Shown here one piece after another: positions 1 to 64,000 of a stretch of 64,000 nucleotides of DNA. The stretch's first letter is position 1, and each line of letters opens with the position of its first letter. The notes beneath the pieces were generated by a model. That model was not told the origin of the DNA. It saw only the letters and a program-made list of their open reading frames with translations, and did no database searches. Made by a program: the position numbers and the translations under genes. Source of the DNA: Pyxidicoccus trucidator (GTDB lineage Bacteria; Myxococcota; Myxococcia; Myxococcales; Myxococcaceae); NCBI RefSeq assembly GCF_010894435.1, contig NZ_JAAIXZ010000011.1:1-64000 (forward strand), in the 5' to 3' direction.

Positions 1-130
1 GGACTGGGCACGAAGCGCTCCGCCGTCAGCTCCGGCCGGCCCACGTACCCCACCGCAAGGCCCTCTCCTCCCACGTACAGCTCTCCCGGCACTCCCTCCG
101 GCACCGGCTCCAGCTCTCCGTCCAGCAGCG
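1..130 (-). pseudogene. NRPS adenylation-domain fragment
   Basis: Read on the minus strand, these bases are open and encode the region around core motif A6 of a non-ribosomal peptide synthetase adenylation domain ([14 protein letters not shown] followed by [11 protein letters not shown]). The similarity stops abruptly near base 125-132, where the sequence turns into the Arg/Pro-rich plus-strand coding repeat of another gene. Only about 43 residues are present, and no other NRPS sequence is visible in the window. NRPS modules are highly repetitive in myxobacteria, so a misjoin at a contig edge is as likely as a real insertion. The family identity is clear; the biological meaning is not. Confidence 0.75.
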
Positions 131-371
131 CCCGCCCCGCCGCGAGCGACCGCCCCGTGAGGACCGCCCTCCCCGTGAGGACCGCCCGCCCCGCGAGGAG
201 CGCGCGCGTGAGGAGCGTCCCCCCCGCGAGGAGCGCCCGCCACGGCCTCCCCGTGAGGACCGCCCCCCGAGAGACCCCAACTCCCTGCCCCGCGAGCTGA
301 CCTTCAAGCCGTTCAGCGCGCTGACGTCCGTGGCTCCGGCCAAGGACGGCGAGGGCTCCTCGGAGAGCTGA
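131..371 (+). CDS. C-terminal tail of an Arg/Pro/acidic-repeat protein (5' truncated)
   Basis: An open plus-strand frame ends with TGA at 369-371, 15 bases before the next gene. It consists of about a dozen [12 protein letters not shown]-type repeats followed by a non-repetitive end ([12 protein letters not shown], then [10 protein letters not shown]). Low-complexity tails rich in Arg, Pro and Glu are common on RNA-binding proteins and helicases, but nothing here identifies the body of the protein, which lies upstream of the NRPS-like junction and is not in the window. The frame stays open through the NRPS-like bases, but that part is antisense to the NRPS reading and is not believable as this protein. 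Confidence 0.5.
132..270 (+). repeat. In-frame ~18-bp coding repeats (PREDRP-type)
   Basis: Seven to eight imperfect copies of a unit around CCCCGTGAGGACCGCC encode alternating Arg-Pro-Pro-Arg-Glu-Asp/Glu. The copies vary mostly by Asp/Glu and third-base changes. Such arrays slip easily in replication and in assembly. Confidence 0.6.
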
Positions 372-386
372 GGAAACTGAGGCACC

Positions 387-2360
387 ATGGCGAAGAGGTT
401 GGGAGAGCGCCTCATCGAGGCCGGCCTCGTCAACGCGGGGGCCGTGGAGCAGGGCCTGGAGCACCAGAAGATCACCGGCCACAAGCTGGGTGACTGTCTG
501 GTGGAGCTGGGCCTGCTCCAGGAAGCGGCGCTGCTGCGCTTCCTGGCCTCCGAGTTCCAGACCCGGTTCGTCACCGCGGACAAGCTGGCCAAGGCGAAGA
601 TCGCCACCGAGGTGCTCGACAGGCTCCCCGTGCGCCTGGCCGAGGCGCAGAACGTGCTGCCGCTGGCCGTGGACCCGGAGCGCAAGCTGCTCTCCGTGGT
701 CGCCGCCGAGCCGCAGAACAAGGCGCTGATGGACGAGATTGCCCTCGTCACCGGCATGTCGGAGGTCTACGCGTACGTGGGCCTGCGCAGCGCCATCGCC
801 GCGGCCATCCGCAAGCACTACTACGGAGACCCCACCGCCTTCACCGCGCTGCTGGAGGGGGGCGGTGCCCAGGCCGCCTCGCCCGCCTTCCCCTCGCGCA
901 CGGGGGCCGCGGAGCACAACCGCACCAGCACGGGCCGCAGCACCATGACGGGGCTGAGCAGCCTCAACTACCGCATGGAGACGGACCCGCGCCTGCGGGT
1001 GCAGCGGCCCAGCAGCGCCACGCCGGCGGTCCGCCCCTCCACCCAGCGGCGCGAGCCGGGTGGCCCCCGGGGCATCGTCAGCGACAGCGACTACGTGGAG
1101 ACGCTGGGCATCATGGTGGGCCTGCTGGAGCAGGACCGGCAGCGGCACCGCGGGCACTCGGCGCAGCTGGCGCGGCAGGCGGGCATCGTCGGCCAGCGCA
1201 TGGGCATGCCCCACAAGGAGCTGGCGGCGCTGTCCATCGCCGCGTACCTGCACGACCTGGGCAAGCCGACCGAGCGCCACTTCTCCCTGGCCAGCAATGC
1301 CGTCAACCCGGACTGGAAGGCCCAGGCGAAGGTGGCCTGCCGCGCCCCCACGAAGCTGTTCGAGACGGTGCACCTGCCCGCGCAGGTCAACACCATCCTC
1401 GCGCAGCTCTATGAGGCGTGGGACGGCTCGGGCACGCCCCAGGGCGCCAAGGGCGAGGACATCACCCTGGGCGCGCGCATCCTCGCGGCGGTGGACAGCT
1501 TCCTGGAGCTGACGAAGAACCCGGGCAACGCGCACGGCAAGGCCTTCACCAAGGAGCAGGCGCTGGAGCACCTGCGGACGAACTCGGGCGTGCTCTATGA
1601 CCCGGTGGTGGCGGACATCGTCATCCAGCTCCAGAGCGGCGAGCTGCTGCGCCACCGGCTGGAGAGCGAGGGCCGGCAGGTGCTCATCGTGGAGCCGGAC
1701 GAGACGGCGCGCGGCGAGCTGCTGGAGGCCGTGCTGAAGCAGAAGCTGGTGGCCCACTCGCTGTCCACGCTGGAGGGCGCGCAGGACGGGCTCGCCCGGC
1801 AGGACTTCGACGTGCTGGCGGTGAGCCTCCGTCTGGGACAGCAGGAGGTGCTGGAGCTGCTCCAGCAGGCACGCTCGACGCCGGAGACCGCGGGGCTGCC
1901 CATTGCCGTGGTGGGCGAGCCGGATGCGGCCACCCGCGAGCGGCTGTTGATGAGCGGAGCCTCGGAGGTGCTGGCGCCGGGCGACAAGACGGTGGTCGCC
2001 AAGGCGGTGAGCGCCCTCCTGGAGGACCGGGTGCAGCACAACGGGCCGGGCCGCGTGGTGCGTGGCAGCTTCGACGAGCTGCCCCCGAAGGAGCTGCTGC
2101 GCACGCTCGCCGGGGGCCTGAAGAATGGGCGGCTGAACCTGCGCCAGCACACGCTGGAGGGCTACCTCCACCTGGAGCGTGGCCGGGTCGTCTTCGCTTC
2201 CTTCGGAGGCCACTCCGGGGAGCCCGCGCTCCAGGCCCTGCTGAAGCTGAAGCAGGCCGACTTCCAGTACGACCCGGACGCGCTGCTGCTGGACGTGCCG
2301 CAGATGGACCAGGACCTGCAGGACCTGCTGGCCCTGGCCAGCGCCGTCACCCCAGGCTGA
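387..2360 (+). CDS. MshEN-HD-receiver-like-DUF4388 regulatory protein
   Basis: A 657-residue multidomain signalling protein. Residues 1-150 resemble the MshEN/GspE N-terminal domain, a known c-di-GMP-binding fold. A poorly conserved linker follows. An HD-type domain spans about 230-400, with HD at 289-290 (YLHDLGKP) and a degenerate GYP signature DGSGTP at 346-351. A receiver-like domain starts near 432 (VLIVEPDE), and a DUF4388 domain fills residues 558-650. HD-GYP enzymes hydrolyse c-di-GMP, but Thr replaces Tyr in GYP and the preceding His pair is absent, so the domain may bind rather than cleave. The ATG start sits 15 bases after the previous stop. It is cytoplasmic, with no signal peptide or membrane segment. 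The substrate is inferred from the family only. Confidence 0.85.
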
Positions 2361-3123
2361 GCGCGAAGAGGGAGGCGGCGTTGGCGGTGGTGGTCGCGGC
2401 CACCTCCTCCAGCGTCACGCCCTTCAGCTCCGCCACCTTGCGCGCCGTCTCCACCACGTGCGCGGGCTGGTTCTTCCGCCCGCGGTGCGGCACCGGTGCG
2501 AGGTAGGGGCTGTCCGTCTCCACCATCAGCCTGTCGAGCGGAGCGAAGCGCACCGCGTCCTGCAGCGCCTGCGCGTTCTTGTAGGTGACGACGCCGGACA
2601 GGGACAGGAAGAAGCCCAGGTCCAGGTAGCGCCGCGCCGCGGCCGTGTCCCCGGTGAAGCAGTGGATGACGCCCCGGGACAGCCCCGCCTCGCGAAGAAT
2701 CCCCTCGCAGTCGTCGTGGGCGTCGCGCACGTGCACCACCAGCGGCTTGCCCAGCCCCCGCGCCAGGGCGCACTGCCGCCGGAAGACGGTGGCCTGCACC
2801 TCGCGGGGCGAGTGGTCGTAGTAGTAGTCCAGGCCCGCCTCCCCCACCGCGCGCACCTCCGGCCGGGCGCACGTCGCCTCCAGCGTGGCGAAGTCCGCCT
2901 CGGTGGCACGCGCGGCCTCGTGGGGGTGGATGCCCAGCGTGGGCGACAGGAAGTCCGGGTGCGCGGCGGCCAGCTCCAGCGCGTTGCCCCAGTCGCCCGG
3001 CCCCCGGAACTGCCCCACGACGATGGCGTGGACCAGGCCGGCGGCGCGGGCGCCGTCCAGGATGGCCACCACGTCCGGGTAGTCCTTCACCTCGAGATGA
3101 CAATGGGCGTCGACCAGTCTCAT
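2347..3123 (-). CDS. tatD: TatD family metal-dependent hydrolase (DNase)
   Basis: A 258-residue TIM-barrel hydrolase of the TatD/YcfH family, of normal length. Visible metal ligands are the N-terminal HxH (VDAHCHLE), the Glu in [10 protein letters not shown], the His in VVHVRDAH, the His in VIHCFTG and the Asp in ETDSPYLAP. Family members act as 3'-5' exonucleases or deoxyribonucleases in DNA repair. The ATG overlaps the stop of the upstream HEAT gene by four bases (ATGA), so translation is probably coupled. The 3' end overlaps the convergent HD/DUF4388 gene by 14 bases. It often follows metG in bacteria, as it does here with one gene between. Confidence 0.95.
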
Positions 3124-4097
3124 GGCTCCTCCTGCACCAGCTCTTCCAGCTCCATGCGCCCTTCGGGTGTGGTGAAGGTGGAGATGGAGGCACGCACCCG
3201 CTCGCGGCCCTCGGGCAGGCCCAGCCGCCAGAGCGCATCCGCGGCGTCCAGGCGGAAGTCCTCGTCGGCGCTCCGCTCGTCCAGCAGCGCGAGCAGCCAG
3301 GGCAGCGCCCGCTCGTCGCCCAGCCGCCCCAGCCCGCGCGCGGCGGCGCCCCGGCACTCGTCCTTCGGGTCGTCCAGGATGGCCTTCAGTTGCTCCAGGG
3401 CCCCCGGGGCCTTCACCGCGCCGCACAGCTCCACGGCCAGCGCGCGGTCCGGGTTCCACTTCTTCTTCTGGGCCCGCTGGAGGAGGTACGTCGCCCCCTC
3501 CGGGTCTCCCAGCTCCGCCAGCACGCCCGCCGCCTGCGTCTTGTCGAAGGCGGGCAGCAGCCACCGGTGGAAGAGGCGCTTCACCGCCGGCAGTGCGCGG
3601 GCGTCCTTCAATTGCCCCAGCGCACCCAGGGCACGGAAGCGCAGCAGGTCCGCGTCCAGCGCCTCCAGCAACACCTCCAGGCCGGCGGCGTGCCCGAGCC
3701 CGGCGATGCCTCGCGCGGCCTCGAAGCGGACCTCCGGCATCGGGTCCTCCAGCATGCTGGCCAGCGCGCCGCGCAGGTCCTGCCGGTACAGGTCCGCCAG
3801 CCGGCCGGTGGCCTCCAGCCGCACCATCCACTCGTCGTCGCGCAGCCGGGGCAGGAGCGTTGCGGGCTGCTCGTCCTCGGGCAGCACCGCCGTGGCCAGG
3901 CGCACGCCCGCGCGGCGCACCTCCGGCTGCTTGTCCACCAGCAGCCGGGGGAGTGCGTCCACGAAGTCGGGCCCGCGCCCGGGAACCTCGGACGCGAGCT
4001 GGAAGAGCTGGTCCGCGGCCTCGGCCCGGAGCGCCGGGCGCTTCTCACGCTCCAGGGCCAGCAGGGCGCTGTCACGCTCGGCGCGCCAGTCCATCAC
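3120..4097 (-). CDS. HEAT-repeat protein
   Basis: A 325-residue protein made almost entirely of helical repeats with the HEAT pattern (for example PEVRFEAARGIAGLG and ECRGAAARGLGRLGDERALPWLLALL). Such repeats form a curved scaffold for protein-protein contacts; no catalytic residues or membrane segments are visible. The start is GTG at 4097 or the adjacent ATG at 4094, one to a few bases after the metG stop. It ends in a four-base overlap with tatD. Position in the metG-tatD operon suggests a housekeeping scaffold, but its partner cannot be read from the sequence. Confidence 0.85.
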   Translation of the reverse strand: MMDWRAERDSALLALEREKRPALRAEAADQLFQLASEVPGRGPDFVDALPRLLVDKQPEVRRAGVRLATAVLPEDEQPATLLPRLRDDEWMVRLEATGRLADLYRQDLRGALASMLEDPMPEVRFEAARGIAGLGHAAGLEVLLEALDADLLRFRALGALGQLKDARALPAVKRLFHRWLLPAFDKTQAAGVLAELGDPEGATYLLQRAQKKKWNPDRALAVELCGAVKAPGALEQLKAILDDPKDECRGAAARGLGRLGDERALPWLLALLDERSADEDFRLDAADALWRLGLPEGRERVRASISTFTTPEGRMELEELVQEEP

Positions 4098-4098
4098 C

Positions 4099-6243
4099 TC
4101 ACTTCACCTCGCTGCCGGGCGGCATGTCACCCGGGTCCAGCAGCGACAGGTCCTTCCCTCCAGGCCCTGCCGTGAGGAGCATGCCGCGCGACTCGATTCC
4201 CTTGAGCTTGCGCGGCTTGAGGTTGGCCACCACCACCACGCGGCGCCCGGTGAGGGACTCCGGCGCGTATGCCTCCGCGATGCCGGAGACGATGGTGCGC
4301 GGGCCACCAGGCTCGCCCACGTCCACCGTGAGCTTCAGCAGCTTGTCCGCGTCCTTCACCTTCTCCGCGGCCAGCACCTTGCCCGACTTGAGCACCACCT
4401 TCGCGAAGTCCGCGTACTCGATTTCCCCCGTCGCATCACCGGAGCCCGCTCCAGCGCCCGCTCCGGGTGAGGCCTGGGTGGCCGGCTGCGGCGCGGCGGC
4501 GGGCTTCTTCTCCTTCTTCTCCTTGCCCTCCTTGGCGCCACCGGCCGGCTTCGCCTCCGCGGACTGCGGAGCCCCTTCCGCGGGCGCCTTGATGATGGCG
4601 TTGACGCGGTCCGGCTCCAGCCGGGGCAGCAGCGGCTCCGGGGTGCCGGTGGGACGGCTGCGGTCCAGCAGCGGGTACTTCGCGCCCTCCAGCGCCTGGA
4701 ACGTCAGGGCCGGCGCGCCGAGCTGGGCGAACAGCTTCTCCGACAGACGCGGCGTCACCGGGGCGAGCAGCGCGCCCAGCAGGTACACCACGTCCGCCAC
4801 GTCGGACAGGTCCGCGCGCGCGCCTTCGGCCGTCTCGGGCTTGCGGACGGCCGCCCACGGGGCCTGCGTCTGGACGAAGGCATTGGCGGCCGAGGCAATG
4901 TCGGTAATCACCCGGATGGCGTTGCGGTACTCGAGCTTCTCGAACGCGGCGCGCACCTCGGGCACGCGGGCGAGCGCGGACTCCACCAGCGCGCGGCCCG
5001 GCCCCTCGGTGCGGGCAGGCGCCAGCCGCTTCTCCAGCGGCCCCGCCAGCAGCGACAGGGCGCGGTTGGCCAGGTTGCACACGTTGTTGACCAGCTCGCC
5101 GTTCACCCGCTCGCGGAAGTCCTTGAGGTTGAGGTCCAGGTCCTCCACGCCCGCGCCCAGGTTGGCCGCGTAGAAGTAGCGCAGGTAGCTGGGGTCCAGT
5201 TGGTTCAGGTAGTCCCGGATTGGCACCATGGTGCCGCGGCTCTTGGCCATCTTCTCGCCATTCACCGTGAGGTGGCCGTGGACCTTGATTTCGTTCGGGA
5301 TGTGGAAGCCCGCGACGTTGAGCACGGCCGGCCAGAACAGGGCATGGAAGTAGACGATGTCCTTGCCGATGAAGTGGATGATGCGCGAGGGGCTGCCGGC
5401 ATCCCAGTAGTCCAGCGCGCTCTTCGCCTTCCCTGTCTCCTTCGCCCACTTCTCCGTGGTGGCGATGTAGCCGATGGGGGCGTCCAGCCAGACGTAGAAG
5501 TACTTGTCCGTCTCGCCCGGAATCGCGAAGCCGAAGTAGGGCCCGTCGCGGCTGATGTCCCAGTCCGCCAGGCCCTTCTCGAAGAAGCCCTGGAGCTGGG
5601 TGGCGAGGCCCGGGTGGATGAAGCCGGGCCGGCGCAGCACGGACTGGAGGAAGTCCGCGTGCCGGGACAGCTTGAAGAACAGGTGCTCGGAGTGCTTGCG
5701 CACCGGCGGCGTGCCGCACAGGGCACAGCGGGGCTCGATGAGGTCGGTGGGCGCGTAGGCCTTGCCGCACTTCTCGCAGGCGTCGCCGTACTGGTCCGTC
5801 GCCTTGCAGTTGGGACAGGTGCCCTTGATGAAGCGGTCCGGCAGGAAGCGGCGGTCCTTCTCGCAGTACGCCTGCTCGATGTTGCGCCGCTCGATGTCGC
5901 CCTTCTCCTTCAGCCGCCCGTAGATGAGCTCCGCGTAGTGGCGGTTCTCCGGCGAGTTGGTGGAGTGGAAGTAGTCGAAGCGGATGTCCAGGTCGTGGAA
6001 GTCCCGCTGGTGCTCGTCGTGGAAGCGGGCGATGAACTCCTCGGGCTTGACGCCCTGCTTCGCCGCGTTGATTTCGATGGGGGTGCCGTGGGTGTCGTCC
6101 GCGCAGAAGTAGACGACGTCCTTGCCGCACGAGCGGAGGAACCGGACGTAGATGTCCGTCTGGATGTACTCGACGGCGTGGCCGATGTGGGCAGAGCCGT
6201 TCGCGTAGGGCAGCGCGCTGGTGACGAGGATTCTCTCAGCCAT
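4099..6243 (-). CDS. metG: Methionyl-tRNA synthetase
   Basis: A 714-residue class I synthetase that charges tRNA-Met. The HIGH motif is at residues 19-22 (SAHIGH) and the KMSKS motif at 331-335 as KMAKS. Zinc-knuckle cysteines appear as CPNC, CEKC and CALC. The anticodon-binding helical domain follows. An Ala/Pro/Lys-rich linker near residues 560-600 then leads into a C-terminal EMAP-II-like tRNA-binding domain of about 110 residues (YADFAKVVLKSGKVLAAEKV onward), which also allows dimerisation. Length and domain order are normal for the long MetG form. It is the first gene of the metG-HEAT-tatD operon. Confidence 0.97.
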   Translation of the reverse strand: MAERILVTSALPYANGSAHIGHAVEYIQTDIYVRFLRSCGKDVVYFCADDTHGTPIEINAAKQGVKPEEFIARFHDEHQRDFHDLDIRFDYFHSTNSPENRHYAELIYGRLKEKGDIERRNIEQAYCEKDRRFLPDRFIKGTCPNCKATDQYGDACEKCGKAYAPTDLIEPRCALCGTPPVRKHSEHLFFKLSRHADFLQSVLRRPGFIHPGLATQLQGFFEKGLADWDISRDGPYFGFAIPGETDKYFYVWLDAPIGYIATTEKWAKETGKAKSALDYWDAGSPSRIIHFIGKDIVYFHALFWPAVLNVAGFHIPNEIKVHGHLTVNGEKMAKSRGTMVPIRDYLNQLDPSYLRYFYAANLGAGVEDLDLNLKDFRERVNGELVNNVCNLANRALSLLAGPLEKRLAPARTEGPGRALVESALARVPEVRAAFEKLEYRNAIRVITDIASAANAFVQTQAPWAAVRKPETAEGARADLSDVADVVYLLGALLAPVTPRLSEKLFAQLGAPALTFQALEGAKYPLLDRSRPTGTPEPLLPRLEPDRVNAIIKAPAEGAPQSAEAKPAGGAKEGKEKKEKKPAAAPQPATQASPGAGAGAGSGDATGEIEYADFAKVVLKSGKVLAAEKVKDADKLLKLTVDVGEPGGPRTIVSGIAEAYAPESLTGRRVVVVANLKPRKLKGIESRGMLLTAGPGGKDLSLLDPGDMPPGSEVK

Positions 6244-6358
6244 GGATTCTCCTGAGGGCGGCGGACCTTAGCCGCTCGGGTGGCCGAGGTCATCGACGGC
6301 GTGAGGCCCGCGTGCACGAATGCACCGCGGGGCCGTAGATGTTATCGACCGGATACGC

Positions 6359-7171
6359 ATGTGCACCATCGTCATCCTGCGCCAGGTCCACCCCGAGTGG
6401 CCGCTGGTGCTCGCGGCCAACCGGGACGAGTTCTTCGCCCGCCCCGCCACCGGTCCCCAGGTTCTCCGGGAGTCCCCTCGCGTCGTCGGAGGACGGGACG
6501 TGGAGCGGGGTGGCACGTGGATGGGTGTTACTAACGAAGGGCTCTTCGTGGGCCTGACGAACCAGCGGGGCGGGCGAGGCCAGGGGCCGGCCGCCCGCTC
6601 GCGGGGCGAGGTGGTGCTGCGCGCCCTGGAAGCGGGGAGCGTGGAGGCCATCGAGCGCTACCTGGACACCCTCCCGGGCGACGAGTTCCTCCCCTTCAAC
6701 CTCCTCTATGGGGACGCGCGGGTGCTCCGCGTGGCCTACGCCCGGCCCGGGGAGAAGCGGCTGCGACGGGAGGACGTGCCCCCCGGCATCCACGTGCTGC
6801 CCAATGACGTGCTGGACTCGCCCGCGCTGCCCAAGGTGGAGCGGGCCCGGCTGCTGGCGGCGGAGGTGGCCCACCGGCCCTGGCCGGAGCTGGAGGCCGG
6901 ACTGAAGGCGCTCCTGGCGGACGCGACGCTGCCGGACCTGGCGCATGTGCCCACACCGCCGGCCGGCGAGGACCTGCCGCGCGACTTCCTGAGGCAGCTC
7001 CAGGCGCTCTGCATCCACACGCCCGCCTACGGCACGCGCTCCTCGGCCATCGTCACGCTCGCGCCAGGGCACGTGGGGCACTACCTCTCCACGGAGACGG
7101 CGCCCTGCCAGGGCCCGTGGCGGGACGTCACCGGACTGCTCGCGCCGCCCGCCACCTCGGCCAACGGCTGA
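6359..7171 (+). CDS. NRDE family protein (TANGO2-like)
   Basis: A 270-residue protein with the hallmark N-terminus of the NRDE/TANGO2 family: MCTIVIL, with Cys at position 2, then AANRDEFFARP and a Gly-rich GGTWMGV segment. The family has a fold related to N-terminal nucleophile hydrolases, and the second-position Cys is the likely nucleophile, which supports choosing ATG 6359 over the in-frame start further upstream. The function of bacterial members is poorly known; eukaryotic TANGO2 affects haem and lipid handling. It is probably transcribed alone, divergent from metG. Confidence 0.88.
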   Translation: MCTIVILRQVHPEWPLVLAANRDEFFARPATGPQVLRESPRVVGGRDVERGGTWMGVTNEGLFVGLTNQRGGRGQGPAARSRGEVVLRALEAGSVEAIERYLDTLPGDEFLPFNLLYGDARVLRVAYARPGEKRLRREDVPPGIHVLPNDVLDSPALPKVERARLLAAEVAHRPWPELEAGLKALLADATLPDLAHVPTPPAGEDLPRDFLRQLQALCIHTPAYGTRSSAIVTLAPGHVGHYLSTETAPCQGPWRDVTGLLAPPATSANG

Positions 7172-7231
7172 GGCCGCGAGCCCCGGGGCGGTGGGCCCGA
7201 GCCGACGGCTCCCGCAGGCCCCAAAAGAAAA

Positions 7232-7262
7232 CCGCCCCCGGAGCGCGAGGCCCCGGAGGCGC
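7232..7262 (-). terminator. Rho-independent terminator of the M4 protease gene
   Basis: On the minus strand, a GC-rich stem of about 11 pairs (CGCCTCCGGGG with CTCCGGGGGCG, including G-U pairs) and a 7-base loop are followed by GGTTTTCTTTT. It lies 57 bases beyond the stop of the minus-strand metalloprotease. The plus strand has no T-run after the stem, so it points one way. Confidence 0.7.
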
Positions 7263-7318
7263 TTGTCCAGCGGAGGTCCGGGCTTCAGGCGCCCGGTCCC
7301 TCCGTCCTGCGCGTCAGG

Positions 7319-9229
7319 CTAGTACGTCGCCTTGAGCGAGGCGCCGCTGAAGGCCGAGTAGCCACGCAGCAGGATGTAGAAGCGGCCCGCGGCCGTCTTC
7401 GCCGCGATGTTGCACGTCTCGTTGTTGCCGGAGAGGTACGGGCGGCAGTCGTACGCGGTCGTCGTGGGCGCCGAGTTGAAGCGCACGTACATGTCCGCGT
7501 CACCCGTGCCGCCGCTCAGGGCGAAGGTGGAAGCGCGGCTGGCCGGCACGTCGATGCAGAAGAACTGCTGCGAGCTGGCGGCGCCGGAGATGCCCGTGCG
7601 CGCCACGCCGTTGGTCAGCAGGGTGCACGTCGGAGGAGGCGTCGTCACGCCCACGCCCACGGCCTCCCAGGCCTTGTTCACCGCGTCCTGCTCCGCCGTG
7701 GTGTAGCCGAGCAGCGACGCGGCCTGCGCCGTGTACGTCTTCGCCTGGGCGAAGGTGGTGCCCGTGCCCATCAGGTCCGTGTTGGCCTTGTAGAAGATGC
7801 GCGCGGCCTTCTCCACGCCCAGCGCCGGCACCGTCACCGTCGTCTTGGCGCGCGGGTGCGTGCCACCCGTGGACAGCAGCTTGAACGCCAGGTTGGCGAT
7901 GCCCGAGTTCCAGTGCACGCCGCCGTTGTCGGAGGTGCCCGTGTAGCGCTCGGGGTAGTAGTCCTTGGACGAGCCGTCCTGCGTCGGGTTCGCCATGTAG
8001 CGGAGGGCGTCACCCGCGGTGGCCGGGGTCCAGATGTCCTCGCCAATCAGCCACACGTCCGTGCCCGTGGCCCAGCCCGTGGACCAGCTCTCGCAGACGG
8101 CCGCGAAGATGTCGGACATGCCCTCGTTCAGCGCGCCGGACTCGTTGGAGTACGTGAGGTTGGACTCGGACGACGTCACGGCGTGCGTCAGCTCGTGCAC
8201 CGTCACGTCCGCGTCGCGGCCCAGCTGGCCGGAGTTCACCCCGTCGCCGTCGCCGTACACCATCTGGGTGCCGTTCCAGAAGGCGTTCACGTAGTTGCTG
8301 CTGTAGTGCACGCTGCTGCGCATCTGCGCGCCCGCGTTGTTGTACGAGTCGCGGTTGAAGATGGTCTTGTAGCAGTCGTAGGTGAAGCCGAGCATGTCGT
8401 AGTTGATGTCGACATGCGCGTCGCCCGCGGCCGCGCCACCCTCGCTGCGGCGCAGGGTGCCGGGCAGAGAGGTGCCGTTGTTGGAGGTGTACACCGCGCG
8501 GTTCTTCGCCGCGTGGATGTCGGAGGTGCGGTCGGCCACGACGCCCGTGGTGGCATCCACATAGACGTGGTCGCGGATGGGCAGGTCGGCGCCCTCACCC
8601 GTCACCACCACCTCGAAGGCCAGCGTCAGCTTCTGGCCGTGGCCGGCGCGCAGGTAGACGAGCCGGGGCTGGCCGTCCACCTCGAGGCGGGTGCCCACGG
8701 TGTTGCGCAGGGCGGCCGTCACCGCCGACTGGGGCGCGATGCGCGCCCGGACGGGTACGCCGAACTCGCCGTCACGGGCCGAGCCGTTGGCCATGACGAT
8801 GTTGCCCTCCGGGTCCAGGTGGACGATGAGCTCCTGGCCCACCACCGGGAGGTTGTTCTTCATCTGGTTGTAGCGGATGTGGGTGTAGCCCAGGTCATCC
8901 ACGTTGACCCGGCTCACCACCAGGTCCTCGGCGCGCAGGCGGAAGCTGCCGGCGATGTTCGGCAGCGCCGCGCTGACGGCACGCACCGTGTCCGCGCCCG
9001 CGAAGCCGCGCAGCGCGCTGTCCGCGGAACCCAGGTTGCCGCGGATGAAGAAGGGAACGCCGTCGTCATGCCGGCCCACCACCTCGACGCCGGGCATGGC
9101 GGCAAGGGAGCTCGTCACTTCCGAGAGCTCGTCCGGCTTCTGCACATCTTGCGTCGTCGCGTCACCGCCCACTTCGCAGGCGGTCAGGGGGAGGACCAAC
9201 AGGGCGGTAAGAATACGGGTTCGAACCAA
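7319..9229 (-). CDS. Secreted M4 (thermolysin-like) metalloprotease, lipoprotein-type leader
   Basis: A 636-residue preproenzyme. The leader ends in the lipobox LTAC at about residue 18. An FTP/PepSY-type propeptide reaches about residue 200. The peptidase M4 catalytic domain carries the zinc site HELTH at 345-349 and the third ligand Glu369 in NEGMSD. A C-terminal pre-peptidase (PPC) beta-sandwich domain runs from about residue 540. The TTG start is preceded by AGGAG at suitable spacing. M4 enzymes digest extracellular protein, in keeping with predatory and saprophytic feeding. A terminator follows. A PPC tail is usually removed after export. Confidence 0.93.
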   Translation of the reverse strand: MVRTRILTALLVLPLTACEVGGDATTQDVQKPDELSEVTSSLAAMPGVEVVGRHDDGVPFFIRGNLGSADSALRGFAGADTVRAVSAALPNIAGSFRLRAEDLVVSRVNVDDLGYTHIRYNQMKNNLPVVGQELIVHLDPEGNIVMANGSARDGEFGVPVRARIAPQSAVTAALRNTVGTRLEVDGQPRLVYLRAGHGQKLTLAFEVVVTGEGADLPIRDHVYVDATTGVVADRTSDIHAAKNRAVYTSNNGTSLPGTLRRSEGGAAAGDAHVDINYDMLGFTYDCYKTIFNRDSYNNAGAQMRSSVHYSSNYVNAFWNGTQMVYGDGDGVNSGQLGRDADVTVHELTHAVTSSESNLTYSNESGALNEGMSDIFAAVCESWSTGWATGTDVWLIGEDIWTPATAGDALRYMANPTQDGSSKDYYPERYTGTSDNGGVHWNSGIANLAFKLLSTGGTHPRAKTTVTVPALGVEKAARIFYKANTDLMGTGTTFAQAKTYTAQAASLLGYTTAEQDAVNKAWEAVGVGVTTPPPTCTLLTNGVARTGISGAASSQQFFCIDVPASRASTFALSGGTGDADMYVRFNSAPTTTAYDCRPYLSGNNETCNIAAKTAAGRFYILLRGYSAFSGASLKATY

Positions 9230-9563
9230 GGGGGATGGCTCCTGTGCGCCTGGCGGCGGTGCGCCGACGGGCGACTCCCCTTGAGCACGGTTCGGGCCAA
9301 CGCCTTGAGCCCCTGCGATACCCTCTATTAGCCCCGCGCCGCCGGTTGCCCGACTGGCACACGGATGTCCCGTATCGCGCGCAACGAATGTATGGGGTAT
9401 TTACAGAAAAGCCGGGAAAACGCGTTCGCTCATTCTGCGACAGCATCTTCTACCGCTGTCCTCCCAAGCGACACACCAGCAGTGACAGTGTCTGGTTTGA
9501 GGACAGGGATTACTCTACTCAAGAATGTTTGGCATTGCAACCTTCCGCGGGTAGCAAATGCCC
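9230..9563. other. Intergenic region without a gene
   Basis: It lies between the start of the M4 protease and the 3' end of the minus-strand methyltransferase-like gene. The part around 9400-9550 is less GC-rich than its surroundings and probably holds the protease promoter, but I could not place convincing -35/-10 elements. No conserved reading frame is evident. Confidence 0.5.
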
Positions 9564-10025
9564 TCAAACCGACGCGCTGGGACCGGGCTCACCCACGAGC
9601 ACGCGCGCGCGCCCGTCCATGGAGAGCGTCACCTCCTCCACGGTGGCGAAGCCGGCCCCTCGGGCCAGCTCGGCCAGGTGCCGCATCCATGGGTTGTAGG
9701 GCATGCCGTTGTCCGAGCAGCACGGCACCACGGCGAAGGGCAGCCGGTGCCGCGCGGCGTATTCGATGATGACGCGGGTGGCGCCGTCCGGGTGCATGCC
9801 CACCACCAGCTCCGCCTCGCACGGCTCCTCGAGCGTGAAGATGCGCTGGGCGTAGGTGACGGGCAGGTGCTTGTGGCGCAGGTCGAAGGTGGTGACGGCG
9901 CGGCCGCGCTTCGTCAGCGCCTCGTTGAGACGCCCCTGGCCCCCGGCCACGTCGAAGACGCGAGGGGCCACGAAGCGCGATACGAGGAAATCCGCGAAGA
10001 GGTCGAAGCGACGCTTGTCCGCCAT
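9564..10025 (-). CDS. Methyltransferase-like protein
   Basis: A 153-residue protein with a Rossmann-type SAM-binding signature, FDVAGGQGRLNEAL, near residue 23. An acidic strand end (TTFDLRH), a GMHPDGAT segment and a PCC motif follow. It resembles small class I methyltransferase-like proteins of unknown substrate. The ATG at 10025 is preceded by GAGGAGG. It lies 97 bases downstream of holA on the same strand and may be read from that transcript. No catalytic assignment can be made from the sequence. Confidence 0.7.
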   Translation of the reverse strand: MADKRRFDLFADFLVSRFVAPRVFDVAGGQGRLNEALTKRGRAVTTFDLRHKHLPVTYAQRIFTLEEPCEAELVVGMHPDGATRVIIEYAARHRLPFAVVPCCSDNGMPYNPWMRHLAELARGAGFATVEEVTLSMDGRARVLVGEPGPSASV

Positions 10026-10122
10026 ACGCGCCTCCTCTACCCGAGCCCGGGCGCCCATGCACCCGGAAGCGGCACAAAGGGGGCCGGGCCGGCGGGCCCT
10101 CCCCCCGCCTTCCGGGGTCCGC

Positions 10123-11439
10123 TCAGGGGCGGAGGCACACCGTGGCCAGCAGGCGCTCAATCACCAGCCGCCCGTTGGCCGAGGACTTCAGGGCCAGGTC
10201 CCCCTCCGCACACGCCACCAGCGCGCCCAGCAGCTCCCGGCGCTCGTAGCCGGCGGCGGCCTTCATGCTGAAGGTCAGCGCCCACGCATTGGGCATCTTC
10301 CGCTTGGTGCCCTTCAGCTCCGACTCCAGCCTGGGCAGCACACGGGCCTCCACGTCCTTGGCCGTGCGCGGCGGGTTGCCGCCGGCATAGCGCCACAGCC
10401 ACTCATGGCTCTCCAGCAGGGTGCGGACGATGGAGGCCACCGCGCCCAGCAGCTGCAGCGCGTGGGTGCCCTGCCCCATGGCGTCATTGGCGTAGGCGAG
10501 CGCCCCGCCGAAGTCGCGCTTCTGCAGCGCCTCGGACAGCTCGAAGAACTCCTCCTCGCGGGCGTGGTGGACCAGCATGGCCACGTCCGCCTTCTCGATT
10601 GCCGGCCCCTCCGAGTACGTGGCCAGCTTCTCCAGCTCCGACTGGAGCAGGCGGATGTTGCCGCCGATGCGCTCCTTCAGCTCGTCCAGCGCGCCGGGCC
10701 CCAGCTTCTTCTTGAAGGGCGCCAGGAACTCCTTGGCGATGTCGGAGAGGTCCAGGTCCTTGTGGCGCGCGGCCACCTTGCGCTCGACGACGTGGCCCTT
10801 GTCCTGGGCCAGCTTCACCAGCGGATTCTTGGCGTCCACCTCCGAGGCCGCCATGACGAGCGCGTGCCCGGACGGAACCCCCTTCTGGATGAGCTCCAGC
10901 AGCGCGGTGGCGTCCCCCTCCGGCGCGGAGATGCGCTCCTCGCGGCAGAAGGCGGCGGCCTCCGCGAGGAAGGCGAGGTCCGCCTCCGCGAGGTCCACGT
11001 TGAGCTCGTCCTTCCACTGCTCCACGGACGGCGCGCCGGACTTGCCCGGGTCCAGCTGCTCCACGCCCCAGCCCGCGCGCGCCGCCAGCGCCAGCAGCCG
11101 CCGTGCGCCCTCCTTCCGCTTGCCCGCCTTCCACGCCTCGCGCGCCTTGCCGAGCGCGTCCCCCCTCCCCTTCTTGGGCGCGAGGAACTCCGGGTCCCTC
11201 ACCAGGACGACCTTGCGCCCGGGGAACAGCGGCATGGTGGCCAGCTCCTGGGCCACCTCGCGGGGGCTGCCCGCGTCCAGCACGGCCAGGTTGAGCCCCA
11301 TGGCCGCGTCCGGCACCAGCACCTTCACCAGCTCGTCGGCGCCCTTGCGGACCAGGAACTCCTCACCCCACAGGAGGTACAGCGGCGCCACCTTGCCCGC
11401 CTTCACTTCCTTCAGCACGTCATCCAGGTCGGCGCTCAC
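10123..11439 (-). CDS. holA: DNA polymerase III delta subunit
   Basis: A 438-residue clamp-loader delta subunit, which opens the beta clamp for loading onto DNA. The N-terminus (PLYLLWGEEFLVRKGADELV) is typical of HolA, as are the central LATMPLFPGRKVVLVRDPEF and the C-terminal helical collar region with WLWRYAGG. An extra Lys/Ala-rich insertion near residues 100-150 makes it longer than the ~340 residues of E. coli HolA. The GTG start overlaps the holB stop (GTGA), so the two subunits are probably translated together. Confidence 0.93.
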   Translation of the reverse strand: MSADLDDVLKEVKAGKVAPLYLLWGEEFLVRKGADELVKVLVPDAAMGLNLAVLDAGSPREVAQELATMPLFPGRKVVLVRDPEFLAPKKGRGDALGKAREAWKAGKRKEGARRLLALAARAGWGVEQLDPGKSGAPSVEQWKDELNVDLAEADLAFLAEAAAFCREERISAPEGDATALLELIQKGVPSGHALVMAASEVDAKNPLVKLAQDKGHVVERKVAARHKDLDLSDIAKEFLAPFKKKLGPGALDELKERIGGNIRLLQSELEKLATYSEGPAIEKADVAMLVHHAREEEFFELSEALQKRDFGGALAYANDAMGQGTHALQLLGAVASIVRTLLESHEWLWRYAGGNPPRTAKDVEARVLPRLESELKGTKRKMPNAWALTFSMKAAAGYERRELLGALVACAEGDLALKSSANGRLVIERLLATVCLRP

Positions 11440-12470
11440 CGTGCTGCCTCCGTGAACAGCTCAATCAACATGCGCTCCAGTTGCAGCCGGGGCGCGCCGT
11501 TGCGGGCAATGGCCGCGCGCGTGCCCTCCAGCAGCGAGTGGCGCCGGTGCAGCAGGGCCTCGGAGGTGCGGGCGGCCGCCTCGCGCGCCAGCGCCTTCAA
11601 GTCCCGGTTGGCCAGCGACTCCTCCAGCCCCACGCGCGCCAGCGCCACGTCGCGCGTCCACAGCACCAGCAGCTCCAGCGCGCCCTCCGCGTCCTCGCGC
11701 GAGCCGCCGTGCGCCTCCGCGAAGCGCAAGAGGCCCACCGCGTCCTCGCCGCGCAGCGCCTCGAAGGCGGTGAGCATGTCCTTCCGCTGGGAGAGCGCGT
11801 CCACGTCCAGCGCCAGCGCGCGGCCCAGGCTGCCTCCGGCCATGACGGCCGCGAGCGCGGCGGTGTCCGCGTCCAACTTGCGCTCCTGCTGCACGCGCTG
11901 GGCGACCAGCTCCATCGGCAGCGGGTTGAAGTGCACCTTGCTGCACCGGCTGCGGATGGTGGGCAGCAGCCGGTCCATGGCGTTGGCCACCATGATGAGG
12001 GTGGTCTCCGAGGGCGGCTCCTCCAGCGTCTTCAGGAAGGCGTTCTGCGCCTGCACGTTCAGCGTCTGCGCGGAGACGATGATGGCCACCTTGCGCTTCG
12101 ACTCCAGCCCCCGCAGCGCCAGCCGCTCCTGGAGGCCGCGAATCTGCTCCACGCGCAGCTCGCGGCTGGGCGTGCCCGTGAAGTCCGAGCGCCCCGCCAG
12201 CCCGCGCGACACCCGCTCCTCGTCCGGCATCACCCACGTCACGTCGGGGTGCAAGCCCCTGTCCACCCGCACACAGCTCGCGCAGGTGCCGCAGCCCACG
12301 TCCGGCTGCTCGGGGCACGTCAGCGCCTGGGCCAGCCCCACCGCCGCCAGCTCCTTGCCCACACCCTCCGGCCCGGCGAAGAGATACGCATGGTGCACCG
12401 CGCCGCCACGCAGTGCCGCCTGGAGTGAATCAATCGCGCGCGGCTGTCCCAGCACCGATGCCAACGTCAT
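11436..12470 (-). CDS. holB: DNA polymerase III delta' subunit
   Basis: A 344-residue AAA+ clamp-loader subunit. The P-loop GPEGVGKELAA is followed by a four-cysteine zinc module (CPEQPDVGCGTCASC). The sensor segment LKTLEEPPSETTLIMV and the arginine-finger motif SRC (IRSRCSKV) are present. A helical C-terminal domain completes the protein. The ATG at 12470 matches family starts (LASVLGQPRAIDSL). It is coupled to holA through a GTGA overlap. HolB lacks hydrolysis in many species, although this one keeps a P-loop. Confidence 0.94.
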   Translation of the reverse strand: MTLASVLGQPRAIDSLQAALRGGAVHHAYLFAGPEGVGKELAAVGLAQALTCPEQPDVGCGTCASCVRVDRGLHPDVTWVMPDEERVSRGLAGRSDFTGTPSRELRVEQIRGLQERLALRGLESKRKVAIIVSAQTLNVQAQNAFLKTLEEPPSETTLIMVANAMDRLLPTIRSRCSKVHFNPLPMELVAQRVQQERKLDADTAALAAVMAGGSLGRALALDVDALSQRKDMLTAFEALRGEDAVGLLRFAEAHGGSREDAEGALELLVLWTRDVALARVGLEESLANRDLKALAREAAARTSEALLHRRHSLLEGTRAAIARNGAPRLQLERMLIELFTEAAR

Positions 12471-12552
12471 GAGGCGTGTATCCCCGGAGGTAGGCCACCC
12501 GTCAACAAGCTGCCTTGACCCACCTGTAACGCGCTGGTGACATGCGGGGCCC

Positions 12553-14046
12553 TTGCTTTCCTTCCTCCAGAGCAATCTGTCCCTAGCCGTGGGTGCGCTG
12601 CTGGCGCTGGTGATGCTGGCGGTGCGCACCGGCACCTCGGACAAGGACCTGCGCCGAGACCTGAACGGCGCCATCCGGCTGCTCTTCGCCTTCCTGGTGC
12701 TGCGGCTGGCGGCCTGGGCCCTGCCCCTGACAACGCCCCAGGCCGTGCTGACGGCCTTCCGGGTCGGCTGGATGCTGACCTTCGCCTTCGGCGTCATCCG
12801 CGGGTGCGTGGGCTTCGGGCTGAAGCTGATGCGCCTGCGGGCCCACTCCGTGGCGCCGCCCAAGATCCTCCGGGACGTCATCGACTTCACGCTGTACGCG
12901 CTGGCCGCGGTGCCCATCCTCAAGACGCAGCTGTCGCTGGACCTCACCGGGCTGGTGGCCACGTCCGCGGTGCTGTCGGTGGTGATGGGCCTGGCGCTCC
13001 AGGAGACGCTGGGCAACCTGTTCGCGGGCCTGTCGCTGCAGTTGGACCGCCCCTTCGAGGTGGGGCACTTCATCCGCATCGGCAACCACGCCGGGCGCGT
13101 GGTGTACATCGGCTGGCGCTCCATCCGCCTGGCCACCTTCCGGCGCGAGGTCATCACCCTGCCCAACAGCATGGTGGCCAAGGAGCTGGTGCAGAACTTC
13201 TCCGAGGACCAGGAGCCGGTAGGCGTCGACGTGGAGATTCGAATCTCCCACGACGCTCCGCCCAACCAGGTGAAGGCCGCGTTGCTGGAGGTGATGCGGG
13301 AGATTCCACAGATTCTCGTGGAGCCGCCGCCGCTGTCCCGCACACTGGCGTACGACGAGTCGTGCATCCGCTACATGGTGCGCTTCTTCCTGGCGGACTA
13401 CGGGCTGGCGGACACGGTGAAGGAGGACCTGCACACGCGGCTGTGGTACCGGCTGCGCCGGGAGAACATCGAGATTCCCTACCCGCAGCGCACGGTGCAC
13501 GTGCGGCAGGAGCTGGCGCGCACGGAGCTGTCCGAGGACACGGTGCGCGGGCTGCTGCGCGCGGTGGACCTCTTCCATCCGCTGGGCCCGGAGGACCTGG
13601 ACCGGCTGCGCCAGGAGGTGCTGGTGCGCCGCTTCGGCAAGGGTGAGCGCATCATCCAGGAAGGCGACGAGGGCCGCACCTTCTACGTCCTGGCCTCCGG
13701 AGAAGTCAGCGTGCGCGCCGGGAAGGCCCAGGCGGAGGTGACTCGGCTGGGGCGCGGGGGATACTTCGGCGAGATGTCGCTGCTGACGGGCGAGAAGCGC
13801 GCGGCCACGGTGGTGGCGGTGGAGGACTCGCTGCTGCTGGAGGTGGACCGGCCCACCTTCGCGCGCATGTTCGAGCAGTACCCCGGGCTGGCGCGGCAGC
13901 TGTCCGCCCTGCTCGCGCAGCGGCGCACCCAGCTGCGCGCCATGGCCCAGGCCAGCGGTGGCGGCTCGGACGCCATCCCCGCCGAGGTGGGCCGGATTCT
14001 CGGCCGCCTGCGCCAGATTTTCGGGCTCAGCGCCACGCAGGACTGA
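12553..14046 (+). CDS. MscS-family channel fused to a cyclic-nucleotide-binding domain
   Basis: A 497-residue inner-membrane protein. Four hydrophobic segments lie in about residues 5-145. The MscS pore helix and beta domain follow (SVVMGLALQETLGNLFAGLSL and RPFEVGHFIRIG), reaching about residue 320. A C-terminal cNMP-binding domain of about 120 residues carries the phosphate-binding cassette GGYFGEMSLLTGEKRAATV. MscS proteins open under membrane tension; fusions of this kind (bCNG) may be gated by cAMP or cGMP. The only in-frame start after the upstream stop is TTG 12553, so the N-terminus is somewhat uncertain. It is divergent from holB. Confidence 0.92.
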   Translation: MLSFLQSNLSLAVGALLALVMLAVRTGTSDKDLRRDLNGAIRLLFAFLVLRLAAWALPLTTPQAVLTAFRVGWMLTFAFGVIRGCVGFGLKLMRLRAHSVAPPKILRDVIDFTLYALAAVPILKTQLSLDLTGLVATSAVLSVVMGLALQETLGNLFAGLSLQLDRPFEVGHFIRIGNHAGRVVYIGWRSIRLATFRREVITLPNSMVAKELVQNFSEDQEPVGVDVEIRISHDAPPNQVKAALLEVMREIPQILVEPPPLSRTLAYDESCIRYMVRFFLADYGLADTVKEDLHTRLWYRLRRENIEIPYPQRTVHVRQELARTELSEDTVRGLLRAVDLFHPLGPEDLDRLRQEVLVRRFGKGERIIQEGDEGRTFYVLASGEVSVRAGKAQAEVTRLGRGGYFGEMSLLTGEKRAATVVAVEDSLLLEVDRPTFARMFEQYPGLARQLSALLAQRRTQLRAMAQASGGGSDAIPAEVGRILGRLRQIFGLSATQD

Positions 14047-14203
14047 GCCGACGGCGGAGCCTGGCCCGCTGCCTCTGGCCGCCCTGCCGGCGGTGCATGC
14101 GGGAGGGATGCCGAAGGAATGCGGATTCCATGAGGAAGGGCCCGGGGCGCGCGAGGTCTTCTGCGCGCGCCCCATGCAGCCTGAAATCAAAGGAGACCGC
14201 ACC

Positions 14204-15433
14204 GTGTCCGGACGACCCTTCTCCCGTGTAGCCCTGATGGCCCTCGCCCTGTGGGCCATGACCCCCGCCTGTCGGACCACGTCGCCTGCCGTGAAGGAGG
14301 CCACTCCCTCCATGCGGGCGGACCTCCAGTCCTTGGAGGAGCGCCTCGACCGGCTCCGCATGGCACCGGCCTCGCCGGAGGTCCAGCAGGCCATGACGGA
14401 GCTCACGCTGGAGCTGGAAGAGGCCGTGCGCCGAGAGCCGCGCAATGCCCACCTGCACTACCTGGTCGGGCGCGCCTGGTTCTATGCCGAGCGCGACGAC
14501 GAAGCAGGCCGTGCCTTCGATGAAGCACTGCGGCTCGCGCCCGAGGTCGCCGAGTACCACTACCTGCGAGGCTTCTATCTGCGCTTCCGTCAGGACCTCG
14601 ACGGCGCCGCGGCGGAACTCACCCGGGCCACCGAGCTGGCCCCTGGCAAGGCGAAGTACCACGCACAGCTTGGCGACACCCTGGCGCAGAAGAAGGACCT
14701 GCCAGGCGCCCTGTCGGCCTACCAGCGGGCACTGGCCATCGACCCCGAGCACGCGGAGTCCCTGCGCGGAAGGGGCCAGGTGCTGATGGAGCAGGGCCGG
14801 ACCGACGAGGGCGTGGCGCTGCTGGAGAAGGCGGCGGCCCGGGGGACGCTGGATGACGTCACCCTGCGGTACAACCTGGGCCTGCACTTCCAGCTCGCGG
14901 GGAAGCACGCGCGGGCCCTCGAACACTTCCAGGCCGCGAGCCTGAAGGCGCCGGAGGATTGGAGGATTCTCGCCAAGCTCGTCCAGGAGCATCAGGCGCT
15001 CGGGCAGCGGGCCGAGCGCGACGCACGGCTGGTGGCGCTGCGCCGGCTGAAGCAGCGCGGAGGGGTGGACAGCCCCTTCTTTGTGCGCGAGCAGTTCCAG
15101 GAAGCGGGCCAGAAAGTGATGGTGTTCGAGCACTTCGAGCTCGAGGGCGAGCGCGCGGTGCGCTACCGCTTCGAGGTGATCAGCGCCGATGGGGAGTCCA
15201 TCCAGCGCACACTCAGCCTGGGCTCCTACGATTTCACCAACGCCGTCACACAAAACCGGACGCCGGGAGTGCGACTCTTCCACCTCGACGGCTACTTCCC
15301 GGACAACTCCCACCAGACGTTCGCCTTCTTCAATGGCGAGCCGTCCTACGACGACACGCGGGAGCTGATCGTCGAGGTGCTGCGCGGCGAGCGGAAGCCC
15401 GTCTCGGGGACCCGCATCATCCGGAAGGACTGA
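14204..15433 (+). CDS. TPR-repeat protein, probable lipoprotein
   Basis: A 409-residue protein started at GTG 14204, which is preceded by AGGAGA at good spacing. A hydrophobic leader ends in a weak lipobox, MTPAC. At least four tetratricopeptide repeats cover about residues 80-260 (for example AGRAFDEALRLAPEVAEYHYLRG and ALSAYQRALAIDPEHAESL). The C-terminal 120 residues form an unrecognised beta-rich domain. TPRs bind partner proteins, probably in the periplasm here. It is likely monocistronic, and no partner can be named. Confidence 0.8.
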   Translation: MSGRPFSRVALMALALWAMTPACRTTSPAVKEATPSMRADLQSLEERLDRLRMAPASPEVQQAMTELTLELEEAVRREPRNAHLHYLVGRAWFYAERDDEAGRAFDEALRLAPEVAEYHYLRGFYLRFRQDLDGAAAELTRATELAPGKAKYHAQLGDTLAQKKDLPGALSAYQRALAIDPEHAESLRGRGQVLMEQGRTDEGVALLEKAAARGTLDDVTLRYNLGLHFQLAGKHARALEHFQAASLKAPEDWRILAKLVQEHQALGQRAERDARLVALRRLKQRGGVDSPFFVREQFQEAGQKVMVFEHFELEGERAVRYRFEVISADGESIQRTLSLGSYDFTNAVTQNRTPGVRLFHLDGYFPDNSHQTFAFFNGEPSYDDTRELIVEVLRGERKPVSGTRIIRKD

Positions 15434-15619
15434 CGCCCCGCCCCCAAAATCCCCTTGGGCCTCCAAGGACTCCTTCGACAGCCGCGTGCAGGCCAGCCGC
15501 GCCCCGTGAAGCAGGGAGGCAGGCGTCGGAGGGTGACACCGGATGTCACTCGACGCGGCGCGACCAGCGTGCGAGATGCCGGGTGTACCGGGCGCCGGCC
15601 TGATGGAGTCGAACCACCG

Positions 15620-17020
15620 ATGGAAGTCGCAGTCCCTTCGTCCGCGGAGCCGCACGCTTCTCCCCGCCTCAGCCTGTTCCAGCTGACGTGGCCCATCTTC
15701 CTGGAGCTGCTCCTCTTCATGATGATGGGCACGGCGGACACGCTGATGCTCAGCGGCGTCTCCGATGACGCCGTCTCCGCGGTGGGTGTCGTCAATCAGT
15801 TCGTCTTCATCTGCATCCTCATCATGGAGGTCGTCGGCAACGGCGCGGCCATCGTCGTCTCGCAGTACCTGGGGGCCCAGCGGACACGCGAGGCGTCGCG
15901 CATCGCCGCCCTCGCCATCACCCTGAACCTCGGGCTCGGGGTGACGGTCAGCTCGGGGCTGCTGCTGTTCGGGGACCGCATCCTCGGTGGGATGAACCTG
16001 CACGGCGTGGTGCTGGCGAATGCGACGACGTACCTGCACCTGGTGGGCGGGTTCCTGTTCCTCCAGGCACTCATCAACGTCTTCTCCAGCCTCATCCGCA
16101 CCTACGGCTTCACCCGGCAGTCGATGTTCGTCTCGCTGGGCATGAACGTGCTGCACGTGGCCGGCAACTTCGCGCTCATCTTCGGCCACTTCGGGATGCC
16201 CGCCCTGGGAGTGTCGGGCGCGGCCATCTCCACCGTGGTGAGTCGGGCCATCGCGCTCGGCATCTTCGTCTGGCTGCTCAACCGGGTCATCCCCGTCCCG
16301 ATGGTGTTTCGGGACTACGTGACGTTCTCCGGCGAGTACATCCGGAAGGTGCTGAAAGTGGGCGTCCCCTCCGCCGTCGAGCAGCTCACGTACCAGGGCT
16401 GCCAGACGGTGTTCCTCTACTACGTCACCTTCCTCGGCCCGGTGGCGCTGGCCTCGCGGCAGTACGCGAACGCCATCTCCCACTACGTCTTCCTGTGCAG
16501 CCTGGCCATCGGCATGGGGACGTCCATCCTCGTCGGGCGGCTCGTGGGCGCCCACCGTCCGGAGGACGCGTACCGCAATGCCCTGACCGGCCTGAAGTGG
16601 GCCCTGGGCATCACCGTGGTGGTGGACGTGGTCGTCATCTCCGTCCGCGAGCCCCTGGTCGGCCTGTTCACGAACAATGCCGACATCCTGCAGGTCACCA
16701 CCCAGGTCATCGTCATCGGGCTCATCCTGGAGACCGGACGCGCCTTCAACCTCGTCCTCATCAACGCGCTGCGCGCCGCGGGAGACGCCACCTTCACCGT
16801 CTACATGGGCTTCCTGTCCATGGCCTGCATGAGCCTGCCCCTGGGCTACTACCTCGTCTTCAAGCTGGGGCTGGGACTGGCCGGCGTGTGGTTCGCCGTC
16901 GCGGCGGATGAGTGGGTGCGCGGCCTGACCATGTGGTTCCGATGGAGGAGCCGCGCCTGGGAGAAACAGTCCCTCGTGGAGCCGACGGCCCAGCCCGCCC
17001 TCGCGGTAGCGGGGAGCTGA
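15620..17020 (+). CDS. MATE family efflux transporter
   Basis: A 466-residue inner-membrane protein with about twelve hydrophobic helices arranged as two similar halves (LTWPIFLELLLFMMMGTADT and VGVPSAVEQLTYQG begin them). MATE transporters export cationic drugs or metabolites in exchange for Na+ or H+. The first half carries the usual SAVGVVNQF motif. ATG 15620 fits the family N-terminus, although the frame is open further upstream. It is convergent with the CocE-type hydrolase. Its substrate cannot be read from sequence. Confidence 0.92.
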   Translation: MEVAVPSSAEPHASPRLSLFQLTWPIFLELLLFMMMGTADTLMLSGVSDDAVSAVGVVNQFVFICILIMEVVGNGAAIVVSQYLGAQRTREASRIAALAITLNLGLGVTVSSGLLLFGDRILGGMNLHGVVLANATTYLHLVGGFLFLQALINVFSSLIRTYGFTRQSMFVSLGMNVLHVAGNFALIFGHFGMPALGVSGAAISTVVSRAIALGIFVWLLNRVIPVPMVFRDYVTFSGEYIRKVLKVGVPSAVEQLTYQGCQTVFLYYVTFLGPVALASRQYANAISHYVFLCSLAIGMGTSILVGRLVGAHRPEDAYRNALTGLKWALGITVVVDVVVISVREPLVGLFTNNADILQVTTQVIVIGLILETGRAFNLVLINALRAAGDATFTVYMGFLSMACMSLPLGYYLVFKLGLGLAGVWFAVAADEWVRGLTMWFRWRSRAWEKQSLVEPTAQPALAVAGS

Positions 17021-17024
17021 GCTC

Positions 17025-17044
17025 GCCCGCGCCGTGACGCGGGC
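17025..17044. terminator. Possible shared hairpin between convergent genes
   Basis: A perfect 7-bp GC stem, GCCCGCG with CGCGGGC around a 6-base loop, lies just after the MATE stop and between two convergent genes. There is no T-run on either side, so a role in termination is only a guess from its position. Confidence 0.35.
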
Positions 17045-17103
17045 TCACGAGACGCGCTGCGCTCCGGGAAGCTCGGCCAGGGGCGAGCCGCACCGGCGCT
17101 TCA

Positions 17104-18906
17104 TCAGCCCCGCCGCTTCACGGGCAGGTCGATGCAGGACGAGTGCTCGGGGCCGCGCAGGACCCGCCAGGAGGAACTGCCCTCGGCGGGGATGCGGGCG
17201 AAGCTGTCGGCATCGGCGCCCGCGAGCGATACACGCAGTCGATTCCCCCGGCGGATGAGGACCGAGATGGGTAGCAACCCGAAGGTCAGCGTCGCCACCT
17301 CGCCCGGCACGAGGGGCCAGGCATCCTCGCGGCGGAACGAATGGTACGGGACCGGCGTGACGTAGGGCGGCGCCGAGCCGGACACCCTCCGGTGCAGCCC
17401 CCGGAGCTGCCCCTCCGTCAAGTAGGTCACCCGGCCCCGCGGGTCGACCTCCTCCAGGTAGACGAAGAAGGCGCTGTCCTCGACGGAGGAGGCCACGTGC
17501 AGGGTGAGGATGGCGTGTCCGGTGAGCTCCACGTCCACGTCCAGCGGGGCGCTCGTATACGTGAGCAGCCGCCGGTCCTCGCGGGCGCGGTCTCCGTAGA
17601 CCACCGGCGTCATCCCATCGGGCGTGTGCCAGCGATTGTGTGTTCCGGTCGTGGCGGCGAAGTCGACCTCGTAGGTGTCGGCGCCCTCGCCGGCCGGAGC
17701 CTCGCGAGCGAGCTGGTGGTCCGCCGTGAAGTACCAGCGCTCCGTGGAGAATCCCTCGGGGGGCCACACGGGGGTCGCCTTCCAGGCCTCCTCGCCCACC
17801 GTGAAGTAGTGCAGCAGCTTCTCCGCAGCGGGCGCGTCGGACTTGAGCGTCCGGTCGAAGAAGGCGCTGCACTCCTCCCACTGACCGGCCATGGAAGGAT
17901 TCGGGCGGCTCTTGGGCCGGGCGAAGGGACTGGCATGGGTCTTCATGTTGTGACTCCACGCCCCGATGACGCCCACCTGCGGGTTGGCGAAGTTGAGGAA
18001 CCGGTGAATGACCGCGTCGGCGGTGCGGCCGTCGAACCAGCTGCCCCACCCATACACCGCCGCTCCCGAGGCCTCGATGGCCTCCTTGCGGTGGAACTGG
18101 CTGAAGTCGTCGGTGGTGACGGACTGCGCGCCGAACGGGTCATCGCGAAAGGTCATGGACTGCACCGCGGCCCAGACGTCGACGTTGTCACGGTGCGACT
18201 CGAGGGCCGCGCGTACCCGCGAGCGGTCGGAGTCTCCGTCCACGGGGCGAACCCCACGCACCATGAGTCTCGCCCCCAGGCCCCAGATGGACGGGACGCG
18301 GCCGGCGTCCAGCAGGCGGTTGGTTGCGTCCCACCGCCGCATGAACTCCGCGTTGAGGATGCCTCCCGGCATGACCACGTCCGTGTACACGTCGAACTCA
18401 ATCTGCTGGGGAATCACCGCCCGGACCCGTTCCGGCGCCGCCGCCGCGAGCAGCTCCGCGGTGGTCCCCTCGTAGGAGATACCCACCGCGCCCAGGTGGC
18501 CGTTGCACCAGGGCTGGTCCGCCACCCAGCGGGCCACCTCGCCCAGGTCCGCGACTTCCACGTCCGACCAGGGATGAGCCCAGGTGCCGAAGGAGGCACC
18601 GGAGCCGCGCACGTCGACGACCACCACCGCGTACCCCCGAGCGACCAGCGCGTCACCGAGGGGCTCGCGCGGCCCCATGGGCACCCGGTCCGGAGGGGAC
18701 AGGCGCAGGTCCATGCTTCGCCAGTAGCGGCTCATGACCAGCACCGCGGGGAGCCGCTCGGTGTCCGGCAGGCTCTTGGGAAGGTTGACGTCGAGCGCGA
18801 GCTGGACACCGTCACGCAGCGTCAAATGCAGCGAGCGGGTGACCACGCCCTTGAAGCGCGGAGGAGATGACACGACATTGCCGGGAAAGCGGCCCTGGTC
18901 GACCAT
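17104..18906 (-). CDS. CocE/NonD family hydrolase (peptidase S15-like)
   Basis: About 600 residues. An alpha/beta-hydrolase domain carries the nucleophile motif GISYEG (Ser at residue 144 from this start) and the preceding VVDVRGSGAS. A C-terminal jelly-roll domain is typical of X-Pro dipeptidyl peptidases and cocaine esterases (SVEDSAFFVYLEEVDPRG). These enzymes hydrolyse esters, amides or peptides. I chose ATG 18906 because the extra 27 residues from an in-frame ATG at 18987 look unrelated to the family; neither start has a good ribosome site. There is no clear signal peptide. The membrane-protein gene upstream is on the same strand. Confidence 0.9.
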   Translation of the reverse strand: MVDQGRFPGNVVSSPPRFKGVVTRSLHLTLRDGVQLALDVNLPKSLPDTERLPAVLVMSRYWRSMDLRLSPPDRVPMGPREPLGDALVARGYAVVVVDVRGSGASFGTWAHPWSDVEVADLGEVARWVADQPWCNGHLGAVGISYEGTTAELLAAAAPERVRAVIPQQIEFDVYTDVVMPGGILNAEFMRRWDATNRLLDAGRVPSIWGLGARLMVRGVRPVDGDSDRSRVRAALESHRDNVDVWAAVQSMTFRDDPFGAQSVTTDDFSQFHRKEAIEASGAAVYGWGSWFDGRTADAVIHRFLNFANPQVGVIGAWSHNMKTHASPFARPKSRPNPSMAGQWEECSAFFDRTLKSDAPAAEKLLHYFTVGEEAWKATPVWPPEGFSTERWYFTADHQLAREAPAGEGADTYEVDFAATTGTHNRWHTPDGMTPVVYGDRAREDRRLLTYTSAPLDVDVELTGHAILTLHVASSVEDSAFFVYLEEVDPRGRVTYLTEGQLRGLHRRVSGSAPPYVTPVPYHSFRREDAWPLVPGEVATLTFGLLPISVLIRRGNRLRVSLAGADADSFARIPAEGSSSWRVLRGPEHSSCIDLPVKRRG

Positions 18907-19041
18907 AGGGAAGGCATTCTCGATACTCCCGGGGCGGGTGTCCCCACCTGTTGTATGGCGGGGGCAAGGAGACCTACTCCGGAGCATGAAGTCGATGTTG
19001 CCGCTGCGCGGGGGGCGCGACGCACGCGCTCTCGCCTCACC

Positions 19042-20810
19042 TCAACGGAGCGTGAGTCGCACCGGCAGCCCGCCCCGGGGTGACAGCGTGACCCCAATGT
19101 CGAAGCCTGGCTCCTCACGAGACATGGGGGTGACGCGGTAGCGCTGCGTCACCATCGCCAGGATGAGGGGTCCCTCGGCATCGGCCTCCAGCACCTTCAC
19201 GCGGACGCCCTGCATATCCACCTCGGTGCCCTGGGCCACGGGAGCCTCGGCGTACCGGTAGAGGCGCTCCCCCCGCGTGGTGAGGAAGCGTCCCCGCTCG
19301 AGCTCCAGCTCCAGGGTGGAGGGACCGGTGCGGGTGGCGCGGTGGACCTCCGGAGAGAAGGACAGCGTCCACCAGGCGCGCGGCAGCACGCCGCCGCCCA
19401 TCCACCAACGCGCGGCCGTGTACATGCCCACCATCGGGTCCGGCGCGGCGAGCACCGCCACCCGCTGTTGCGCGAGCCGGCCCAAGTCCAGCTCTCCCGC
19501 GAGGATGCCGTGGATGCGGTCTCCCCGGGCGCTGAGGGCCTGGAACCCCGCGGCGGTCTCCCACCAGAAATACGGAGCCGTCACCAGGTGGAGCAACACG
19601 AGCACGGCGGCGCCCATCGCCAGGGCCCGGGGGCGCCACGCCCGCTCCCGCCAGCGCCACAACTGAGTGAGCGCCACGGCGACCACGACGGCGCCGCCGA
19701 GGCTCGGCGTCAGCAGCAGGCGGTTGGAAGGAAGCGTGGAGGCCACGGGCAACAAGGACAGGGCCGCGCCGGCCATCAGCCAGCGCAGGTGGCGGCGCTG
19801 CTGCTCCTCCAGGCTCGGCCACGCCGCGCGCACCAGCAGGCCCACGGCCACCACGCCCAGGAGGCCCGCGAGGCCCAGCGCGAGCTGGAAGCCCGGCCCC
19901 GTGAGCGCCAGGTCCGAGGGAAGGCTCAGCAGCAGCCCGCTCAGCAGTGCCGGCACCCGGGTGAGCGCATTCGCCAGCCACGGGCCGGGCTGCCGGGCGG
20001 GGTCGATGTAGAAGTCCGAGCCGAAAGCGCCATAGCCCAGCCACTTGTAGGCGCCCACGTAGGCGAGCCCCAGCAGCACGGCGGGGACCAGGGCCAGAAG
20101 CCGCTGGCGCAGCGGGCCCTTGTGGCCCAGCAGCTCGTAGCAGCCCAGGTAGGCGAAGAAGCCCAGCGCCCCCTCGCCTCCCGCGAGCCCCAACGCGAGG
20201 CCCGCGATGGACAGGGGCATGGCCCAGGCGCGGCCCCGCTCGCGCCACTCCAGGTGCATCCACAGGCCCAGCATCGCGGGGACCGCGGAGACCAGCGCAT
20301 TGCGGTTGGAGATCCACCCACCGGCACGGCGTGGGCGTCATCGAGCGCGAAGAGCAGCACCGCCAGCCCGGCCGCGAGCCCCGGCAGCAGGCGCCGATAC
20401 AGCAAGCCCGCGACGGCGACCGCCGCGAGGTACCAGAGAATCGAGTGGGCCTGGTAGCCGGTGGGACTCATGCCGAAGAGGCGGTGGTCGAGCACCGCCA
20501 GGGCGCTGGACAGGGGCCGCCAGAAGGCGAGCCTCAGCTCGGGCAGCGTCCACCACGGATAGACGCCCCGGGTGACGAGCTGCTGGAGCGTCTCCGGGTT
20601 GCCATCGACGTACCGGCGGAGGTCGTAGCTGGTGTTGGGGAGCGGGCCCGGAGTCGGCCTGCCACTGAGGACGCCGAGGTAGACGTAGTCGTCGGTGACG
20701 AAGCCCGCCAGGAACATGGGCAGCGACAGCACCAGTGCGGTGGCGAGCGACAGCCAGAGGATGCGCGGGAAGGCCAGCCAGAGGCCTCCCGGGGAGGCGG
20801 GGGGTTCCAT
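19042..20810 (-). pseudogene. Large polytopic membrane protein, interrupted by one frameshift
   Basis: Two overlapping frames join into one protein of 589 residues if a single base is restored near 20315-20322: the first frame ends sensibly at DDAHAVPVG and the second resumes with WISNRNALVSAVPAMLG. The protein begins MEPPASPGG after AGGAAAG. It has an early FVTDDYVYLGVLSG segment and about ten hydrophobic helices, then a C-terminal soluble part. The DDY after the first helix recalls GT-C glycosyltransferases (GT39/PMT type), but no definite family is recognised. The missing base could be a true mutation or a consensus error. Bases 20642-20699 recur at 29251-29308. Confidence 0.75.
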
Positions 20811-21358
20811 CTTTCCTCATCATCCCAGGATGGTCCCCGGGCGGGAACCCTGCTCTCAAGGTTCGGCTCCACCGCAGTGCTTCAGCCGCTGCACTTGAGT
20901 CCGCGTGCGAGCCCATGTCGGCCCGCCACCGCATGCCCCCAACGCGGCGCGGTGCCATTCCTGCGGGCGGTGTTCGCCCCGCATCGTCGGAGGGCACGGC
21001 GGCAGGGCCTGCGGGGTAGGCAGGCCAGGGCCGTATCGTTCATCCAGTCCTTCGGCTCGGCCTTGCAGGTCACGCCGCACTTCCATTCGCCGATACCGGA
21101 CGGCGCCTTCGTATCGCGAGAAAGCGGCGGACGCATCGAGGCGTTGCCGCTGCCCACGTAAGGCGAGGTAGAGCGGCTGCTGAAGGTGGTGCGCCACCGG
21201 TGCCACGCTTGCTGGAAAAAGAAGGGCCCTGCCCACACAAGGCGGCTCCTCAACAGGGCCCCCATTCCGCCTATACTGAGACGAGCGGGGTGGCCCAGTC
21301 CCAAGCCCTTCCTTTGCGCAATCCTGCTACCGAGCGAACTCTCAGAGGAAACCATACA
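20811..21358. other. Intergenic region, no gene recognised
   Basis: The region lies between the start of the membrane-protein gene (minus strand) and the DUF2806 gene (plus strand). Several frames are open, but their translations are Arg/Cys-rich and look like shadows. GC content falls towards the right end, where the acquired DUF2806 gene begins. A TATACT at 21272-21277 could be the -10 element of that gene, but its upstream partner is poor. Confidence 0.45.
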
Positions 21359-22327
21359 ATGAGCCTCGAAGACATCACTGGGTTGTCAAAACCACTGCAA
21401 AAGCTAATCGAAGTAGTATCTGACGGCATTGGAGCAATCGCACGCCCATGGATTGTTCGGAGGGACGCCAAGGCGCTGGCGGATGCAAATAGGCTTCTTG
21501 CCGATGGAGGACTTACCGTCGGCACGGCCGAAATCGAAGGCTTGTCGGCGCAGATTGCGGCACGCGTCAACTATCAAGAATCCAAGCGTCAGCGCAATCT
21601 CAGCCGGGTCGTAGAGGCAGCACAAAAAGCACTTCCTGAGAATGTTTCAGAAGCGACAGTAGACCCTGACTGGACCAGCAGATTCTTCTCTTCGGCCCAA
21701 GAAATCTCAAATGAAGAAATGCAGCAACTATGGGGCCGTTTGCTTGCCGGAGAGATTGCCGCACCGGGCTCCTTTTCCCTTCGCGCGCTAGATTGCCTTC
21801 GAAATCTAACAAGTTCCGAAGCGAGAGCCTTCTCGGAGCTTTGTGATTTTGTCCTATGGGAGGGAAACACTACTGCATTTCTATTCAGCCCCTACCCTCC
21901 CTCCGGTCTTGGCGGACTCTTCATGTCGGACATGTCGGCCCCTACACCAATCTCCCAGCAAACTGACAAAGTCAGAGATACTTACGAACGAAGGGGGTTG
22001 ACATATCAAAGCATAATCCTCCTGTCTGAGTTAAATCTCATCCACTTCACTCTCAATGAATCATGTAGCTTCAAGTCTGAAATCCCCGATCGATTTCGCG
22101 GCACCGTGCGCATGGGCGCTCGCTACCTCACAATTGAAAATGAGGACAAGGAGTCAAAGCTTTCCATCCCATCAATGAGCCTCACGAGCACAGGCCGTGA
22201 CCTCTTCAAGCTACACATCCCAGGGGCCAATGCTGATTTCGAGACAACACTGTCAGACGTATTGAAAACTGCAGGATTCCGGGCATACTGGACAGCCCAC
22301 CCCCCACAAAGAAACACTGAGGGCTAG
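21359..22327 (+). CDS. DUF2806 domain protein
   Basis: A 322-residue protein whose N-terminus (LSKPLQKLIEVVSDGIGAI) and central segment (FFSSAQEISNEEMQQLWGRLLAGE) match the DUF2806 pattern as I remember it. No enzymatic motif, signal peptide or membrane helix is visible. ATG 21359 follows AGAGGAA at 8 bases. Base composition is clearly poorer in GC than neighbouring genes, and codon choice is mixed, which points to horizontal transfer. It stands alone beside intron and IS debris. Family members are often found on mobile or accessory DNA; a defence or regulatory role is conceivable but unproven. Confidence 0.75.
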   Translation: MSLEDITGLSKPLQKLIEVVSDGIGAIARPWIVRRDAKALADANRLLADGGLTVGTAEIEGLSAQIAARVNYQESKRQRNLSRVVEAAQKALPENVSEATVDPDWTSRFFSSAQEISNEEMQQLWGRLLAGEIAAPGSFSLRALDCLRNLTSSEARAFSELCDFVLWEGNTTAFLFSPYPPSGLGGLFMSDMSAPTPISQQTDKVRDTYERRGLTYQSIILLSELNLIHFTLNESCSFKSEIPDRFRGTVRMGARYLTIENEDKESKLSIPSMSLTSTGRDLFKLHIPGANADFETTLSDVLKTAGFRAYWTAHPPQRNTEG

Positions 22328-22393
22328 CCCGTCAGATTTGCGCTGCAGCGTGTAGCGTCCCTGGTGCCTCCACCTCGGACAATCGGTGAGCGG

Positions 22394-22671
22394 TCGGGTA
22401 GACTGGGGAGGTCAGCCCCCACAGGTCCGGACGTGCGGGACTACCATATCCGGCTCTTCTGCTCATGGGTTCACTGCGAGCGTGCGGTCGCGGTGGATGA
22501 TGAGGGCGGGCGGCAGTGGGTACCGCTGCAGGATCCGCTCAAATTCTCCCATGACAGCGTGGCGCGCTGCGAGCGGCGTCCCAGCCACTTGCGCCACGTA
22601 TGCGCCACCCAGCACAGGAAGCGAGTGAGGCTCCGCATGCTTCCGCTGATTCCGTAGTACGCGTAGTTCCC
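22394..22671 (-). mobile_element. Remnant of a group II intron: RT/maturase C-terminus plus domain V
   Basis: On the minus strand, about 65 residues match the C-terminal end of intron-encoded reverse transcriptase/maturases: NYAYYGISGSMRSLTRF, then WRKWLGRRSQRATLSWEN. After a one-base slip (near 22547-22553) it continues FERILQRYPLPPALIIH and ends VNP at 22463-22465. Immediately after the stop, bases 22458-22424 can fold like intron domain V, starting AGAGCCGGA and closing TCCGGACC, with the catalytic AGC triad. The 5' end of the intron and most of the RT are missing, so the element is dead. Confidence 0.75.
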
Positions 22672-22793
22672 CCCACCTTCTGCATGGACAGCCTTTCTGC
22701 CACCATCTCCACCTCCGAATTGGGAGGGCGGAGTGGCCTGCTGTTGCCCGACGCCGTCAACGCTCCTGTCGACCGCCCGCCCCTCACCGCAGA

Positions 22794-22929
22794 TGCTCGG
22801 CTTCACCGGAATACCTGCTCGGCATCCCCGGAATGCCTGCTCGGCATCCCCGGAACAGCTGCTCACCTTGCTCCGGAATCGCTGCTCACCTTGGCCCGGA
22901 ATCGGTGCTCGGCATGCCCCGGAACACGC
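22794..22929. repeat. Six ~22-24 bp direct repeats, IS21-like end
   Basis: The units start at 22794, 22816, 22838, 22860, 22883 and 22906. Each begins TGCTC, followed by GGCATC or ACCTTG, then CCGGAA and a two- to four-base variable end. There are no spacers, so this is not CRISPR. Multiple short terminal repeats of the form TGCTCACC..CCGGAAT are characteristic, as I recall, of some IS21-family ends, where they bind the IstA transposase. No intact istA/istB is present, so this would be a solo end left after decay. Confidence 0.55.
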
Positions 22930-23054
22930 ACGTAAACCCTGGTTCGGATGTAGGGTTCTTGCCAGCCGGAAATCTGTGGCTTTGAGGTAGACTCCTGCAG
23001 CACCTCAATGGCCTGCCGGCTAAAGCTGATGCCCACCTCAAGGACGAAGTCGCA

Positions 23055-23528
23055 ATGAACTCCTTCGCCGTATCCACGCAGGTCAGACCAGCGTTCCCTT
23101 ATGATGAGGAGGGCGCTGCCCGCCTGCTCAGAACCGTATTCCCAGCTGACCCGCACACATACGAGCGCAACATCCGGGAATCCAACTGCCTGAATGTGGT
23201 GGCAGAGACCTCTGGCGGTCCTCTCATTGGCTTCGCCTCTCTCCTGATTGAGGCATCGCCTCAACGGGGAACCGCGGAATGGCGAAAGTATCCGCTGTAC
23301 ATTGGTGTCATGGCTGTTGATGCATTGTGGAGGAGCAAGGGAATTGGCACCGAGCTTCTCCAGTTGCTTGCCGCTGCAGCTCGGCAAAAAGCACCCCACC
23401 ACCAAGCGATGCATCTTCATGTCGACTGCGACAGTCCGGCTGTTCGCTTCTACGAGCGCTTTGGATTCTCGAAGGTTTCAGAATTCAAGGGCAGTTATTT
23501 GATGCGGTTGGTCTTTGGACCCCGGTAA
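23055..23528 (+). CDS. GNAT family N-acetyltransferase
   Basis: A 157-residue acetyltransferase. The acetyl-CoA-binding motif A is visible as GVMAVDALWRSKGIGTELLQLL (R/Q-x-x-G-x-G/A form, here RSKGIG), and the C-terminal motif B as DCDSPAVRFYERFGF. Such enzymes transfer an acetyl group to an amine on a small molecule or protein; the acceptor is unknown. The ATG lies directly after the IS-like debris, in AT-richer DNA than the core genome, so it may have arrived with the mobile material. No operon partner follows. Confidence 0.9.
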   Translation: MNSFAVSTQVRPAFPYDEEGAARLLRTVFPADPHTYERNIRESNCLNVVAETSGGPLIGFASLLIEASPQRGTAEWRKYPLYIGVMAVDALWRSKGIGTELLQLLAAAARQKAPHHQAMHLHVDCDSPAVRFYERFGFSKVSEFKGSYLMRLVFGPR

Positions 23529-23874
23529 GGAACCGAGTGTCGCAGTGGGCTAAAGTTGACCCGTTTTTCGCGGCTCTCCTGCACTTCCTGTGGTCCGCCT
23601 GGGGGGAGTAAGCCCGAGAGAGGTTGTCAAAGGACTCGCGCGACAGGACCCGGCACGACGCGCGGCGGGCGAGTAGCGAGGAAAGCTCGCCGAGAAGTCT
23701 CCCCGCCGCCAACGAGCCGCCGCCTCTTGGAATGCCGCGATGAAGGCCCGGTAGTGCTCGCACAAGTCCTTCCGCGCCTAACGGTGAGCGTGCTGTCGGC
23801 GGTGATGAAGCTGCCGGCCTCACCGGTGTAACCCAGGCTTCCCGGCTCGACCCCATGGGCTCGAGGACAGTGGC
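23529..23874 (-). other. Gene debris, possibly from a transposase-related gene
   Basis: No complete gene. On the minus strand a short stretch reads EHYRAFIAAFQEAAARWRRGDF (about 23765-23690). It resembles a conserved segment I associate with transposon-encoded proteins, and it is broken by frameshifts on both sides. The remainder shows no recognisable coding. It sits between the GNAT gene and the signal peptidase 3' end, consistent with a decayed mobile element. Confidence 0.3.
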
Positions 23875-24438
23875 TCAACGGACGGAGCCGGCGCGAGCCA
23901 GAGGCCAGAACCGCAGCCAGGCCCGTCCTTTGACGTGTTGCGTTGGCAGGAGGCCCCAGATGTGGGAGTCACTGCTGACATTCCTGTTGTCGCCCAGGAC
24001 GAAGAGCATGCCCTCGGGAATGCTCGCGGGTCCCCAGGCATAGGCCGGAGGTGCCGCGACGTAGGGCTCTCGCAGCGGCGTCCCATCCACGAGCACCTGC
24101 CCGTCCCGCACCTGCACCTCCTGACCGGGCAGGGCAATGACTCGCTTGATGGCGATGTACTCCCGGAGGGAGCCCGAGCGCGCGAGCGCCGGAGGCGGCT
24201 CGAACACGACGATGTCCCCGGCCCTGGGTAGGTGGCGCCGGTAGGACAGCTTGTCCACCACGAGCCGATCTCCCACGGCCAGCGTCGGTGCCATCGAGTC
24301 GGACACGATGAGCTGCGGCTGGACGACAAAGCATCGCAGCACCAGCGCCCATACCAGCAATGCTCCTGCGAGCACTGCGCGCCGCGCCTTCCAGAAGCGC
24401 CGTCTCTGAGGTCTTCCAGCTTCCCCGGCGTGGGCCAT
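23875..24438 (-). CDS. lepB: Signal peptidase I
   Basis: A 187-residue type I signal peptidase, which removes N-terminal signal peptides from exported proteins. After a basic N-terminus and one membrane helix (AVLAGALLVWALVL), the catalytic Ser48 lies in SDSMAPTL and the Lys98 general base in AIKRVIALPG. The conserved GDNRNVSSDSHIWG box follows. ATG 24438 places the helix correctly. It is shorter than housekeeping LepB and lies in an accessory region divergent from a Cys-rich secreted peptide, so it is probably a second, dedicated or acquired copy. Confidence 0.92.
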   Translation of the reverse strand: MAHAGEAGRPQRRRFWKARRAVLAGALLVWALVLRCFVVQPQLIVSDSMAPTLAVGDRLVVDKLSYRRHLPRAGDIVVFEPPPALARSGSLREYIAIKRVIALPGQEVQVRDGQVLVDGTPLREPYVAAPPAYAWGPASIPEGMLFVLGDNRNVSSDSHIWGLLPTQHVKGRAWLRFWPLARAGSVR

Positions 24439-24551
24439 TGTGTTGGTTTTCCTACCAGACTCAGTGATAAATACTGTAGCATGAAAAACGGAATGTCCCT
24501 TCGGACCGGGACGTCCCATGAAGAGCAGACCACGCAACAGGAGGCAACAAC

Positions 24552-24773
24552 ATGAAGGCCCTGAAGATTGGACTCATCGGATTGCTGCTCGGAGCTGCCG
24601 TGGCTGTCGGAACCGCCACCGTGGGCAGCGAGGAGACGGCTGCGCGGGCATGTTGCTCGATGTGTTACCCTGTTTATGACGAATGCATTGAGGCCTGCGA
24701 CCGCAACGGCGGGACGGACTGCCACATTTCCTGCAGTACGCTGTGTACCCGCACGTGCGACGCCAGCTGTTGA
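24552..24773 (+). CDS. Small secreted ten-cysteine peptide
   Basis: A 73-residue precursor. It has a clear signal peptide (MKALKIGLIGLLLGAAVAVG), a short linker, and a mature part with ten cysteines in about 41 residues (ACCSMC, DECIEAC, TDCHISC, TLCTRTCDASC). AGGAGG precedes the ATG at good spacing. Ten cysteines suggest a disulfide-stabilised or metal-binding peptide; no known family is recognised. It is divergent from signal peptidase I across a 113-base gap and is followed by a hairpin terminator. A toxin, an adhesive or a structural role are all possible. Confidence 0.75.
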   Translation: MKALKIGLIGLLLGAAVAVGTATVGSEETAARACCSMCYPVYDECIEACDRNGGTDCHISCSTLCTRTCDASC

Positions 24774-24807
24774 GTTCTCAGTCCCTGTCGGAGTCTTGAA
24801 ATGAAAA

Positions 24808-24837
24808 CGGGCTGGAGCCCCCGAGGTCCCCAGCCCG
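24808..24837. terminator. Bidirectional rho-independent terminator
   Basis: An 8-bp stem, CGGGCTGG with CCAGCCCG, is followed by GATTTTCGTTT on the plus strand and by TTTTCAT on the minus strand. It lies 34 bases after the Cys-rich peptide and serves the plus-strand gene and perhaps the convergent lipoprotein gene ending at 25021. Confidence 0.7.
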
Positions 24838-25020
24838 GATTTTCGTTTCCAGGTCCCCAGCGCGCGCGTGCATCTCGACGGGATTGCCCCCTCCCCGCTG
24901 CGTGAAGGTGCTACCCCCGCAGGAAGCTGAAGCAGCTCCCGTGAGCGCCGGCCTCCTGTAGCGGAACCGCAACCGCCGACCCACGGAGCGCGGCTCCGTG
25001 GGCCAGGGAGTCGCCGCTGC

Positions 25021-25464
25021 TCAGCAGCCGCAGGTGCTCAGGGCGGTCTGATACTGGTATTCCGTGTGCGTGTAGTTACCCGCTGCGTCGAAGCACACGC
25101 GGTAGCTTTCCTGCTGGGCGAAGGTGCCCGGGTTGTACTCGCGAGTGGGATAGGACCCGTCCTCGCAAGGGGGAGGCAGGAGCCCGTCCGGCTTATCGCC
25201 AGAGTTGTTCGACGGAACCGCGCGGAGGGGATCTCCCGGGCAATACCAGTAGAAGCCACAGCTGCGGTACTCACACGTGGTCGCGCCGTTGTTGTACCAC
25301 TGGGACCAGTTGGCGCAGGAGCCCAGCTCTGATTCCGCCTGCGCCAGCGCATCCGCTTCCAGGAGCGCCGCTTCCTCGGGAGTCAGGTCTCCGCCACAGG
25401 CCGTCAGCGCAAGGGTCGCTCCCACCAAAGTCATTGCACGCAAGAAAGTGATTGCGGACTTCAT
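25021..25464 (-). CDS. Cysteine-containing lipoprotein, hypothetical
   Basis: A 147-residue protein with a lipoprotein leader (lipobox LTAC, lipidated Cys near residue 23) and an acidic stretch rich in Glu/Ala (LTPEEAALLEADALAQAE). A compact C-terminal domain carries eight cysteines in pairs, ending in CGC. It probably folds through disulfides on the outer surface of a membrane. I recognise no family, though myxobacteria encode many such small lipoproteins. It is convergent with the Cys-rich peptide gene. The ATG at 25464 has GGAG-type bases upstream (GAGGAGCTG). Confidence 0.75.
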   Translation of the reverse strand: MKSAITFLRAMTLVGATLALTACGGDLTPEEAALLEADALAQAESELGSCANWSQWYNNGATTCEYRSCGFYWYCPGDPLRAVPSNNSGDKPDGLLPPPCEDGSYPTREYNPGTFAQQESYRVCFDAAGNYTHTEYQYQTALSTCGC

Positions 25465-25816
25465 GGTCAGCTCCTCTCCGGAGTGGTGTGGGGATCCGAT
25501 GGGAGTCCCTCGGCTCCGGTAGCTGCCAACTTACGTGGGTTTGCGGGGTGGCAATAGACATTCAGCGGGAAATGAGCTGACGCACCCTGTTGAGCGCGCC
25601 ATGTCATGACCTCCGTGAGTTTCAGTGTCGCGGCATTGGAGTGGATGGCTTGCTAGTGGAAAACCACTACCCGCCAATGTGTGTACTGATTCAGGGCGCG
25701 GGAAGCTCCTGCAGTAGACCGGGTCTCGTTCGGACTTGAGGCCAGCAGCTCAACTCTCGATTCGAATCCTTTGACACTGTAGACACTGTCTCGGAGGCGA
25801 GGCTGGGTGAGCACCG
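25465..25816. other. Intergenic region without a gene
   Basis: The region runs from the lipoprotein start to the 3' end of the kinase, both on the minus strand. It contains a 6-bp inverted repeat TAGTGG-aaaa-CCACTA near 25654-25669 and a short direct repeat GACACTGT near 25770-25790. No believable reading frame is seen. The promoter of the lipoprotein must lie at the left side but is not obvious. Confidence 0.45.
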
Positions 25817-27244
25817 CTATGGAGCTTCGTCGCCAGGGCGCTCCGTGGGCCCCGAAGTGGCGGGACGTGGAGGTGGGTAGGCGGGGCCGTAGCAAGCGCC
25901 TTTGTGCTCGTAATAGGGCTCGAGACAGTCCCTCAGGCTGATGTCCACCTTCACCCAACACCCGCCATTGATAGAAACATGGGCCCGGTGGGCACACCGC
26001 CCAGACGCATCGGGCCGTAGCTGCCATCGGAGCGGTTTGGGCGGTAGCTCCACGGCGATGACAGACAAGGCAGATGGAGCCCGGGTGAGAGGCACCGGCG
26101 CCGTCAGTGCGGCTTCGCCGACGGCGACGGCGCCGCCATCCTTCGCCTCTTCGGTGGCGGATGCCTGGGCCTGTTCGGTCTTCTCTTGAGGCTGCGCGCT
26201 CAGCATCCACGCGGCGCCAAGCGCCACGGCGGCTCCCAGGCTGGCGGCTGCCATCAGCCGGGACCACGGAGCAGGCCCTCTTTCCCGTGGAGGGACACTC
26301 CGTGCCTCCTCGACAGGGAGTTCCTTCCGGGTGAAGAGCGGCACATCCGACTCTGGCCCTGCGCTCCGCGCGGCCTGCTCCAGCGCCTCCGCCAGTTCGC
26401 CAGCACCGCCACGCGCTTCGGGGCGCACGCAGAGCATCCGTGACACCAGCCTGCTCAACTCCACGCAGCAGCGGGCATTGACGCCATGGGGAGGCACGGG
26501 GCCCGTCCCCTCCGGGCCCCAGAGGTGCGTCACCTCGTTCAGCAGCGCTGGAGTCGGCGGGTAGTCGTCCGTCACCAGCCGGTACGCGGTCATCCCCAGC
26601 GCGAAGACGTCATCGGCCGCTCCGGGCGCATAGGCCGTGGCCGTCGGCTGGAAGGGCAGCCGCACCGAGAGCCACGCCTCCGGTGAGCGGTAGGGCCGCG
26701 TCCCAGGAGGAAATGGCGGCGACGTGAGCCTCTCTGCGCCCACGTAGCTTCCGGAGCCGAAGTCCGTCAGGAAGACCTGGCCGTCCGCAGCCCGCACCAG
26801 CACGTTGTCCCCCTTCACGTCTCGGTGCACGCCCCCCGCGGCATGCGTGGCCTCCAGCGCCCGCGCGAGGCTGGCCAGAACACGGAGCACCTGGCGCGAG
26901 GTGGGGCACTGCACCTGCGCCCAGTCATAGAGGGACGCGCCTTCGACCCACTCCATCGCAATGTAGGGGTAGGCAAGGCCCCCAGGCTGCTGCCAGAGCC
27001 CATGGTCCACCAGGCGCGGGACGCTCGGGTGACGCAGGCGCGAGAGCAGCTCCACCTCTCGCGCGAAGCGTCCATCTCCGGGGTGCAGGGCCACCTTGAG
27101 CGCCACGGGACCGCGCATGTCCTCCACACCGAGAGCCCGGTAGACGGCGCCGTACGTGCCCCAGCCGCGCCGCTCCAGGACTCGCCAGGGCCCCACCCGA
27201 GTCCCCGGAGGCAGGTGTGCTGGATACAGTGGGCCGGAGTCCAT
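25817..27244 (-). CDS. Hanks-type serine/threonine protein kinase, membrane-bound
   Basis: A 475-residue kinase. The N-lobe has a glycine loop GWGTYGAVY and the ATP-binding Lys in VALKVAL. The catalytic loop is HRDVKGDN with Asp142, the metal-binding motif DFG starts at Asp161, and GTRPYRSPEAW is the activation/P+1 region. A single membrane helix near residue 340 (LMAAASLGAAVALGAAWML) leads to a short C-terminal domain with four cysteines. All key catalytic residues are present. The start is ATG 27244. It is divergent from the ClpP-like gene across 160 bases, so the two may share control. Targets are unknown. Confidence 0.92.
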   Translation of the reverse strand: MDSGPLYPAHLPPGTRVGPWRVLERRGWGTYGAVYRALGVEDMRGPVALKVALHPGDGRFAREVELLSRLRHPSVPRLVDHGLWQQPGGLAYPYIAMEWVEGASLYDWAQVQCPTSRQVLRVLASLARALEATHAAGGVHRDVKGDNVLVRAADGQVFLTDFGSGSYVGAERLTSPPFPPGTRPYRSPEAWLSVRLPFQPTATAYAPGAADDVFALGMTAYRLVTDDYPPTPALLNEVTHLWGPEGTGPVPPHGVNARCCVELSRLVSRMLCVRPEARGGAGELAEALEQAARSAGPESDVPLFTRKELPVEEARSVPPRERGPAPWSRLMAAASLGAAVALGAAWMLSAQPQEKTEQAQASATEEAKDGGAVAVGEAALTAPVPLTRAPSALSVIAVELPPKPLRWQLRPDASGRCAHRAHVSINGGCWVKVDISLRDCLEPYYEHKGACYGPAYPPPRPATSGPTERPGDEAP

Positions 27245-27404
27245 GACGTGCCCCACGAGGCGGGAGGAGGTTCGCTGCAAGCGCTGCGAGCCTACTCGCT
27301 GCATCCGCAACTGTCAGCGTGTCCTCTGGAGTCGGTTCCACTCCTTTGACACCGCCTCGGGGCCACCGGCGCCGAAGCCCGCAGGACTGCTATGACGCCG
27401 GGGC

Positions 27405-28040
27405 ATGGGATTGCTCGGTTGGTGGCGCCGTCTGTGGGGCGGCAGTACGGAAGGACCTCGGCGGCCGGAGCCCGTCCGGGCTCCGGAAGGCAGGCGCGGC
27501 AAGGACCTCGAGGAGCGGCTCCTGCGCGACCGCATCATCCTGCTCGGCACGCCCATCAACGACGAGGTCGCCAACCAGGTCGTCGCCATGCTGCTCTTCC
27601 TGCAGAGCGAAGACCCTCGCGCGGGCATCACCCTCTACCTCAACACCCCCGGCGGCTCGGTCACCGCGGCGCTGGCCATCCACGACACGATTGGGTACCT
27701 CCAGCTCCCGGTGACCACCGTGTGCATGCGCACCTGCTCGGGCATCGCCGCGCTGTTGCTGGCCTGTGGCACCCGGGGCCGGCGGTTCTCGCTGCCCGAG
27801 GGGAAGATGTCCCTGGTCCCCTTCTCCGCTGGAGCCTCTGGCGAAGAGGGCACCTCCCCCACCATCCGCCGGCAGGAGATTCAGCGGCTGCAGCTGCGCC
27901 TCACCGAGCTCCTGGCCGAGCACACCGGCCAGCCTCCCCAGCAGGTGTCGCGAGACCTGGAGTCCGGACGCGACTTCGACGCTCGCGCCGCCGTGGAGTA
28001 TGGACTCATCGACGAAGTCGTCAGCACGCCACCGAAGTAG
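27405..28040 (+). CDS. ClpP-like protein lacking the catalytic triad (ClpR-like)
   Basis: A 211-residue protein with the ClpP/crotonase fold: ITLYLNTPGGSVTAALAIHDT, GRRFSLPEGK and ARAAVEYGLIDEV align well with ClpP. By-eye alignment with E. coli ClpP puts Gly113 at the catalytic Ser (GQAAS becomes RTCSG), Val138 at the catalytic His (MIHQP becomes SLVPF) and a Gly at the Asp. It should therefore not cleave peptides. Such ClpR-like subunits can still form mixed rings with active ClpP. The porin-like gene starts 7 bases downstream, which suggests an operon. Confidence 0.85.
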   Translation: MGLLGWWRRLWGGSTEGPRRPEPVRAPEGRRGKDLEERLLRDRIILLGTPINDEVANQVVAMLLFLQSEDPRAGITLYLNTPGGSVTAALAIHDTIGYLQLPVTTVCMRTCSGIAALLLACGTRGRRFSLPEGKMSLVPFSAGASGEEGTSPTIRRQEIQRLQLRLTELLAEHTGQPPQQVSRDLESGRDFDARAAVEYGLIDEVVSTPPK

Positions 28041-28047
28041 GACACAC

Positions 28048-29241
28048 ATGAGCCGTCATTCAACGAGGCAATGGGGAGCAGGACTCGTTCTGCTGGGCTG
28101 TGGGCTCATGGGCATGGCGGCCCGGGCGGAGGAGCCCCAGGTCCGAGCGCGGGTCTCCCTCTTCACCTCCCAGCAAAGCCTGGACCCGACCTGGGACTTC
28201 ACCCCCTGGCTCAACCTGGGGGCCACGGTGCGCTCGAGCGGGGACGCGGACAGTGGCTGGCTGCTCGGAGCGAATCTCTCCGTCAACGCGGGGACGTCCG
28301 CGGACCGGACCCGCTGGGAAGGCTCCTCCCCCAGCGTGCTGGACAACGGCAGCTCCCTCTTCGTGCGCTTCCGGCCGGAGCGCTGGGCACCGGGTGAGGG
28401 CATTTCCCTCACGGTGTACCCGCTGGACAGCTCCCGGCTGCGCCTGGGCTGGGCCTATCCCGCCACCTGGGGCGGCAACTTCCACGGCCGCTGGGAGTCC
28501 ATTCAACGCGAGCCCTACTTCATGCTCGAGCGGAAGCGGACCCACGGGCTTCAGCTCCAGGTCCAACAGGAACGCTGGCACGCCTTCGCGGCACTGAAGA
28601 CGCATGCCCTGACGAACCTGCTCTCCCCCATGGTGGGTGCCGGGGTTTCGCTCCCGGGGCCGAGGAGCGCCCAACGCCTCCACCCGGGTCGTACCAACCG
28701 TATACGCAGGGGGCGTCCGCGCGGCTCGTCCACGAACGGGGTGGGCCCATCGGGACGAACGTGGACTTCGGGCTGTATGGCACGTCGCCCGCGCTCTTCG
28801 AGGAGGTCTTCCAGCCCGAGCGCTACTCCGAGGGCCTCTCCCACTCCGTCTCGCTCGAGGCCACCCATACCCTCCTCCACGGCGTCGAGGACCTCGGAGT
28901 CACGGAGTCCGGCTTCCCGCTGATGCGCCCTCGGAGCATTCGCACCAACAGGGTGGCCCTGGATGCCCGCCTCCGCTGGAACCGGCTGCGGCTGCATGGG
29001 CTGGGGCTCGTGCGGAGCGCGGGAGCGGTGGTGCAGGAGGACGCGGACCTCTGGACGGAGTTCTTCCGCGGCACGCGGCGGCGCCCCGAGCTGGGGTTGA
29101 GCCTGGGGGCGGACTACCACCTGCCGTCCCACGGCCTGACTCCGGGGCTCGGGGTGCGCGTCCTGAGCCCCGCGGGGCTCTTCGAGAAACCCGACGCAGG
29201 ACGGCCTGGGCTTCAACCTGCTCGTCCAGGCGCGCTACTGA
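28048..29241 (+). pseudogene. Outer-membrane beta-barrel protein with two frameshifts
   Basis: The protein has a signal peptide (LVLLGCGLMGMAARAEE) and long alternating, aromatic-ended strands typical of outer-membrane barrels. The frame breaks near 28646-28649, where one base is missing, and continues in another frame (APGAEERPTPPPG, then LVHERGGPIGTNVDFGLYG). One extra base near 29190-29194 then shifts it again to the natural end GFNLLVQARY, with a terminal aromatic residue. With both repairs the protein has 397 residues. The two opposite single-base changes could be decay or sequencing error. No specific porin family is recognised. It follows the ClpP-like gene by 7 bases. Confidence 0.7.
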
Positions 29242-29250
29242 CCGCGCACG

Positions 29251-29308
29251 GCGGGCCCGGAGGCGGCCTGCCACTGAGGACGCCGAGGTAGACGTAGTCG
29301 TCGGTGAC
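29251..29308. repeat. 58-bp copy of part of the 20.8-kb membrane-protein gene
   Basis: 57 of 58 bases are identical to 20642-20699, including a perfect run of 45. Read on the minus strand it encodes VTDDYVYLGVLSGRP as in that gene, with the same orientation. Outside these 58 bases the similarity fades quickly. It is probably the residue of a paralogous gene or of a recombination event. No other part of the gene is found here. The rest of 29242-29561 holds no recognisable gene. Confidence 0.8.
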
Positions 29309-29561
29309 ATGAGTCCCGCCTCTGGCACCATGTTCTTCCGTACAGCGGGAACATCGCACTGGAGGACATCTGCCCCCTGCCCATGCCCCGGTCCTTGACA
29401 CGTACGGCACGGTGCCGAGCCGCCGTACTGGAGGTATTCGCTATGCCCAACGGGGAGTCCACTCTGCTTCGTGGGCAGCAGCCCCCGTAGGGCCTATTCA
29501 TGGAGTCGAGCGGGCCAGGGTGGCTTTGGATTTCACGATTTACCGTGCTATCAAATTGCGC

Positions 29562-30194
29562 ATGTCGAGGCTGACATGCTGGTTTCTGATGGCGCTGGTG
29601 GTGGGTTGCGCAGGATGTGGCTCTGCCACGGTGAGCAGCAGCGGGAAGCCCGCCGCCGCGAAATGGGTGGGGCCACCCATGCCAGGACCCGGTGGTGGCA
29701 CCGTCAGGACAGTCATCTACTACGGGCCCTGGCAGTGCAATGCTCAGTACATGGGCCAGTGCCAACGACGCTGTGCTTCGGCGGGACACGCACTCCTGGG
29801 CTGCATCTGGCTCGCTGACATCAAGGGCGACTGGCAGGGACGCTTCATGTTCATGCCTGCGGAGGCAGGCGGATACCTGGCGCTCACTCACTGCTGCTGT
29901 GACTACCCTACCGTCAGCGACCTCCCGTCTCGGCGCCGCACGTGGAACAACGCGCGAGAAGGCTTCCGGAATCAGTGGGGCCGCGAATTCGGAGCGTGGC
30001 CGCAGACGGGCGGCAACAACTGGCCCGGGCACCACATCTTCGACTTGTTGCACGGTGGGGACCCGACGACTCCCCGCAACGTTCTGCCCGTGCCACCTGC
30101 AGTGCATGACGTCATCAATCTCGCCTACCCCGCGTGTTACACGCGAGGTACCCAATGGAGCGCGGTGGGGCCGGACAAGCCTTACGTCGACTAG
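29562..30194 (+). CDS. Lipoprotein polymorphic toxin (SitA-like), putative
   Basis: A 210-residue protein. It has a lipoprotein leader (LVVGCAGC), a Gly/Pro-rich stretch and a Cys-rich middle (CQRRCASAGHALLGC, THCCCDY). The conserved-looking C-terminal domain has NNWPGHHIFDLLHGG (His157-His158), then NVLPVPPAVHDVIN and ACY. The paired His with a downstream His recalls HNH/WHH-type nuclease toxins, but the active site is inferred. The SMI1/KNR4 gene begins two bases after the stop, the classic toxin-immunity layout. In myxobacteria, lipoprotein toxins (SitA) pass between cells by TraA-dependent outer-membrane exchange. The toxin assignment rests on architecture and context. Confidence 0.65.
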   Translation: MSRLTCWFLMALVVGCAGCGSATVSSSGKPAAAKWVGPPMPGPGGGTVRTVIYYGPWQCNAQYMGQCQRRCASAGHALLGCIWLADIKGDWQGRFMFMPAEAGGYLALTHCCCDYPTVSDLPSRRRTWNNAREGFRNQWGREFGAWPQTGGNNWPGHHIFDLLHGGDPTTPRNVLPVPPAVHDVINLAYPACYTRGTQWSAVGPDKPYVD

Positions 30195-30196
30195 CC

Positions 30197-30655
30197 ATGA
30201 CGCTGGAACAGATGCTGGCCGAAATCTCCCGCACGCACTTCCCTCGCCCGCCAGCCACTCTGGAGCAGATTGCCGCGTTCGAGTCGCAGGCGGGCTGGCA
30301 GCTCGACGCGCAGCTGCGCGCCTTCTATCTGCATTGCAACGGCGCCGAGCTGTTCCGGCCCTTGCCCGAGGCGAACTACAGCTTCCTCTCGCTCGCGGAC
30401 ATCCGGCGGAAGACGGAGCGCGTCCGCTTCAGGGACAAGGGGGCCCCGCCTACCTCCTCGTGGTTCCCGTTAGTGGACTGCCAGGACTCCGACTTTGTCC
30501 TCGTCGACACCTCCCGGCCAGGGCGCCCATACCCGCTCCTCGACGCCTACCATGAGACGTACCCTCGCGAAGTCCGGCAGATTGCGGCGTCTCTTGGTGA
30601 GTTCCTGGAGCGGGCGCTCAGTAGCGGGAACCAGTTCTTCTGGTTGCGCGAGTAG
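30197..30655 (+). CDS. SMI1/KNR4 (SUKH) family immunity protein
   Basis: A 152-residue protein of the SUKH superfamily. It has the characteristic ATLEQIAAFESQAGWQLDAQLRAFYLHCNGAEL start and a closing helix after a hydrophobic strand. SUKH proteins are the commonest immunity proteins for nuclease toxins and neutralise them by direct binding. It starts two bases after the putative toxin, so co-expression is expected. It is cytosolic, without a leader. Its specificity for the neighbouring toxin is inferred from position. Confidence 0.88.
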   Translation: MTLEQMLAEISRTHFPRPPATLEQIAAFESQAGWQLDAQLRAFYLHCNGAELFRPLPEANYSFLSLADIRRKTERVRFRDKGAPPTSSWFPLVDCQDSDFVLVDTSRPGRPYPLLDAYHETYPREVRQIAASLGEFLERALSSGNQFFWLRE

Positions 30656-31410
30656 AGCACCAGCGCGGAGCTGGCGCCCTCTCGTCGCCGCTCTTCTCAG
30701 CGCACCTTCCGAGCGGTTGCTATCCAAGGGCGGGCGCTCATTGTTGGCGTTCACGAGGAAGCGCGGGAATTTGGCCCGGGACAGCGGACGGGTTCCGCGA
30801 GTCCGCCGCCCCAGCAGCCCGCCTCCGACTTCACGTCGCCTGCGGATGGGTCCGAGGCCCCGGCCTATGGCCTGGTGGGCTCCGCGGACGCGCCCGAGGC
30901 GCTGGTGGCCCTTGGCACACGCGAGGAGGCCGACGCCCGCGTGGTACTGCGCGGCGGCTCCGCTGCTCGCGACACGGCAGGGCGGGTGTGGGTGGTCAGT
31001 GACGGGCGCCTGCGCATCATCACCCGCTTGGCGGGACATTGAGGCACGGCGAGGGTGACCCTGACGCTGCCGTTTTTCACGGAGGAGAGAGAGACCCATA
31101 AACAGTGAGAGAGTCTTCGGCAGATACCTGAGAAGCATTATCGAGCCCAACGTTGGCGGCGTCACGAACTCACCAACACTTGATGAGTCCGCCGTCGGCG
31201 CCATCGGCGCGTGGGACGCACGGCAGAGGCGCGCGCCACCCCGGAATCGCGCGGAGCTTCAGGTGGAGCTGGACCGCGTCCTGGGCCCGAGGACGGAGCC
31301 TGCGCCTCAGGGGTGACTCGCCCTGGGGCTCGACGGTGCTGGGCCCGGCCGCCATGGAGCCCCAGTGGCACTCATGGCAGGCGCCGCCGGGATGCCAGGT
31401 TTCGCCAGCT
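30656..31410 (+). other. Gene debris within the toxin cluster
   Basis: No intact gene. One frame is open from the SUKH stop to TGA 31040-31042, with protein-like composition but no ATG (for example EALVALGTREEADARVVLRG, then GRVWVVSDGRLRIITRL). A second stretch ends near 31314 (VGAIGAWDARQRR, then ELQVELDRVLGPRTEP). Neither has a plausible start, so both look like 3' remnants of lost genes, as expected in a cassette-exchanging toxin locus. Confidence 0.45.
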
Positions 31411-31554
31411 ATGCGAACTCTTCACGTTTTGTGGCTTTCGCTGCTGGCCGCGTCGTTGCTGGGCTGCTCCATGGCTCCTCGCGCTTCCCCGCAGCACTCA
31501 TGGGCGGACCCATTCAGCCCTACTATTCCCGCCCCGGAACGTGAGGACGGATGA
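31411..31554 (+). CDS. Truncated lipoprotein (SitA6-type leader stub), putative
   Basis: A 47-residue product consisting of little more than a lipoprotein signal (LWLSLLAASLLGC, lipidated Cys about residue 19) and a Pro/Ser tail ending EREDG. The stop overlaps the ATG of the following double-CXXCG gene (ATGA), so the two are coupled. In complete loci the immunity gene follows a lipoprotein toxin gene. The simplest reading is that the toxin domain was lost and only leader and coupling remain. It could instead be a genuine tiny lipoprotein. Confidence 0.55.
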   Translation: MRTLHVLWLSLLAASLLGCSMAPRASPQHSWADPFSPTIPAPEREDG

Positions 31555-32270
31555 CCCGATACTTCTGGATGCGAGAGAACACGCCGGTTGCGGACAAGTA
31601 CGGCGGGTATTTCGACGGGTCGAACAAGTGGAAGCTGCCCGGCGCCAGGTGCCACACGTGCGGCGTCACTTGGAGTGGGTCTGGCCACAAGTACCCGTGC
31701 GTTGACCTGTCGCAACTGCCAGAGCACCGTGAGTTCGAGAAGGCCAGACCTGAACCCTTCTCTGAGTTCGCGCGCCTGCGCGAACTGGTTCGCCCCCTGG
31801 CACCCCCGAATACCGAGCTGCCACCCGGCACGGGATTCGGGCCGTTGGTGGGCCGAGCCATTGGGGAGTTCGCCGCCATCTCTTTGTACAGCGCAATGCC
31901 TTTGGTGAGGCGGGAGGCGCTGGAACATCTCCAGGAAGAGGGCGTGCAAGGGCTGCTGGCTTGCCCGTCAGCACTGAGGTTCCGGCAGAAGAGCCCGCCC
32001 GAGTTGCTGGAACTCCAGGTCGAGCCTCGCGGCCGGCTGCACCCGGACTGCATCCCCCCGGACGTGCCCCCGCCCTGCGCCACCTGTGGCCGGTTCGCAG
32101 TGTCGAGGCCCGACGAGCCCATCCTGGACGCGTCGTCCCTGCCCACGGACCTGGACCTGTTCCGGGTGGGCAACTTCGCCACGATGGTCATCGGCACCGA
32201 GCGCTTCATGGAGGCGGTGCGCCGCCTGGAACTGGACGGCATCACCTTCCGCGAACTACCCGCGCGCTGA
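31551..32270 (+). CDS. SitI6 family double-CXXCG motif immunity protein
   Basis: A 239-residue protein with two CxxCG motifs far apart, at residues 34-38 (RCHTCG) and 176-180 (PCATCG), the signature of the Myxococcus double-CXXCG paralogous family. Members are known as immunity proteins (SitI6) against SitA6 lipoprotein toxins used in kin discrimination. The four cysteines probably bind one zinc. The start overlaps the lipoprotein stub. With no toxin beside it, it may serve as orphan protection against toxins delivered by neighbouring strains. The family call is firm; the present role is inferred. Confidence 0.88.
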   Translation: MTRYFWMRENTPVADKYGGYFDGSNKWKLPGARCHTCGVTWSGSGHKYPCVDLSQLPEHREFEKARPEPFSEFARLRELVRPLAPPNTELPPGTGFGPLVGRAIGEFAAISLYSAMPLVRREALEHLQEEGVQGLLACPSALRFRQKSPPELLELQVEPRGRLHPDCIPPDVPPPCATCGRFAVSRPDEPILDASSLPTDLDLFRVGNFATMVIGTERFMEAVRRLELDGITFRELPAR

Positions 32271-32377
32271 ACGGCGCTGAAGAGCCGGGCTCACCACCGC
32301 CGGAGCGAAGCTGCTCTCCGTGGTGGCAGCGGTGCTCGGCATCCACACCGGGCACCGCCACCCGCTCGCCGCAGCCT

Positions 32378-35300
32378 TCAGAGCGACTGAAGGAACTTGA
32401 GCAGCGCCGCACGCTCCGTGCTGGACATGGTGCGGAACGCCTCCTTCGAGCCCTCGGCCTCGCCGCCATGCCAGAGGATGGCCTCGCTCAAGTTGCGGGC
32501 GCGGCCATCGTGCAGATAGGCCTCGCCTCCGCTCACACCAGCGGAGAGCCCGATGCTCCACAGCGGTGGCGTGCGCCACTCGGCTCCCGACGCGGTCCAC
32601 TCGTTCAGGTTGTCGGCCAGGCCGGGACCCAGGTCGTGCAGCAGCAGGTCGGTGTACGGGTGGATGGTCTGCCCCCGCAGCTCGGCGAGCGGGTGATAGG
32701 GGCTCGTGGTCATCGTCGGTGCGTGGCACTTCGCGCAGCCCGCCGAGGTGAACAGCGTCTCGCCCCGCAAGGCCTCCGGGTCGGTGAGGTCCCGGCGCGC
32801 GGCGACACCGAGCGTCGCGATGTAGCGGTACAGCAGGGCCAGGTCGGCGTCGGACAGCTCGGTGCTCGGCCCCGGAGCCGACTGTGACGAGCCACGGTCG
32901 ACGTTCGGGAAGATCGACGTCGTGACTCCCATGTCGTTGACCAGCGCGCTCGCGAGCTGATGGGTCACGCTCGCCTGCCCCGCCTTGTAGCCGAGCCGAC
33001 CGAGGCGCTGGGCGCCGGTCTGCGGGTCGATCACCAACTGCATGCGGCCAGAGATGCCGTCGCCGTTCGCGTCGTTGGGGTCGGCGAGCGCGGCCACCGC
33101 GTCTTCGCGCACCGCCTCGAGCAACCCGAGCCCGACCAGCTGCGGCGCCAGCCGCACCGAGTAGAACGAGGGCACCACGCCGGTGAACGTGTAGCTCGGC
33201 TTCCGCAGGGAATAGGGAGTGCCGTCGCCGTAGGTGCCGCTCGTGGTGGTGTAGCTGCTGATGTACGCACCGCCCTCGGCCATGCCCGAGGTGACCTGTG
33301 GCTGCAGGTAGCGGCCGAGGTTCGGGTGCGAGGCCCCGGTCGCGTCACCGCCGACCCGAACGACGGACTCGAGCATCGGAGCACCGACGGCGGGAGGGAG
33401 CGCCCGGCCGTTGTTTGCGTGACAGGCCACGCAGCTTCGCGCGACGAAGGCAGGGCCGAGCTTGCCGGCCTGCGCGGTGAAGACCGGGTTACCGCTCTCG
33501 TCGTGCGCGCCGTCGCCGAAGTCGGTGTGGTGCAGGCGGCGACCGAGCATGAACGGCTGCACGCTGTTCTCCGACATGTGCCCTGCTATCTGCTTGAACC
33601 GATGCTTGGGCTCATTGGAGTACTGGTACGGCAGCGTGGCGCGGCCGCCCATCCACGCCGACTGCGGCAGGGGAAACGAGTCTTGTGCGCCCGACGACAG
33701 CACCGGCCCCTGGCCGTACCAGGGCACGAGGCCGCCCGAGCCAACGACGTACAGCACCGTGGTGCCGTAGTAGTTCGCGCGACCGTTGGTCGGAGCCTGG
33801 AGAAACTGGCTGACTTCGATCTCGACGCGATCCCCAACCCGCAGCAGCCGGTTCTCCTTGGGGTTGTGGCTGATGGTGGCGCGGTAGTGCAGCGGGTCGA
33901 GCCGGGTCGCGCTCAGATTCAAGAAGTACTCGGCCTTGGTGGTGATGCCGCGGAAGATGGCCCGGAACTCCGGCGCCTCGAGCGGCCATTCGGGGTTGAT
34001 GTTGAACTCGATTTCAGTTCCACCCTTCGCGACCTTGTCGACGATCTCGATCTTCGCGGTGCGCTGCTCCCAGTAGAACGTGAGGTAGTGGTCGTAGATG
34101 TGGAACTCCGCTTCGCGGGCGTGGCGGTCGCGCGCCCGGTCGCCGAACCGGGTGATCAAGGCGGTCGGCGTGTCCTCGACCATCGCCGGCTCGAGCACGG
34201 TGGTGGCGTCGAACAGCGGCACCGGCCCGCTGCCCTCGGCCAGGGTCGTCGCCGTCACGGTCGCGCTGAAGGCGCTGGTCCCGGCGGCGTTGGTGGCGCG
34301 CACCGCGTAGGTGTGGGCAGAGCTGGCCGCCAGGCCGGAATGCGCGTGGGGCGAGGTCACGCTGGTGACAGTCACTCCGTCACGCTGCAGGTCGTACCCG
34401 GTCGCTCCCGGCACCGCGCTCCAAGAGACGGTGATCTGGCTCTCGCTGCCGGCGGTCGCGACCAGCCCTGACGGCACCGCCGGCACGGTAGGCGCGGCGT
34501 GCGTCGTCGCCGTCACGGTCGAGCTGAAGGCGCTGGCGCCAGCGGCGTTGGTGGCGCGCACCGCGTAGGTGTGGGTGGAGCCAGCCGCCAGGCCGGAGTG
34601 CGCGTGGGGCGAGGTCACGCCGGTGACAGTCACTCCGTCACGCTGCAAGTCATACCCGGTCGCGCCCTGCACCGCGCTCCACGAGACGGTGAGCTGGCTC
34701 TCGCTGTCTGCGGTCGCGACCAGGCCTGAAGGCACCGCCGGGGTGCTCGGCCCTGTACTTCCATAGACTTCAAGCTCCCACAACGAGTAGCCACCCGAGG
34801 TGCCGCGTGCGGTGCCAAACATGCGCACGTAGCGGCCGGTGCCCGAGACGGCGTGCGTGGCGACTCCCCCGCTGCCTCCGGTGACCGTGGCCACGTCGGT
34901 CCACGAGTTCAGGTCGTTCGAGAGCTGGATCTTGTAGTCCCTTCCGTAGGCCGTCTCCCAGCGCAGGACGACGGTGGAGATTGTGTAGCTCTGGAGCAGA
35001 TCGACCCAGAGCCAGCCGGGATCGGTGGGGGTGCTCTCCCAGCGAGTGCCGACGTTTCCGTCGCACGCCTTGTTGGGCGTGTTGGTGGCGTTCTGGGCGT
35101 TGGACGCCGAATACACCTTGCCGATAGCGAGGTTGGTTCCCAGCGGGTTGATGGTGAAGACCAGCGTCTTCGAGTCGGTGCCGGCGGCGTTGGTGGCGCT
35201 GATGACCACGTTGCTGGTGCCAGCGGCGGTGGGCGTGCCCGAGATCTCTCCCGAGGCAGGGTTGACGCTGAGGCCGGGCGGCAGACCGCTCGCGGCGTAG

Positions 35301-36001
35301 CTGCTGGGAGCGTTGCTCGCGGTGATGGAATAGCTCAGCGCCATACCCACCGTTCCGCTCTGGGTGAGCGCGCTGGAGATCGAGGGAGGAGCCTTGGCTT
35401 CAGCGATGGTGAAGACCAGCGTCTTCGAGTCGGTGCCAGCGGCGTTGGTGGCGCTGATGACCACGCTGGTGGTGCCGGCGGCGGTGGGCGTGCCCGAGAT
35501 CGCTCCCGAAGCCGGGTTGACGCCGAGGCCGGGCGGCAGGCCGGTCGCGGCGTAGCTGCTGGGAGCGTTGCTCGCGGTGATGAAGTAGCTCAACGACGTG
35601 CCCACCGTTCCGCTCTGGGTGAGCGGGCTGGTGATGGACGGCCGGGCCCCGGCTTCAGCGATGGTGAAGACCAGCGTCTTCGAGTCGGTGCCGGCGGCGT
35701 TGGTGGCGCTGATCGTCGCGCTGGTGGTGCCCGCCCCGGCCGGCGCGCCCGAGATCAGCCCGCTCGTCGGATTCACATTCAGCCCGGCCGGCAGGTTGCT
35801 CGCGCCGTAGGCCGTCGGAGAGTGGGTAGCGGTGATCTGATAGCGCAACGTCACGCCCGCGGTACCCGCCTGGGTGAGCGCGCTGTCGACAACTGGCGCC
35901 ACTGCCGCCACTGTCGTCACTGGCGGCGGCCGCAGCTCGGCCGGCTCGCACGCCAGGACCACACACAGGACGAGGCTGAATCGGAAGAGTGTCGAGTGCA
36001 T
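32378..36001 (-). CDS. Di-haem oxidoreductase (DUF1111) lipoprotein with Ig, F5/8C and Fn3 modules
   Basis: A 1207-residue mosaic protein. It starts with a lipobox-type leader (LCVVLAC). Three putative-Ig repeats follow (about residues 30-290; LPPGLSVNPASGEISGTPTAAGT pattern), then an F5/8-type C (discoidin-like) domain around 300-430 and two nearly identical Fn3 domains around 440-630. The C-terminal ~570 residues form a di-haem oxidoreductase domain with haem motifs CVACH at 857 and CAKCH at 1089. The catalytic part resembles bacterial di-haem peroxidase-like enzymes and must be exported to acquire haem. It is co-transcribed with the Big-2 gene 13 bases upstream. The substrate is unknown. 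Confidence 0.9.
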   Translation of the reverse strand: MHSTLFRFSLVLCVVLACEPAELRPPPVTTVAAVAPVVDSALTQAGTAGVTLRYQITATHSPTAYGASNLPAGLNVNPTSGLISGAPAGAGTTSATISATNAAGTDSKTLVFTIAEAGARPSITSPLTQSGTVGTSLSYFITASNAPSSYAATGLPPGLGVNPASGAISGTPTAAGTTSVVISATNAAGTDSKTLVFTIAEAKAPPSISSALTQSGTVGMALSYSITASNAPSSYAASGLPPGLSVNPASGEISGTPTAAGTSNVVISATNAAGTDSKTLVFTINPLGTNLAIGKVYSASNAQNATNTPNKACDGNVGTRWESTPTDPGWLWVDLLQSYTISTVVLRWETAYGRDYKIQLSNDLNSWTDVATVTGGSGGVATHAVSGTGRYVRMFGTARGTSGGYSLWELEVYGSTGPSTPAVPSGLVATADSESQLTVSWSAVQGATGYDLQRDGVTVTGVTSPHAHSGLAAGSTHTYAVRATNAAGASAFSSTVTATTHAAPTVPAVPSGLVATAGSESQITVSWSAVPGATGYDLQRDGVTVTSVTSPHAHSGLAASSAHTYAVRATNAAGTSAFSATVTATTLAEGSGPVPLFDATTVLEPAMVEDTPTALITRFGDRARDRHAREAEFHIYDHYLTFYWEQRTAKIEIVDKVAKGGTEIEFNINPEWPLEAPEFRAIFRGITTKAEYFLNLSATRLDPLHYRATISHNPKENRLLRVGDRVEIEVSQFLQAPTNGRANYYGTTVLYVVGSGGLVPWYGQGPVLSSGAQDSFPLPQSAWMGGRATLPYQYSNEPKHRFKQIAGHMSENSVQPFMLGRRLHHTDFGDGAHDESGNPVFTAQAGKLGPAFVARSCVACHANNGRALPPAVGAPMLESVVRVGGDATGASHPNLGRYLQPQVTSGMAEGGAYISSYTTTSGTYGDGTPYSLRKPSYTFTGVVPSFYSVRLAPQLVGLGLLEAVREDAVAALADPNDANGDGISGRMQLVIDPQTGAQRLGRLGYKAGQASVTHQLASALVNDMGVTTSIFPNVDRGSSQSAPGPSTELSDADLALLYRYIATLGVAARRDLTDPEALRGETLFTSAGCAKCHAPTMTTSPYHPLAELRGQTIHPYTDLLLHDLGPGLADNLNEWTASGAEWRTPPLWSIGLSAGVSGGEAYLHDGRARNLSEAILWHGGEAEGSKEAFRTMSSTERAALLKFLQSL

Positions 36002-36014
36002 GTGAGCCCCTGCG

Positions 36015-38975
36015 CTACTGACGGAAGTACACATTGTCGATGTAGAAAGTGCCCGGGGCGGTGGTGAAGAACTTGAGCAGCCCCAGCCGGTTGAGCCCGC
36101 CGGGAGCTCCGGGCGGACCGAGCGCCGAGAGCGGGACATCAAACGAGACCCACGTGCCCGCGCCGACGGTGTTGGCGCCTGAAGCGAAGTTGTTGCCGGC
36201 GCTGGCTCCGCTCGCCGCGCCGGGTCCGGCGATGGTGCTGGTACCGTCAGCGTTGACCAGGTGAACCTGGAAGTTGGGCGAGCCGTCGGGCGACCACACA
36301 TCGAAGTGCAGCGTGGTCATCGTGGTGGCGTCGATGAGGTTGGCGCCGGTCTGGGTGCCGCCGTGGCAAATCACCGAGTCGGGCGGCGACGGCGTGCCGC
36401 CCGTCGCTCCGATCAGCTCGATGATGGCGAAGCTGTGGGAGGGCACGGTGTACTTCTTCACCACGTGCGAGGTGCCGGCGATGGTGTAGTCGGCGACGGT
36501 GGTGCCGGGCGGGCCGAAGCAGCTCGCGCTGTACGAGCCCACCCGCCCGCTGTAGTCGCCACCCGCGACGCCTCCCGTGTACGCCGCGCTGTACAACGAG
36601 ATCACGCTCTCGGGCGGGGCGGTCGGCGCGGCCGGCGGCGAGGTGGGGACGTCGCCCCCGCCGCCGCCCGCGTTGTTGAAGAAGTAGATGTTGTCGACGT
36701 AGACGGTGCCACCGTTCGGCGCCACGATTACCAGCTGGCCGAAATGCTTCAGGTTGGCGCCCGAGCTGCCGAAGTTGTTGCCAGGGAAGTCGGTGGCGAA
36801 CGAGAGGTCGTACGAGAGCCACTGCCCGGTCGCGAGCGGCGGCGTCGAGTTCGGGGTCAGCGTGGCGATGCCGCTCATCTCACCGCCGTTCATCTGGCCG
36901 TTCGGCCCCGCGTCGACGAGCTTGAACTGCAGGTTGCTGACGTTGTCAGGCGTCCACACGTCGACGTGCAAGTGGGTCATTGCGCTGATGTCGAGCTCGT
37001 TGCTTCCGGTGATGGTGCCGTTGCAGCTTCCCGGCTGGGTCGCGCCCGTCTTTCCGAGCAGCTCGATGCCGACGTAGTTCGCAGCGGGGGTCATCACGTA
37101 CTGGCGCGGGTTGGCGGTCTGGCTCCCCACGGTGATGGGGAGCACGTCGCCGCCGGTCGCCGCGCTCCAGCAGGCGCGCCACGTGTCGACGTTGGCGCTG
37201 CGATCCGAGGCGGTCCCGTTGTAGCCACCCGGCACCGAGCTGTAGACCGAGATCACCTCGGCACCGGCCGGGCGCGCGGGGACGGGCGGCAGGGTGGTCG
37301 GCGTGGCGAGGGCGCCCGCCGTCACCGTGAGGGCGAGCTGATTGGCCGTCGAGACCGTGCCCAGCGAAGCGGTGATGTTGGCGACCAGCGGTGAGGTGCC
37401 GGCGTTGGTGCCGGTGATGAGGCCGCCTTCGCCCACCACGGCGCCCGCGTGGTCCGAGGCGAACGTGAAGTAGCCGGGGCTGGGGGCGCGCAGGGTGATC
37501 GGCTGGGAGTTGATGGTGTAGTCGATCTTCAGGTCGCTCCTCTGCACCGTGTAGCTGGCGCCGCTCGAGAGCTGAGCCGCGGTGTTGAGCCAGGCCGGCG
37601 TCGGCTCGCCGAGCACGCTGCTGCCGAGCCGCTCGTACTGGATGTCGGCGAGCCAGAGGGTGGTCGAGGTGCCGGTGGGGCTGTGGTTGGTGCCGTCGGC
37701 GAAGTGGAAGAGGCCGTCGAGGGCGGTCAGCTTCGACGCCAGCGGAATGGGCACGATGAACTTCTGCCAGGTGGTGGTGAGCGCGAAGCCGTTCTGCTCG
37801 ACATCGTAGAGGTTCGGGCCCACCGCGTTGTTGCCGAAGCCCACCTTCTCGAAGGTCAGCGGCTCGCTCGCCTTGGCCCAGAAGGTCACCGCATCGAACG
37901 AGGTGAGGTCGCGCGGAGCGCGGGTGTCGACGAAGGCGCCCCCGGTGTAGCCGCTCTCCGGGAAGACAATCTTGAGCGACGCGTGACCGGTGTCGTTGAG
38001 GGTGGTGGCGGTGTCCACGCTGACGTCGTTGGTCGAGTCGCCGAAGGGCGTGAGCTGCACCCCTGCGCCGTACGCTCCGGCGTAGAAGACCACGCCCGCC
38101 GGGTCCGGGGTGACGTTGACGACGGTAGAGCCTGCGACCGCGGTTGCCCCCTCGGGAGTCACGCTGGCGGTGATGGTGGTGCTGCCGCTCGCCACGGCGG
38201 TGACGAGGCCAGCCGCGCTGACCGTGGCGGTGGCGGGCGCTAGCGTGGTGAATGTCGCGCTCGAGGTCAGATTCCGCGTGGGGCCCGAGCTGTACGTGCC
38301 GGTGACGAGGAGCTGCGCGGTGGCCCCGGGCGTCAGCGGCACCGGGTTGGGCGTGACCGAGATAGAGACCAGCGTCGGCGCCACCGGCACCACGGTGACC
38401 GAGACGGTGGCGGTCTTCCCCGACGCAGTCACTGTGATGGTGGCGTCGCCAGCGGCAACGGCGGTGATGACGCCCGCGGCGCTGACGGTCGCCACGTCGG
38501 GAGCCGACGAGGCGAAGGCCGCGCTCGAGGTGAGCGTCACGCTCGTGTCGTCGTCGTAGCTGCCCGTCACCGCGAGCGGCTGCGCGTCGCCAACCGTGAG
38601 GGCGACGGTGGCCGGCGTGGCCGAGATCGAGACCAGCACCGGCACCGGCGTCGGCGCTGTGACCGTAACGGTCGCGGTGGCCGTCAGGTCGCCGACGGCC
38701 GCTGTGATGATCGCTCTGCCGGCGGAGACACCGGTGACCACGCCGGTCTCACTCACCGTCGCGATGCCCGCGGCCGACGTGGTCCACGTGGCGGTGTCGA
38801 CGGCTTGTTTCGACCCGTCGCTGAACGTGCGCTCGACATTGAGCACTTGCGTCTGCCCGGTGCCGACGGTCGCCGTCGATGGCGAGATCGCGAGACTACT
38901 GGAGACGGAAGACCCGCAGCCGATTGCCAGGAAGATGAGGATGAAGCCGCAGATACCGCGCACGGGTCGGAGCAA
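36015..38975 (-). CDS. Big-2 repeat surface lipoprotein with beta-sandwich modules
   Basis: About 986 residues. The lipoprotein leader is FILIFLAIGCGSS. Three bacterial Ig-like (Big_2) domains follow (WTTSAAGIATVSETGVVTGV pattern). The rest consists of a carbohydrate-binding-like beta domain, a further Ig-like part and two similar C-terminal beta-sandwich domains ending in FYIDNVYF and VYVDNIYF. No catalytic motif is visible, so binding of polysaccharide or attachment is likely. I favour TTG 38975, which has AGGGA six bases upstream; the frame is also open to a TTG at 39017 lying inside a palindrome. It leads the operon with the di-haem protein. Confidence 0.8.
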   Translation of the reverse strand: MLRPVRGICGFILIFLAIGCGSSVSSSLAISPSTATVGTGQTQVLNVERTFSDGSKQAVDTATWTTSAAGIATVSETGVVTGVSAGRAIITAAVGDLTATATVTVTAPTPVPVLVSISATPATVALTVGDAQPLAVTGSYDDDTSVTLTSSAAFASSAPDVATVSAAGVITAVAAGDATITVTASGKTATVSVTVVPVAPTLVSISVTPNPVPLTPGATAQLLVTGTYSSGPTRNLTSSATFTTLAPATATVSAAGLVTAVASGSTTITASVTPEGATAVAGSTVVNVTPDPAGVVFYAGAYGAGVQLTPFGDSTNDVSVDTATTLNDTGHASLKIVFPESGYTGGAFVDTRAPRDLTSFDAVTFWAKASEPLTFEKVGFGNNAVGPNLYDVEQNGFALTTTWQKFIVPIPLASKLTALDGLFHFADGTNHSPTGTSTTLWLADIQYERLGSSVLGEPTPAWLNTAAQLSSGASYTVQRSDLKIDYTINSQPITLRAPSPGYFTFASDHAGAVVGEGGLITGTNAGTSPLVANITASLGTVSTANQLALTVTAGALATPTTLPPVPARPAGAEVISVYSSVPGGYNGTASDRSANVDTWRACWSAATGGDVLPITVGSQTANPRQYVMTPAANYVGIELLGKTGATQPGSCNGTITGSNELDISAMTHLHVDVWTPDNVSNLQFKLVDAGPNGQMNGGEMSGIATLTPNSTPPLATGQWLSYDLSFATDFPGNNFGSSGANLKHFGQLVIVAPNGGTVYVDNIYFFNNAGGGGGDVPTSPPAAPTAPPESVISLYSAAYTGGVAGGDYSGRVGSYSASCFGPPGTTVADYTIAGTSHVVKKYTVPSHSFAIIELIGATGGTPSPPDSVICHGGTQTGANLIDATTMTTLHFDVWSPDGSPNFQVHLVNADGTSTIAGPGAASGASAGNNFASGANTVGAGTWVSFDVPLSALGPPGAPGGLNRLGLLKFFTTAPGTFYIDNVYFRQ

Positions 38976-38997
38976 TGTTGTTCCCTCGGCCGAACAC

Positions 38998-39018
38998 TTT
39001 GTTCGCCGTCCGAACAAA
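38998..39018. promoter_or_regulatory. Palindrome upstream of the Big-2/di-haem operon
   Basis: Perfect 8-bp arms TTTGTTCG and CGAACAAA flank CCGTC. A related half-site, TGTTCGG, occurs just downstream near 38990. Its position 23-43 bases before the likely start codon suggests an operator for a dimeric repressor. It is not a Bacillus-type LexA box, because the half-sites are in the opposite order. Confidence 0.5.
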
Positions 39019-39086
39019 CTATCTTTGACTCAACGATGTAAAGGCGCGGTGCGTCGTCCCCTCGGCCAGCAGGCCTACAGGGGCCG

Positions 39087-39986
39087 TCAGGGCTTCAACT
39101 GCGCCGCCGCGGCCTCCCGGTGCGCCGGCTGGCCCGTGGTCAGCGCATAGAGGGCGTAGGCAATGGGCCCGGCCGCGAGCAGCTCCATGCAGTGATCGCC
39201 CAGCCTGTCCCAGACCTGCCCGCCGGCCTTCACGTAGGCGTCGACGGTGGCCTCGAACACGGCGTCCACGCCGAGCATCCGCTGAAACACGAAGTCGCGT
39301 GCAGGGTCACCGACCTTGGCGGTGGTCCAGTCGAGCACACCGGTGATGGTGTCGTCGGGGGCCAGCAGGACGTGTGCGGGGTACAGCTCACCATGCGTCA
39401 GCGTGACGTGCCGGGGCCAGTAGGAGTCCTCACCCAGCCAGCTCTCCCAGCGCCGGATGAGCGCTTCGGCAACGTCGAACTCCTTCCGGACCTGGGCGAT
39501 CTCGGCGGCCCAGCCGGCGCGAACCTGGTCGGGTGTCTCGACCTTCAGGCCGGCGCGCCCGGCCTCCTCGATGCTGATTCCGTGCAGCCGGCTGAGCAGG
39601 TGGCCGAACTCCCTGGCGTAGACGCGTGATTCGCGGTCGAAGTGCCACACGGGTTCGCCAGAGGCCGGGTCGAGGGTCAGCCCGGGTCTGCCGGGCAGGG
39701 CCCGGTAGGCGATGAGACTCCGGTCGGCGACCTGCCACTGAGGGACGGGGACTCCGAGGCGCGGACCGACGAAGTCCAGAATCGCTCGCTCCTCACCAAG
39801 CTTCGCGGAGACGTCGTCGCGCCGGGGAATCCGGAGGACCCACTCAACGCCGCCTGAGTCGCGAGCCATCACGACGCGATAGTCGAGCCCCGCCTCGTTG
39901 ACCGACAGCGACTCGGGCTTGAGCTCCAGTCCGTGCGAGGCGGCACGTTCGAGAATCTGCCGGGCATCATCTGTAGGGAGGGGCAT
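39087..39986 (-). CDS. Macrolide 2'-phosphotransferase-like protein
   Basis: A 299-residue aminoglycoside/macrolide phosphotransferase-fold kinase. The N-lobe has EWVLRIPRRDD. The catalytic loop reads LTHGELYPAHVLL (His198-Gly199-Glu200), where the usual motif is HGD. The metal-binding motif is ITGVLDWTTAKVGDPARDF. The DWT..KVGDP form is characteristic of Mph enzymes, which inactivate erythromycin-type drugs with GTP. Glu in place of the catalytic Asp may occur in some Mph subfamilies or may reduce activity. The gene is on the same strand as the Big-2 gene but probably separate from it. Confidence 0.85.
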   Translation of the reverse strand: MPLPTDDARQILERAASHGLELKPESLSVNEAGLDYRVVMARDSGGVEWVLRIPRRDDVSAKLGEERAILDFVGPRLGVPVPQWQVADRSLIAYRALPGRPGLTLDPASGEPVWHFDRESRVYAREFGHLLSRLHGISIEEAGRAGLKVETPDQVRAGWAAEIAQVRKEFDVAEALIRRWESWLGEDSYWPRHVTLTHGELYPAHVLLAPDDTITGVLDWTTAKVGDPARDFVFQRMLGVDAVFEATVDAYVKAGGQVWDRLGDHCMELLAAGPIAYALYALTTGQPAHREAAAAQLKP

Positions 39987-40107
39987 GGCGCGCGGGCAGC
40001 TCGGCGGAAGTTCTGCATCATTTTCCCCCTCGTGGGCTCCTCACCGCAATGACAGCAGGACGCCCGCTCCACAGGTGAACAATTCATCTCTCCCTGAGAA
40101 TGGCCTC

Positions 40108-42090
40108 ATGAATAGAACGTCCACGCCCCTGCTGCTGGCGCTGAGCCTGGCACTGCTCGCGGGCTGCTCCGCCCCGCCCTCCCCGACCGGCTCGGCCTCG
40201 CTCTCCGTCTCCTTGCCCCAGGCCCTCGCCTTCTCGGTCTCCCGCGTCTCCATCACCGCCAGCGCCGTGGATCTCCCCCCGGTCACCTCGGAGCTCGTCT
40301 TCACCGATGGCGTCTGGGGCGGCCTGCTCGGCGGCCTCCCTGCTGGCGACAACCGCGCCTTCCTGGCTCAGGCCTTCGATTCCGCCGGCACCCGGCTCTT
40401 CGAGGGCTCCACCTCCGGCGTCACCATCTCCCCCGAGCAGACGGCCCTCGTCGCCATCACCCTCCAGCAGCTCAGCACCCCTTCCCCCTTCCTGAACTCC
40501 ACCCCCGTCATCGACGGGCTGGTCGCCCCCGCCACCTCGGTGCCCGCGGGGGGCACCCTCTCGTTCGCCGTCACCGCGCACGACCCGGACCTGGGAGACA
40601 CCCTGTCCCAGGCGTGGTCCGCCACCGCGGGCTCCTTCTCCTCGACCTCCTCGGCCTCCACCTCGTGGACGGCGCCCGACGCCATCGGCATCCAGACCCT
40701 GACCTTCACCGTCACCGACTCGCGGGGCCTCTCCGCCTCGCTCTCCCGGGCTGTCTACGTCATCTCGAACCAGCCCTTCATCGTCTCCTCGTCCCAGTCC
40801 TCGGGCACCGCCTCTCCCGGCGAAGCACTCACCTTCACGGTGGTGGCCGGCGATCCCCGGGGCTCGGCGCTGTCCTTCTCCTGGTCCGCCAGCACGGGGT
40901 TGCTCGGCACCGCCGTCGACAGCGCGTCCACCAGCCGCATCCTCTGGAGAGCCCCCTCGTGTCACTCCGAGGGCCCGCCGCCGAGCATCACCGTCACCGT
41001 CACCAACGCCTTCGCCCAGACAGCGCCCCAGGGCTTCGTGGTGACGGGGCTTCCCTTCTGTGGCACTGCGAACTGGACCGCCACGGGCTCCCTGGCCGCG
41101 CGTCGTGAACGCCACACGGCGACGCCGCTCCTCGACGGCACGGTCCTCGTCGCGGGGGGCTTCAACTACGACATGTATCCCCCCGCGGCGGAGCGGTACG
41201 ACCCGGCCACGGGGCTCTGGAGCGCGACCGGCGTCCTCATCAAGCCCCGCATCGGCCACACGGCGACGCGGCTGCTCGACGGCAGGGTGCTCGTGGTGGG
41301 GGGCTCCGATGGCAACTGGGGCTTCTTCACCTTGGCGGAGGTGTACGACCCGGCCACGGGCCTCTGGAGCGAGACGGGCCACATGAGCCTGTCTCGCCAG
41401 GACCACGCGGCGACGCTGCTGCCCGACGGCAAGGTGCTCGTCTCGGGGGGAAGCGGGGACTGGGGCTTCTTCGCGTCGGCGGAGGTGTACGACCCGGCCA
41501 CGGGCGCATGGAGCCTGACCGGCTCCATGGCCTCGACCCGCGACGGCCACATCGCGACGCCGTTGCCCGACGGCACGGTGCTCGTCTCGGGGGGACGGGA
41601 TGGGATGGGGGAGCTCCTCACGACGGCGGAGGTGTACGACCCGGCCACGGGCACCTGGAGCGCGACGGGCCCCATGGCCGTGGCTCGCCTGGGACACAAG
41701 GCGACGCCACTGCTCGACGGCAGGGTGCTCGTCACCGGGGGAGGCAACTACAACCCCATCGCGGCGGCGGAGGTGTACGACCCGGCCACGGGCACCTGGA
41801 GCGCCGCCGGAAGCATGACTTTCCCTCGCCTGGTCCACACCGCGACGACGCTGCTCGACGGCAGGGTGCTCGTCTCGGGGGGCGGCGATTCCAGTGGCCC
41901 CCTGGCGACGGCGGAGGTGTACGACCCCGTCTCGAACACCTGGAGAGGTGCTGGTGTCATGGCCTCGCGTCGCGGCAACCACACAGCGACACGGCTGCCG
42001 GACGGCACGGTCCTCATCGCGGGGGGATTCGACTGGACCGCGGGCCACCACCTGACGGGGGCGGAGTTGTACGCGCCCTCGAGCCCGTGA
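40108..42090 (+). CDS. Kelch-repeat lipoprotein A
   Basis: A 660-residue surface lipoprotein. The leader has lipobox LLAGC (Cys about residue 20). Two Ig-like/PKD-type beta domains follow (roughly residues 130-330; LTFTVTDSRGLSA, VTVTNAF). Seven kelch repeats of about 48 residues form a complete beta-propeller from residue 330 to the end; each reads like HTATPLLDGTVLVAGG, then AEVYDPATGTWSATG. No catalytic residue is evident; adhesion or glycan binding is likely. A paralogue follows after 30 bases, probably in the same operon. Confidence 0.9.
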   Translation: MNRTSTPLLLALSLALLAGCSAPPSPTGSASLSVSLPQALAFSVSRVSITASAVDLPPVTSELVFTDGVWGGLLGGLPAGDNRAFLAQAFDSAGTRLFEGSTSGVTISPEQTALVAITLQQLSTPSPFLNSTPVIDGLVAPATSVPAGGTLSFAVTAHDPDLGDTLSQAWSATAGSFSSTSSASTSWTAPDAIGIQTLTFTVTDSRGLSASLSRAVYVISNQPFIVSSSQSSGTASPGEALTFTVVAGDPRGSALSFSWSASTGLLGTAVDSASTSRILWRAPSCHSEGPPPSITVTVTNAFAQTAPQGFVVTGLPFCGTANWTATGSLAARRERHTATPLLDGTVLVAGGFNYDMYPPAAERYDPATGLWSATGVLIKPRIGHTATRLLDGRVLVVGGSDGNWGFFTLAEVYDPATGLWSETGHMSLSRQDHAATLLPDGKVLVSGGSGDWGFFASAEVYDPATGAWSLTGSMASTRDGHIATPLPDGTVLVSGGRDGMGELLTTAEVYDPATGTWSATGPMAVARLGHKATPLLDGRVLVTGGGNYNPIAAAEVYDPATGTWSAAGSMTFPRLVHTATTLLDGRVLVSGGGDSSGPLATAEVYDPVSNTWRGAGVMASRRGNHTATRLPDGTVLIAGGFDWTAGHHLTGAELYAPSSP

Positions 42091-42120
42091 GCCATTGGAC
42101 TCGCTCTCAAGGACTCCCCC

Positions 42121-44433
42121 ATGAACAAGACCACCACGCCCCTGCTGCTGGCGCTGTCCCTGGCATGGCTCGCGGGCTGCCCTGCCCCGACCTCCCCTCC
42201 CCCGACCTCCTCTACCGGCTCGGCCCAGCTCGCCGTCTCCGTGCCCCAGGCCCACGCCGCCTCTGTCTCCCGCGTCACCGTCACCGCCAGCGCCGCGGAT
42301 CTCCCCTCCGTCTCCGTGGAGCTCGGGCTCTCCCATGGTGTCTGGAGCGGAGTGCTCGACAACCTCGCTCCCGGCGCCGACCGCACCTTCCTCGCGCGGG
42401 CCTTCGACGCCTCGGGCACCCCGCGCTTCGAGGGCTCCGCCTCCGGCGTCGTCATCTCCCCCGGGCAGACGTCCTTCATCGCCCTCTCCTTCCAGCCCGT
42501 CGAGCCTCCCCCGGCCTCCGTCAACAGGCCCCCGGTCATCGACTCCCTGGTCGCCGCCTCTACCTCCGTGACCACGGGCAGCGCCCTCTCCCTCGTCGCC
42601 ACCGCGCGCGATCCCGACCCGGGCGATACCCTGTCCTACGCCTGGTCTTCCGCCGCGGGCGCCTTCTCGTCGGAGGCCTCGGCCGCCACCACGTGGACGG
42701 CCCCGGTCTCCCCAGGCCGTCAGGTCCTCACCCTCACCGTCACCGACGCGCAGGGCCTCGCCGCCTCGTTCTCCCTAGCCATCGACGTCACGCCCGTCCC
42801 GGTGCGGGGCGACGCGCGGATCTCCATCTCCTTCAACACCTTCCCCCAGGTCTCCGCCATCAGCGTCACCCTCACCCAGCCGACCGTGGGGCAGACGACG
42901 ACGGTCTCCGCCTCCGCCGCGGACCTGGATGGCGACAGCCTCTCCTACTCCTGGACGGCCAGCTGCCCGGGCACCTGGGCCCAGCGCACCTCCAGCTCCG
43001 CCCGGTTCACTCCTTCCACCCTGCCCTTCAGCCCCTGCGACAACTGCCGCCTGACGGTCCGGGTCTCCGACGAGCGCGGCGGGCTGGCCTCCGGCACGGT
43101 GGCCCTGTGCATCAGCCCGCCCCCCATCCCGCCCCACTTCACGCCCATCATCCGCTACGCCTCTCGCTCCTCGGACACGGCCGCTCCCGGCCAGGAGCTC
43201 ACCTTCGAGGTGATGGCCAGCGACCCCGAGGACTCCCCGCTCTCCTTCTCCTGGGCCACCAACGCCGGCTGGCTCGGCGGAGAGAGCACGGGCACGTCCA
43301 CCAGCCGCATCACCTGGACGGCCCCCTCGTGTGTCTCCACGAGCTTTCCTCCGGGCATCACCGCCACCGTCACCAACGCCTTCTCCCTGACGGCCACCCA
43401 CAGCTTCCCGGTGACGGGGCTGCCGGCCTGTGCATCGGATTGGAGCGCGACGGGCGCCATGGTCTCGCCTCGCACCCAACACACGGTGACGCTGCTGCTC
43501 GACGGCAAGGTGCTCGTGACGGGGGGCTACAGCGAGTTGAGCGGCCCCACCACGACGACGGAGGTGTACGACCCGGCCTCGGGCACCTGGAGCGCGACGG
43601 GCGCCATGCACGTGCCTCGCGCCAACCATACGGCGACGCTGCTGCTCGACGGGAAGGTGCTCATCACAGGAGGACAGGACACCGCGACAGCGGAGGTGTA
43701 CGACCCGGCCTCGGGCACCTGGAGCACGACGGGCTCCCTGGCCGTGCTGCGCTTCGATCACACTGCGACACTGCTGCCCGGCGGCAAGGTGCTCGTCTCG
43801 GGGGGACAGAGCGTGGGTGTCACGCTCGCGATGGTGGAGGTGTACGACCCGGCCTCGGGCACCTGGAGCGTCGCCGGCTCCATGGCCTCGCCTCGCATCG
43901 GCCACGCGGCGACGCCGCTGCCTGGCGGCAAGGTGCTCGTGACGGGGGGATACAGCGGTAACGGTGCCGAGCGCGAGACGACGGAGGTATACGATTCGGC
44001 CTCGGGTACCTGGAGCGCCGGGGCCACCATGTCCTCGACGCGCGCCCGCCACGCCGCGACGCCTCTGTCCGACGGCAAGGTGCTCGTCTCGGGGGGAGTC
44101 TCCGGTGGGGGCCTGCTCGCGACAGTGGAGGTATACGACCCGGCCTCGGACACCTGGAGCACGACCGCTTCCCTGTCCTGGCCTCGCGAACGTCACACGG
44201 CGACGCCGCTGTCCGACGGCAAGGTGCTCGTCTCGGGGGGCGGCGGCAATGGGGGCCTGCTCGCGACGGCGGAGGTGTACGACCCGGCCTCGGGCACCTG
44301 GAGCACGACCTCTTCCCTGTCCTGGCGGCGCCTGAACCACCTCGCGACGCGGCTGCTCAACGGCAAGGTGCTCGTCTCGGGGGGAATCAGCGATGACAGC
44401 TACCTGGCGACGGCGGAGCTGTACACGCCCTGA
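42121..44433 (+). CDS. Kelch-repeat lipoprotein B (tandem paralogue)
   Basis: A 770-residue paralogue of the preceding gene with the same order of parts: leader with lipobox LAGC, N-terminal beta domain, Ig/PKD-like domains, then seven kelch repeats (HTATLLLDGKVLVTGG, then EVYDPASGTWSTTG). It has one more Ig-like domain than its neighbour (about residues 240-340). The DNA of the two leaders and of the repeats is strongly alike, pointing to recent tandem duplication with room for recombination. It is expected on the cell surface. Confidence 0.9.
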   Translation: MNKTTTPLLLALSLAWLAGCPAPTSPPPTSSTGSAQLAVSVPQAHAASVSRVTVTASAADLPSVSVELGLSHGVWSGVLDNLAPGADRTFLARAFDASGTPRFEGSASGVVISPGQTSFIALSFQPVEPPPASVNRPPVIDSLVAASTSVTTGSALSLVATARDPDPGDTLSYAWSSAAGAFSSEASAATTWTAPVSPGRQVLTLTVTDAQGLAASFSLAIDVTPVPVRGDARISISFNTFPQVSAISVTLTQPTVGQTTTVSASAADLDGDSLSYSWTASCPGTWAQRTSSSARFTPSTLPFSPCDNCRLTVRVSDERGGLASGTVALCISPPPIPPHFTPIIRYASRSSDTAAPGQELTFEVMASDPEDSPLSFSWATNAGWLGGESTGTSTSRITWTAPSCVSTSFPPGITATVTNAFSLTATHSFPVTGLPACASDWSATGAMVSPRTQHTVTLLLDGKVLVTGGYSELSGPTTTTEVYDPASGTWSATGAMHVPRANHTATLLLDGKVLITGGQDTATAEVYDPASGTWSTTGSLAVLRFDHTATLLPGGKVLVSGGQSVGVTLAMVEVYDPASGTWSVAGSMASPRIGHAATPLPGGKVLVTGGYSGNGAERETTEVYDSASGTWSAGATMSSTRARHAATPLSDGKVLVSGGVSGGGLLATVEVYDPASDTWSTTASLSWPRERHTATPLSDGKVLVSGGGGNGGLLATAEVYDPASGTWSTTSSLSWRRLNHLATRLLNGKVLVSGGISDDSYLATAELYTP

Positions 44434-44552
44434 GCCCTGGGAGCAGGAAACAATCGAGGACGCCACGGAACCACCGGAACAGCTTCTTCGCCGGCCCTGG
44501 CGACGCTGAGCGTGAGCAGGCTGATGACCTCCATCGCGCTGCTCGCACGGCT

Positions 44553-45197
44553 ATGCTCCGGGAAATGCTGACCCTCGTCGCCATCGCGGACACCCATGGC
44601 TATCACCAGGATCTCACCATCCCTGAGGGAGACATTCTCATCCATGCGGGAGACCTCACGCGGCAGGGGACTCTTGAGGAACTCGCCGAGGTGAACCAAT
44701 TCCTCGCCGGACTTCCACACCGGCACAAGGTGGTGGTGGCGGGCAATCATGACTGGTGCTTCCAGAAGAGCCCGGCCCAGGCGCGCACCGTCCTGACGGC
44801 CGCCACCTATCTGGAGGACGAGTCCACCATCATCGAGGGCCTGAAGTTCCATGGCAGTCCCTGGCAGCCCTGGTTCATGGACTGGGCCTTCAATCTCCCC
44901 CGAGGCCCGGAGCTGGCGCGGCGATGGGCTCAGATTCCTGATGACACGGATATCCTCATCACCCACGGCCCACCCCTGGGATTCGGGGACCACCTGGGCG
45001 GAGGAGAGCGCTGCGGCTGCGAGGAGCTTCTCAAGCGCGTTCGGCAGGTGCGGCCAAAGCTGCATCTGTTCGGCCACATCCACCAGGACGGCGGCGTCTG
45101 GACGGAAGGAGCGACGACTTTCGCCAACGTCACCTCGGATGAGTGCATGCTCCCTCCACGGGTGCTCACACTCCCGCAGGTTGTCCGGAGCGCGTAG
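44553..45197 (+). CDS. Calcineurin-like metallophosphoesterase (MPPED-like)
   Basis: A 214-residue phosphoesterase with all signature motifs of the dinuclear metal family: IADTHGY, HAGDLTRQG, VVAGNHDWCF, ITHGPPLG and LFGHIHQDGG. The NHDW and short length resemble the MPPED/239FB branch, which cleaves cyclic nucleotides or other phosphodiesters in vitro. The start is ATG 44553, with an alternative ATG at 44565. It is cytoplasmic. The kinase gene starts 20 bases downstream, so the two may be co-transcribed. The natural substrate is unknown. Confidence 0.92.
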   Translation: MLREMLTLVAIADTHGYHQDLTIPEGDILIHAGDLTRQGTLEELAEVNQFLAGLPHRHKVVVAGNHDWCFQKSPAQARTVLTAATYLEDESTIIEGLKFHGSPWQPWFMDWAFNLPRGPELARRWAQIPDDTDILITHGPPLGFGDHLGGGERCGCEELLKRVRQVRPKLHLFGHIHQDGGVWTEGATTFANVTSDECMLPPRVLTLPQVVRSA

Positions 45198-45217
45198 GCG
45201 TTTTCGTTCGGGAACCC

Positions 45218-46708
45218 ATGACTGCCCCTGTGCCCTGTCCCGCCTGCCAGCACCCCAGCGTCTCGAATCGCTGCGAGGAGTGTGGCGCGGCCCTCAATCC
45301 CGGGGGTTTTCGGGTCGAGCGGCTCATCCACCAGAGCGCCCGGGGGCGCCTGTACCTGGCCCGAGCCGAGGACGGAGCCCAGTTCGCGGTCAAGGAGCTG
45401 GTCTTCGCCTCGGTGCCGTCGGTGGAGGAGCTCGAGGCGTTCGAGCGGGAGGCGAGGACGCTGCAGCAGCTGGCCCACCCGCGCATCCCGCGCCTCGTGC
45501 GCTTCTTCGAGGAAGGCCGCGGCGCCCACCTGCGCTTCTACCTGGTGCAGACGTTCATCGCCGGCCCGTCCCTGCTCGACAGGCTCTCCTCCCAGCGCTA
45601 CTCCGAAGCGGACGCGCTCGAGGTCGCGCGAGAGGTGCTGGAGATCCTTCGCTACCTTCACGGCCTCTCGCCCCGGGTGCTCCACCGCGACATCAAGCCG
45701 GCCAACCTCATCCAGCGCGAGGACGGGCTCTTCCTGGTGGACTTCGACTGCGCCCGGGAGCTGCGCAAGGGCGTCACCCACCAGTCCACCCTGGTGGGCA
45801 CCTTCGGGTACTCGCCCCCCGAGCAGCTCGGAGGGACGGTGGACGCCTCCAGCGACCTCTACGCGCTGGGGGCGACGCTGGTGCACCTGCTCAGCAGGAA
45901 GCTACCCTCGGAGCTGCTGGGGCCGGGGATGCGGCTGCATTTCGAAGGCGCGGTCAACGTCTCGCCGAGGACCCAGGCGCTCCTGGCGCGGCTCCTGGAC
46001 GTGGACCCGAGCAAGCGTTTCCGCTCGGCGGAGGAGGCGCTGGTCGCGCTCCAGGCACCCGCGCCCCCCAAGGCCAGGGGGGTGTCGGGGAGGCACCCGG
46101 CGCGAAGGACGTTCCCCTGGCGCGTGGCGCTCGGGGTGGCGGTGGCGTGCCTCGCCCTGGCGGTGGTGTCGCACAACGCCTCGCGGGACAGCGCCTCCGC
46201 ACCGACCGCGGCATCCCGGGCGGCTTCACCGCCTGCGTCCTCCGCCCAGGTGACGTTCGACCACCCCTTCGTGGTCAATGGCCTGGAGATCACGCCCCTC
46301 TTCATCGAGCAGCGCGAGAAGCGCGGCCCGGAGCCGTCCGACCCCACGACTCACGTGCAGCTGCGCTTCGAGGTGCGCGCGAACTCGCCGCATACCGCCC
46401 GGGTGGCGTGGTGGGGCCTGGGGACCCGGTGGCTGCAGTACGCCACACTGCTCTCAAGCAGCCAGGAGTGCATCCGCTGCGAGACGGTGAAGCCCGCGCA
46501 GGCGTTCTTCACGTTCCCGGATGGGCGACAGGAGGAGGCTCACCGGCTGAACGAGGAGGTGGCGAGCTACTTCATGGTGGACGAGGACGAGATGACGCCG
46601 GGATTGATGATGACGGTGGACGTCGGGTTCGACGCCGAGCCTGGAAGACTCCCGCTGGCGGTGCGCTTCTTCGACGGCCACGTGGTGGTACTGCCCTGGG
46701 GAACGTGA
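45218..46708 (+). CDS. Serine/threonine protein kinase with zinc ribbon and membrane anchor
   Basis: A 496-residue kinase. An N-terminal zinc ribbon (CPACQHPSVSNRCEEC) is followed by a weak Gly loop (HQSARGRLYLA) and the Lys in FAVKELV. The catalytic loop is HRDIKPAN (Asp158). The metal motif reads DFD at 175-177 instead of DFG, and GTFGYSPPEQLGG follows. A membrane helix lies near residue 310 and a C-terminal beta domain outside. DFD kinases occur among bacteria and can be active. It probably shares a transcript with the phosphoesterase. Its external domain may sense a ligand. Confidence 0.9.
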   Translation: MTAPVPCPACQHPSVSNRCEECGAALNPGGFRVERLIHQSARGRLYLARAEDGAQFAVKELVFASVPSVEELEAFEREARTLQQLAHPRIPRLVRFFEEGRGAHLRFYLVQTFIAGPSLLDRLSSQRYSEADALEVAREVLEILRYLHGLSPRVLHRDIKPANLIQREDGLFLVDFDCARELRKGVTHQSTLVGTFGYSPPEQLGGTVDASSDLYALGATLVHLLSRKLPSELLGPGMRLHFEGAVNVSPRTQALLARLLDVDPSKRFRSAEEALVALQAPAPPKARGVSGRHPARRTFPWRVALGVAVACLALAVVSHNASRDSASAPTAASRAASPPASSAQVTFDHPFVVNGLEITPLFIEQREKRGPEPSDPTTHVQLRFEVRANSPHTARVAWWGLGTRWLQYATLLSSSQECIRCETVKPAQAFFTFPDGRQEEAHRLNEEVASYFMVDEDEMTPGLMMTVDVGFDAEPGRLPLAVRFFDGHVVVLPWGT

Positions 46709-46731
46709 ACGGACGCCCCCTGAGTGCTCGC

Positions 46732-47022
46732 TCACGGCGTCCCAGCGTCTCGCGGGTAGAGGTCCTGGGGCAGCGCGTAGCGTGAGGATTGGAAGTCCGG
46801 GTCGGTGAGCGCCTTGCGCAGCTTCTCGCGCGCCAGTGGCGTGCCTCGCCTGTCGAGGCTGCGCAGCCGCTCTCCCATGAGGCCCGTGGCCCCCTGGAGG
46901 GCGTAGACGCTCGGGGCGTTGTAGAGGGGCAGCTCGGCGAGCGGGTGTGGCCCCTCTGACGGCGCGGGGGGGCGGTGGTCAATGCATGGACTCGAGCATG
47001 GGAGTGCCGCCTGAATATGCAC
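46732..47022 (-). CDS. Hypothetical protein, doubtful
   Basis: A 96-residue frame starting at GTG. The first 35 residues look random; the rest (LYNAPSVYALQGATGLMGERL and RRGTPLAREKLRKALTDPDFQSSRYALP) has natural composition and could be the 3' end of a decayed gene. No family is recognised. It occupies the 460-base gap between the kinase and the DoxX gene, which otherwise holds nothing identifiable. Confidence 0.35.
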   Translation of the reverse strand: MHIQAALPCSSPCIDHRPPAPSEGPHPLAELPLYNAPSVYALQGATGLMGERLRSLDRRGTPLAREKLRKALTDPDFQSSRYALPQDLYPRDAGTP

Positions 47023-47168
47023 CGACCGCCTCGGGCTGTATCGCTGGCCCCGGCAGCCCAGCTCCGACGGGCACGGCGACTGAACGACCCGGCTGCCACG
47101 GGGACCGATGGGAACCCCGGTTTCATTCCGGCCCGAATCCTCCGAGAATGGGCCAACTGGAGACTCTC

Positions 47169-47546
47169 ATGAAGGCCAAGACGGTCGGGCTGTGGATTCT
47201 GACGGTGCTGGTGGCGGTGGCGTTCCTGGGAGCGGGAGGCTCGAAGCTGGCGGGCATGCCGCCGATGCCGGAGAACTTCGCGCGCTGGGGCTTCCCGCTG
47301 TGGTTCATGTACCTCACGGGCGTCATGGAGGTGGCGGCGGCGCTGTTGCTGCTCGTGCCGCGCACGGCGACGCTGGGAGGAGCGCTGGTGGTCGGCACCA
47401 TGCTGGGCGCCGTCCTGACGCACCTCAAGGCGGGCGAGGGCTCGCAGGCGGTGGCGCCGCTCGTCCTGCTGGTGCTCGGGGCAGTGGTGGCGCTGGCGCG
47501 CCGGCAGGAGGTGCTGGCCCCGTTCAACCGATTCGTCACACGGTGA
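47169..47546 (+). CDS. DoxX family membrane protein
   Basis: A 125-residue protein with four membrane helices. The DoxX pattern is visible: LVAVAFLGAGGSKLAGMPPM near the N-terminus, a GVMEVAAALLLLVP helix and a GGALVVGTMLGAVLTHL helix. DoxX-like proteins take part in thiol/redox homeostasis or quinone-linked electron transfer, but most are uncharacterised. I chose ATG 47169 because TGGAGA precedes it by 6 bases; an in-frame ATG lies at 47148. It appears to be transcribed alone. Confidence 0.88.
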   Translation: MKAKTVGLWILTVLVAVAFLGAGGSKLAGMPPMPENFARWGFPLWFMYLTGVMEVAAALLLLVPRTATLGGALVVGTMLGAVLTHLKAGEGSQAVAPLVLLVLGAVVALARRQEVLAPFNRFVTR

Positions 47547-47806
47547 CCTGGCGCCCGTCCTCCTCGCGCACCGGAAGCGCGGCTCGCCCAGGTGCTCGAT
47601 GACGCGCTGTTGAGCCTCAACGCACGCCACCCTCCACAGGGCCCCCATGCGCCCTGTACGCTCCAGGCGGTTGGCCCTTCAATTGCTTTGCTATGAGACA
47701 GTCCCCGCCTCGCCACTGGAATCCGAGCACTCATGCGTCCCCGCCCCTTCATCCATGTCCTCCCGGCCGCTCCCACCCCGCCTGTCCGCTCCGAGGAGGT
47801 GGCCCT

Positions 47807-49162
47807 GTGAGCCGCGCCGCGGGGTGGGTGTTGCTGGCGGTGGCGCTGATCCTGTCCCGCCCGGCCGAGGCCGCGCAGGCGCAGAAGGCCCGGGTGGCGG
47901 TGCTGCGCCCCGAGGGCCGCCAGGCTGAGGCGCTGCGCAAGGTGCTGGTGCAGGAGCTGGGCAAGAAGGGGCGTGGGCGCGAGGTGCTGCCCGCGCGGAC
48001 GGTGGATGCTCAGGTGCGGCGCATCCGGGGCGGGCCGAAGACGAATGACCAGCGGCAGGCGCTGGCCGAGAAGCTCGACGCGGAGGCGCTGCTCACCGCC
48101 TCGGTGAAGGGGACGAAACGCTGGGACGTGGAGGTCCGCGTCTACTCCGGCAAGGACGGCACCCTCCTGGCGGAGGAGCGCTGGAACATCCGCCCCAACC
48201 GCGCCTTTCCCGAGGTGCGACGTGAGCTGGAGAGCAAGCTGGGCGCGGCCCTGCGGGAGGCCCGGGAGCAGAGCACCCCTCCTCCGCCCGCCGCTGTCAC
48301 CCCTCCGGCCCCCTTGCCCGAGCCGGAGCCCACCCCCCCGGCCCCCATCGCGGAGGCGCCGCGTCCGGCGGTGGTGAAGCCGCCGGCGCCCACCGTGAAG
48401 AAGGAGGAAGCACCGGTCAAGCCCGAGGTGCAGGCGGCCAGCCCGCGTCCCGTGGACAAGCGGCGCCTGGAGGTGCTGCTGTCCGGGCAGGGCCTCTTCC
48501 GACGCTTCCAGTTCTCGGATGTCCGCGCCGGCTCGCGGCCCGACTACAGCCTCGACCATGCCGCGGCGGCGAGCCTCTCGGTGAGCTACTTCCCGCTCGC
48601 CCACTTCACGGATGGGATGGTGGGCAACCTGGGGCTGGTGGGGCGAGGCTCACGCGCCTTCGGGCTGGCCTCGCTGACCCCGGATGGGACGGAGTACGCC
48701 ACCACCACGCAGCTGCTGGAGGGAGGCCTGCGCTTCCGCCTGCCGCTGCGGTGGCTGGAGCTGAACGTGGGGGCGCTGTACGGCACCCACTCCTTCGCGG
48801 TGGAGCTCCCGCAGAACGGCCTGGCCCTGCCGGACGTGGACTACCGCTTCGCGCACGTGGAGCTGGGCCTGTACAAGGCGCTCACGGAGCGGTGGGCGAT
48901 CGCAGCGCGGGTGGGCTACCAGCACGTGCTGAGCAGCGGCGAGCTGTCCTCGGACAGCTTCTTCCCGGAGCTGAGCGGCTCCGCGCTGGATGGCGAGCTG
49001 GCGGTGGAGTTCGCCCTGACGCGCGTGCTGGGCCTGCGGATGGGTGGGGAGATGCGGCGCTACTCCTTCTCCACCAACGTCGAGGAGGCGGACCCGGCCT
49101 TCGTCGGCGGCGCCCGGGACACGTACTTCAGCGGTCAGCTCGGCGTGTACCTGCGGCTCTAG
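47807..49162 (+). CDS. Outer-membrane beta-barrel protein with Pro-rich linker, hypothetical
   Basis: A 451-residue exported protein. GTG 47807 follows GAGGAGG, and a signal peptide (VLLAVALILSRPAEAAQA) is clear. Residues 25-145 form an alpha/beta domain (VAVLRPEGRQAEALRKVLVQELG). A Pro/Ala-rich linker (about 150-215) would cross the periplasm. The last 230 residues have amphipathic strands ending YFSGQLGVYLRL, typical of a barrel C-terminus. Myxobacteria have many such modular proteins of unknown function. A terminator follows about 100 bases later. Confidence 0.75.
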   Translation: MSRAAGWVLLAVALILSRPAEAAQAQKARVAVLRPEGRQAEALRKVLVQELGKKGRGREVLPARTVDAQVRRIRGGPKTNDQRQALAEKLDAEALLTASVKGTKRWDVEVRVYSGKDGTLLAEERWNIRPNRAFPEVRRELESKLGAALREAREQSTPPPPAAVTPPAPLPEPEPTPPAPIAEAPRPAVVKPPAPTVKKEEAPVKPEVQAASPRPVDKRRLEVLLSGQGLFRRFQFSDVRAGSRPDYSLDHAAAASLSVSYFPLAHFTDGMVGNLGLVGRGSRAFGLASLTPDGTEYATTTQLLEGGLRFRLPLRWLELNVGALYGTHSFAVELPQNGLALPDVDYRFAHVELGLYKALTERWAIAARVGYQHVLSSGELSSDSFFPELSGSALDGELAVEFALTRVLGLRMGGEMRRYSFSTNVEEADPAFVGGARDTYFSGQLGVYLRL

Positions 49163-49264
49163 CCAGAGCTCCACTGAGGGGGACTGTCCCCAACGCCTGT
49201 GGCTCCTCCCCCACACCTCCGGGTGGCCCAGACGAAAAGTCGAGCCTGATGAAACTCGACTGCA

Positions 49265-49282
49265 CTCGTGACACGAGTTTTT
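49265..49282 (+). terminator. Rho-independent terminator
   Basis: A 5-bp stem CTCGT-gac-ACGAG is followed directly by TTTTT. It lies 103 bases after the outer-membrane protein stop and before the DUF1592 operon. The stem is short, but the T-run is complete. Confidence 0.55.
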
Positions 49283-49380
49283 CAGTATCCGTGTCTCCGG
49301 GCCATTTGACCGATGCCCGTGCGAGACGCGGATACATTGACAGGAACGCGCAATCCATCCGATTGGTATGACTCCCAATC

Positions 49381-51099
49381 ATGGAGGCGCTCGTGCCGAG
49401 GACGTGGACACAACGGTTGTCACGAGAGCCAGCGGGGCGGAGACGGTGGTGGCGCCCGCTGCTGCTCGGGCTGGCCCTGGGTGGGGTTGCTGGCTGCGAG
49501 GGAGTGATTGGTGACGCGGAGCGGCCCGGCGACCCCGGCCCCACCGTCGTCGAGCAGCCAGCCCGGTCCGTGCGCATGGCGCGCCTGACGCACGCGCAGT
49601 GGTCCAGCACCGTGCAGGAGTTGCTCCGGCTGGACGCACCGCCCACGGCCCTGGCGGACGGCTTCCGCGCGGACCCCGCCCAGAGCGGGTTCCTCTTCGA
49701 CAACGACGCGCGCGCCCTCTCCGTCGATGAGGCCCTCTGGGGCGCCTACCAGCGCGCGGCCGCGGAGCTGGCCGGCCAGGTGACGACGGACGCGGCGAAG
49801 CTCGCGCGCATCCTGCCGCCGCCGGCCTCCACCGCCGAGGAGCGTGCCCGCGCCTTCGTGGAGTCCTTCGGCCTGCGCGCGCACCGGCGCCCGCTGACGT
49901 CCGAGGAGGTGGAGAGCTACCTCGCGCTGTACCGCAAGGGGCCCCAGGCCTACGCGGCCACGCCGGCCTTCGAGGGCGGCATCCGGCTGGTGCTGGAGGC
50001 CTTCCTCCAGTCGCCCCACTTCCTCTACCGCGTGGAGCGCAGCACGCAGGCCCGGCAGGACCGCGTGCCGCTCGACGACTACGAGGTGGCCTCGCGGCTG
50101 AGCTACGGCCTCTGGGGCGCCATGCCGGACGACGCCCTGTTCACCGCCGCGCGCGAGGGCGCCCTGCACTCGCGCGAGGAGGTGACGACGCAGGCGCGGC
50201 GCATGCTCCAGGACGCGCGCGCGAAGAAGGTGGTGGAGGCCTTCCACCGCACCCTCTTCGACGTGCCCCGCTACGCCACCATCCGGCCCTCGCCCACGCG
50301 CTTCCCGGAGGTGTCCGAGCGCTTCGCCGAGTACGCCACCCGGGAGAACACGCTGTTCGTCCAGGACGTCGTCTTCTCCCGCCAGGGCCGCTACAGCGAC
50401 CTGCTCACCTCGCCGGCCACCTTCGTCAACGCCGAGCTGGCGAGCGTCTACGGGCTGAGTGGGACGTTCACCGCCGACTTCGTCCCCGTGACGCTGGACT
50501 CTCGCGAGCGCAAGGGCGTGCTCACCCAGGTGGGCTTCCTGGCCTCGCACGCGACGTCGGCGGACCCGGACCCCATCCACCGCGGCGTCTTCCTGTCCGA
50601 GCGCATCCTCTGCCGGAAGATTGGCGCGCCGCCGGCCAACATCCCGCCGCTCCCCGCGCCCGAGGGCCGGACGAACCGCGAGGTCGTCACCTCGCACACC
50701 GAGGCCCCCGGGACGGTGTGCGCCTCGTGCCACGCGAACCTCATCAACCCGCTCGGCTTCCCCTTCGAGAACTTCGACGCCATCGGCCGCTACCGCACCA
50801 CGGACAACGGCCACCCGGTGGACGCCAGCGCGTCCCCCCGCCTCGCGGGCGAGACGGTGCAGGTGCGCGACGCGCTCGACCTGGCGGACGCGCTCGCGGC
50901 CAGTGAGCCGGTGCATGCGTGCTACGCGCGGCACTGGGTGGAGTACCTCCACGGGCGTCCGTTCGCCGATGAGGACGGGCCGCTGGTGGAGCGGCTCGGG
51001 AAGCTGTCGAAGGAAGACGGGCTGTCCATCGTCGACCTCGTCGTGGAGGTCGTCACCAGCGAGGGCTTCGTGAACCGCCACCCGGAGGAGCTGCCATGA
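49381..51099 (+). CDS. DUF1592/DUF1588/DUF1585-type secreted protein
   Basis: A 572-residue exported protein. After a basic, hydrophobic leader (RRWWRPLLLGLALGGVAGC, lipobox-like GVAGC), the domain series DUF1587-DUF1595-DUF1592-DUF1588-DUF1585 is recognisable from MARLTHAQWSSTVQELL, RAHRRPLTSEEVESYLALY, EAFLQSPHFLYRVE, TQVGFLASHA and the final HWVEYLHGRPFADED. A CASCH motif at the DUF1588/1585 boundary could bind a c-type haem. These proteins nearly always accompany DUF1552 proteins, as here, where stop and start overlap (ATGA). Planctomycetes and myxobacteria have many copies; their function is unknown. Confidence 0.9.
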   Translation: MEALVPRTWTQRLSREPAGRRRWWRPLLLGLALGGVAGCEGVIGDAERPGDPGPTVVEQPARSVRMARLTHAQWSSTVQELLRLDAPPTALADGFRADPAQSGFLFDNDARALSVDEALWGAYQRAAAELAGQVTTDAAKLARILPPPASTAEERARAFVESFGLRAHRRPLTSEEVESYLALYRKGPQAYAATPAFEGGIRLVLEAFLQSPHFLYRVERSTQARQDRVPLDDYEVASRLSYGLWGAMPDDALFTAAREGALHSREEVTTQARRMLQDARAKKVVEAFHRTLFDVPRYATIRPSPTRFPEVSERFAEYATRENTLFVQDVVFSRQGRYSDLLTSPATFVNAELASVYGLSGTFTADFVPVTLDSRERKGVLTQVGFLASHATSADPDPIHRGVFLSERILCRKIGAPPANIPPLPAPEGRTNREVVTSHTEAPGTVCASCHANLINPLGFPFENFDAIGRYRTTDNGHPVDASASPRLAGETVQVRDALDLADALAASEPVHACYARHWVEYLHGRPFADEDGPLVERLGKLSKEDGLSIVDLVVEVVTSEGFVNRHPEELP

Positions 51100-52520
51100 A
51101 GCTGAGTCGCCGGTGGGTGTTGAAGGGCATGGGCGGGGCCGCGCTGAGCCTGCCGCTGCTCGAGGGCCTGATGCCAAGGACGGCCCGCGCGGCGGAAACG
51201 GGAGCGCTGCCGTACGCCATCTTCTTCCGGCAGGGCAATGGCGTGGCCGCGGCCCAGACGACGTCGGAGCTCGGCAGCGAGCCGGAGCGCTTCTGGCCGA
51301 GCGCCCTGGGCGCGCTCACCGCGGCGAGCATGGCCGGGCGGGCCGTGGGCGTGCTCACGGACCACCGCGCCAACCTGCTGCTGGTGCGCAACATCAACAT
51401 GAGGGACTACAACTACGGGGACGGCCACGCCCGGGGCGCCCTGCAGGGGATGACCGCGCGAGGCCCCGTGGTGGAGGGCGCGGGCGGCGGCTCCGAGGCG
51501 GCGGGCGAGTCGCTGGACCACCGCATCGGCCGCGTGCTCAACCCGCAGCAACGGGACTCGCTCTTCTTCTACGCGGGCCGGCGCGGCGGCTGGCTCGGAG
51601 GCCCCTGCATCTCCTACCGGAGCAGCGGGGTGCGCCGGGCCGCGCTGCATGACCCGTGGATTGCGTACCAGACGATGATTGGCGGCCCGGGCGGCCTGAC
51701 GCCCGAGGCCCGCGAGCAGCTCCTCGTCCGGCAGCGGAGCGTGAATGACCTGGTGAAGGCCCAGCTCCAGCAGCTCCAGCAGCGCCCGGAGCTGAGCGCG
51801 TCCGACCACCAGCGGCTGGACCTGCACCTGTCCAACGTGCGGGATTTGGAGGTGGCCCTGAGCTGCCGCATGCGCGCGGACCAGGAGCTCATCTTCCAGC
51901 AGCAGGCCCCCGGCTATGACAGCACGGTGGGCGACGAGGTGCTCTCCACGGCGAAGCTGCACATGGACATCGCCGTGCTGGCGGTGGCGTGCGGCACCAC
52001 CCGCTCGGCCGTCATCCAGGTGGGCAACGGCAACGACGGCGACACGCGCTACCGAGACCCGGCGACGGGGCAGTTGATGGAGAACTTCCACTACGTGTCC
52101 CACCGCCGCACGTCGCACGACGCCAGCGGCGGCATCATCAGCGGCGCGGACCTGCTGCACCACCAGGTGGACCTACAGTTCGCGAGCGCCTTCAAGTACC
52201 TCCTGGACCGGCTGGCGGCCTACCAGATGCCGGACGGCAAGCGGCTCCTCGAGCACGGCGTGTCCGTCTGGTACAACGACCTGGGCAACGGGCCGGCCCA
52301 CTCGGCGTGGAACATTCCCTACGTCCTGGCCGGAAGCTGCAATGGCTTCCTCAAGCAGGGCGTCTACGTCCAGGCCTCGGGCGGCGGCAACCCCAACCAC
52401 AACCGGCTGCTGAACACGATTGGCAGCGCCGTGGGGCTGCGGAACGCAGCCGGAGGGAATCTGGACGACTTCGGCGACCCGGCGCTGACCAAGGGCGTGC
52501 TCTCCGAGCTCATCGCCTGA
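51096..52520 (+). CDS. DUF1552 protein with twin-arginine leader
   Basis: A 474-residue protein. The leader SRRWVLKGMGGAALSLPLLEGLMP has the twin-arginine pattern, so it is probably folded and exported by Tat. The body matches DUF1552 (YAIFFRQGNG, GDGHARGALQGMTA, LHMDIAVLAVACGTTRSAVIQ, AWNIPYVLAGSCNGFLKQG). It resembles sulfatase/alkaline-phosphatase-like proteins of the DUF1501 kind in layout, but no proven activity is known. Translation is coupled to the preceding DUF1592-type gene by a four-base overlap, and the two probably form an extracytoplasmic complex. Confidence 0.92.
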   Translation: MKLSRRWVLKGMGGAALSLPLLEGLMPRTARAAETGALPYAIFFRQGNGVAAAQTTSELGSEPERFWPSALGALTAASMAGRAVGVLTDHRANLLLVRNINMRDYNYGDGHARGALQGMTARGPVVEGAGGGSEAAGESLDHRIGRVLNPQQRDSLFFYAGRRGGWLGGPCISYRSSGVRRAALHDPWIAYQTMIGGPGGLTPEAREQLLVRQRSVNDLVKAQLQQLQQRPELSASDHQRLDLHLSNVRDLEVALSCRMRADQELIFQQQAPGYDSTVGDEVLSTAKLHMDIAVLAVACGTTRSAVIQVGNGNDGDTRYRDPATGQLMENFHYVSHRRTSHDASGGIISGADLLHHQVDLQFASAFKYLLDRLAAYQMPDGKRLLEHGVSVWYNDLGNGPAHSAWNIPYVLAGSCNGFLKQGVYVQASGGGNPNHNRLLNTIGSAVGLRNAAGGNLDDFGDPALTKGVLSELIA

Positions 52521-52670
52521 GCGGACCCTCGCGGCCTGCTCCGGTGCTCAGCGCTGGAGCAGACCGCTGACCGGGCATACGGCTCCGGGCCGTGACACGT
52601 CGGAGTGTTCGACTCCCAACAATGGCCGTGGTAGGAAGCCCGACTACCTGCTTCAGGAGGGGGGGTGGGC

Positions 52671-53141
52671 ATGAACCGACCGACGGCGTCATCCGCGCAC
52701 CCAGCATCCTTGTTCGCTACGCCCGTCCTGGCCCAGGTCCTGGAGCGCCGCACCACTGGCTGGGTGCTGGGGGTCGTGGCCGCCGTCCAACTGGGCCTGA
52801 TTCGCTTCGAGCTACCCGGCTGGCCGTGCCCCCTCCAAAGCGCGGTGGGACTCCCCTGCCCCGGCTGTGGCCTGTCCCGGGCGATGACCGCCCTGCTTCA
52901 CGGTGAATGGCGGACCGCGCTGTCCTGGCACCTCTTCGCCCCGGTCATCCTGGCGGCGCTGCTGCTCATCATCGGGATGGCGTTTCTTCCGGAAGCGGCC
53001 CGGCGACGGAGCATCGACGCGGTGGCCCGCCTCGAGCGGCGCACCCGGGTGACGGCCCTCCTGCTGGTGGCCCTGATGGCCTACTGGCTCGTCCGACTCC
53101 TCGTCTTTCGCGGCACCTTCATCACCTCGACTCCCAGCTGA
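52671..53141 (+). CDS. DUF2752 membrane protein
   Basis: A 156-residue protein with three hydrophobic helices and the DUF2752 signature CPGCGLSRAMTALLHGEW after the first helix. The two cysteines and Arg are the family's conserved residues; function is unknown. AGGAGG lies 10 bases before ATG 52671, although a GTG six bases upstream is also possible. A small membrane protein follows 30 bases later; in many genomes DUF2752 genes pair with short helical membrane proteins, so the two probably work together. Confidence 0.88.
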   Translation: MNRPTASSAHPASLFATPVLAQVLERRTTGWVLGVVAAVQLGLIRFELPGWPCPLQSAVGLPCPGCGLSRAMTALLHGEWRTALSWHLFAPVILAALLLIIGMAFLPEAARRRSIDAVARLERRTRVTALLLVALMAYWLVRLLVFRGTFITSTPS

Positions 53142-53171
53142 ACTCACGACAGCACTGAAGGAGAAACGCAC

Positions 53172-53435
53172 ATGGGTAGCATCCTCGGACTGCTTGGAAT
53201 CCTCGCCAGCATTGCCAACCTGGCCTGCTTCATCATGGTCCTGATCAAGCTCTTCCAGGCCAAGGGCCCGCTGCACGGCATCCTGGGCATCCTCTGTGGC
53301 CTCTACACCTTCATCTGGGGCTGGATGAACGTGGAGCAGAACCGGAACAAGACCATCATGCTCGCGTGGACGGCCTGTATCGTCGCCGGCATCGTGTTCA
53401 ACGTCCTCGGCGGCATGATGTCCTCCGGGTCGTAG
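53172..53435 (+). CDS. Small membrane protein, hypothetical
   Basis: An 87-residue protein with three hydrophobic segments (ILGLLGILASIANLACFIMV, GILGILCGLYTFIWGWM and WTACIVAGIVFNVLGGMM). A strong ribosome site (GAAGGAG) precedes the ATG. It is transcribed with DUF2752. No family name is recognised; such proteins are often annotated only as membrane proteins. It probably acts in the inner membrane with its partner. Confidence 0.75.
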   Translation: MGSILGLLGILASIANLACFIMVLIKLFQAKGPLHGILGILCGLYTFIWGWMNVEQNRNKTIMLAWTACIVAGIVFNVLGGMMSSGS

Positions 53436-53461
53436 TCGGAGCGGGTCAACACCTCTCGCAC

Positions 53462-53488
53462 ATGGGCGGGCCTCTCGGGCCCGCCCAT
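53462..53488. terminator. Strong hairpin between convergent genes
   Basis: A perfect 11-bp stem, ATGGGCGGGCC with GGCCCGCCCAT around a 5-base loop, lies between the 3' ends of the small membrane protein and the beta-lactamase-fold gene. There is no T-run, so it may end both transcripts only with help. Confidence 0.5.
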
Positions 53489-53526
53489 CCGAGCCCACGC
53501 GCGGCGACTGCCGTCGAAGTGGGCGG

Positions 53527-54561
53527 CTACGGCTGCGGCACGCCCAGCGCGTAGGCCTTGTGGATGGCCTGGGCACAGGCGCGTGACTTCTCGCCCTCCC
53601 CTTCCCCGCCGAGCTGGCGACTGCGGGCCAGGAGCATGTACCGGTTCCTGGCGGCGTTCACCCAGGGATAGAAGCCGAACGCCCCCGCCGAGGAGTGGCC
53701 CGTCACGGTCCACACGCCATTGACAGTCTCGCCCTCTATCCAGTGCCCGAGCCCGTAGTGCGCCTGGCCCGCCGTCCACGGCGTGTAGGAGACGTTGGGG
53801 CCACCCTGCCAGGCCGGAACGGAATCCACGGTCAGCTTGGAGGACAGCTCGTACTGGTTGTTGAGCAGCTTCATCAGGAAGACGCGGTAATGCGCCGCGC
53901 TGCCCGAGAAGCCCCCGCCCGGAGCGACGTCGCTGTCGGACTCCGGCAGGGTGGTGCCCAGCCGGGCGTTGAGCCAGTCCATGACGCTCGCCACACCCGT
54001 GCCCTTTCTCGCGCCGATATCGTCCAGGGCCAGCTTCTGCATGTGGCCTCCGTTGTAGAAATACCGGCCGTTCTGGAGCGGGCGGTAGGAGACGTTCTTG
54101 TAGGCGGGGCCGTAGCAATCCGAGACGGTCGTCCCGGCGTCGCCACACAAGGTGGTGTTCTCGTCGACGTAGCCGCTGGTGAAGTTGAGCCGCTTCTTCT
54201 CGTCCGCGGTGAGGTTCGCGTACCCCCTCGACTGCACGTAGGCGCCCGCGTACAGCCACTTGCTCGCGGACGCGATGGGCATCACCGTCGTGGCCGACAC
54301 TCCGCTGCCTCGCGGGAATCCGTAGAGCGGTCCCGCTCCATTGCCAATCTCCCAGTAGAAGTTCCCGAGCGGCGTGCAGCTCGCTGAGTTGTTGGCCGTG
54401 TCCAGCGCGGCTTGTTCGTACACCGTGAGGGCCGCCTGGGACGTGCCCGGGGGCGCATCCTCGACGGGTTCGAAGGCGTCCTCGGCGGTTCCGCAGCCGA
54501 TGAGGCCCAGGGCCAGCAGCCCGCACGCCGAGATGAGAGTCGTTCTTCCGTGTCGCTTCAT
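53527..54561 (-). CDS. Beta-lactamase-fold serine hydrolase lipoprotein
   Basis: A 344-residue lipoprotein: leader MKRHGRTTLISACGLLALGLIGC with the lipobox LIGC. A penicillin-recognising fold is suggested by the SxxK motif in PIASASKWLYAGAYVQSRG, and a late TGHSSAGAFGF segment is in the place of the KTG triad. The class C/PBP4*-like architecture points to a carboxypeptidase or esterase; no antibiotic resistance is implied. The ATG at 54561 gives the leader directly. A terminator separates it from the upstream subtilase gene. Confidence 0.85.
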   Translation of the reverse strand: MKRHGRTTLISACGLLALGLIGCGTAEDAFEPVEDAPPGTSQAALTVYEQAALDTANNSASCTPLGNFYWEIGNGAGPLYGFPRGSGVSATTVMPIASASKWLYAGAYVQSRGYANLTADEKKRLNFTSGYVDENTTLCGDAGTTVSDCYGPAYKNVSYRPLQNGRYFYNGGHMQKLALDDIGARKGTGVASVMDWLNARLGTTLPESDSDVAPGGGFSGSAAHYRVFLMKLLNNQYELSSKLTVDSVPAWQGGPNVSYTPWTAGQAHYGLGHWIEGETVNGVWTVTGHSSAGAFGFYPWVNAARNRYMLLARSRQLGGEGEGEKSRACAQAIHKAYALGVPQP

Positions 54562-54657
54562 GGGGTGATGCCTCCGGGGAATGACCCTGTGAACCCGGGA
54601 GGCGTCCGGAAGTTGCGCGAAATCTGGCGAGCTCTCCCAATGAGCGCTCAAAGAACA

Positions 54658-54687
54658 AGCCCAGCAACCGGGTAGGCTTGCTGGGCT
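54658..54687 (-). terminator. Rho-independent terminator of the subtilase gene
   Basis: A perfect 10-bp stem, AGCCCAGCAA with TTGCTGGGCT around a 10-base loop, is followed on the minus strand by TGTTCTTT. It lies 79 bases after the subtilisin-type protease stop and ahead of the next minus-strand gene. Confidence 0.75.
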
Positions 54688-54765
54688 CCTGAACCTTGAA
54701 TGTCAGCCTGTCACTCCGGTGTCGGCACGGACGGCCGCCAGGGGCCGTCCGCGCCGTCCGGAGGA

Positions 54766-56757
54766 CTACCGGACGATGCTCACCGAGGTGTCATCGATGA
54801 AGAAGCTCGTCTTCAGCGACGCGTCCTCCGTGCCGTTGAAGTAGACGCGGATGGTCTGCCCCTTGTACGCGGCCAGGTCGAACGTCCGCTGCACGTAGGC
54901 CGTGCCCTTGTTCAGGTTGCTGTAGGTGGCCAGCGTCGCCAGCACCGTGCCCGCGCTGTTGCGGATCTGGATGGCCAGCTTGTCGTAGGCCGTCGTCGTC
55001 GTGGTCTCCGACGTGGTGATGAGCGCCCAGAAGCTGAGCGTGGCGCTGCAGGCCGTGGCGGGGATGGTGATGTCCTGGTAGGCGAACTCGGTGCGCGTGG
55101 TGCCGTAGCCGTTCAGCCAGGCCTTGTAGGTACCCGTGCGCGGCGCGTTGCCAGACGTGGTGCCGTCGATGACGCCCGACGAGGTGGTCCAGCCCGTGCT
55201 GCCGCTCTCGAAGCCCGCGTTGGCCAGGAGCTGCTCGGTGATGGAGCAGGAGCCCGTGCCGTTGTTCACCGTCACGGACACCGTGGCCGACGTGCCCACG
55301 TTGTTCGCCGCGTCATACGCCTTCGTGGTCAGCGCGTAGGTGCCGTTGGCCACCGTCGTCGTATTCCACGAGAGGCTGTACGGCGAGGTCGTCGCCGTGC
55401 CCAGCAGCGAGGTGCCCGCGTAGAACTCCACGCGCGAGACGCCCACGTTGTCGGAGGCGCTGGCGCTCAGGCTCGCGGAGCCGCTCAGCGTGGCGCCGCC
55501 CGCGGGCGAGGTGATGGACGTCGTGGGCGGGGTGGTGTCACTGCCGCCACCGGTGATGAAGAGCGTGTACAGCAGCCTGTTGGGCGAGCCGGTCCCCGGG
55601 CTGGTGACCTTGTTCGGCGTGGAGTTGTTCACCAGCGCGTCGCGCACCTGCGCGGGCGTCGCGGTGGGGTTGGCGCTCAGGTAGAGCGCCGCGGCGCCGG
55701 CCACGTGCGGCGAGGCCATGGACGTGCCGCTCATCGAGGTGCTCGACGAGTTGCCGGAGTTGGAGGCCGAGGTGATGCTCGAGCCCGGCGCGAAGATGTC
55801 CACGCACGTCCCGTAGTTGGAGAACGACGAGCGGGCATCGCTGCTGGTGGTGGAGCCCACGGTGATGGCGTTGGGCGCGCGGGCCGGCGAGTAGTTGCAG
55901 GCGTTGGCGCTGTCGTTGCCGGCGGCGACCACCGTCGTGACGCCCGCGGCAATCAACCGCTCCGTCGCATCATCGATGGCCTGAATGCCGACATCGCCCA
56001 GGCTCATGTTGGCGACCGCGGGCTTGACGTGGTTGGCCGCCACCCAGTCGATGCCGCCGATGACCTGTGCGTCGTTTCCATAGCCCGTGCAGTCGAGCAC
56101 CCGCACGCCGTGGAGGGTGGCCTTCTTCGCCACGCCCCAGGTCGTGCCGCCCACCGTGCCCGCCACGTGCGTGCCATGGCCATGGCAGTCCGAGGGGTCG
56201 CTGTCGTTGTCGATGAAGTCGTAGCCGTTGCCGGTGCGACCGGTGAACTCGGTGTGGGTCAGCCGGATACCGGTGTCGATGACGTACGCATGCACGCCGG
56301 TGCCGTCGACGTTGTAGGTGTAGGAGCTGTTGCGCGGCAGGTCACGCTGGTCGATGCGGTCGATGCCCCAGGTCGCGCCGGTCTGCGTCGCCGACACGTG
56401 GATCAGGCCGTTCTCCTGCACATACGCCACGCGCGGGTCGGACAGGAGGCGAAGCGCCTCGGCCTCGCTCATGTTCGCCAGGAAGCCGTGGATGGTGTGC
56501 TCATAGGTCCGCAGCACCTTGCCCCCGTTGAGGGACACCAGTTCCTGGGCGATGTTCCTCGCCCCCTGCTGCCGGACCTCCTGCGTGGAGTCGCGCAGGA
56601 CGACGATGTACTCGTTGGGGACGGCCCGGGCACGGCGGATCATCTGCGCCGATTGACCGAGTTGCTCGCTGTCGGCTTCCTGGCCCTCTGGCATCGGGCC
56701 GCATGCCGCGGCCAGCAGGGAGATGGCACTCACCGCCTGGATCAATTTCAGTTTCAT
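54766..56757 (-). CDS. Subtilisin-type serine protease (S8, proteinase K-like) lipoprotein
   Basis: A 663-residue preproenzyme. The leader ends in a lipobox (LLAAAC). An I9-type propeptide ([11 protein letters not shown] to VAYVQENG) reaches about residue 125. The catalytic domain has Asp161 (VIDTG), His194 (HGHGTHVAG) and Ser346 ([11 protein letters not shown]) in the proteinase K order. An Ig-like domain (about 440-530) and a C-terminal beta-sandwich of the type that binds carbohydrate follow. It is likely an extracellular digestive enzyme. A good promoter lies upstream and a strong terminator downstream, so it is monocistronic. ATG 56757 matches the leader. Confidence 0.95.
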
Positions 56758-56812
56758 TCGGCCTCTCGGGGAACGTGCGGGCACCGGCTCGGCAGCCCTC
56801 GCACAGGCCGTG

Positions 56813-56841
56813 TAATTAGCTTTAATTGATAAACCGGTCAA
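56813..56841 (-). promoter_or_regulatory. Sigma-70-type promoter of the subtilase gene
   Basis: On the minus strand, TTGACC (56841-56836) and TAATTA (56818-56813) are separated by exactly 17 bases in an unusually AT-rich patch, 56 bases before the start codon. The match to the consensus is good for such GC-rich DNA. Confidence 0.6.
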
Positions 56842-56894
56842 CGCAGCTTTCAGGGACAGGACTGTGCACGCCGCCGGCCTGTTCTCGCGTCAAC

Positions 56895-57755
56895 TCACCC
56901 GCCCAGGTCCTTCACGAGCACCCATGCGTCCTCCGCCGGGACGTGGGTTTCGTGCGAGGGCGCGGGCCCGCCGGGCTGGAGGTCGAGGGGATGAAGCTCC
57001 CAGACAGTCATCGTGAAGCCGGGCAGCCGCACGCGCCGCGTGGGCCCGTGGAGGGGCAGCTCGACTTCGTCAGCCCCCTCGGCCATGCGGGCCGCGGCCT
57101 CGGCGGCGGCCTGGGCGAGGTCGTCCGGGATGAGGTGCCTCCGGCCCTTGCGCGCCTGGGCGAGCAGGAGCGCTGCTTCCGTCACCTCGCCGCCGCTCAG
57201 CGCGCGCAGCACACGGTCCGCCCACCGCACACGCCACAGGTCGGACCAGGCCTCCTGCGACAGCCAACCCGGCACGCCCGGGGACGCGTCTTCGCGCACC
57301 GCGTCCCGCCAGTTGACCCAGGACTTGAACGGGGCGGCGCCTCCCTCGCGATGGACCCAGAGCGTGTCCGAGTGCCTCGTGAATCCGGCCAGCCAGTACG
57401 CCTGCCCATGGCTTTCGAGGAAGTGGCGCGTCTGCGCATCCAGGGACGTCAGCCTCGCGAGCTGGTCGAGATTCAGGGCCTCGAGCTCGCGCGTGTCGGG
57501 CATGAATTCGGCGTTCTGCTCCGCCATCTCCCAGAGGTACACCTCGAGCTCGGCGCGCTCTTCCTCGGGGAGCCGGAGGTCGGCCTGCTTTCGCAGCTCC
57601 GGCGGAATCGTGCGCGCATCGACCAGGGCCACGTCGCTCTTCCACTCCGCCAGCGGATGCGCCTCGGGAAAGCCCGCGTCGGGGCCGAGGAGCACGTGCC
57701 CCCTCTTTCCGAATGAGAGGCCGCTGGGGGCGCGCACGCCGATGACTCCCGGCAC
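56895..57755 (-). CDS. Hypothetical protein
   Basis: A 286-residue soluble protein without signal peptide or membrane segment. Recognisable traits are an N-terminal GVRAPSGLSFGKRGHVLLGP, an acidic helical middle (LPEEERAELEVYLWEMAEQ), an Ala-rich helix (DDLAQAAAEAAARMAEGADE) and a Pro-rich end. I know no family for it. The start is GTG 57755; upstream codons remain open for about 20 residues without ATG or GTG. It stands between the subtilase promoter and the oxygenase gene, on the same strand as both. Confidence 0.7.
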   Translation of the reverse strand: MPGVIGVRAPSGLSFGKRGHVLLGPDAGFPEAHPLAEWKSDVALVDARTIPPELRKQADLRLPEEERAELEVYLWEMAEQNAEFMPDTRELEALNLDQLARLTSLDAQTRHFLESHGQAYWLAGFTRHSDTLWVHREGGAAPFKSWVNWRDAVREDASPGVPGWLSQEAWSDLWRVRWADRVLRALSGGEVTEAALLLAQARKGRRHLIPDDLAQAAAEAAARMAEGADEVELPLHGPTRRVRLPGFTMTVWELHPLDLQPGGPAPSHETHVPAEDAWVLVKDLGG

Positions 57756-57902
57756 CGCGAGGCGGTTTTCAGCGAGACGAAAGGGACGGATGGCGGGCTC
57801 CTCTCCAAGAGGCTCCCGCCATTCTACCTACATGAGCGTCCGCGCGCCGACCGTGCCGGCGACGGAATCAGCGCAGCTCTTCCGGTAGAGCAGGCTGCGC
57901 CC

Positions 57903-58796
57903 TCAGCAAGGCATGAGGCAGGAGCGCTGGTGCGCGTCGAGCCGCTTGCCCCACCGCTCGACGAAGGCCCTCTGCAACGTGCGTCCGGAAGCGAAGCAGA
58001 AATAGGCCTCGCGGCTGAGATAGGAGAAGGTCATCGAGTAGCGGTCCACCGTGGTCGGCGGGGAGGCCCGGTGCAGGCAGCGCGCGGTGTCGCAGAACAC
58101 CGCCGTGAGCCGGGGGCCGACGAAGGTCCGCCGCTCCGCGGCCGGCACCACCTTCTCCAGCGCCTCGGGTGTGCAGGTGCTCCCCCAGGCGTAGCGCAGG
58201 CGCTTCTTCGCCTCGTCGCTCTGGCGGGCGTCGATGGCCGCGAAGGGCCCCGACCCGGCGTCCACGTCGCTCAGGTAGACGATGAGCTTCAGCATCCGCT
58301 CGTCTTCCGGGTCCGCGTGCCACAGCCGCGTCCCCTCGCTCAGCCCGTTGGCGAACTCGCGCTTGATGTTGACGCCGAGGTAGTCCACCGGCAGCCCCAG
58401 GTAGCGCTCCGCGAGGTCCAGGAGCGGCCGCGACAGGCCGAAGAGGAACGGCTCGGCCTGCGCCAGGAGCTCCTCGTCGGAGGTGAGCGCGAAGGGCCGC
58501 CCCGAGGCGGAAGGGAGCTGGCGCAGCTTCTCCACGTGCACCTCCGCGGCGCGCAGCGTCTCGTCGGTGGGGAGGCCCAGCGCCTCCAGCGGGAGCTGGG
58601 CGAGCCCGGTCTCGCTCAGCTGCTGGTAGACGGCCCGCAGTGGCCCGTCCAGCCACGGCAGCTTCTCCACGTGGTTGGCCCGTGCCAGGCGGTGCCCCAG
58701 TTGGAGGAACTCCTCGATGTAGGAGACCCGGCGCAGCCTGCGCTCCACTGCCTGCCGCACGCGAGTACGCAGGTCGTTGTGAAATTCATAGGGCAT
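57903..58796 (-). CDS. PhyH-like 2-oxoglutarate/Fe(II) oxygenase, putative
   Basis: A 297-residue protein whose second half resembles the phytanoyl-CoA dioxygenase fold. The facial triad is probably His160-x-Asp162 (LWHADPED) and His242 (CLHRASPP), with Arg252 (DRYSM) to hold 2-oxoglutarate. A helical N-terminal part precedes it. Such enzymes hydroxylate small molecules, often in secondary metabolism. The ATG at 58796 fits. It is divergent from a SARP-like regulator across 215 bases, an arrangement in which the regulator often controls its neighbour. Substrate unknown. Confidence 0.75.
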   Translation of the reverse strand: MPYEFHNDLRTRVRQAVERRLRRVSYIEEFLQLGHRLARANHVEKLPWLDGPLRAVYQQLSETGLAQLPLEALGLPTDETLRAAEVHVEKLRQLPSASGRPFALTSDEELLAQAEPFLFGLSRPLLDLAERYLGLPVDYLGVNIKREFANGLSEGTRLWHADPEDERMLKLIVYLSDVDAGSGPFAAIDARQSDEAKKRLRYAWGSTCTPEALEKVVPAAERRTFVGPRLTAVFCDTARCLHRASPPTTVDRYSMTFSYLSREAYFCFASGRTLQRAFVERWGKRLDAHQRSCLMPC

Positions 58797-59011
58797 GGCG
58801 GCGGCAACTTCGGCAGGAGGCCGACCGTGGGCAAGTGTGGGCAGTTCCCGAGTCTGTGCTCGTGAACAATTCCTGGCGCCGCGGAAGGAGGGCCCGCGAG
58901 GTCCGTGCTCGCAATCGCGAAAGGCCCGGATCAGTATAGAGCCCAGCTTTGTTCGTTGAGCGGATACCCGCGTGGCCGGCGCGGGAAGCACCGATAACCA
59001 AGGAGCGTGAA

Positions 59012-61123
59012 GTGAGCCGGCCAGAGTGGAGCGCGCGGGTGCTGGGCATGTCCCAACTGCTGGGGCCCCAGGGGCAGCAGGTGAGGTTGGAGCGACGGGC
59101 CGCGGCACTGCTGGCCTATCTGGCGCTGGAAGGCCCCTCGCCCAAGTTCCCCCTCGCGTGTCTGCTGTGGCCAGACTCGCCTCCCACCACCGTCCGCAAC
59201 AACATGCGCCAGCTCTTGCGCCGCCTGCGGCTTGCATCGGGTGGCGTGGAGCTGGTGGAGGCCGACTCCGAGCGTCTCGCGTTGTCGCCCCTGCTGGGGA
59301 TGGACCTCGCGAGCCTGAAGTCCGCCGCCACGACGCACGCCCTCGAAGCCCTGCGGCCCGGGGGTGGAGGGCCGCTGCTGGCCGGGTTCGATTTCGATGA
59401 CTGTGAGGAGCTGGCGCGCTGGCTGGATGGTGCCCGCGCCTCCGTGGAGGGCTGGGTTCGCAAGGCGCGCGAAGCGGAAATCCAGCGCCACCTGGCCGAC
59501 AGCGACTGGTCGCCCGCGCTCGCCCTGGCGCAGGAATGGGTGCAGCAGGAGCCCGAGTCCGAGCAGGCCGGCCGTCACCTCATCCGCCTGCACTACCTCC
59601 AGGGAGACCGTGTCGCGGCGCTCGCGGCCTTCGAGCGGCTGCGGGCCACGCTCTCCCATGACCTGGGCGTCGCCCCGATGCCAGACACCCTGGCGCTGGT
59701 CCGGCTCATCGAAAAGGGCACCCAGGTGGCGCAGCCGGCTCCCGTCTCCCGCCCCGCGCTTCCCCTGACGGTCCTGCGTCCTCCGGTACTGGCGGGACGC
59801 GAGTCGGCCTGGCGGGAGCTGCTGGAGGGCTTCGAGGCGGGTCAGGTCATCTTCATCTCGGGCGAGCCGGGCTCGGGCAAGTCGCGGCTCGCCGAGGAGT
59901 TCGCGGCGGCCCAGGGCCGGTGGGTGCGCAACGAGGCCCGGCCTGGAGACCCGGACGTCCCCTACGCCTCGCAGGCGCGTGCGTTCCGGGCCCAGCTGGC
60001 CCGGCGGCCCGACATGAAGCTGCCGGACCGCCTGCGGGCGGAGCTGTCGCGCTTCATTCCCGAGCTTGGCGACTCGCGGCCGGTGCCGCCCCTGGCGTCC
60101 GAGGCCGACGAGCTGCGCTTCTTCGAGGCACACGCGGAAGGGCTGGCCCTGGTGCTCGAGGGGGAGCGCGTGGTCGTCGCGGATGATGTGCAGTACTGGG
60201 ACAGGGCCAGCGCCCGGCTGTCGATGTACGCCTGGACCCGGATGCTGGCCGCCGGGGCCCAGGCGGTCCGCCTGCCGTGCTTCATCGACTGCTATCGCCG
60301 GGGCGAGCTTCCCGCCTACGCCGAGGCCAACATCCGCAAGCTCGTGGACGTGGGGAGGGGGCGCGTCATCGACCTGGGGCCGCTCTCCGTCGACAGCGTG
60401 CGCCAGTTGCTGGCGGGGCTGGAGCTGCCCGGCGCCGAGGCCCACACGGAGGCGCTGACCCGGTACACGGGAGGCAACCCCCTCTACATCGTCGAGACGC
60501 TCAAGCACCTCATCGAGACGGACTCGCTCCACAAGGACTGGCCGCCGCGACTGCCGCCGCCGGGACGGGTGGGCCCGCTCATCCAGCGCCGCCTGGATCG
60601 CCTCTCGCCGCTGGCCCTGCAGGTTGCGCAGCTCGCCGCGAGGGCGGGCGCCCACTTTCGCGCTGCGCTCGTGCCCGAGGCGCTGGAGGCGAGCGCAACC
60701 TCCATTCACGCGGCGCTCTCCGAGCTGGAGGCCATGCAGCTGCTGGTGGGGGAGCGCTTCAGCCACGACCTGGTGCTGGAGGCGGTGCAGGCCTCCATCG
60801 GCAAGGCCACGGGTCGCCTGCTGCATGGCCAGCTCGCTGCCGTATTCGAGCGTGACGGCGCGCCGGCCAACCTCCTGGCCCACCACTGGCTGGAGGCGGG
60901 ACAGGAAGTCCGCGCCCTGCCCTACCTGCATGCGGCCGCCCGCGCGGACGAAGAACTGCTGCTCCTGGAGGAGGCCGCGCAGCACCATGCGCGCGCGGTG
61001 GCCGTCCTGGAGGCGGCGGGTCGGCATGAGGAGGCCACCAGCGCCCGCGTCGCCGAGGTCCGGGTGCGTGCGAGGCAGAAGGCTCCCGCGGCGGATGAAG
61101 CGCCGTCGACCCGGCCCGGGTGA
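59012..61123 (+). CDS. SARP-like transcriptional activator with AAA ATPase domain
   Basis: A 703-residue regulator of the AfsR/LuxR-like large type. Residues 1-90 contain a winged-helix DNA-binding part (LLAYLALEGPSPKFPLACLLWPDSPPTTVRNNMRQLLRRLR). A bacterial transcriptional activator (BTAD) TPR domain runs to about 250. A P-loop ATPase follows with Walker A GEPGSGKS (284-291) and Walker B VVVADDVQYW. The C-terminal helical part is TPR-like. Proteins of this kind switch on biosynthetic genes. GTG 59012 follows AAGGAG. The likely target is the divergent oxygenase gene, by inference. Confidence 0.88.
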   Translation: MSRPEWSARVLGMSQLLGPQGQQVRLERRAAALLAYLALEGPSPKFPLACLLWPDSPPTTVRNNMRQLLRRLRLASGGVELVEADSERLALSPLLGMDLASLKSAATTHALEALRPGGGGPLLAGFDFDDCEELARWLDGARASVEGWVRKAREAEIQRHLADSDWSPALALAQEWVQQEPESEQAGRHLIRLHYLQGDRVAALAAFERLRATLSHDLGVAPMPDTLALVRLIEKGTQVAQPAPVSRPALPLTVLRPPVLAGRESAWRELLEGFEAGQVIFISGEPGSGKSRLAEEFAAAQGRWVRNEARPGDPDVPYASQARAFRAQLARRPDMKLPDRLRAELSRFIPELGDSRPVPPLASEADELRFFEAHAEGLALVLEGERVVVADDVQYWDRASARLSMYAWTRMLAAGAQAVRLPCFIDCYRRGELPAYAEANIRKLVDVGRGRVIDLGPLSVDSVRQLLAGLELPGAEAHTEALTRYTGGNPLYIVETLKHLIETDSLHKDWPPRLPPPGRVGPLIQRRLDRLSPLALQVAQLAARAGAHFRAALVPEALEASATSIHAALSELEAMQLLVGERFSHDLVLEAVQASIGKATGRLLHGQLAAVFERDGAPANLLAHHWLEAGQEVRALPYLHAAARADEELLLLEEAAQHHARAVAVLEAAGRHEEATSARVAEVRVRARQKAPAADEAPSTRPG

Positions 61124-61130
61124 TGCCGGC

Positions 61131-61146
61131 CCGGGCCAGGGCCCGG
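61131..61146. terminator. Possible hairpin between convergent genes
   Basis: A 6-bp GC stem CCGGGC with GCCCGG around CAGG lies just after the regulator stop and before the convergent lipoprotein end. It has no T-run, so the call is weak. Confidence 0.3.
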
Positions 61147-61189
61147 AAGCGTCATGACGTCAGGCGAGGCCGAGGCGCAGCGCGGCGAG

Positions 61190-61963
61190 CTACTCCGAGT
61201 AGTCGTACCGATAAACGAGGCGCCAGTTGCGGTTGTAGCTGTGGCGCCTGGAGAACCAGCCGCTGTGGCAGCTGCCGCTGTTGCTGGCCGTGTAGCCGTA
61301 GACGAAGCCATTGTGGACGCGGGCCTCGAGGGTGGGTGAGCCGGGGTTCTCGCAGGGCTGGGTGACGCGGACGGCCTGGTAGGCGGCCTCGGCAAGCACT
61401 TCTTCCTGGCCCTCGAAGTCGTAGATGGAGTGGACGCGGTTGGCGGTGAAGGTGCCAAGCTGGCTGGCCTGCTGGGCGTCGCTCTGCGTGAGGAAGGACT
61501 GCAGGTTGGCGAGGGTGGCGGCCTCGGAGGTAATCGAGCCGATGAGGCGATGAACGGCGCCGTCATTGTCGGAGAGCGCGGCGCGGATGGCGGTGATGCC
61601 GGCCGAGCCCTGGTAGACGGAGCTGTCGCCCCAGGTGAAGCTGAAGGCGGTGCCCGCGGGGTAGGCGTTGAGCGCGCAGGAGCCGCCGGCGCCGGCGGCC
61701 TCGACGAGGATGACCTTGCGGAGGCGGTGCTCCGGGTTCAGGAGGGCGAGACACTCGTTGCCAGCGACGCCGTCGTAGTTGGCGGCCGGGAGCACGGCCT
61801 CGACGATGTTGTAGACGCGGAACGTGGGATCCGTGGCCTGCTGCTCGGTGGCCTCGAGCGTGTCGGTGGGCTGGAGGGTGTCGGTGTCCGTCTCGGCACC
61901 GAGGCAGCCGGCAGCGACGGAGGAGGCGAGGAGGAGAGAAGAAAGCCGGAGAGAGATGTGCAT
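61190..61963 (-). CDS. Secreted lipoprotein, hypothetical
   Basis: A 257-residue protein with a lipoprotein leader (LLLASSVAAGC), a Thr/Asp-rich spacer (TDTDTLQPTDTLEATEQQ) and a folded part with four cysteines and an aromatic C-terminus (SYNRNWRLVYRYDYSE). GGAGAG-type bases precede the ATG at 61963. No family is recognised. It is convergent with the regulator gene and divergent from the YCII-type gene, so it is probably a single-gene unit located on the outer surface. Confidence 0.75.
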   Translation of the reverse strand: MHISLRLSSLLLASSVAAGCLGAETDTDTLQPTDTLEATEQQATDPTFRVYNIVEAVLPAANYDGVAGNECLALLNPEHRLRKVILVEAAGAGGSCALNAYPAGTAFSFTWGDSSVYQGSAGITAIRAALSDNDGAVHRLIGSITSEAATLANLQSFLTQSDAQQASQLGTFTANRVHSIYDFEGQEEVLAEAAYQAVRVTQPCENPGSPTLEARVHNGFVYGYTASNSGSCHSGWFSRRHSYNRNWRLVYRYDYSE

Positions 61964-62127
61964 GGCGGCGGAACCTACCACGCGAGATTCTTTGGTTCTC
62001 AAACTTCTGGAATACTCATCGTCCAGCGGCGAGATGGCTCCGCGGGCGTGTCGATCCGGCCCGGCCTCATTCGTCGCGATTCCAGCAGCGAGGCATGACG
62101 CCAAGCTCGAACCCAGGAGAAGACGCG

Positions 62128-62853
62128 ATGCGATTCATGGTCATGCACAAGATGACGGAAGAGATGGAGCAGGGCCTCCCGCCGTCTCCAGCCATCATCG
62201 AGGGCATCGGCAAGCTGGTTGAAGAGGGTGCGAAGGAGAAGGTCTTCGTCTCGGGCGAAGGGCTCAAGCCTTCGTCGCAGCGGGTGCACATCGCCTACAA
62301 GAACGGCAAACGCACGCTCACCAACGGCCCCTTCACCGACGCCAGGGAGCTCGTGGCCGGCTTCGCGCTCATGCGCGCACGCTCGAAGGAGGAGGCGATC
62401 TCCTGGTGCGACAAGTTCGCGGCCGTGCTCGGCGACGTGGAGCTCTTCATGGGTCCGGTCAACGAGGCGTGGGACCTTGGCCTGATGCCGAAGCCGGAGA
62501 ACGCGCCACTCCGCTTCTTGTTGATGCACAAGCTGGACGAACGCTCGGAGACTGAAGCGCCGCCAGCTCCGCCGCTGATGGCGAAGCTGGGCGCGCTCAT
62601 CGACGAGATGACGAAGGCGGGCGTCCTCCAGGCAACCGGCGGGCTCGCGAGCACGAAGAAGGGCGCGCGTATCCGCTACGAAGGCGGCAAGCGCACCGTG
62701 CTCGACGGGCCATTCACGGAGTCGAAGGAGCTCATCGCCGGCTACGCGATCCTCGACGTGCCGTCGAAGGCAGCCGCAATCGAGTGGGCGCTGCGTTTTG
62801 GCGAGATCGTGACGGTGAACGAGATCGAGGTCCGGCAGCTGTCGGAGGGGTGA
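62128..62853 (+). CDS. Tandem YCII/DGPF domain protein
   Basis: A 241-residue protein made of two similar YCII-related (DGPF) domains. Each has an RFMVMHK/RFLLMHK strand and a DGPF box: NGPFTDARELVAGFAL in the first half and DGPFTESKELIAGYAI in the second. Single-domain proteins of this family form dimers with a ferredoxin-like fold; the tandem form folds as one unit. Function is unknown, but DGPF proteins often sit beside ECF sigma factors. ATG 62128 follows AGGAGA. No sigma factor gene is seen next to it. Confidence 0.9.
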   Translation: MRFMVMHKMTEEMEQGLPPSPAIIEGIGKLVEEGAKEKVFVSGEGLKPSSQRVHIAYKNGKRTLTNGPFTDARELVAGFALMRARSKEEAISWCDKFAAVLGDVELFMGPVNEAWDLGLMPKPENAPLRFLLMHKLDERSETEAPPAPPLMAKLGALIDEMTKAGVLQATGGLASTKKGARIRYEGGKRTVLDGPFTESKELIAGYAILDVPSKAAAIEWALRFGEIVTVNEIEVRQLSEG

Positions 62854-62988
62854 GCAGGCCACGACGCCAGTCACCCGGCAGCCCACCCACGCAGGGGCCC
62901 CCTCCCCGCCCCCTCCATCCAACCCTGTCGACCATTCTTAGAATCAACGGAGGGCCCCTGACCGCGGCGGCTCAAAGGGGGAGCAGCA

Positions 62989-64000
62989 ATGATGACAGCG
63001 GAGGCCAGGACCGAAGAGCGCGGCCTCTCCGACTGGACCCGACAGTTCGAGGTCATCGTCTGGGCCGCCGACGCGGTGACGCTTCAGCTCCTGCACGTGA
63101 GTCCGAATGCCGCCAGGATTCTCGGCTATCCACTGGAGCAGTGGTGGACCGAGGCGGACTTCCTCGCCAGGCACGTCCACCCCGAGGACCGTGACGACGC
63201 GCTGGCGCTCTTCCTGGGCGCTACACACCGCCGGACCGAGCGCAGCGGCGTGCTGCGGTTCCTGGATGCGAACGGGCAGGCGCTCCCCTTCCTCACCAAG
63301 GTGCTCACGCTCGACCACGGCGAGGGCCAGGCGCCCGAGCTGCGGTGTTTGATGGTGCGCCTCGAGCGGAACACCCACGCCAGCCAGGCCTGGGAGCAGT
63401 CGCACTCCCTCCTACGCGCCACGCTGGAGTCGACGAACGATGGGCTCCTCGTCGTGGACACGCGAGGGCGCATCGTGGACTTCAACAAGCAGTTCCTGGA
63501 GCTGTGGGACATTCCGGAGGACGTCATCGCCACGCGCGATGACAAGCGGGCCCTCGCGTCCGTGCTTGCCCGGCTCGTCGACCCCGCGGCGTTCCTCGCG
63601 AAGGTCGAGGCGCTCTATGCGACTCCCGAGGCCACGAGCTTCGATGTCCTCGAGTTCAAGGACGGCAGGACGCTTGAACGGTATTCGCAGCCTCAGCGGA
63701 TGGGGGACCGGGTGGTTGGACGGGTCTGGAGCTTCCGCGACGTAACGGCCCGGAAGCGCACCGAGCGGGAGCGGGATGCGCTCCTCCGCCAGGAGCACGA
63801 AGCCCGGGAGCGCGCGGAGGCGCTGGCCAGGCAGCTCGCGGCCGGTGAGTCGCGCTTCCGCAGCATCTTCGAGTCCCACCTCATCGGGCTCGTGCTCAGC
63901 GACACCCACGGCCACATCCTCCATGCCAACGACGCCTTCCTGCGCATCGTGGGCTACAGCCGCGAGGACCTGGAGGCGGGCCGCATCAACTTCATGGAAA
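62989..64000 (+). CDS. PAS-domain sensor protein (3' end outside the window)
   Basis: The first 337 residues of a longer signalling protein. ATG 62989 (or the next codon, 62992) follows GGGGGAG. Three PAS domains are visible: about residues 15-110 (LHVSPNAARILGYP, then HPEDRDDALALFLG), about 140-255 (LESTNDGLLVVDTRGRIVDFNK, with WSFRDVTARKRTE at the end) and a third beginning near 285 (RFRSIFESHLIGLVLSD). A coiled-coil linker (about 255-282) joins the last two. Histidine kinase domains usually follow such arrays, but that part lies beyond base 64000. There is no membrane segment, so sensing is probably cytoplasmic. Confidence 0.85.
   Translation, partial: MMTAEARTEERGLSDWTRQFEVIVWAADAVTLQLLHVSPNAARILGYPLEQWWTEADFLARHVHPEDRDDALALFLGATHRRTERSGVLRFLDANGQALPFLTKVLTLDHGEGQAPELRCLMVRLERNTHASQAWEQSHSLLRATLESTNDGLLVVDTRGRIVDFNKQFLELWDIPEDVIATRDDKRALASVLARLVDPAAFLAKVEALYATPEATSFDVLEFKDGRTLERYSQPQRMGDRVVGRVWSFRDVTARKRTERERDALLRQEHEARERAEALARQLAAGESRFRSIFESHLIGLVLSDTHGHILHANDAFLRIVGYSREDLEAGRINFME

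Follow-up and report, generated by a model that had tools for sequence, protein, structure and literature searches.

A ClpP-fold protein without the catalytic triad in Pyxidicoccus trucidator, a candidate ClpR-like pseudo-subunit

Background

Cyanobacteria and the organelles that descend from them are known to possess pseudo-subunits of the ClpR type. ClpR is described as a homologue of ClpP without the catalytic triad (PMC7966870), and in cyanobacteria it is reported to form mixed rings with ClpP3, in which three ClpP3 subunits are combined with four of ClpR (PMC6508832). Paralogues of ClpP that differ in structure are described from Chlamydia trachomatis, its ClpP1 and ClpP2 being reported to bind unfoldases differently and to have unlike handle lengths and N-terminal loops (PMC9823225). 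For Myxococcus xanthus, two ClpPs are described, both with a Ser-His-Asp triad and one encoded after tig, with ClpP2 reported to be inactive on a model peptide and to oligomerise poorly in vitro (PMC11423568). No triad-less ClpP of a myxobacterium was found among the titles and abstract openings listed from open-access papers.

The window analysed here, a stretch of 64,000 nucleotides of the genome of P. trucidator (contig NZ_JAAIXZ010000011.1, positions 1 to 64,000), was found to carry a gene, termed R, for a ClpP homologue without the triad, which places its product under the above definition of ClpR (Table 1). Like the ClpR of cyanobacteria, plastids and apicoplasts, R is a triad-less homologue that occurs beside ClpPs in the same cell. 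Unlike photosynthetic ClpR, it carries a Trp-Trp tail and was found in a myxobacterial lineage, the tree of R having been built without photosynthetic ClpR. The genome of the window resembles that of M. xanthus in having two ClpPs, one of them beside tig, with R differing from M. xanthus ClpP1 and ClpP2 in being a third paralogue that is without a triad. As with ClpP1 and ClpP2 of C. trachomatis, the paralogues differ in handle and N-terminal loop; both chlamydial proteins are, unlike R, described as keeping the catalytic triad (PMC9823225).

The R gene and its product

Comparison of the R product to the Pfam family CLP_protease (PF00574) gave a score of 165.9 bits (cut-off 20.2), establishing homology, and ClpP chains of the PDB were matched with E-values down to 2.5e-48 (HMMER). 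The strong similarity to ClpP claimed in a first-pass annotation of the window was thus borne out. With the NCBIfam ClpP equivalog model TIGR00493 the protein scored 166.9 bits, below the cut-off of 308.6. An AlphaFold2 model, built from 68 sequences, had a mean pLDDT of 84.7, the values falling below 50 over almost the whole of residues 1-27. The first match by E-value identified for this model with Foldseek was the ClpP subunit 3kti_A (TM by target 0.95), and a further fold search matched the ClpP subunit 4u0h_A with a Z of 29.5 and an rmsd of 1.6 over 178 aligned residues. No structure named ClpR was present among the matches listed (60 sequence rows, and 50 per fold search), which is no evidence of absence. 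A sigma-70-type scan, which says little here, found no promoter or terminator at R.

A search of the window's own assembly (12.67 Mb) with PF00574 returned four matches, these being two ClpPs (295.4 and 294.5 bits), R and one partial match (23 bits). Both of the other ClpPs keep Ser, His and Asp and are encoded elsewhere in the genome, with the gene of one adjoining that of trigger factor.

Table 1. Features of the R gene and of its two neighbours, in positions of the window
Feature	Position	Strand	Remarks
clpR-like gene R	27405..28040	+	211 aa, ClpP fold without catalytic triad; Pfam and PDB matches, AlphaFold2 model
N-terminal tail, residues 1-27 (MGLLGWWRRLWGG...)	27405..27485	+	Replaces ClpP axial loop; pLDDT mostly under 50
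Gly113 codon GGC, at ClpP Ser position	27741..27743	+	HMMER and MAFFT alignments
Val138 codon GTC, at ClpP His position	27816..27818	+	HMMER and MAFFT alignments
Handle segment, residues 139-174	27819..27926	+	Alignments A1 and A3
Ser187-Gly188 codons, at ClpP Arg (ring-ring) and Asp positions	27963..27968	+	Gly188 is GGA, 27966-27968
Ser/Thr kinase cassette	25817..27339	-	Pkinase; dispersed in genus; not regarded as belonging to the R system
Outer-membrane-type gene, frame-broken	28048..29186	+	Break at about 28630-28700; start 7 bp downstream of R stop; not regarded as belonging to the R system

Loss of the catalytic residues

The triad positions of ClpP were found to be occupied in R by Gly113 in place of Ser (GQAAS aligning with RTCSG), Val138 in place of His (MIHQP with SLVPF) and Gly188 in place of Asp (TDRD with LESG). 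Two alignments agree on this and are gap-free within the motifs, namely that of HMMER to the PDB chains and that of MAFFT with the genome's own two ClpPs, confirming by both methods the earlier claim that all three catalytic positions are changed. Alignment A4 consists of 68 rows thinned for redundancy, with the distant ClpP-like rows L128 and L129 left out; when seven R proteins, a diverged protein of genome G031 and a copy from Ktedonobacter racemifer (both described below) are subtracted, 59 ClpP rows are left. Ser and His are each present in 59/59 of these and Asp in 57/59 (Asn in the other two). These counts were taken from A4; pairwise alignments of the named-genome loci displace several triad letters by gaps. 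Because Ser, His and Asp are near-universal in the 59 rows, the triple loss in R is not regarded as chance variation. With all three catalytic residues gone, R is predicted to be unable to use the ClpP mechanism.

An intact triad formed by Ser112 and a nearby His, to which the first-pass annotation had looked as a possible refutation of its reading, does not refute it, since a conserved His is found in no column of the R alignment; Ser112 is itself His in one of seven orthologues. A shifted alignment with an intact triad was ruled out on the same absence of a conserved His among the seven R and on the gap-free motifs. One further replacement, absent from the first-pass annotation, is that of the Arg preceding the catalytic Asp by Ser187, this Arg being described as the ring-ring salt-bridge residue (PMC9823225).

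Distribution of R

A profile of three R sequences, run against 96 genomes of the window's family, identified seven members with scores of 395 to 231 bits, the next match being a ClpP at 221.7. With a seven-row profile, the lowest R scored 296.9 bits vs 229.9 for the next match. Counted over the best 16 to 32 candidates scored per genome, a miss being possible, R was found in 7/145 genomes of the order and 7/195 of the phylum, with all seven members belonging to the window's family, where they are spread over four genera. On the same count 3/27 genomes of the window's genus carry R, which would therefore seem to be dispensable in the genus. The members are those of the window (G000), G012 (locus L115), G021 (L116), G101 (L162), G078 (L163), G077 (L164) and G061 (L165). 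Pairwise identity among them ranges from 42 to 82%. The window protein is nearest to that of L165 (55%), and has an identity of 42-55% to most other R and of 52% to the ClpP of L035.

For phyla beyond the window's own, where a single query protein was used, the best 80 of 378 matches in named genomes were found to be 38-52% identical, with Ser present in the best match at all 80 loci. Carriage of R on plasmids was rejected, as the 152 plasmid records matching R were all partial (none above 80% of the query) and all below 60% in identity, with ClpP names among the matches listed (40 rows). Further ClpPs with Ser, His and Asp (motifs GQAASF and MMHQP) were observed in several large-genome relatives (L118, L119, L120, L121 and L122), and tandem ClpPs, both with the GQAAS and MIHQP motifs, in genome G118 (L168 6083-7251).

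Features lost and retained in the seven R proteins

The first-pass annotation had proposed a survey of the Gly/Val/Gly substitutions in orthologues. In this, Gly at the Ser position proved to be shared by 7/7, and the other two substitutions did not hold across the set: the His position is Val in two members and Thr in five, and the Asp position is Gly in two, Glu in three, Gln in one and Lys in one. The ring-ring Arg is lost in all seven and retained in the G031 protein. A C111-x-G113 motif is common to all seven, with C111 standing where ClpP has Ala, and C185 and C93 are present in 5/7, the window protein having Leu and His there. The window protein thus has the features by which the R subfamily is recognised, namely Gly at the Ser position, no catalytic His or Asp, no ring-ring Arg, C111-x-G113 and a place in the R clade.

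A4 has 64 columns with 90% conservation in ClpP, of which 28 are retained by 7/7 R, 37 by at least six and 11 by none. These 11, in the numbering of mature E. coli ClpP, are E14, S21, G73 and Y77 together with seven columns in or next to the active site (A95, A96, S97, H122, Q123, R170 and D171); L115 has no letters at E14, where the loss is therefore that of 6/6 R with letters. The columns lost in all seven are thus mostly of the active site or N-terminal, with core columns kept. The apical pocket, where the unfoldase loops dock, is mostly hydrophobic or aromatic in R, with Thr or Gln in single members and Arg at position 60 in five. Much of this pocket is lost in the G031 protein.

A point beyond the first-pass annotation is the absence from R of the ClpP axial-loop segment. 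A Trp-Trp tail with basic residues takes its place and is in frame in 6/7 R and in a different frame in L115. It opens with M(A/P)WWNPF or, for the proteins of the window and L165, has WW(R/H)RLW. There (L115 6570-6664, minus strand), the tail of the G012 copy is out of frame with the ClpP-like part, due to either a sequencing error or a lesion. The handle of the window R is one residue longer than those of the genome's own ClpPs and 5-8 columns longer than those of the six other R, with the modelled handle helix covering residues 152-174 (23 residues) in the window protein and 142-161 (20 residues) in that of L116.

Descent and relatives outside the seven

In the tree, a single branch separates the seven R proteins and that of G031 from the other rows with support of 100/100; the same branch had 98/85 when the columns around the triad were removed, with the Ktedonobacter copy left out. 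The seven were not separately resolved without the G031 protein (31/33 with triad columns out, and 12% of bootstrap trees for the full alignment), and with the triad columns out the nearest row by path to the window R was the ClpP of L006 (1.70), followed by L165 (1.78). By these trees, R is a small group of the window's family, set apart from other ClpPs. The G031 gene (L117 6192-6710) is ClpP-like and diverged, with Gly/Met/Gly at the triad positions. Its protein has a very long branch and an unsure placement, and its best sequence match, the R of G061 at 137.8 bits, is just above a ClpP at 133.1. The gene order at this locus is tig-clpP-clpX-R-oligopeptidase-lon, with the called TTG start of the R-like gene overlapping the clpX stop.

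K. racemifer possesses a tandem ClpP pair (L088 5318-5863 and 6001-6546), the first copy of which is like R in having Gly at the Ser position and no Asp (Arg in its place). This copy is an additional gene at one of the 80 named-genome loci, whose best match has the Ser. Unlike R, it keeps the His and branches among Chloroflexota ClpPs, and due to this placement it is treated as a separate case. The window R scored 123.5 bits with NCBIfam NF009204 (cut-off 263), which we take to be the model for cyanobacterial ClpR; since an ordinary ClpP reaches 201.4 bits, this score decides nothing on descent from ClpR. R is probably of independent origin from photosynthetic ClpR, as its narrow distribution suggests.

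Selection on R

Differences at first, second and third codon positions were 73/53/89 between the window R and L165 (p 0.011), 26/28/46 between L115 and L116 (p 0.026), 46/29/55 between L116 and L162 (p 0.018) and 25/18/31 between L163 and L164 (p 0.18). Four control genes beside L163 and L164 gave p from 1e-8 to 4e-4, a far larger excess at third positions; one control pair (a gene guessed to be of ABC1 type) was out of frame, with p 0.006, and was left out. Nei-Gojobori dN/dS among five R pairs was 0.44-0.67, with dS probably understated because third positions are GC-rich. The distribution of GC over codon positions is gene-like in all seven R. The frame was found to stay open in 9 to 64% of simulated neutral copies, for which reason an intact frame by itself counts for little in GC-rich DNA. 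Evidence for constraint on R is modest and below that for the neighbouring genes, and the best argument for function is the common, ordered pattern of losses and retentions.

Proposed role of R and alternative explanations

As judged from sequence and model, R is an inactive ClpP-fold protein that appears to keep most of the apical pocket along with the fold. This part of the first-pass interpretation stands, and the comparison with ClpR made there is fair in kind, with the triad lost, the fold kept and intact ClpPs present in the genome. The preferred reading, given a probability of roughly 0.5, is that of a ClpR-like pseudo-subunit, a triad-less ClpP paralogue with its core fold and most of its docking pocket kept that would join or cap the Clp core. 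We infer as most likely that R would assemble with ClpP1 or ClpP2 of its genome, either within heptamers of both proteins or through stacking of an inactive R ring on an active ClpP ring, and that the protease would be tuned as a result. The presence of R in the Clp core would leave fewer active sites through dilution or capping, and may alter unfoldase docking or pore gating, the last being proposed because the Trp-Trp tail replaces the ClpP axial loop. Were such assembly to hold, R would work like ClpR.

Counting for this reading are the loss of the triad in 7/7, the retained core columns and mostly retained pocket, the match of the model to ClpP subunits, the R branch, the G031 gene that overlaps clpX, the two intact ClpPs and the precedent of the cyanobacterial mixed rings. 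The G031 relative would be the nearest support for a regulatory or structural ring subunit, the role suggested in the first-pass annotation. The loss of the ring-ring Arg in 7/7 and the shorter handle of the six other R speak against the usual stacking of R on ClpP; with its full-length handle, the window R is a more plausible candidate for stacking on a ClpP ring than its short-handled orthologues. The lack of an adjacent Clp gene, the occurrence of R in 3/27 genomes of the genus, the slight third-position excess, an identity to most other R at the level of that to some ClpPs, a ClpP as nearest row by path with the triad columns out and the unsure place of the G031 protein count further against the pseudo-subunit. 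If true, it would mean a second, independent origin, here in a large-genome bacterial family, making dead subunits a repeatable way of tuning Clp proteolysis, and it would provide a simple system (one R and two ClpPs in one genome) for asking what dead subunits do.

As the evidence of selection is modest, a decaying ClpP paralogue with no role in this organism and a frame that is still open was kept as a candidate, and is considered possible, if rather unlikely. Decay is in keeping with the patchy occurrence of R (7/195 genomes, by the best 16 to 32 candidates each), the tail of L115 in another frame, the broken frame of the downstream outer-membrane gene, the weak third-position excess with its dN/dS values (dS being probably understated) and the ease with which neutral copies stay open; it does not sit well with seven sequences 42-82% alike having in common Gly at the Ser position, loss of His, Asp and Arg, and C111-x-G113, with codon-position GC that is gene-like in all of them, or with losses concentrated at the active site and N-terminus while core columns are kept. 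The loss of the ring-ring Arg in all seven and the shorter handles of six may instead indicate a free-standing, non-proteolytic ring or adaptor outside ClpP rings, which would bind an AAA+ unfoldase and be tethered by its basic Trp-Trp tail, with the membrane or a partner as possible anchors. Its docking pocket is mostly kept, the tail is in frame in 6/7, and for ClpP1 and ClpP2 of C. trachomatis unequal handles are reported to disfavour mixed tetradecamers (PMC9823225). Such an adaptor is nevertheless judged unlikely, given the full-length handle of the window copy, the low confidence of the modelled tail and the fact that no unfoldase gene was recognised beside the window R, with adjacency to clpX having been checked for the G031 relative only.

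The presence of C111 in 7/7 (Ala in ClpP), and of C185 and C93 in 5/7, would fit a hydrolase whose active site has been rebuilt, for example on a Cys near the old one. With no conserved His in the R set, and with Leu and His at C185 and C93 in the window protein, this was considered very improbable. A wider and doubtful proposal, for which the odds are regarded as poor, is that pseudo-ClpPs outside photosynthetic organisms might employ the ClpP ring for docking without proteolysis, with a Trp-Trp anchor in place of the axial loop, the ring-ring lock dismantled and the site refitted with Cys, so that the output of an unfoldase (ClpX or ClpC) would be captured undegraded at the membrane or by a partner.

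Genomic neighbourhood

There is no support for a functional partnership of R with either of its neighbours. The kinase and porin-like genes put forward as context in the first-pass annotation add little, the kinase being a dispersed cassette and the supposed porin being frame-broken. In the stretches read, only L163 and L164 (of one genus) have syntenic flanks; one more flanking pair was found to match, namely the dehydrogenase-like proteins of L163 and L165 (31% identity, E 5e-21), with no other flanking protein common to the R loci. The window copy of R adjoins no Clp gene. A conserved unit of kinase and R, or of R and porin, was ruled out by the lack of shared flanks, the dispersal of the kinase cassette and the broken outer-membrane gene.

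Two relatives of the outer-membrane-type gene, with open frames of 478 and 469 aa, align to its frame 1 as far as about 28653; their match in frame 3 begins at about 28635 or 28704 and runs to about 29186. Since these relatives switch from frame 1 to frame 3, the gene is considered to be frame-broken in this assembly. Across the family, its relatives have frames of at least 466 aa in every other row among the matches listed.

The kinase was found to match several PADLOC kinase models (best mad6, 121.9 bits). A role of R in anti-phage defence was rejected, R itself having no PADLOC match and only the kinase matching such models. Copies of the kinase occur at 88-92% identity in the window genome and two relatives. 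Homology of the cassette to the three inspected copies (L189 2229-3751, L190 1672-3212 and L191 1970-2989) ends 65 bp before the R start, at window position 27339, with varying left ends (25817, 25799 and, for the third copy, about 26322). The cassette is about 1.5 kb in two of the inspected copies, with a close match of 1.0 kb in the third, and on the right all copies end alike (...GTCGGTTCC). In the window, the cassette has an 11-bp direct repeat, TCCTTTGACAC, beyond each of its ends (25767-25777 and 27342-27352).
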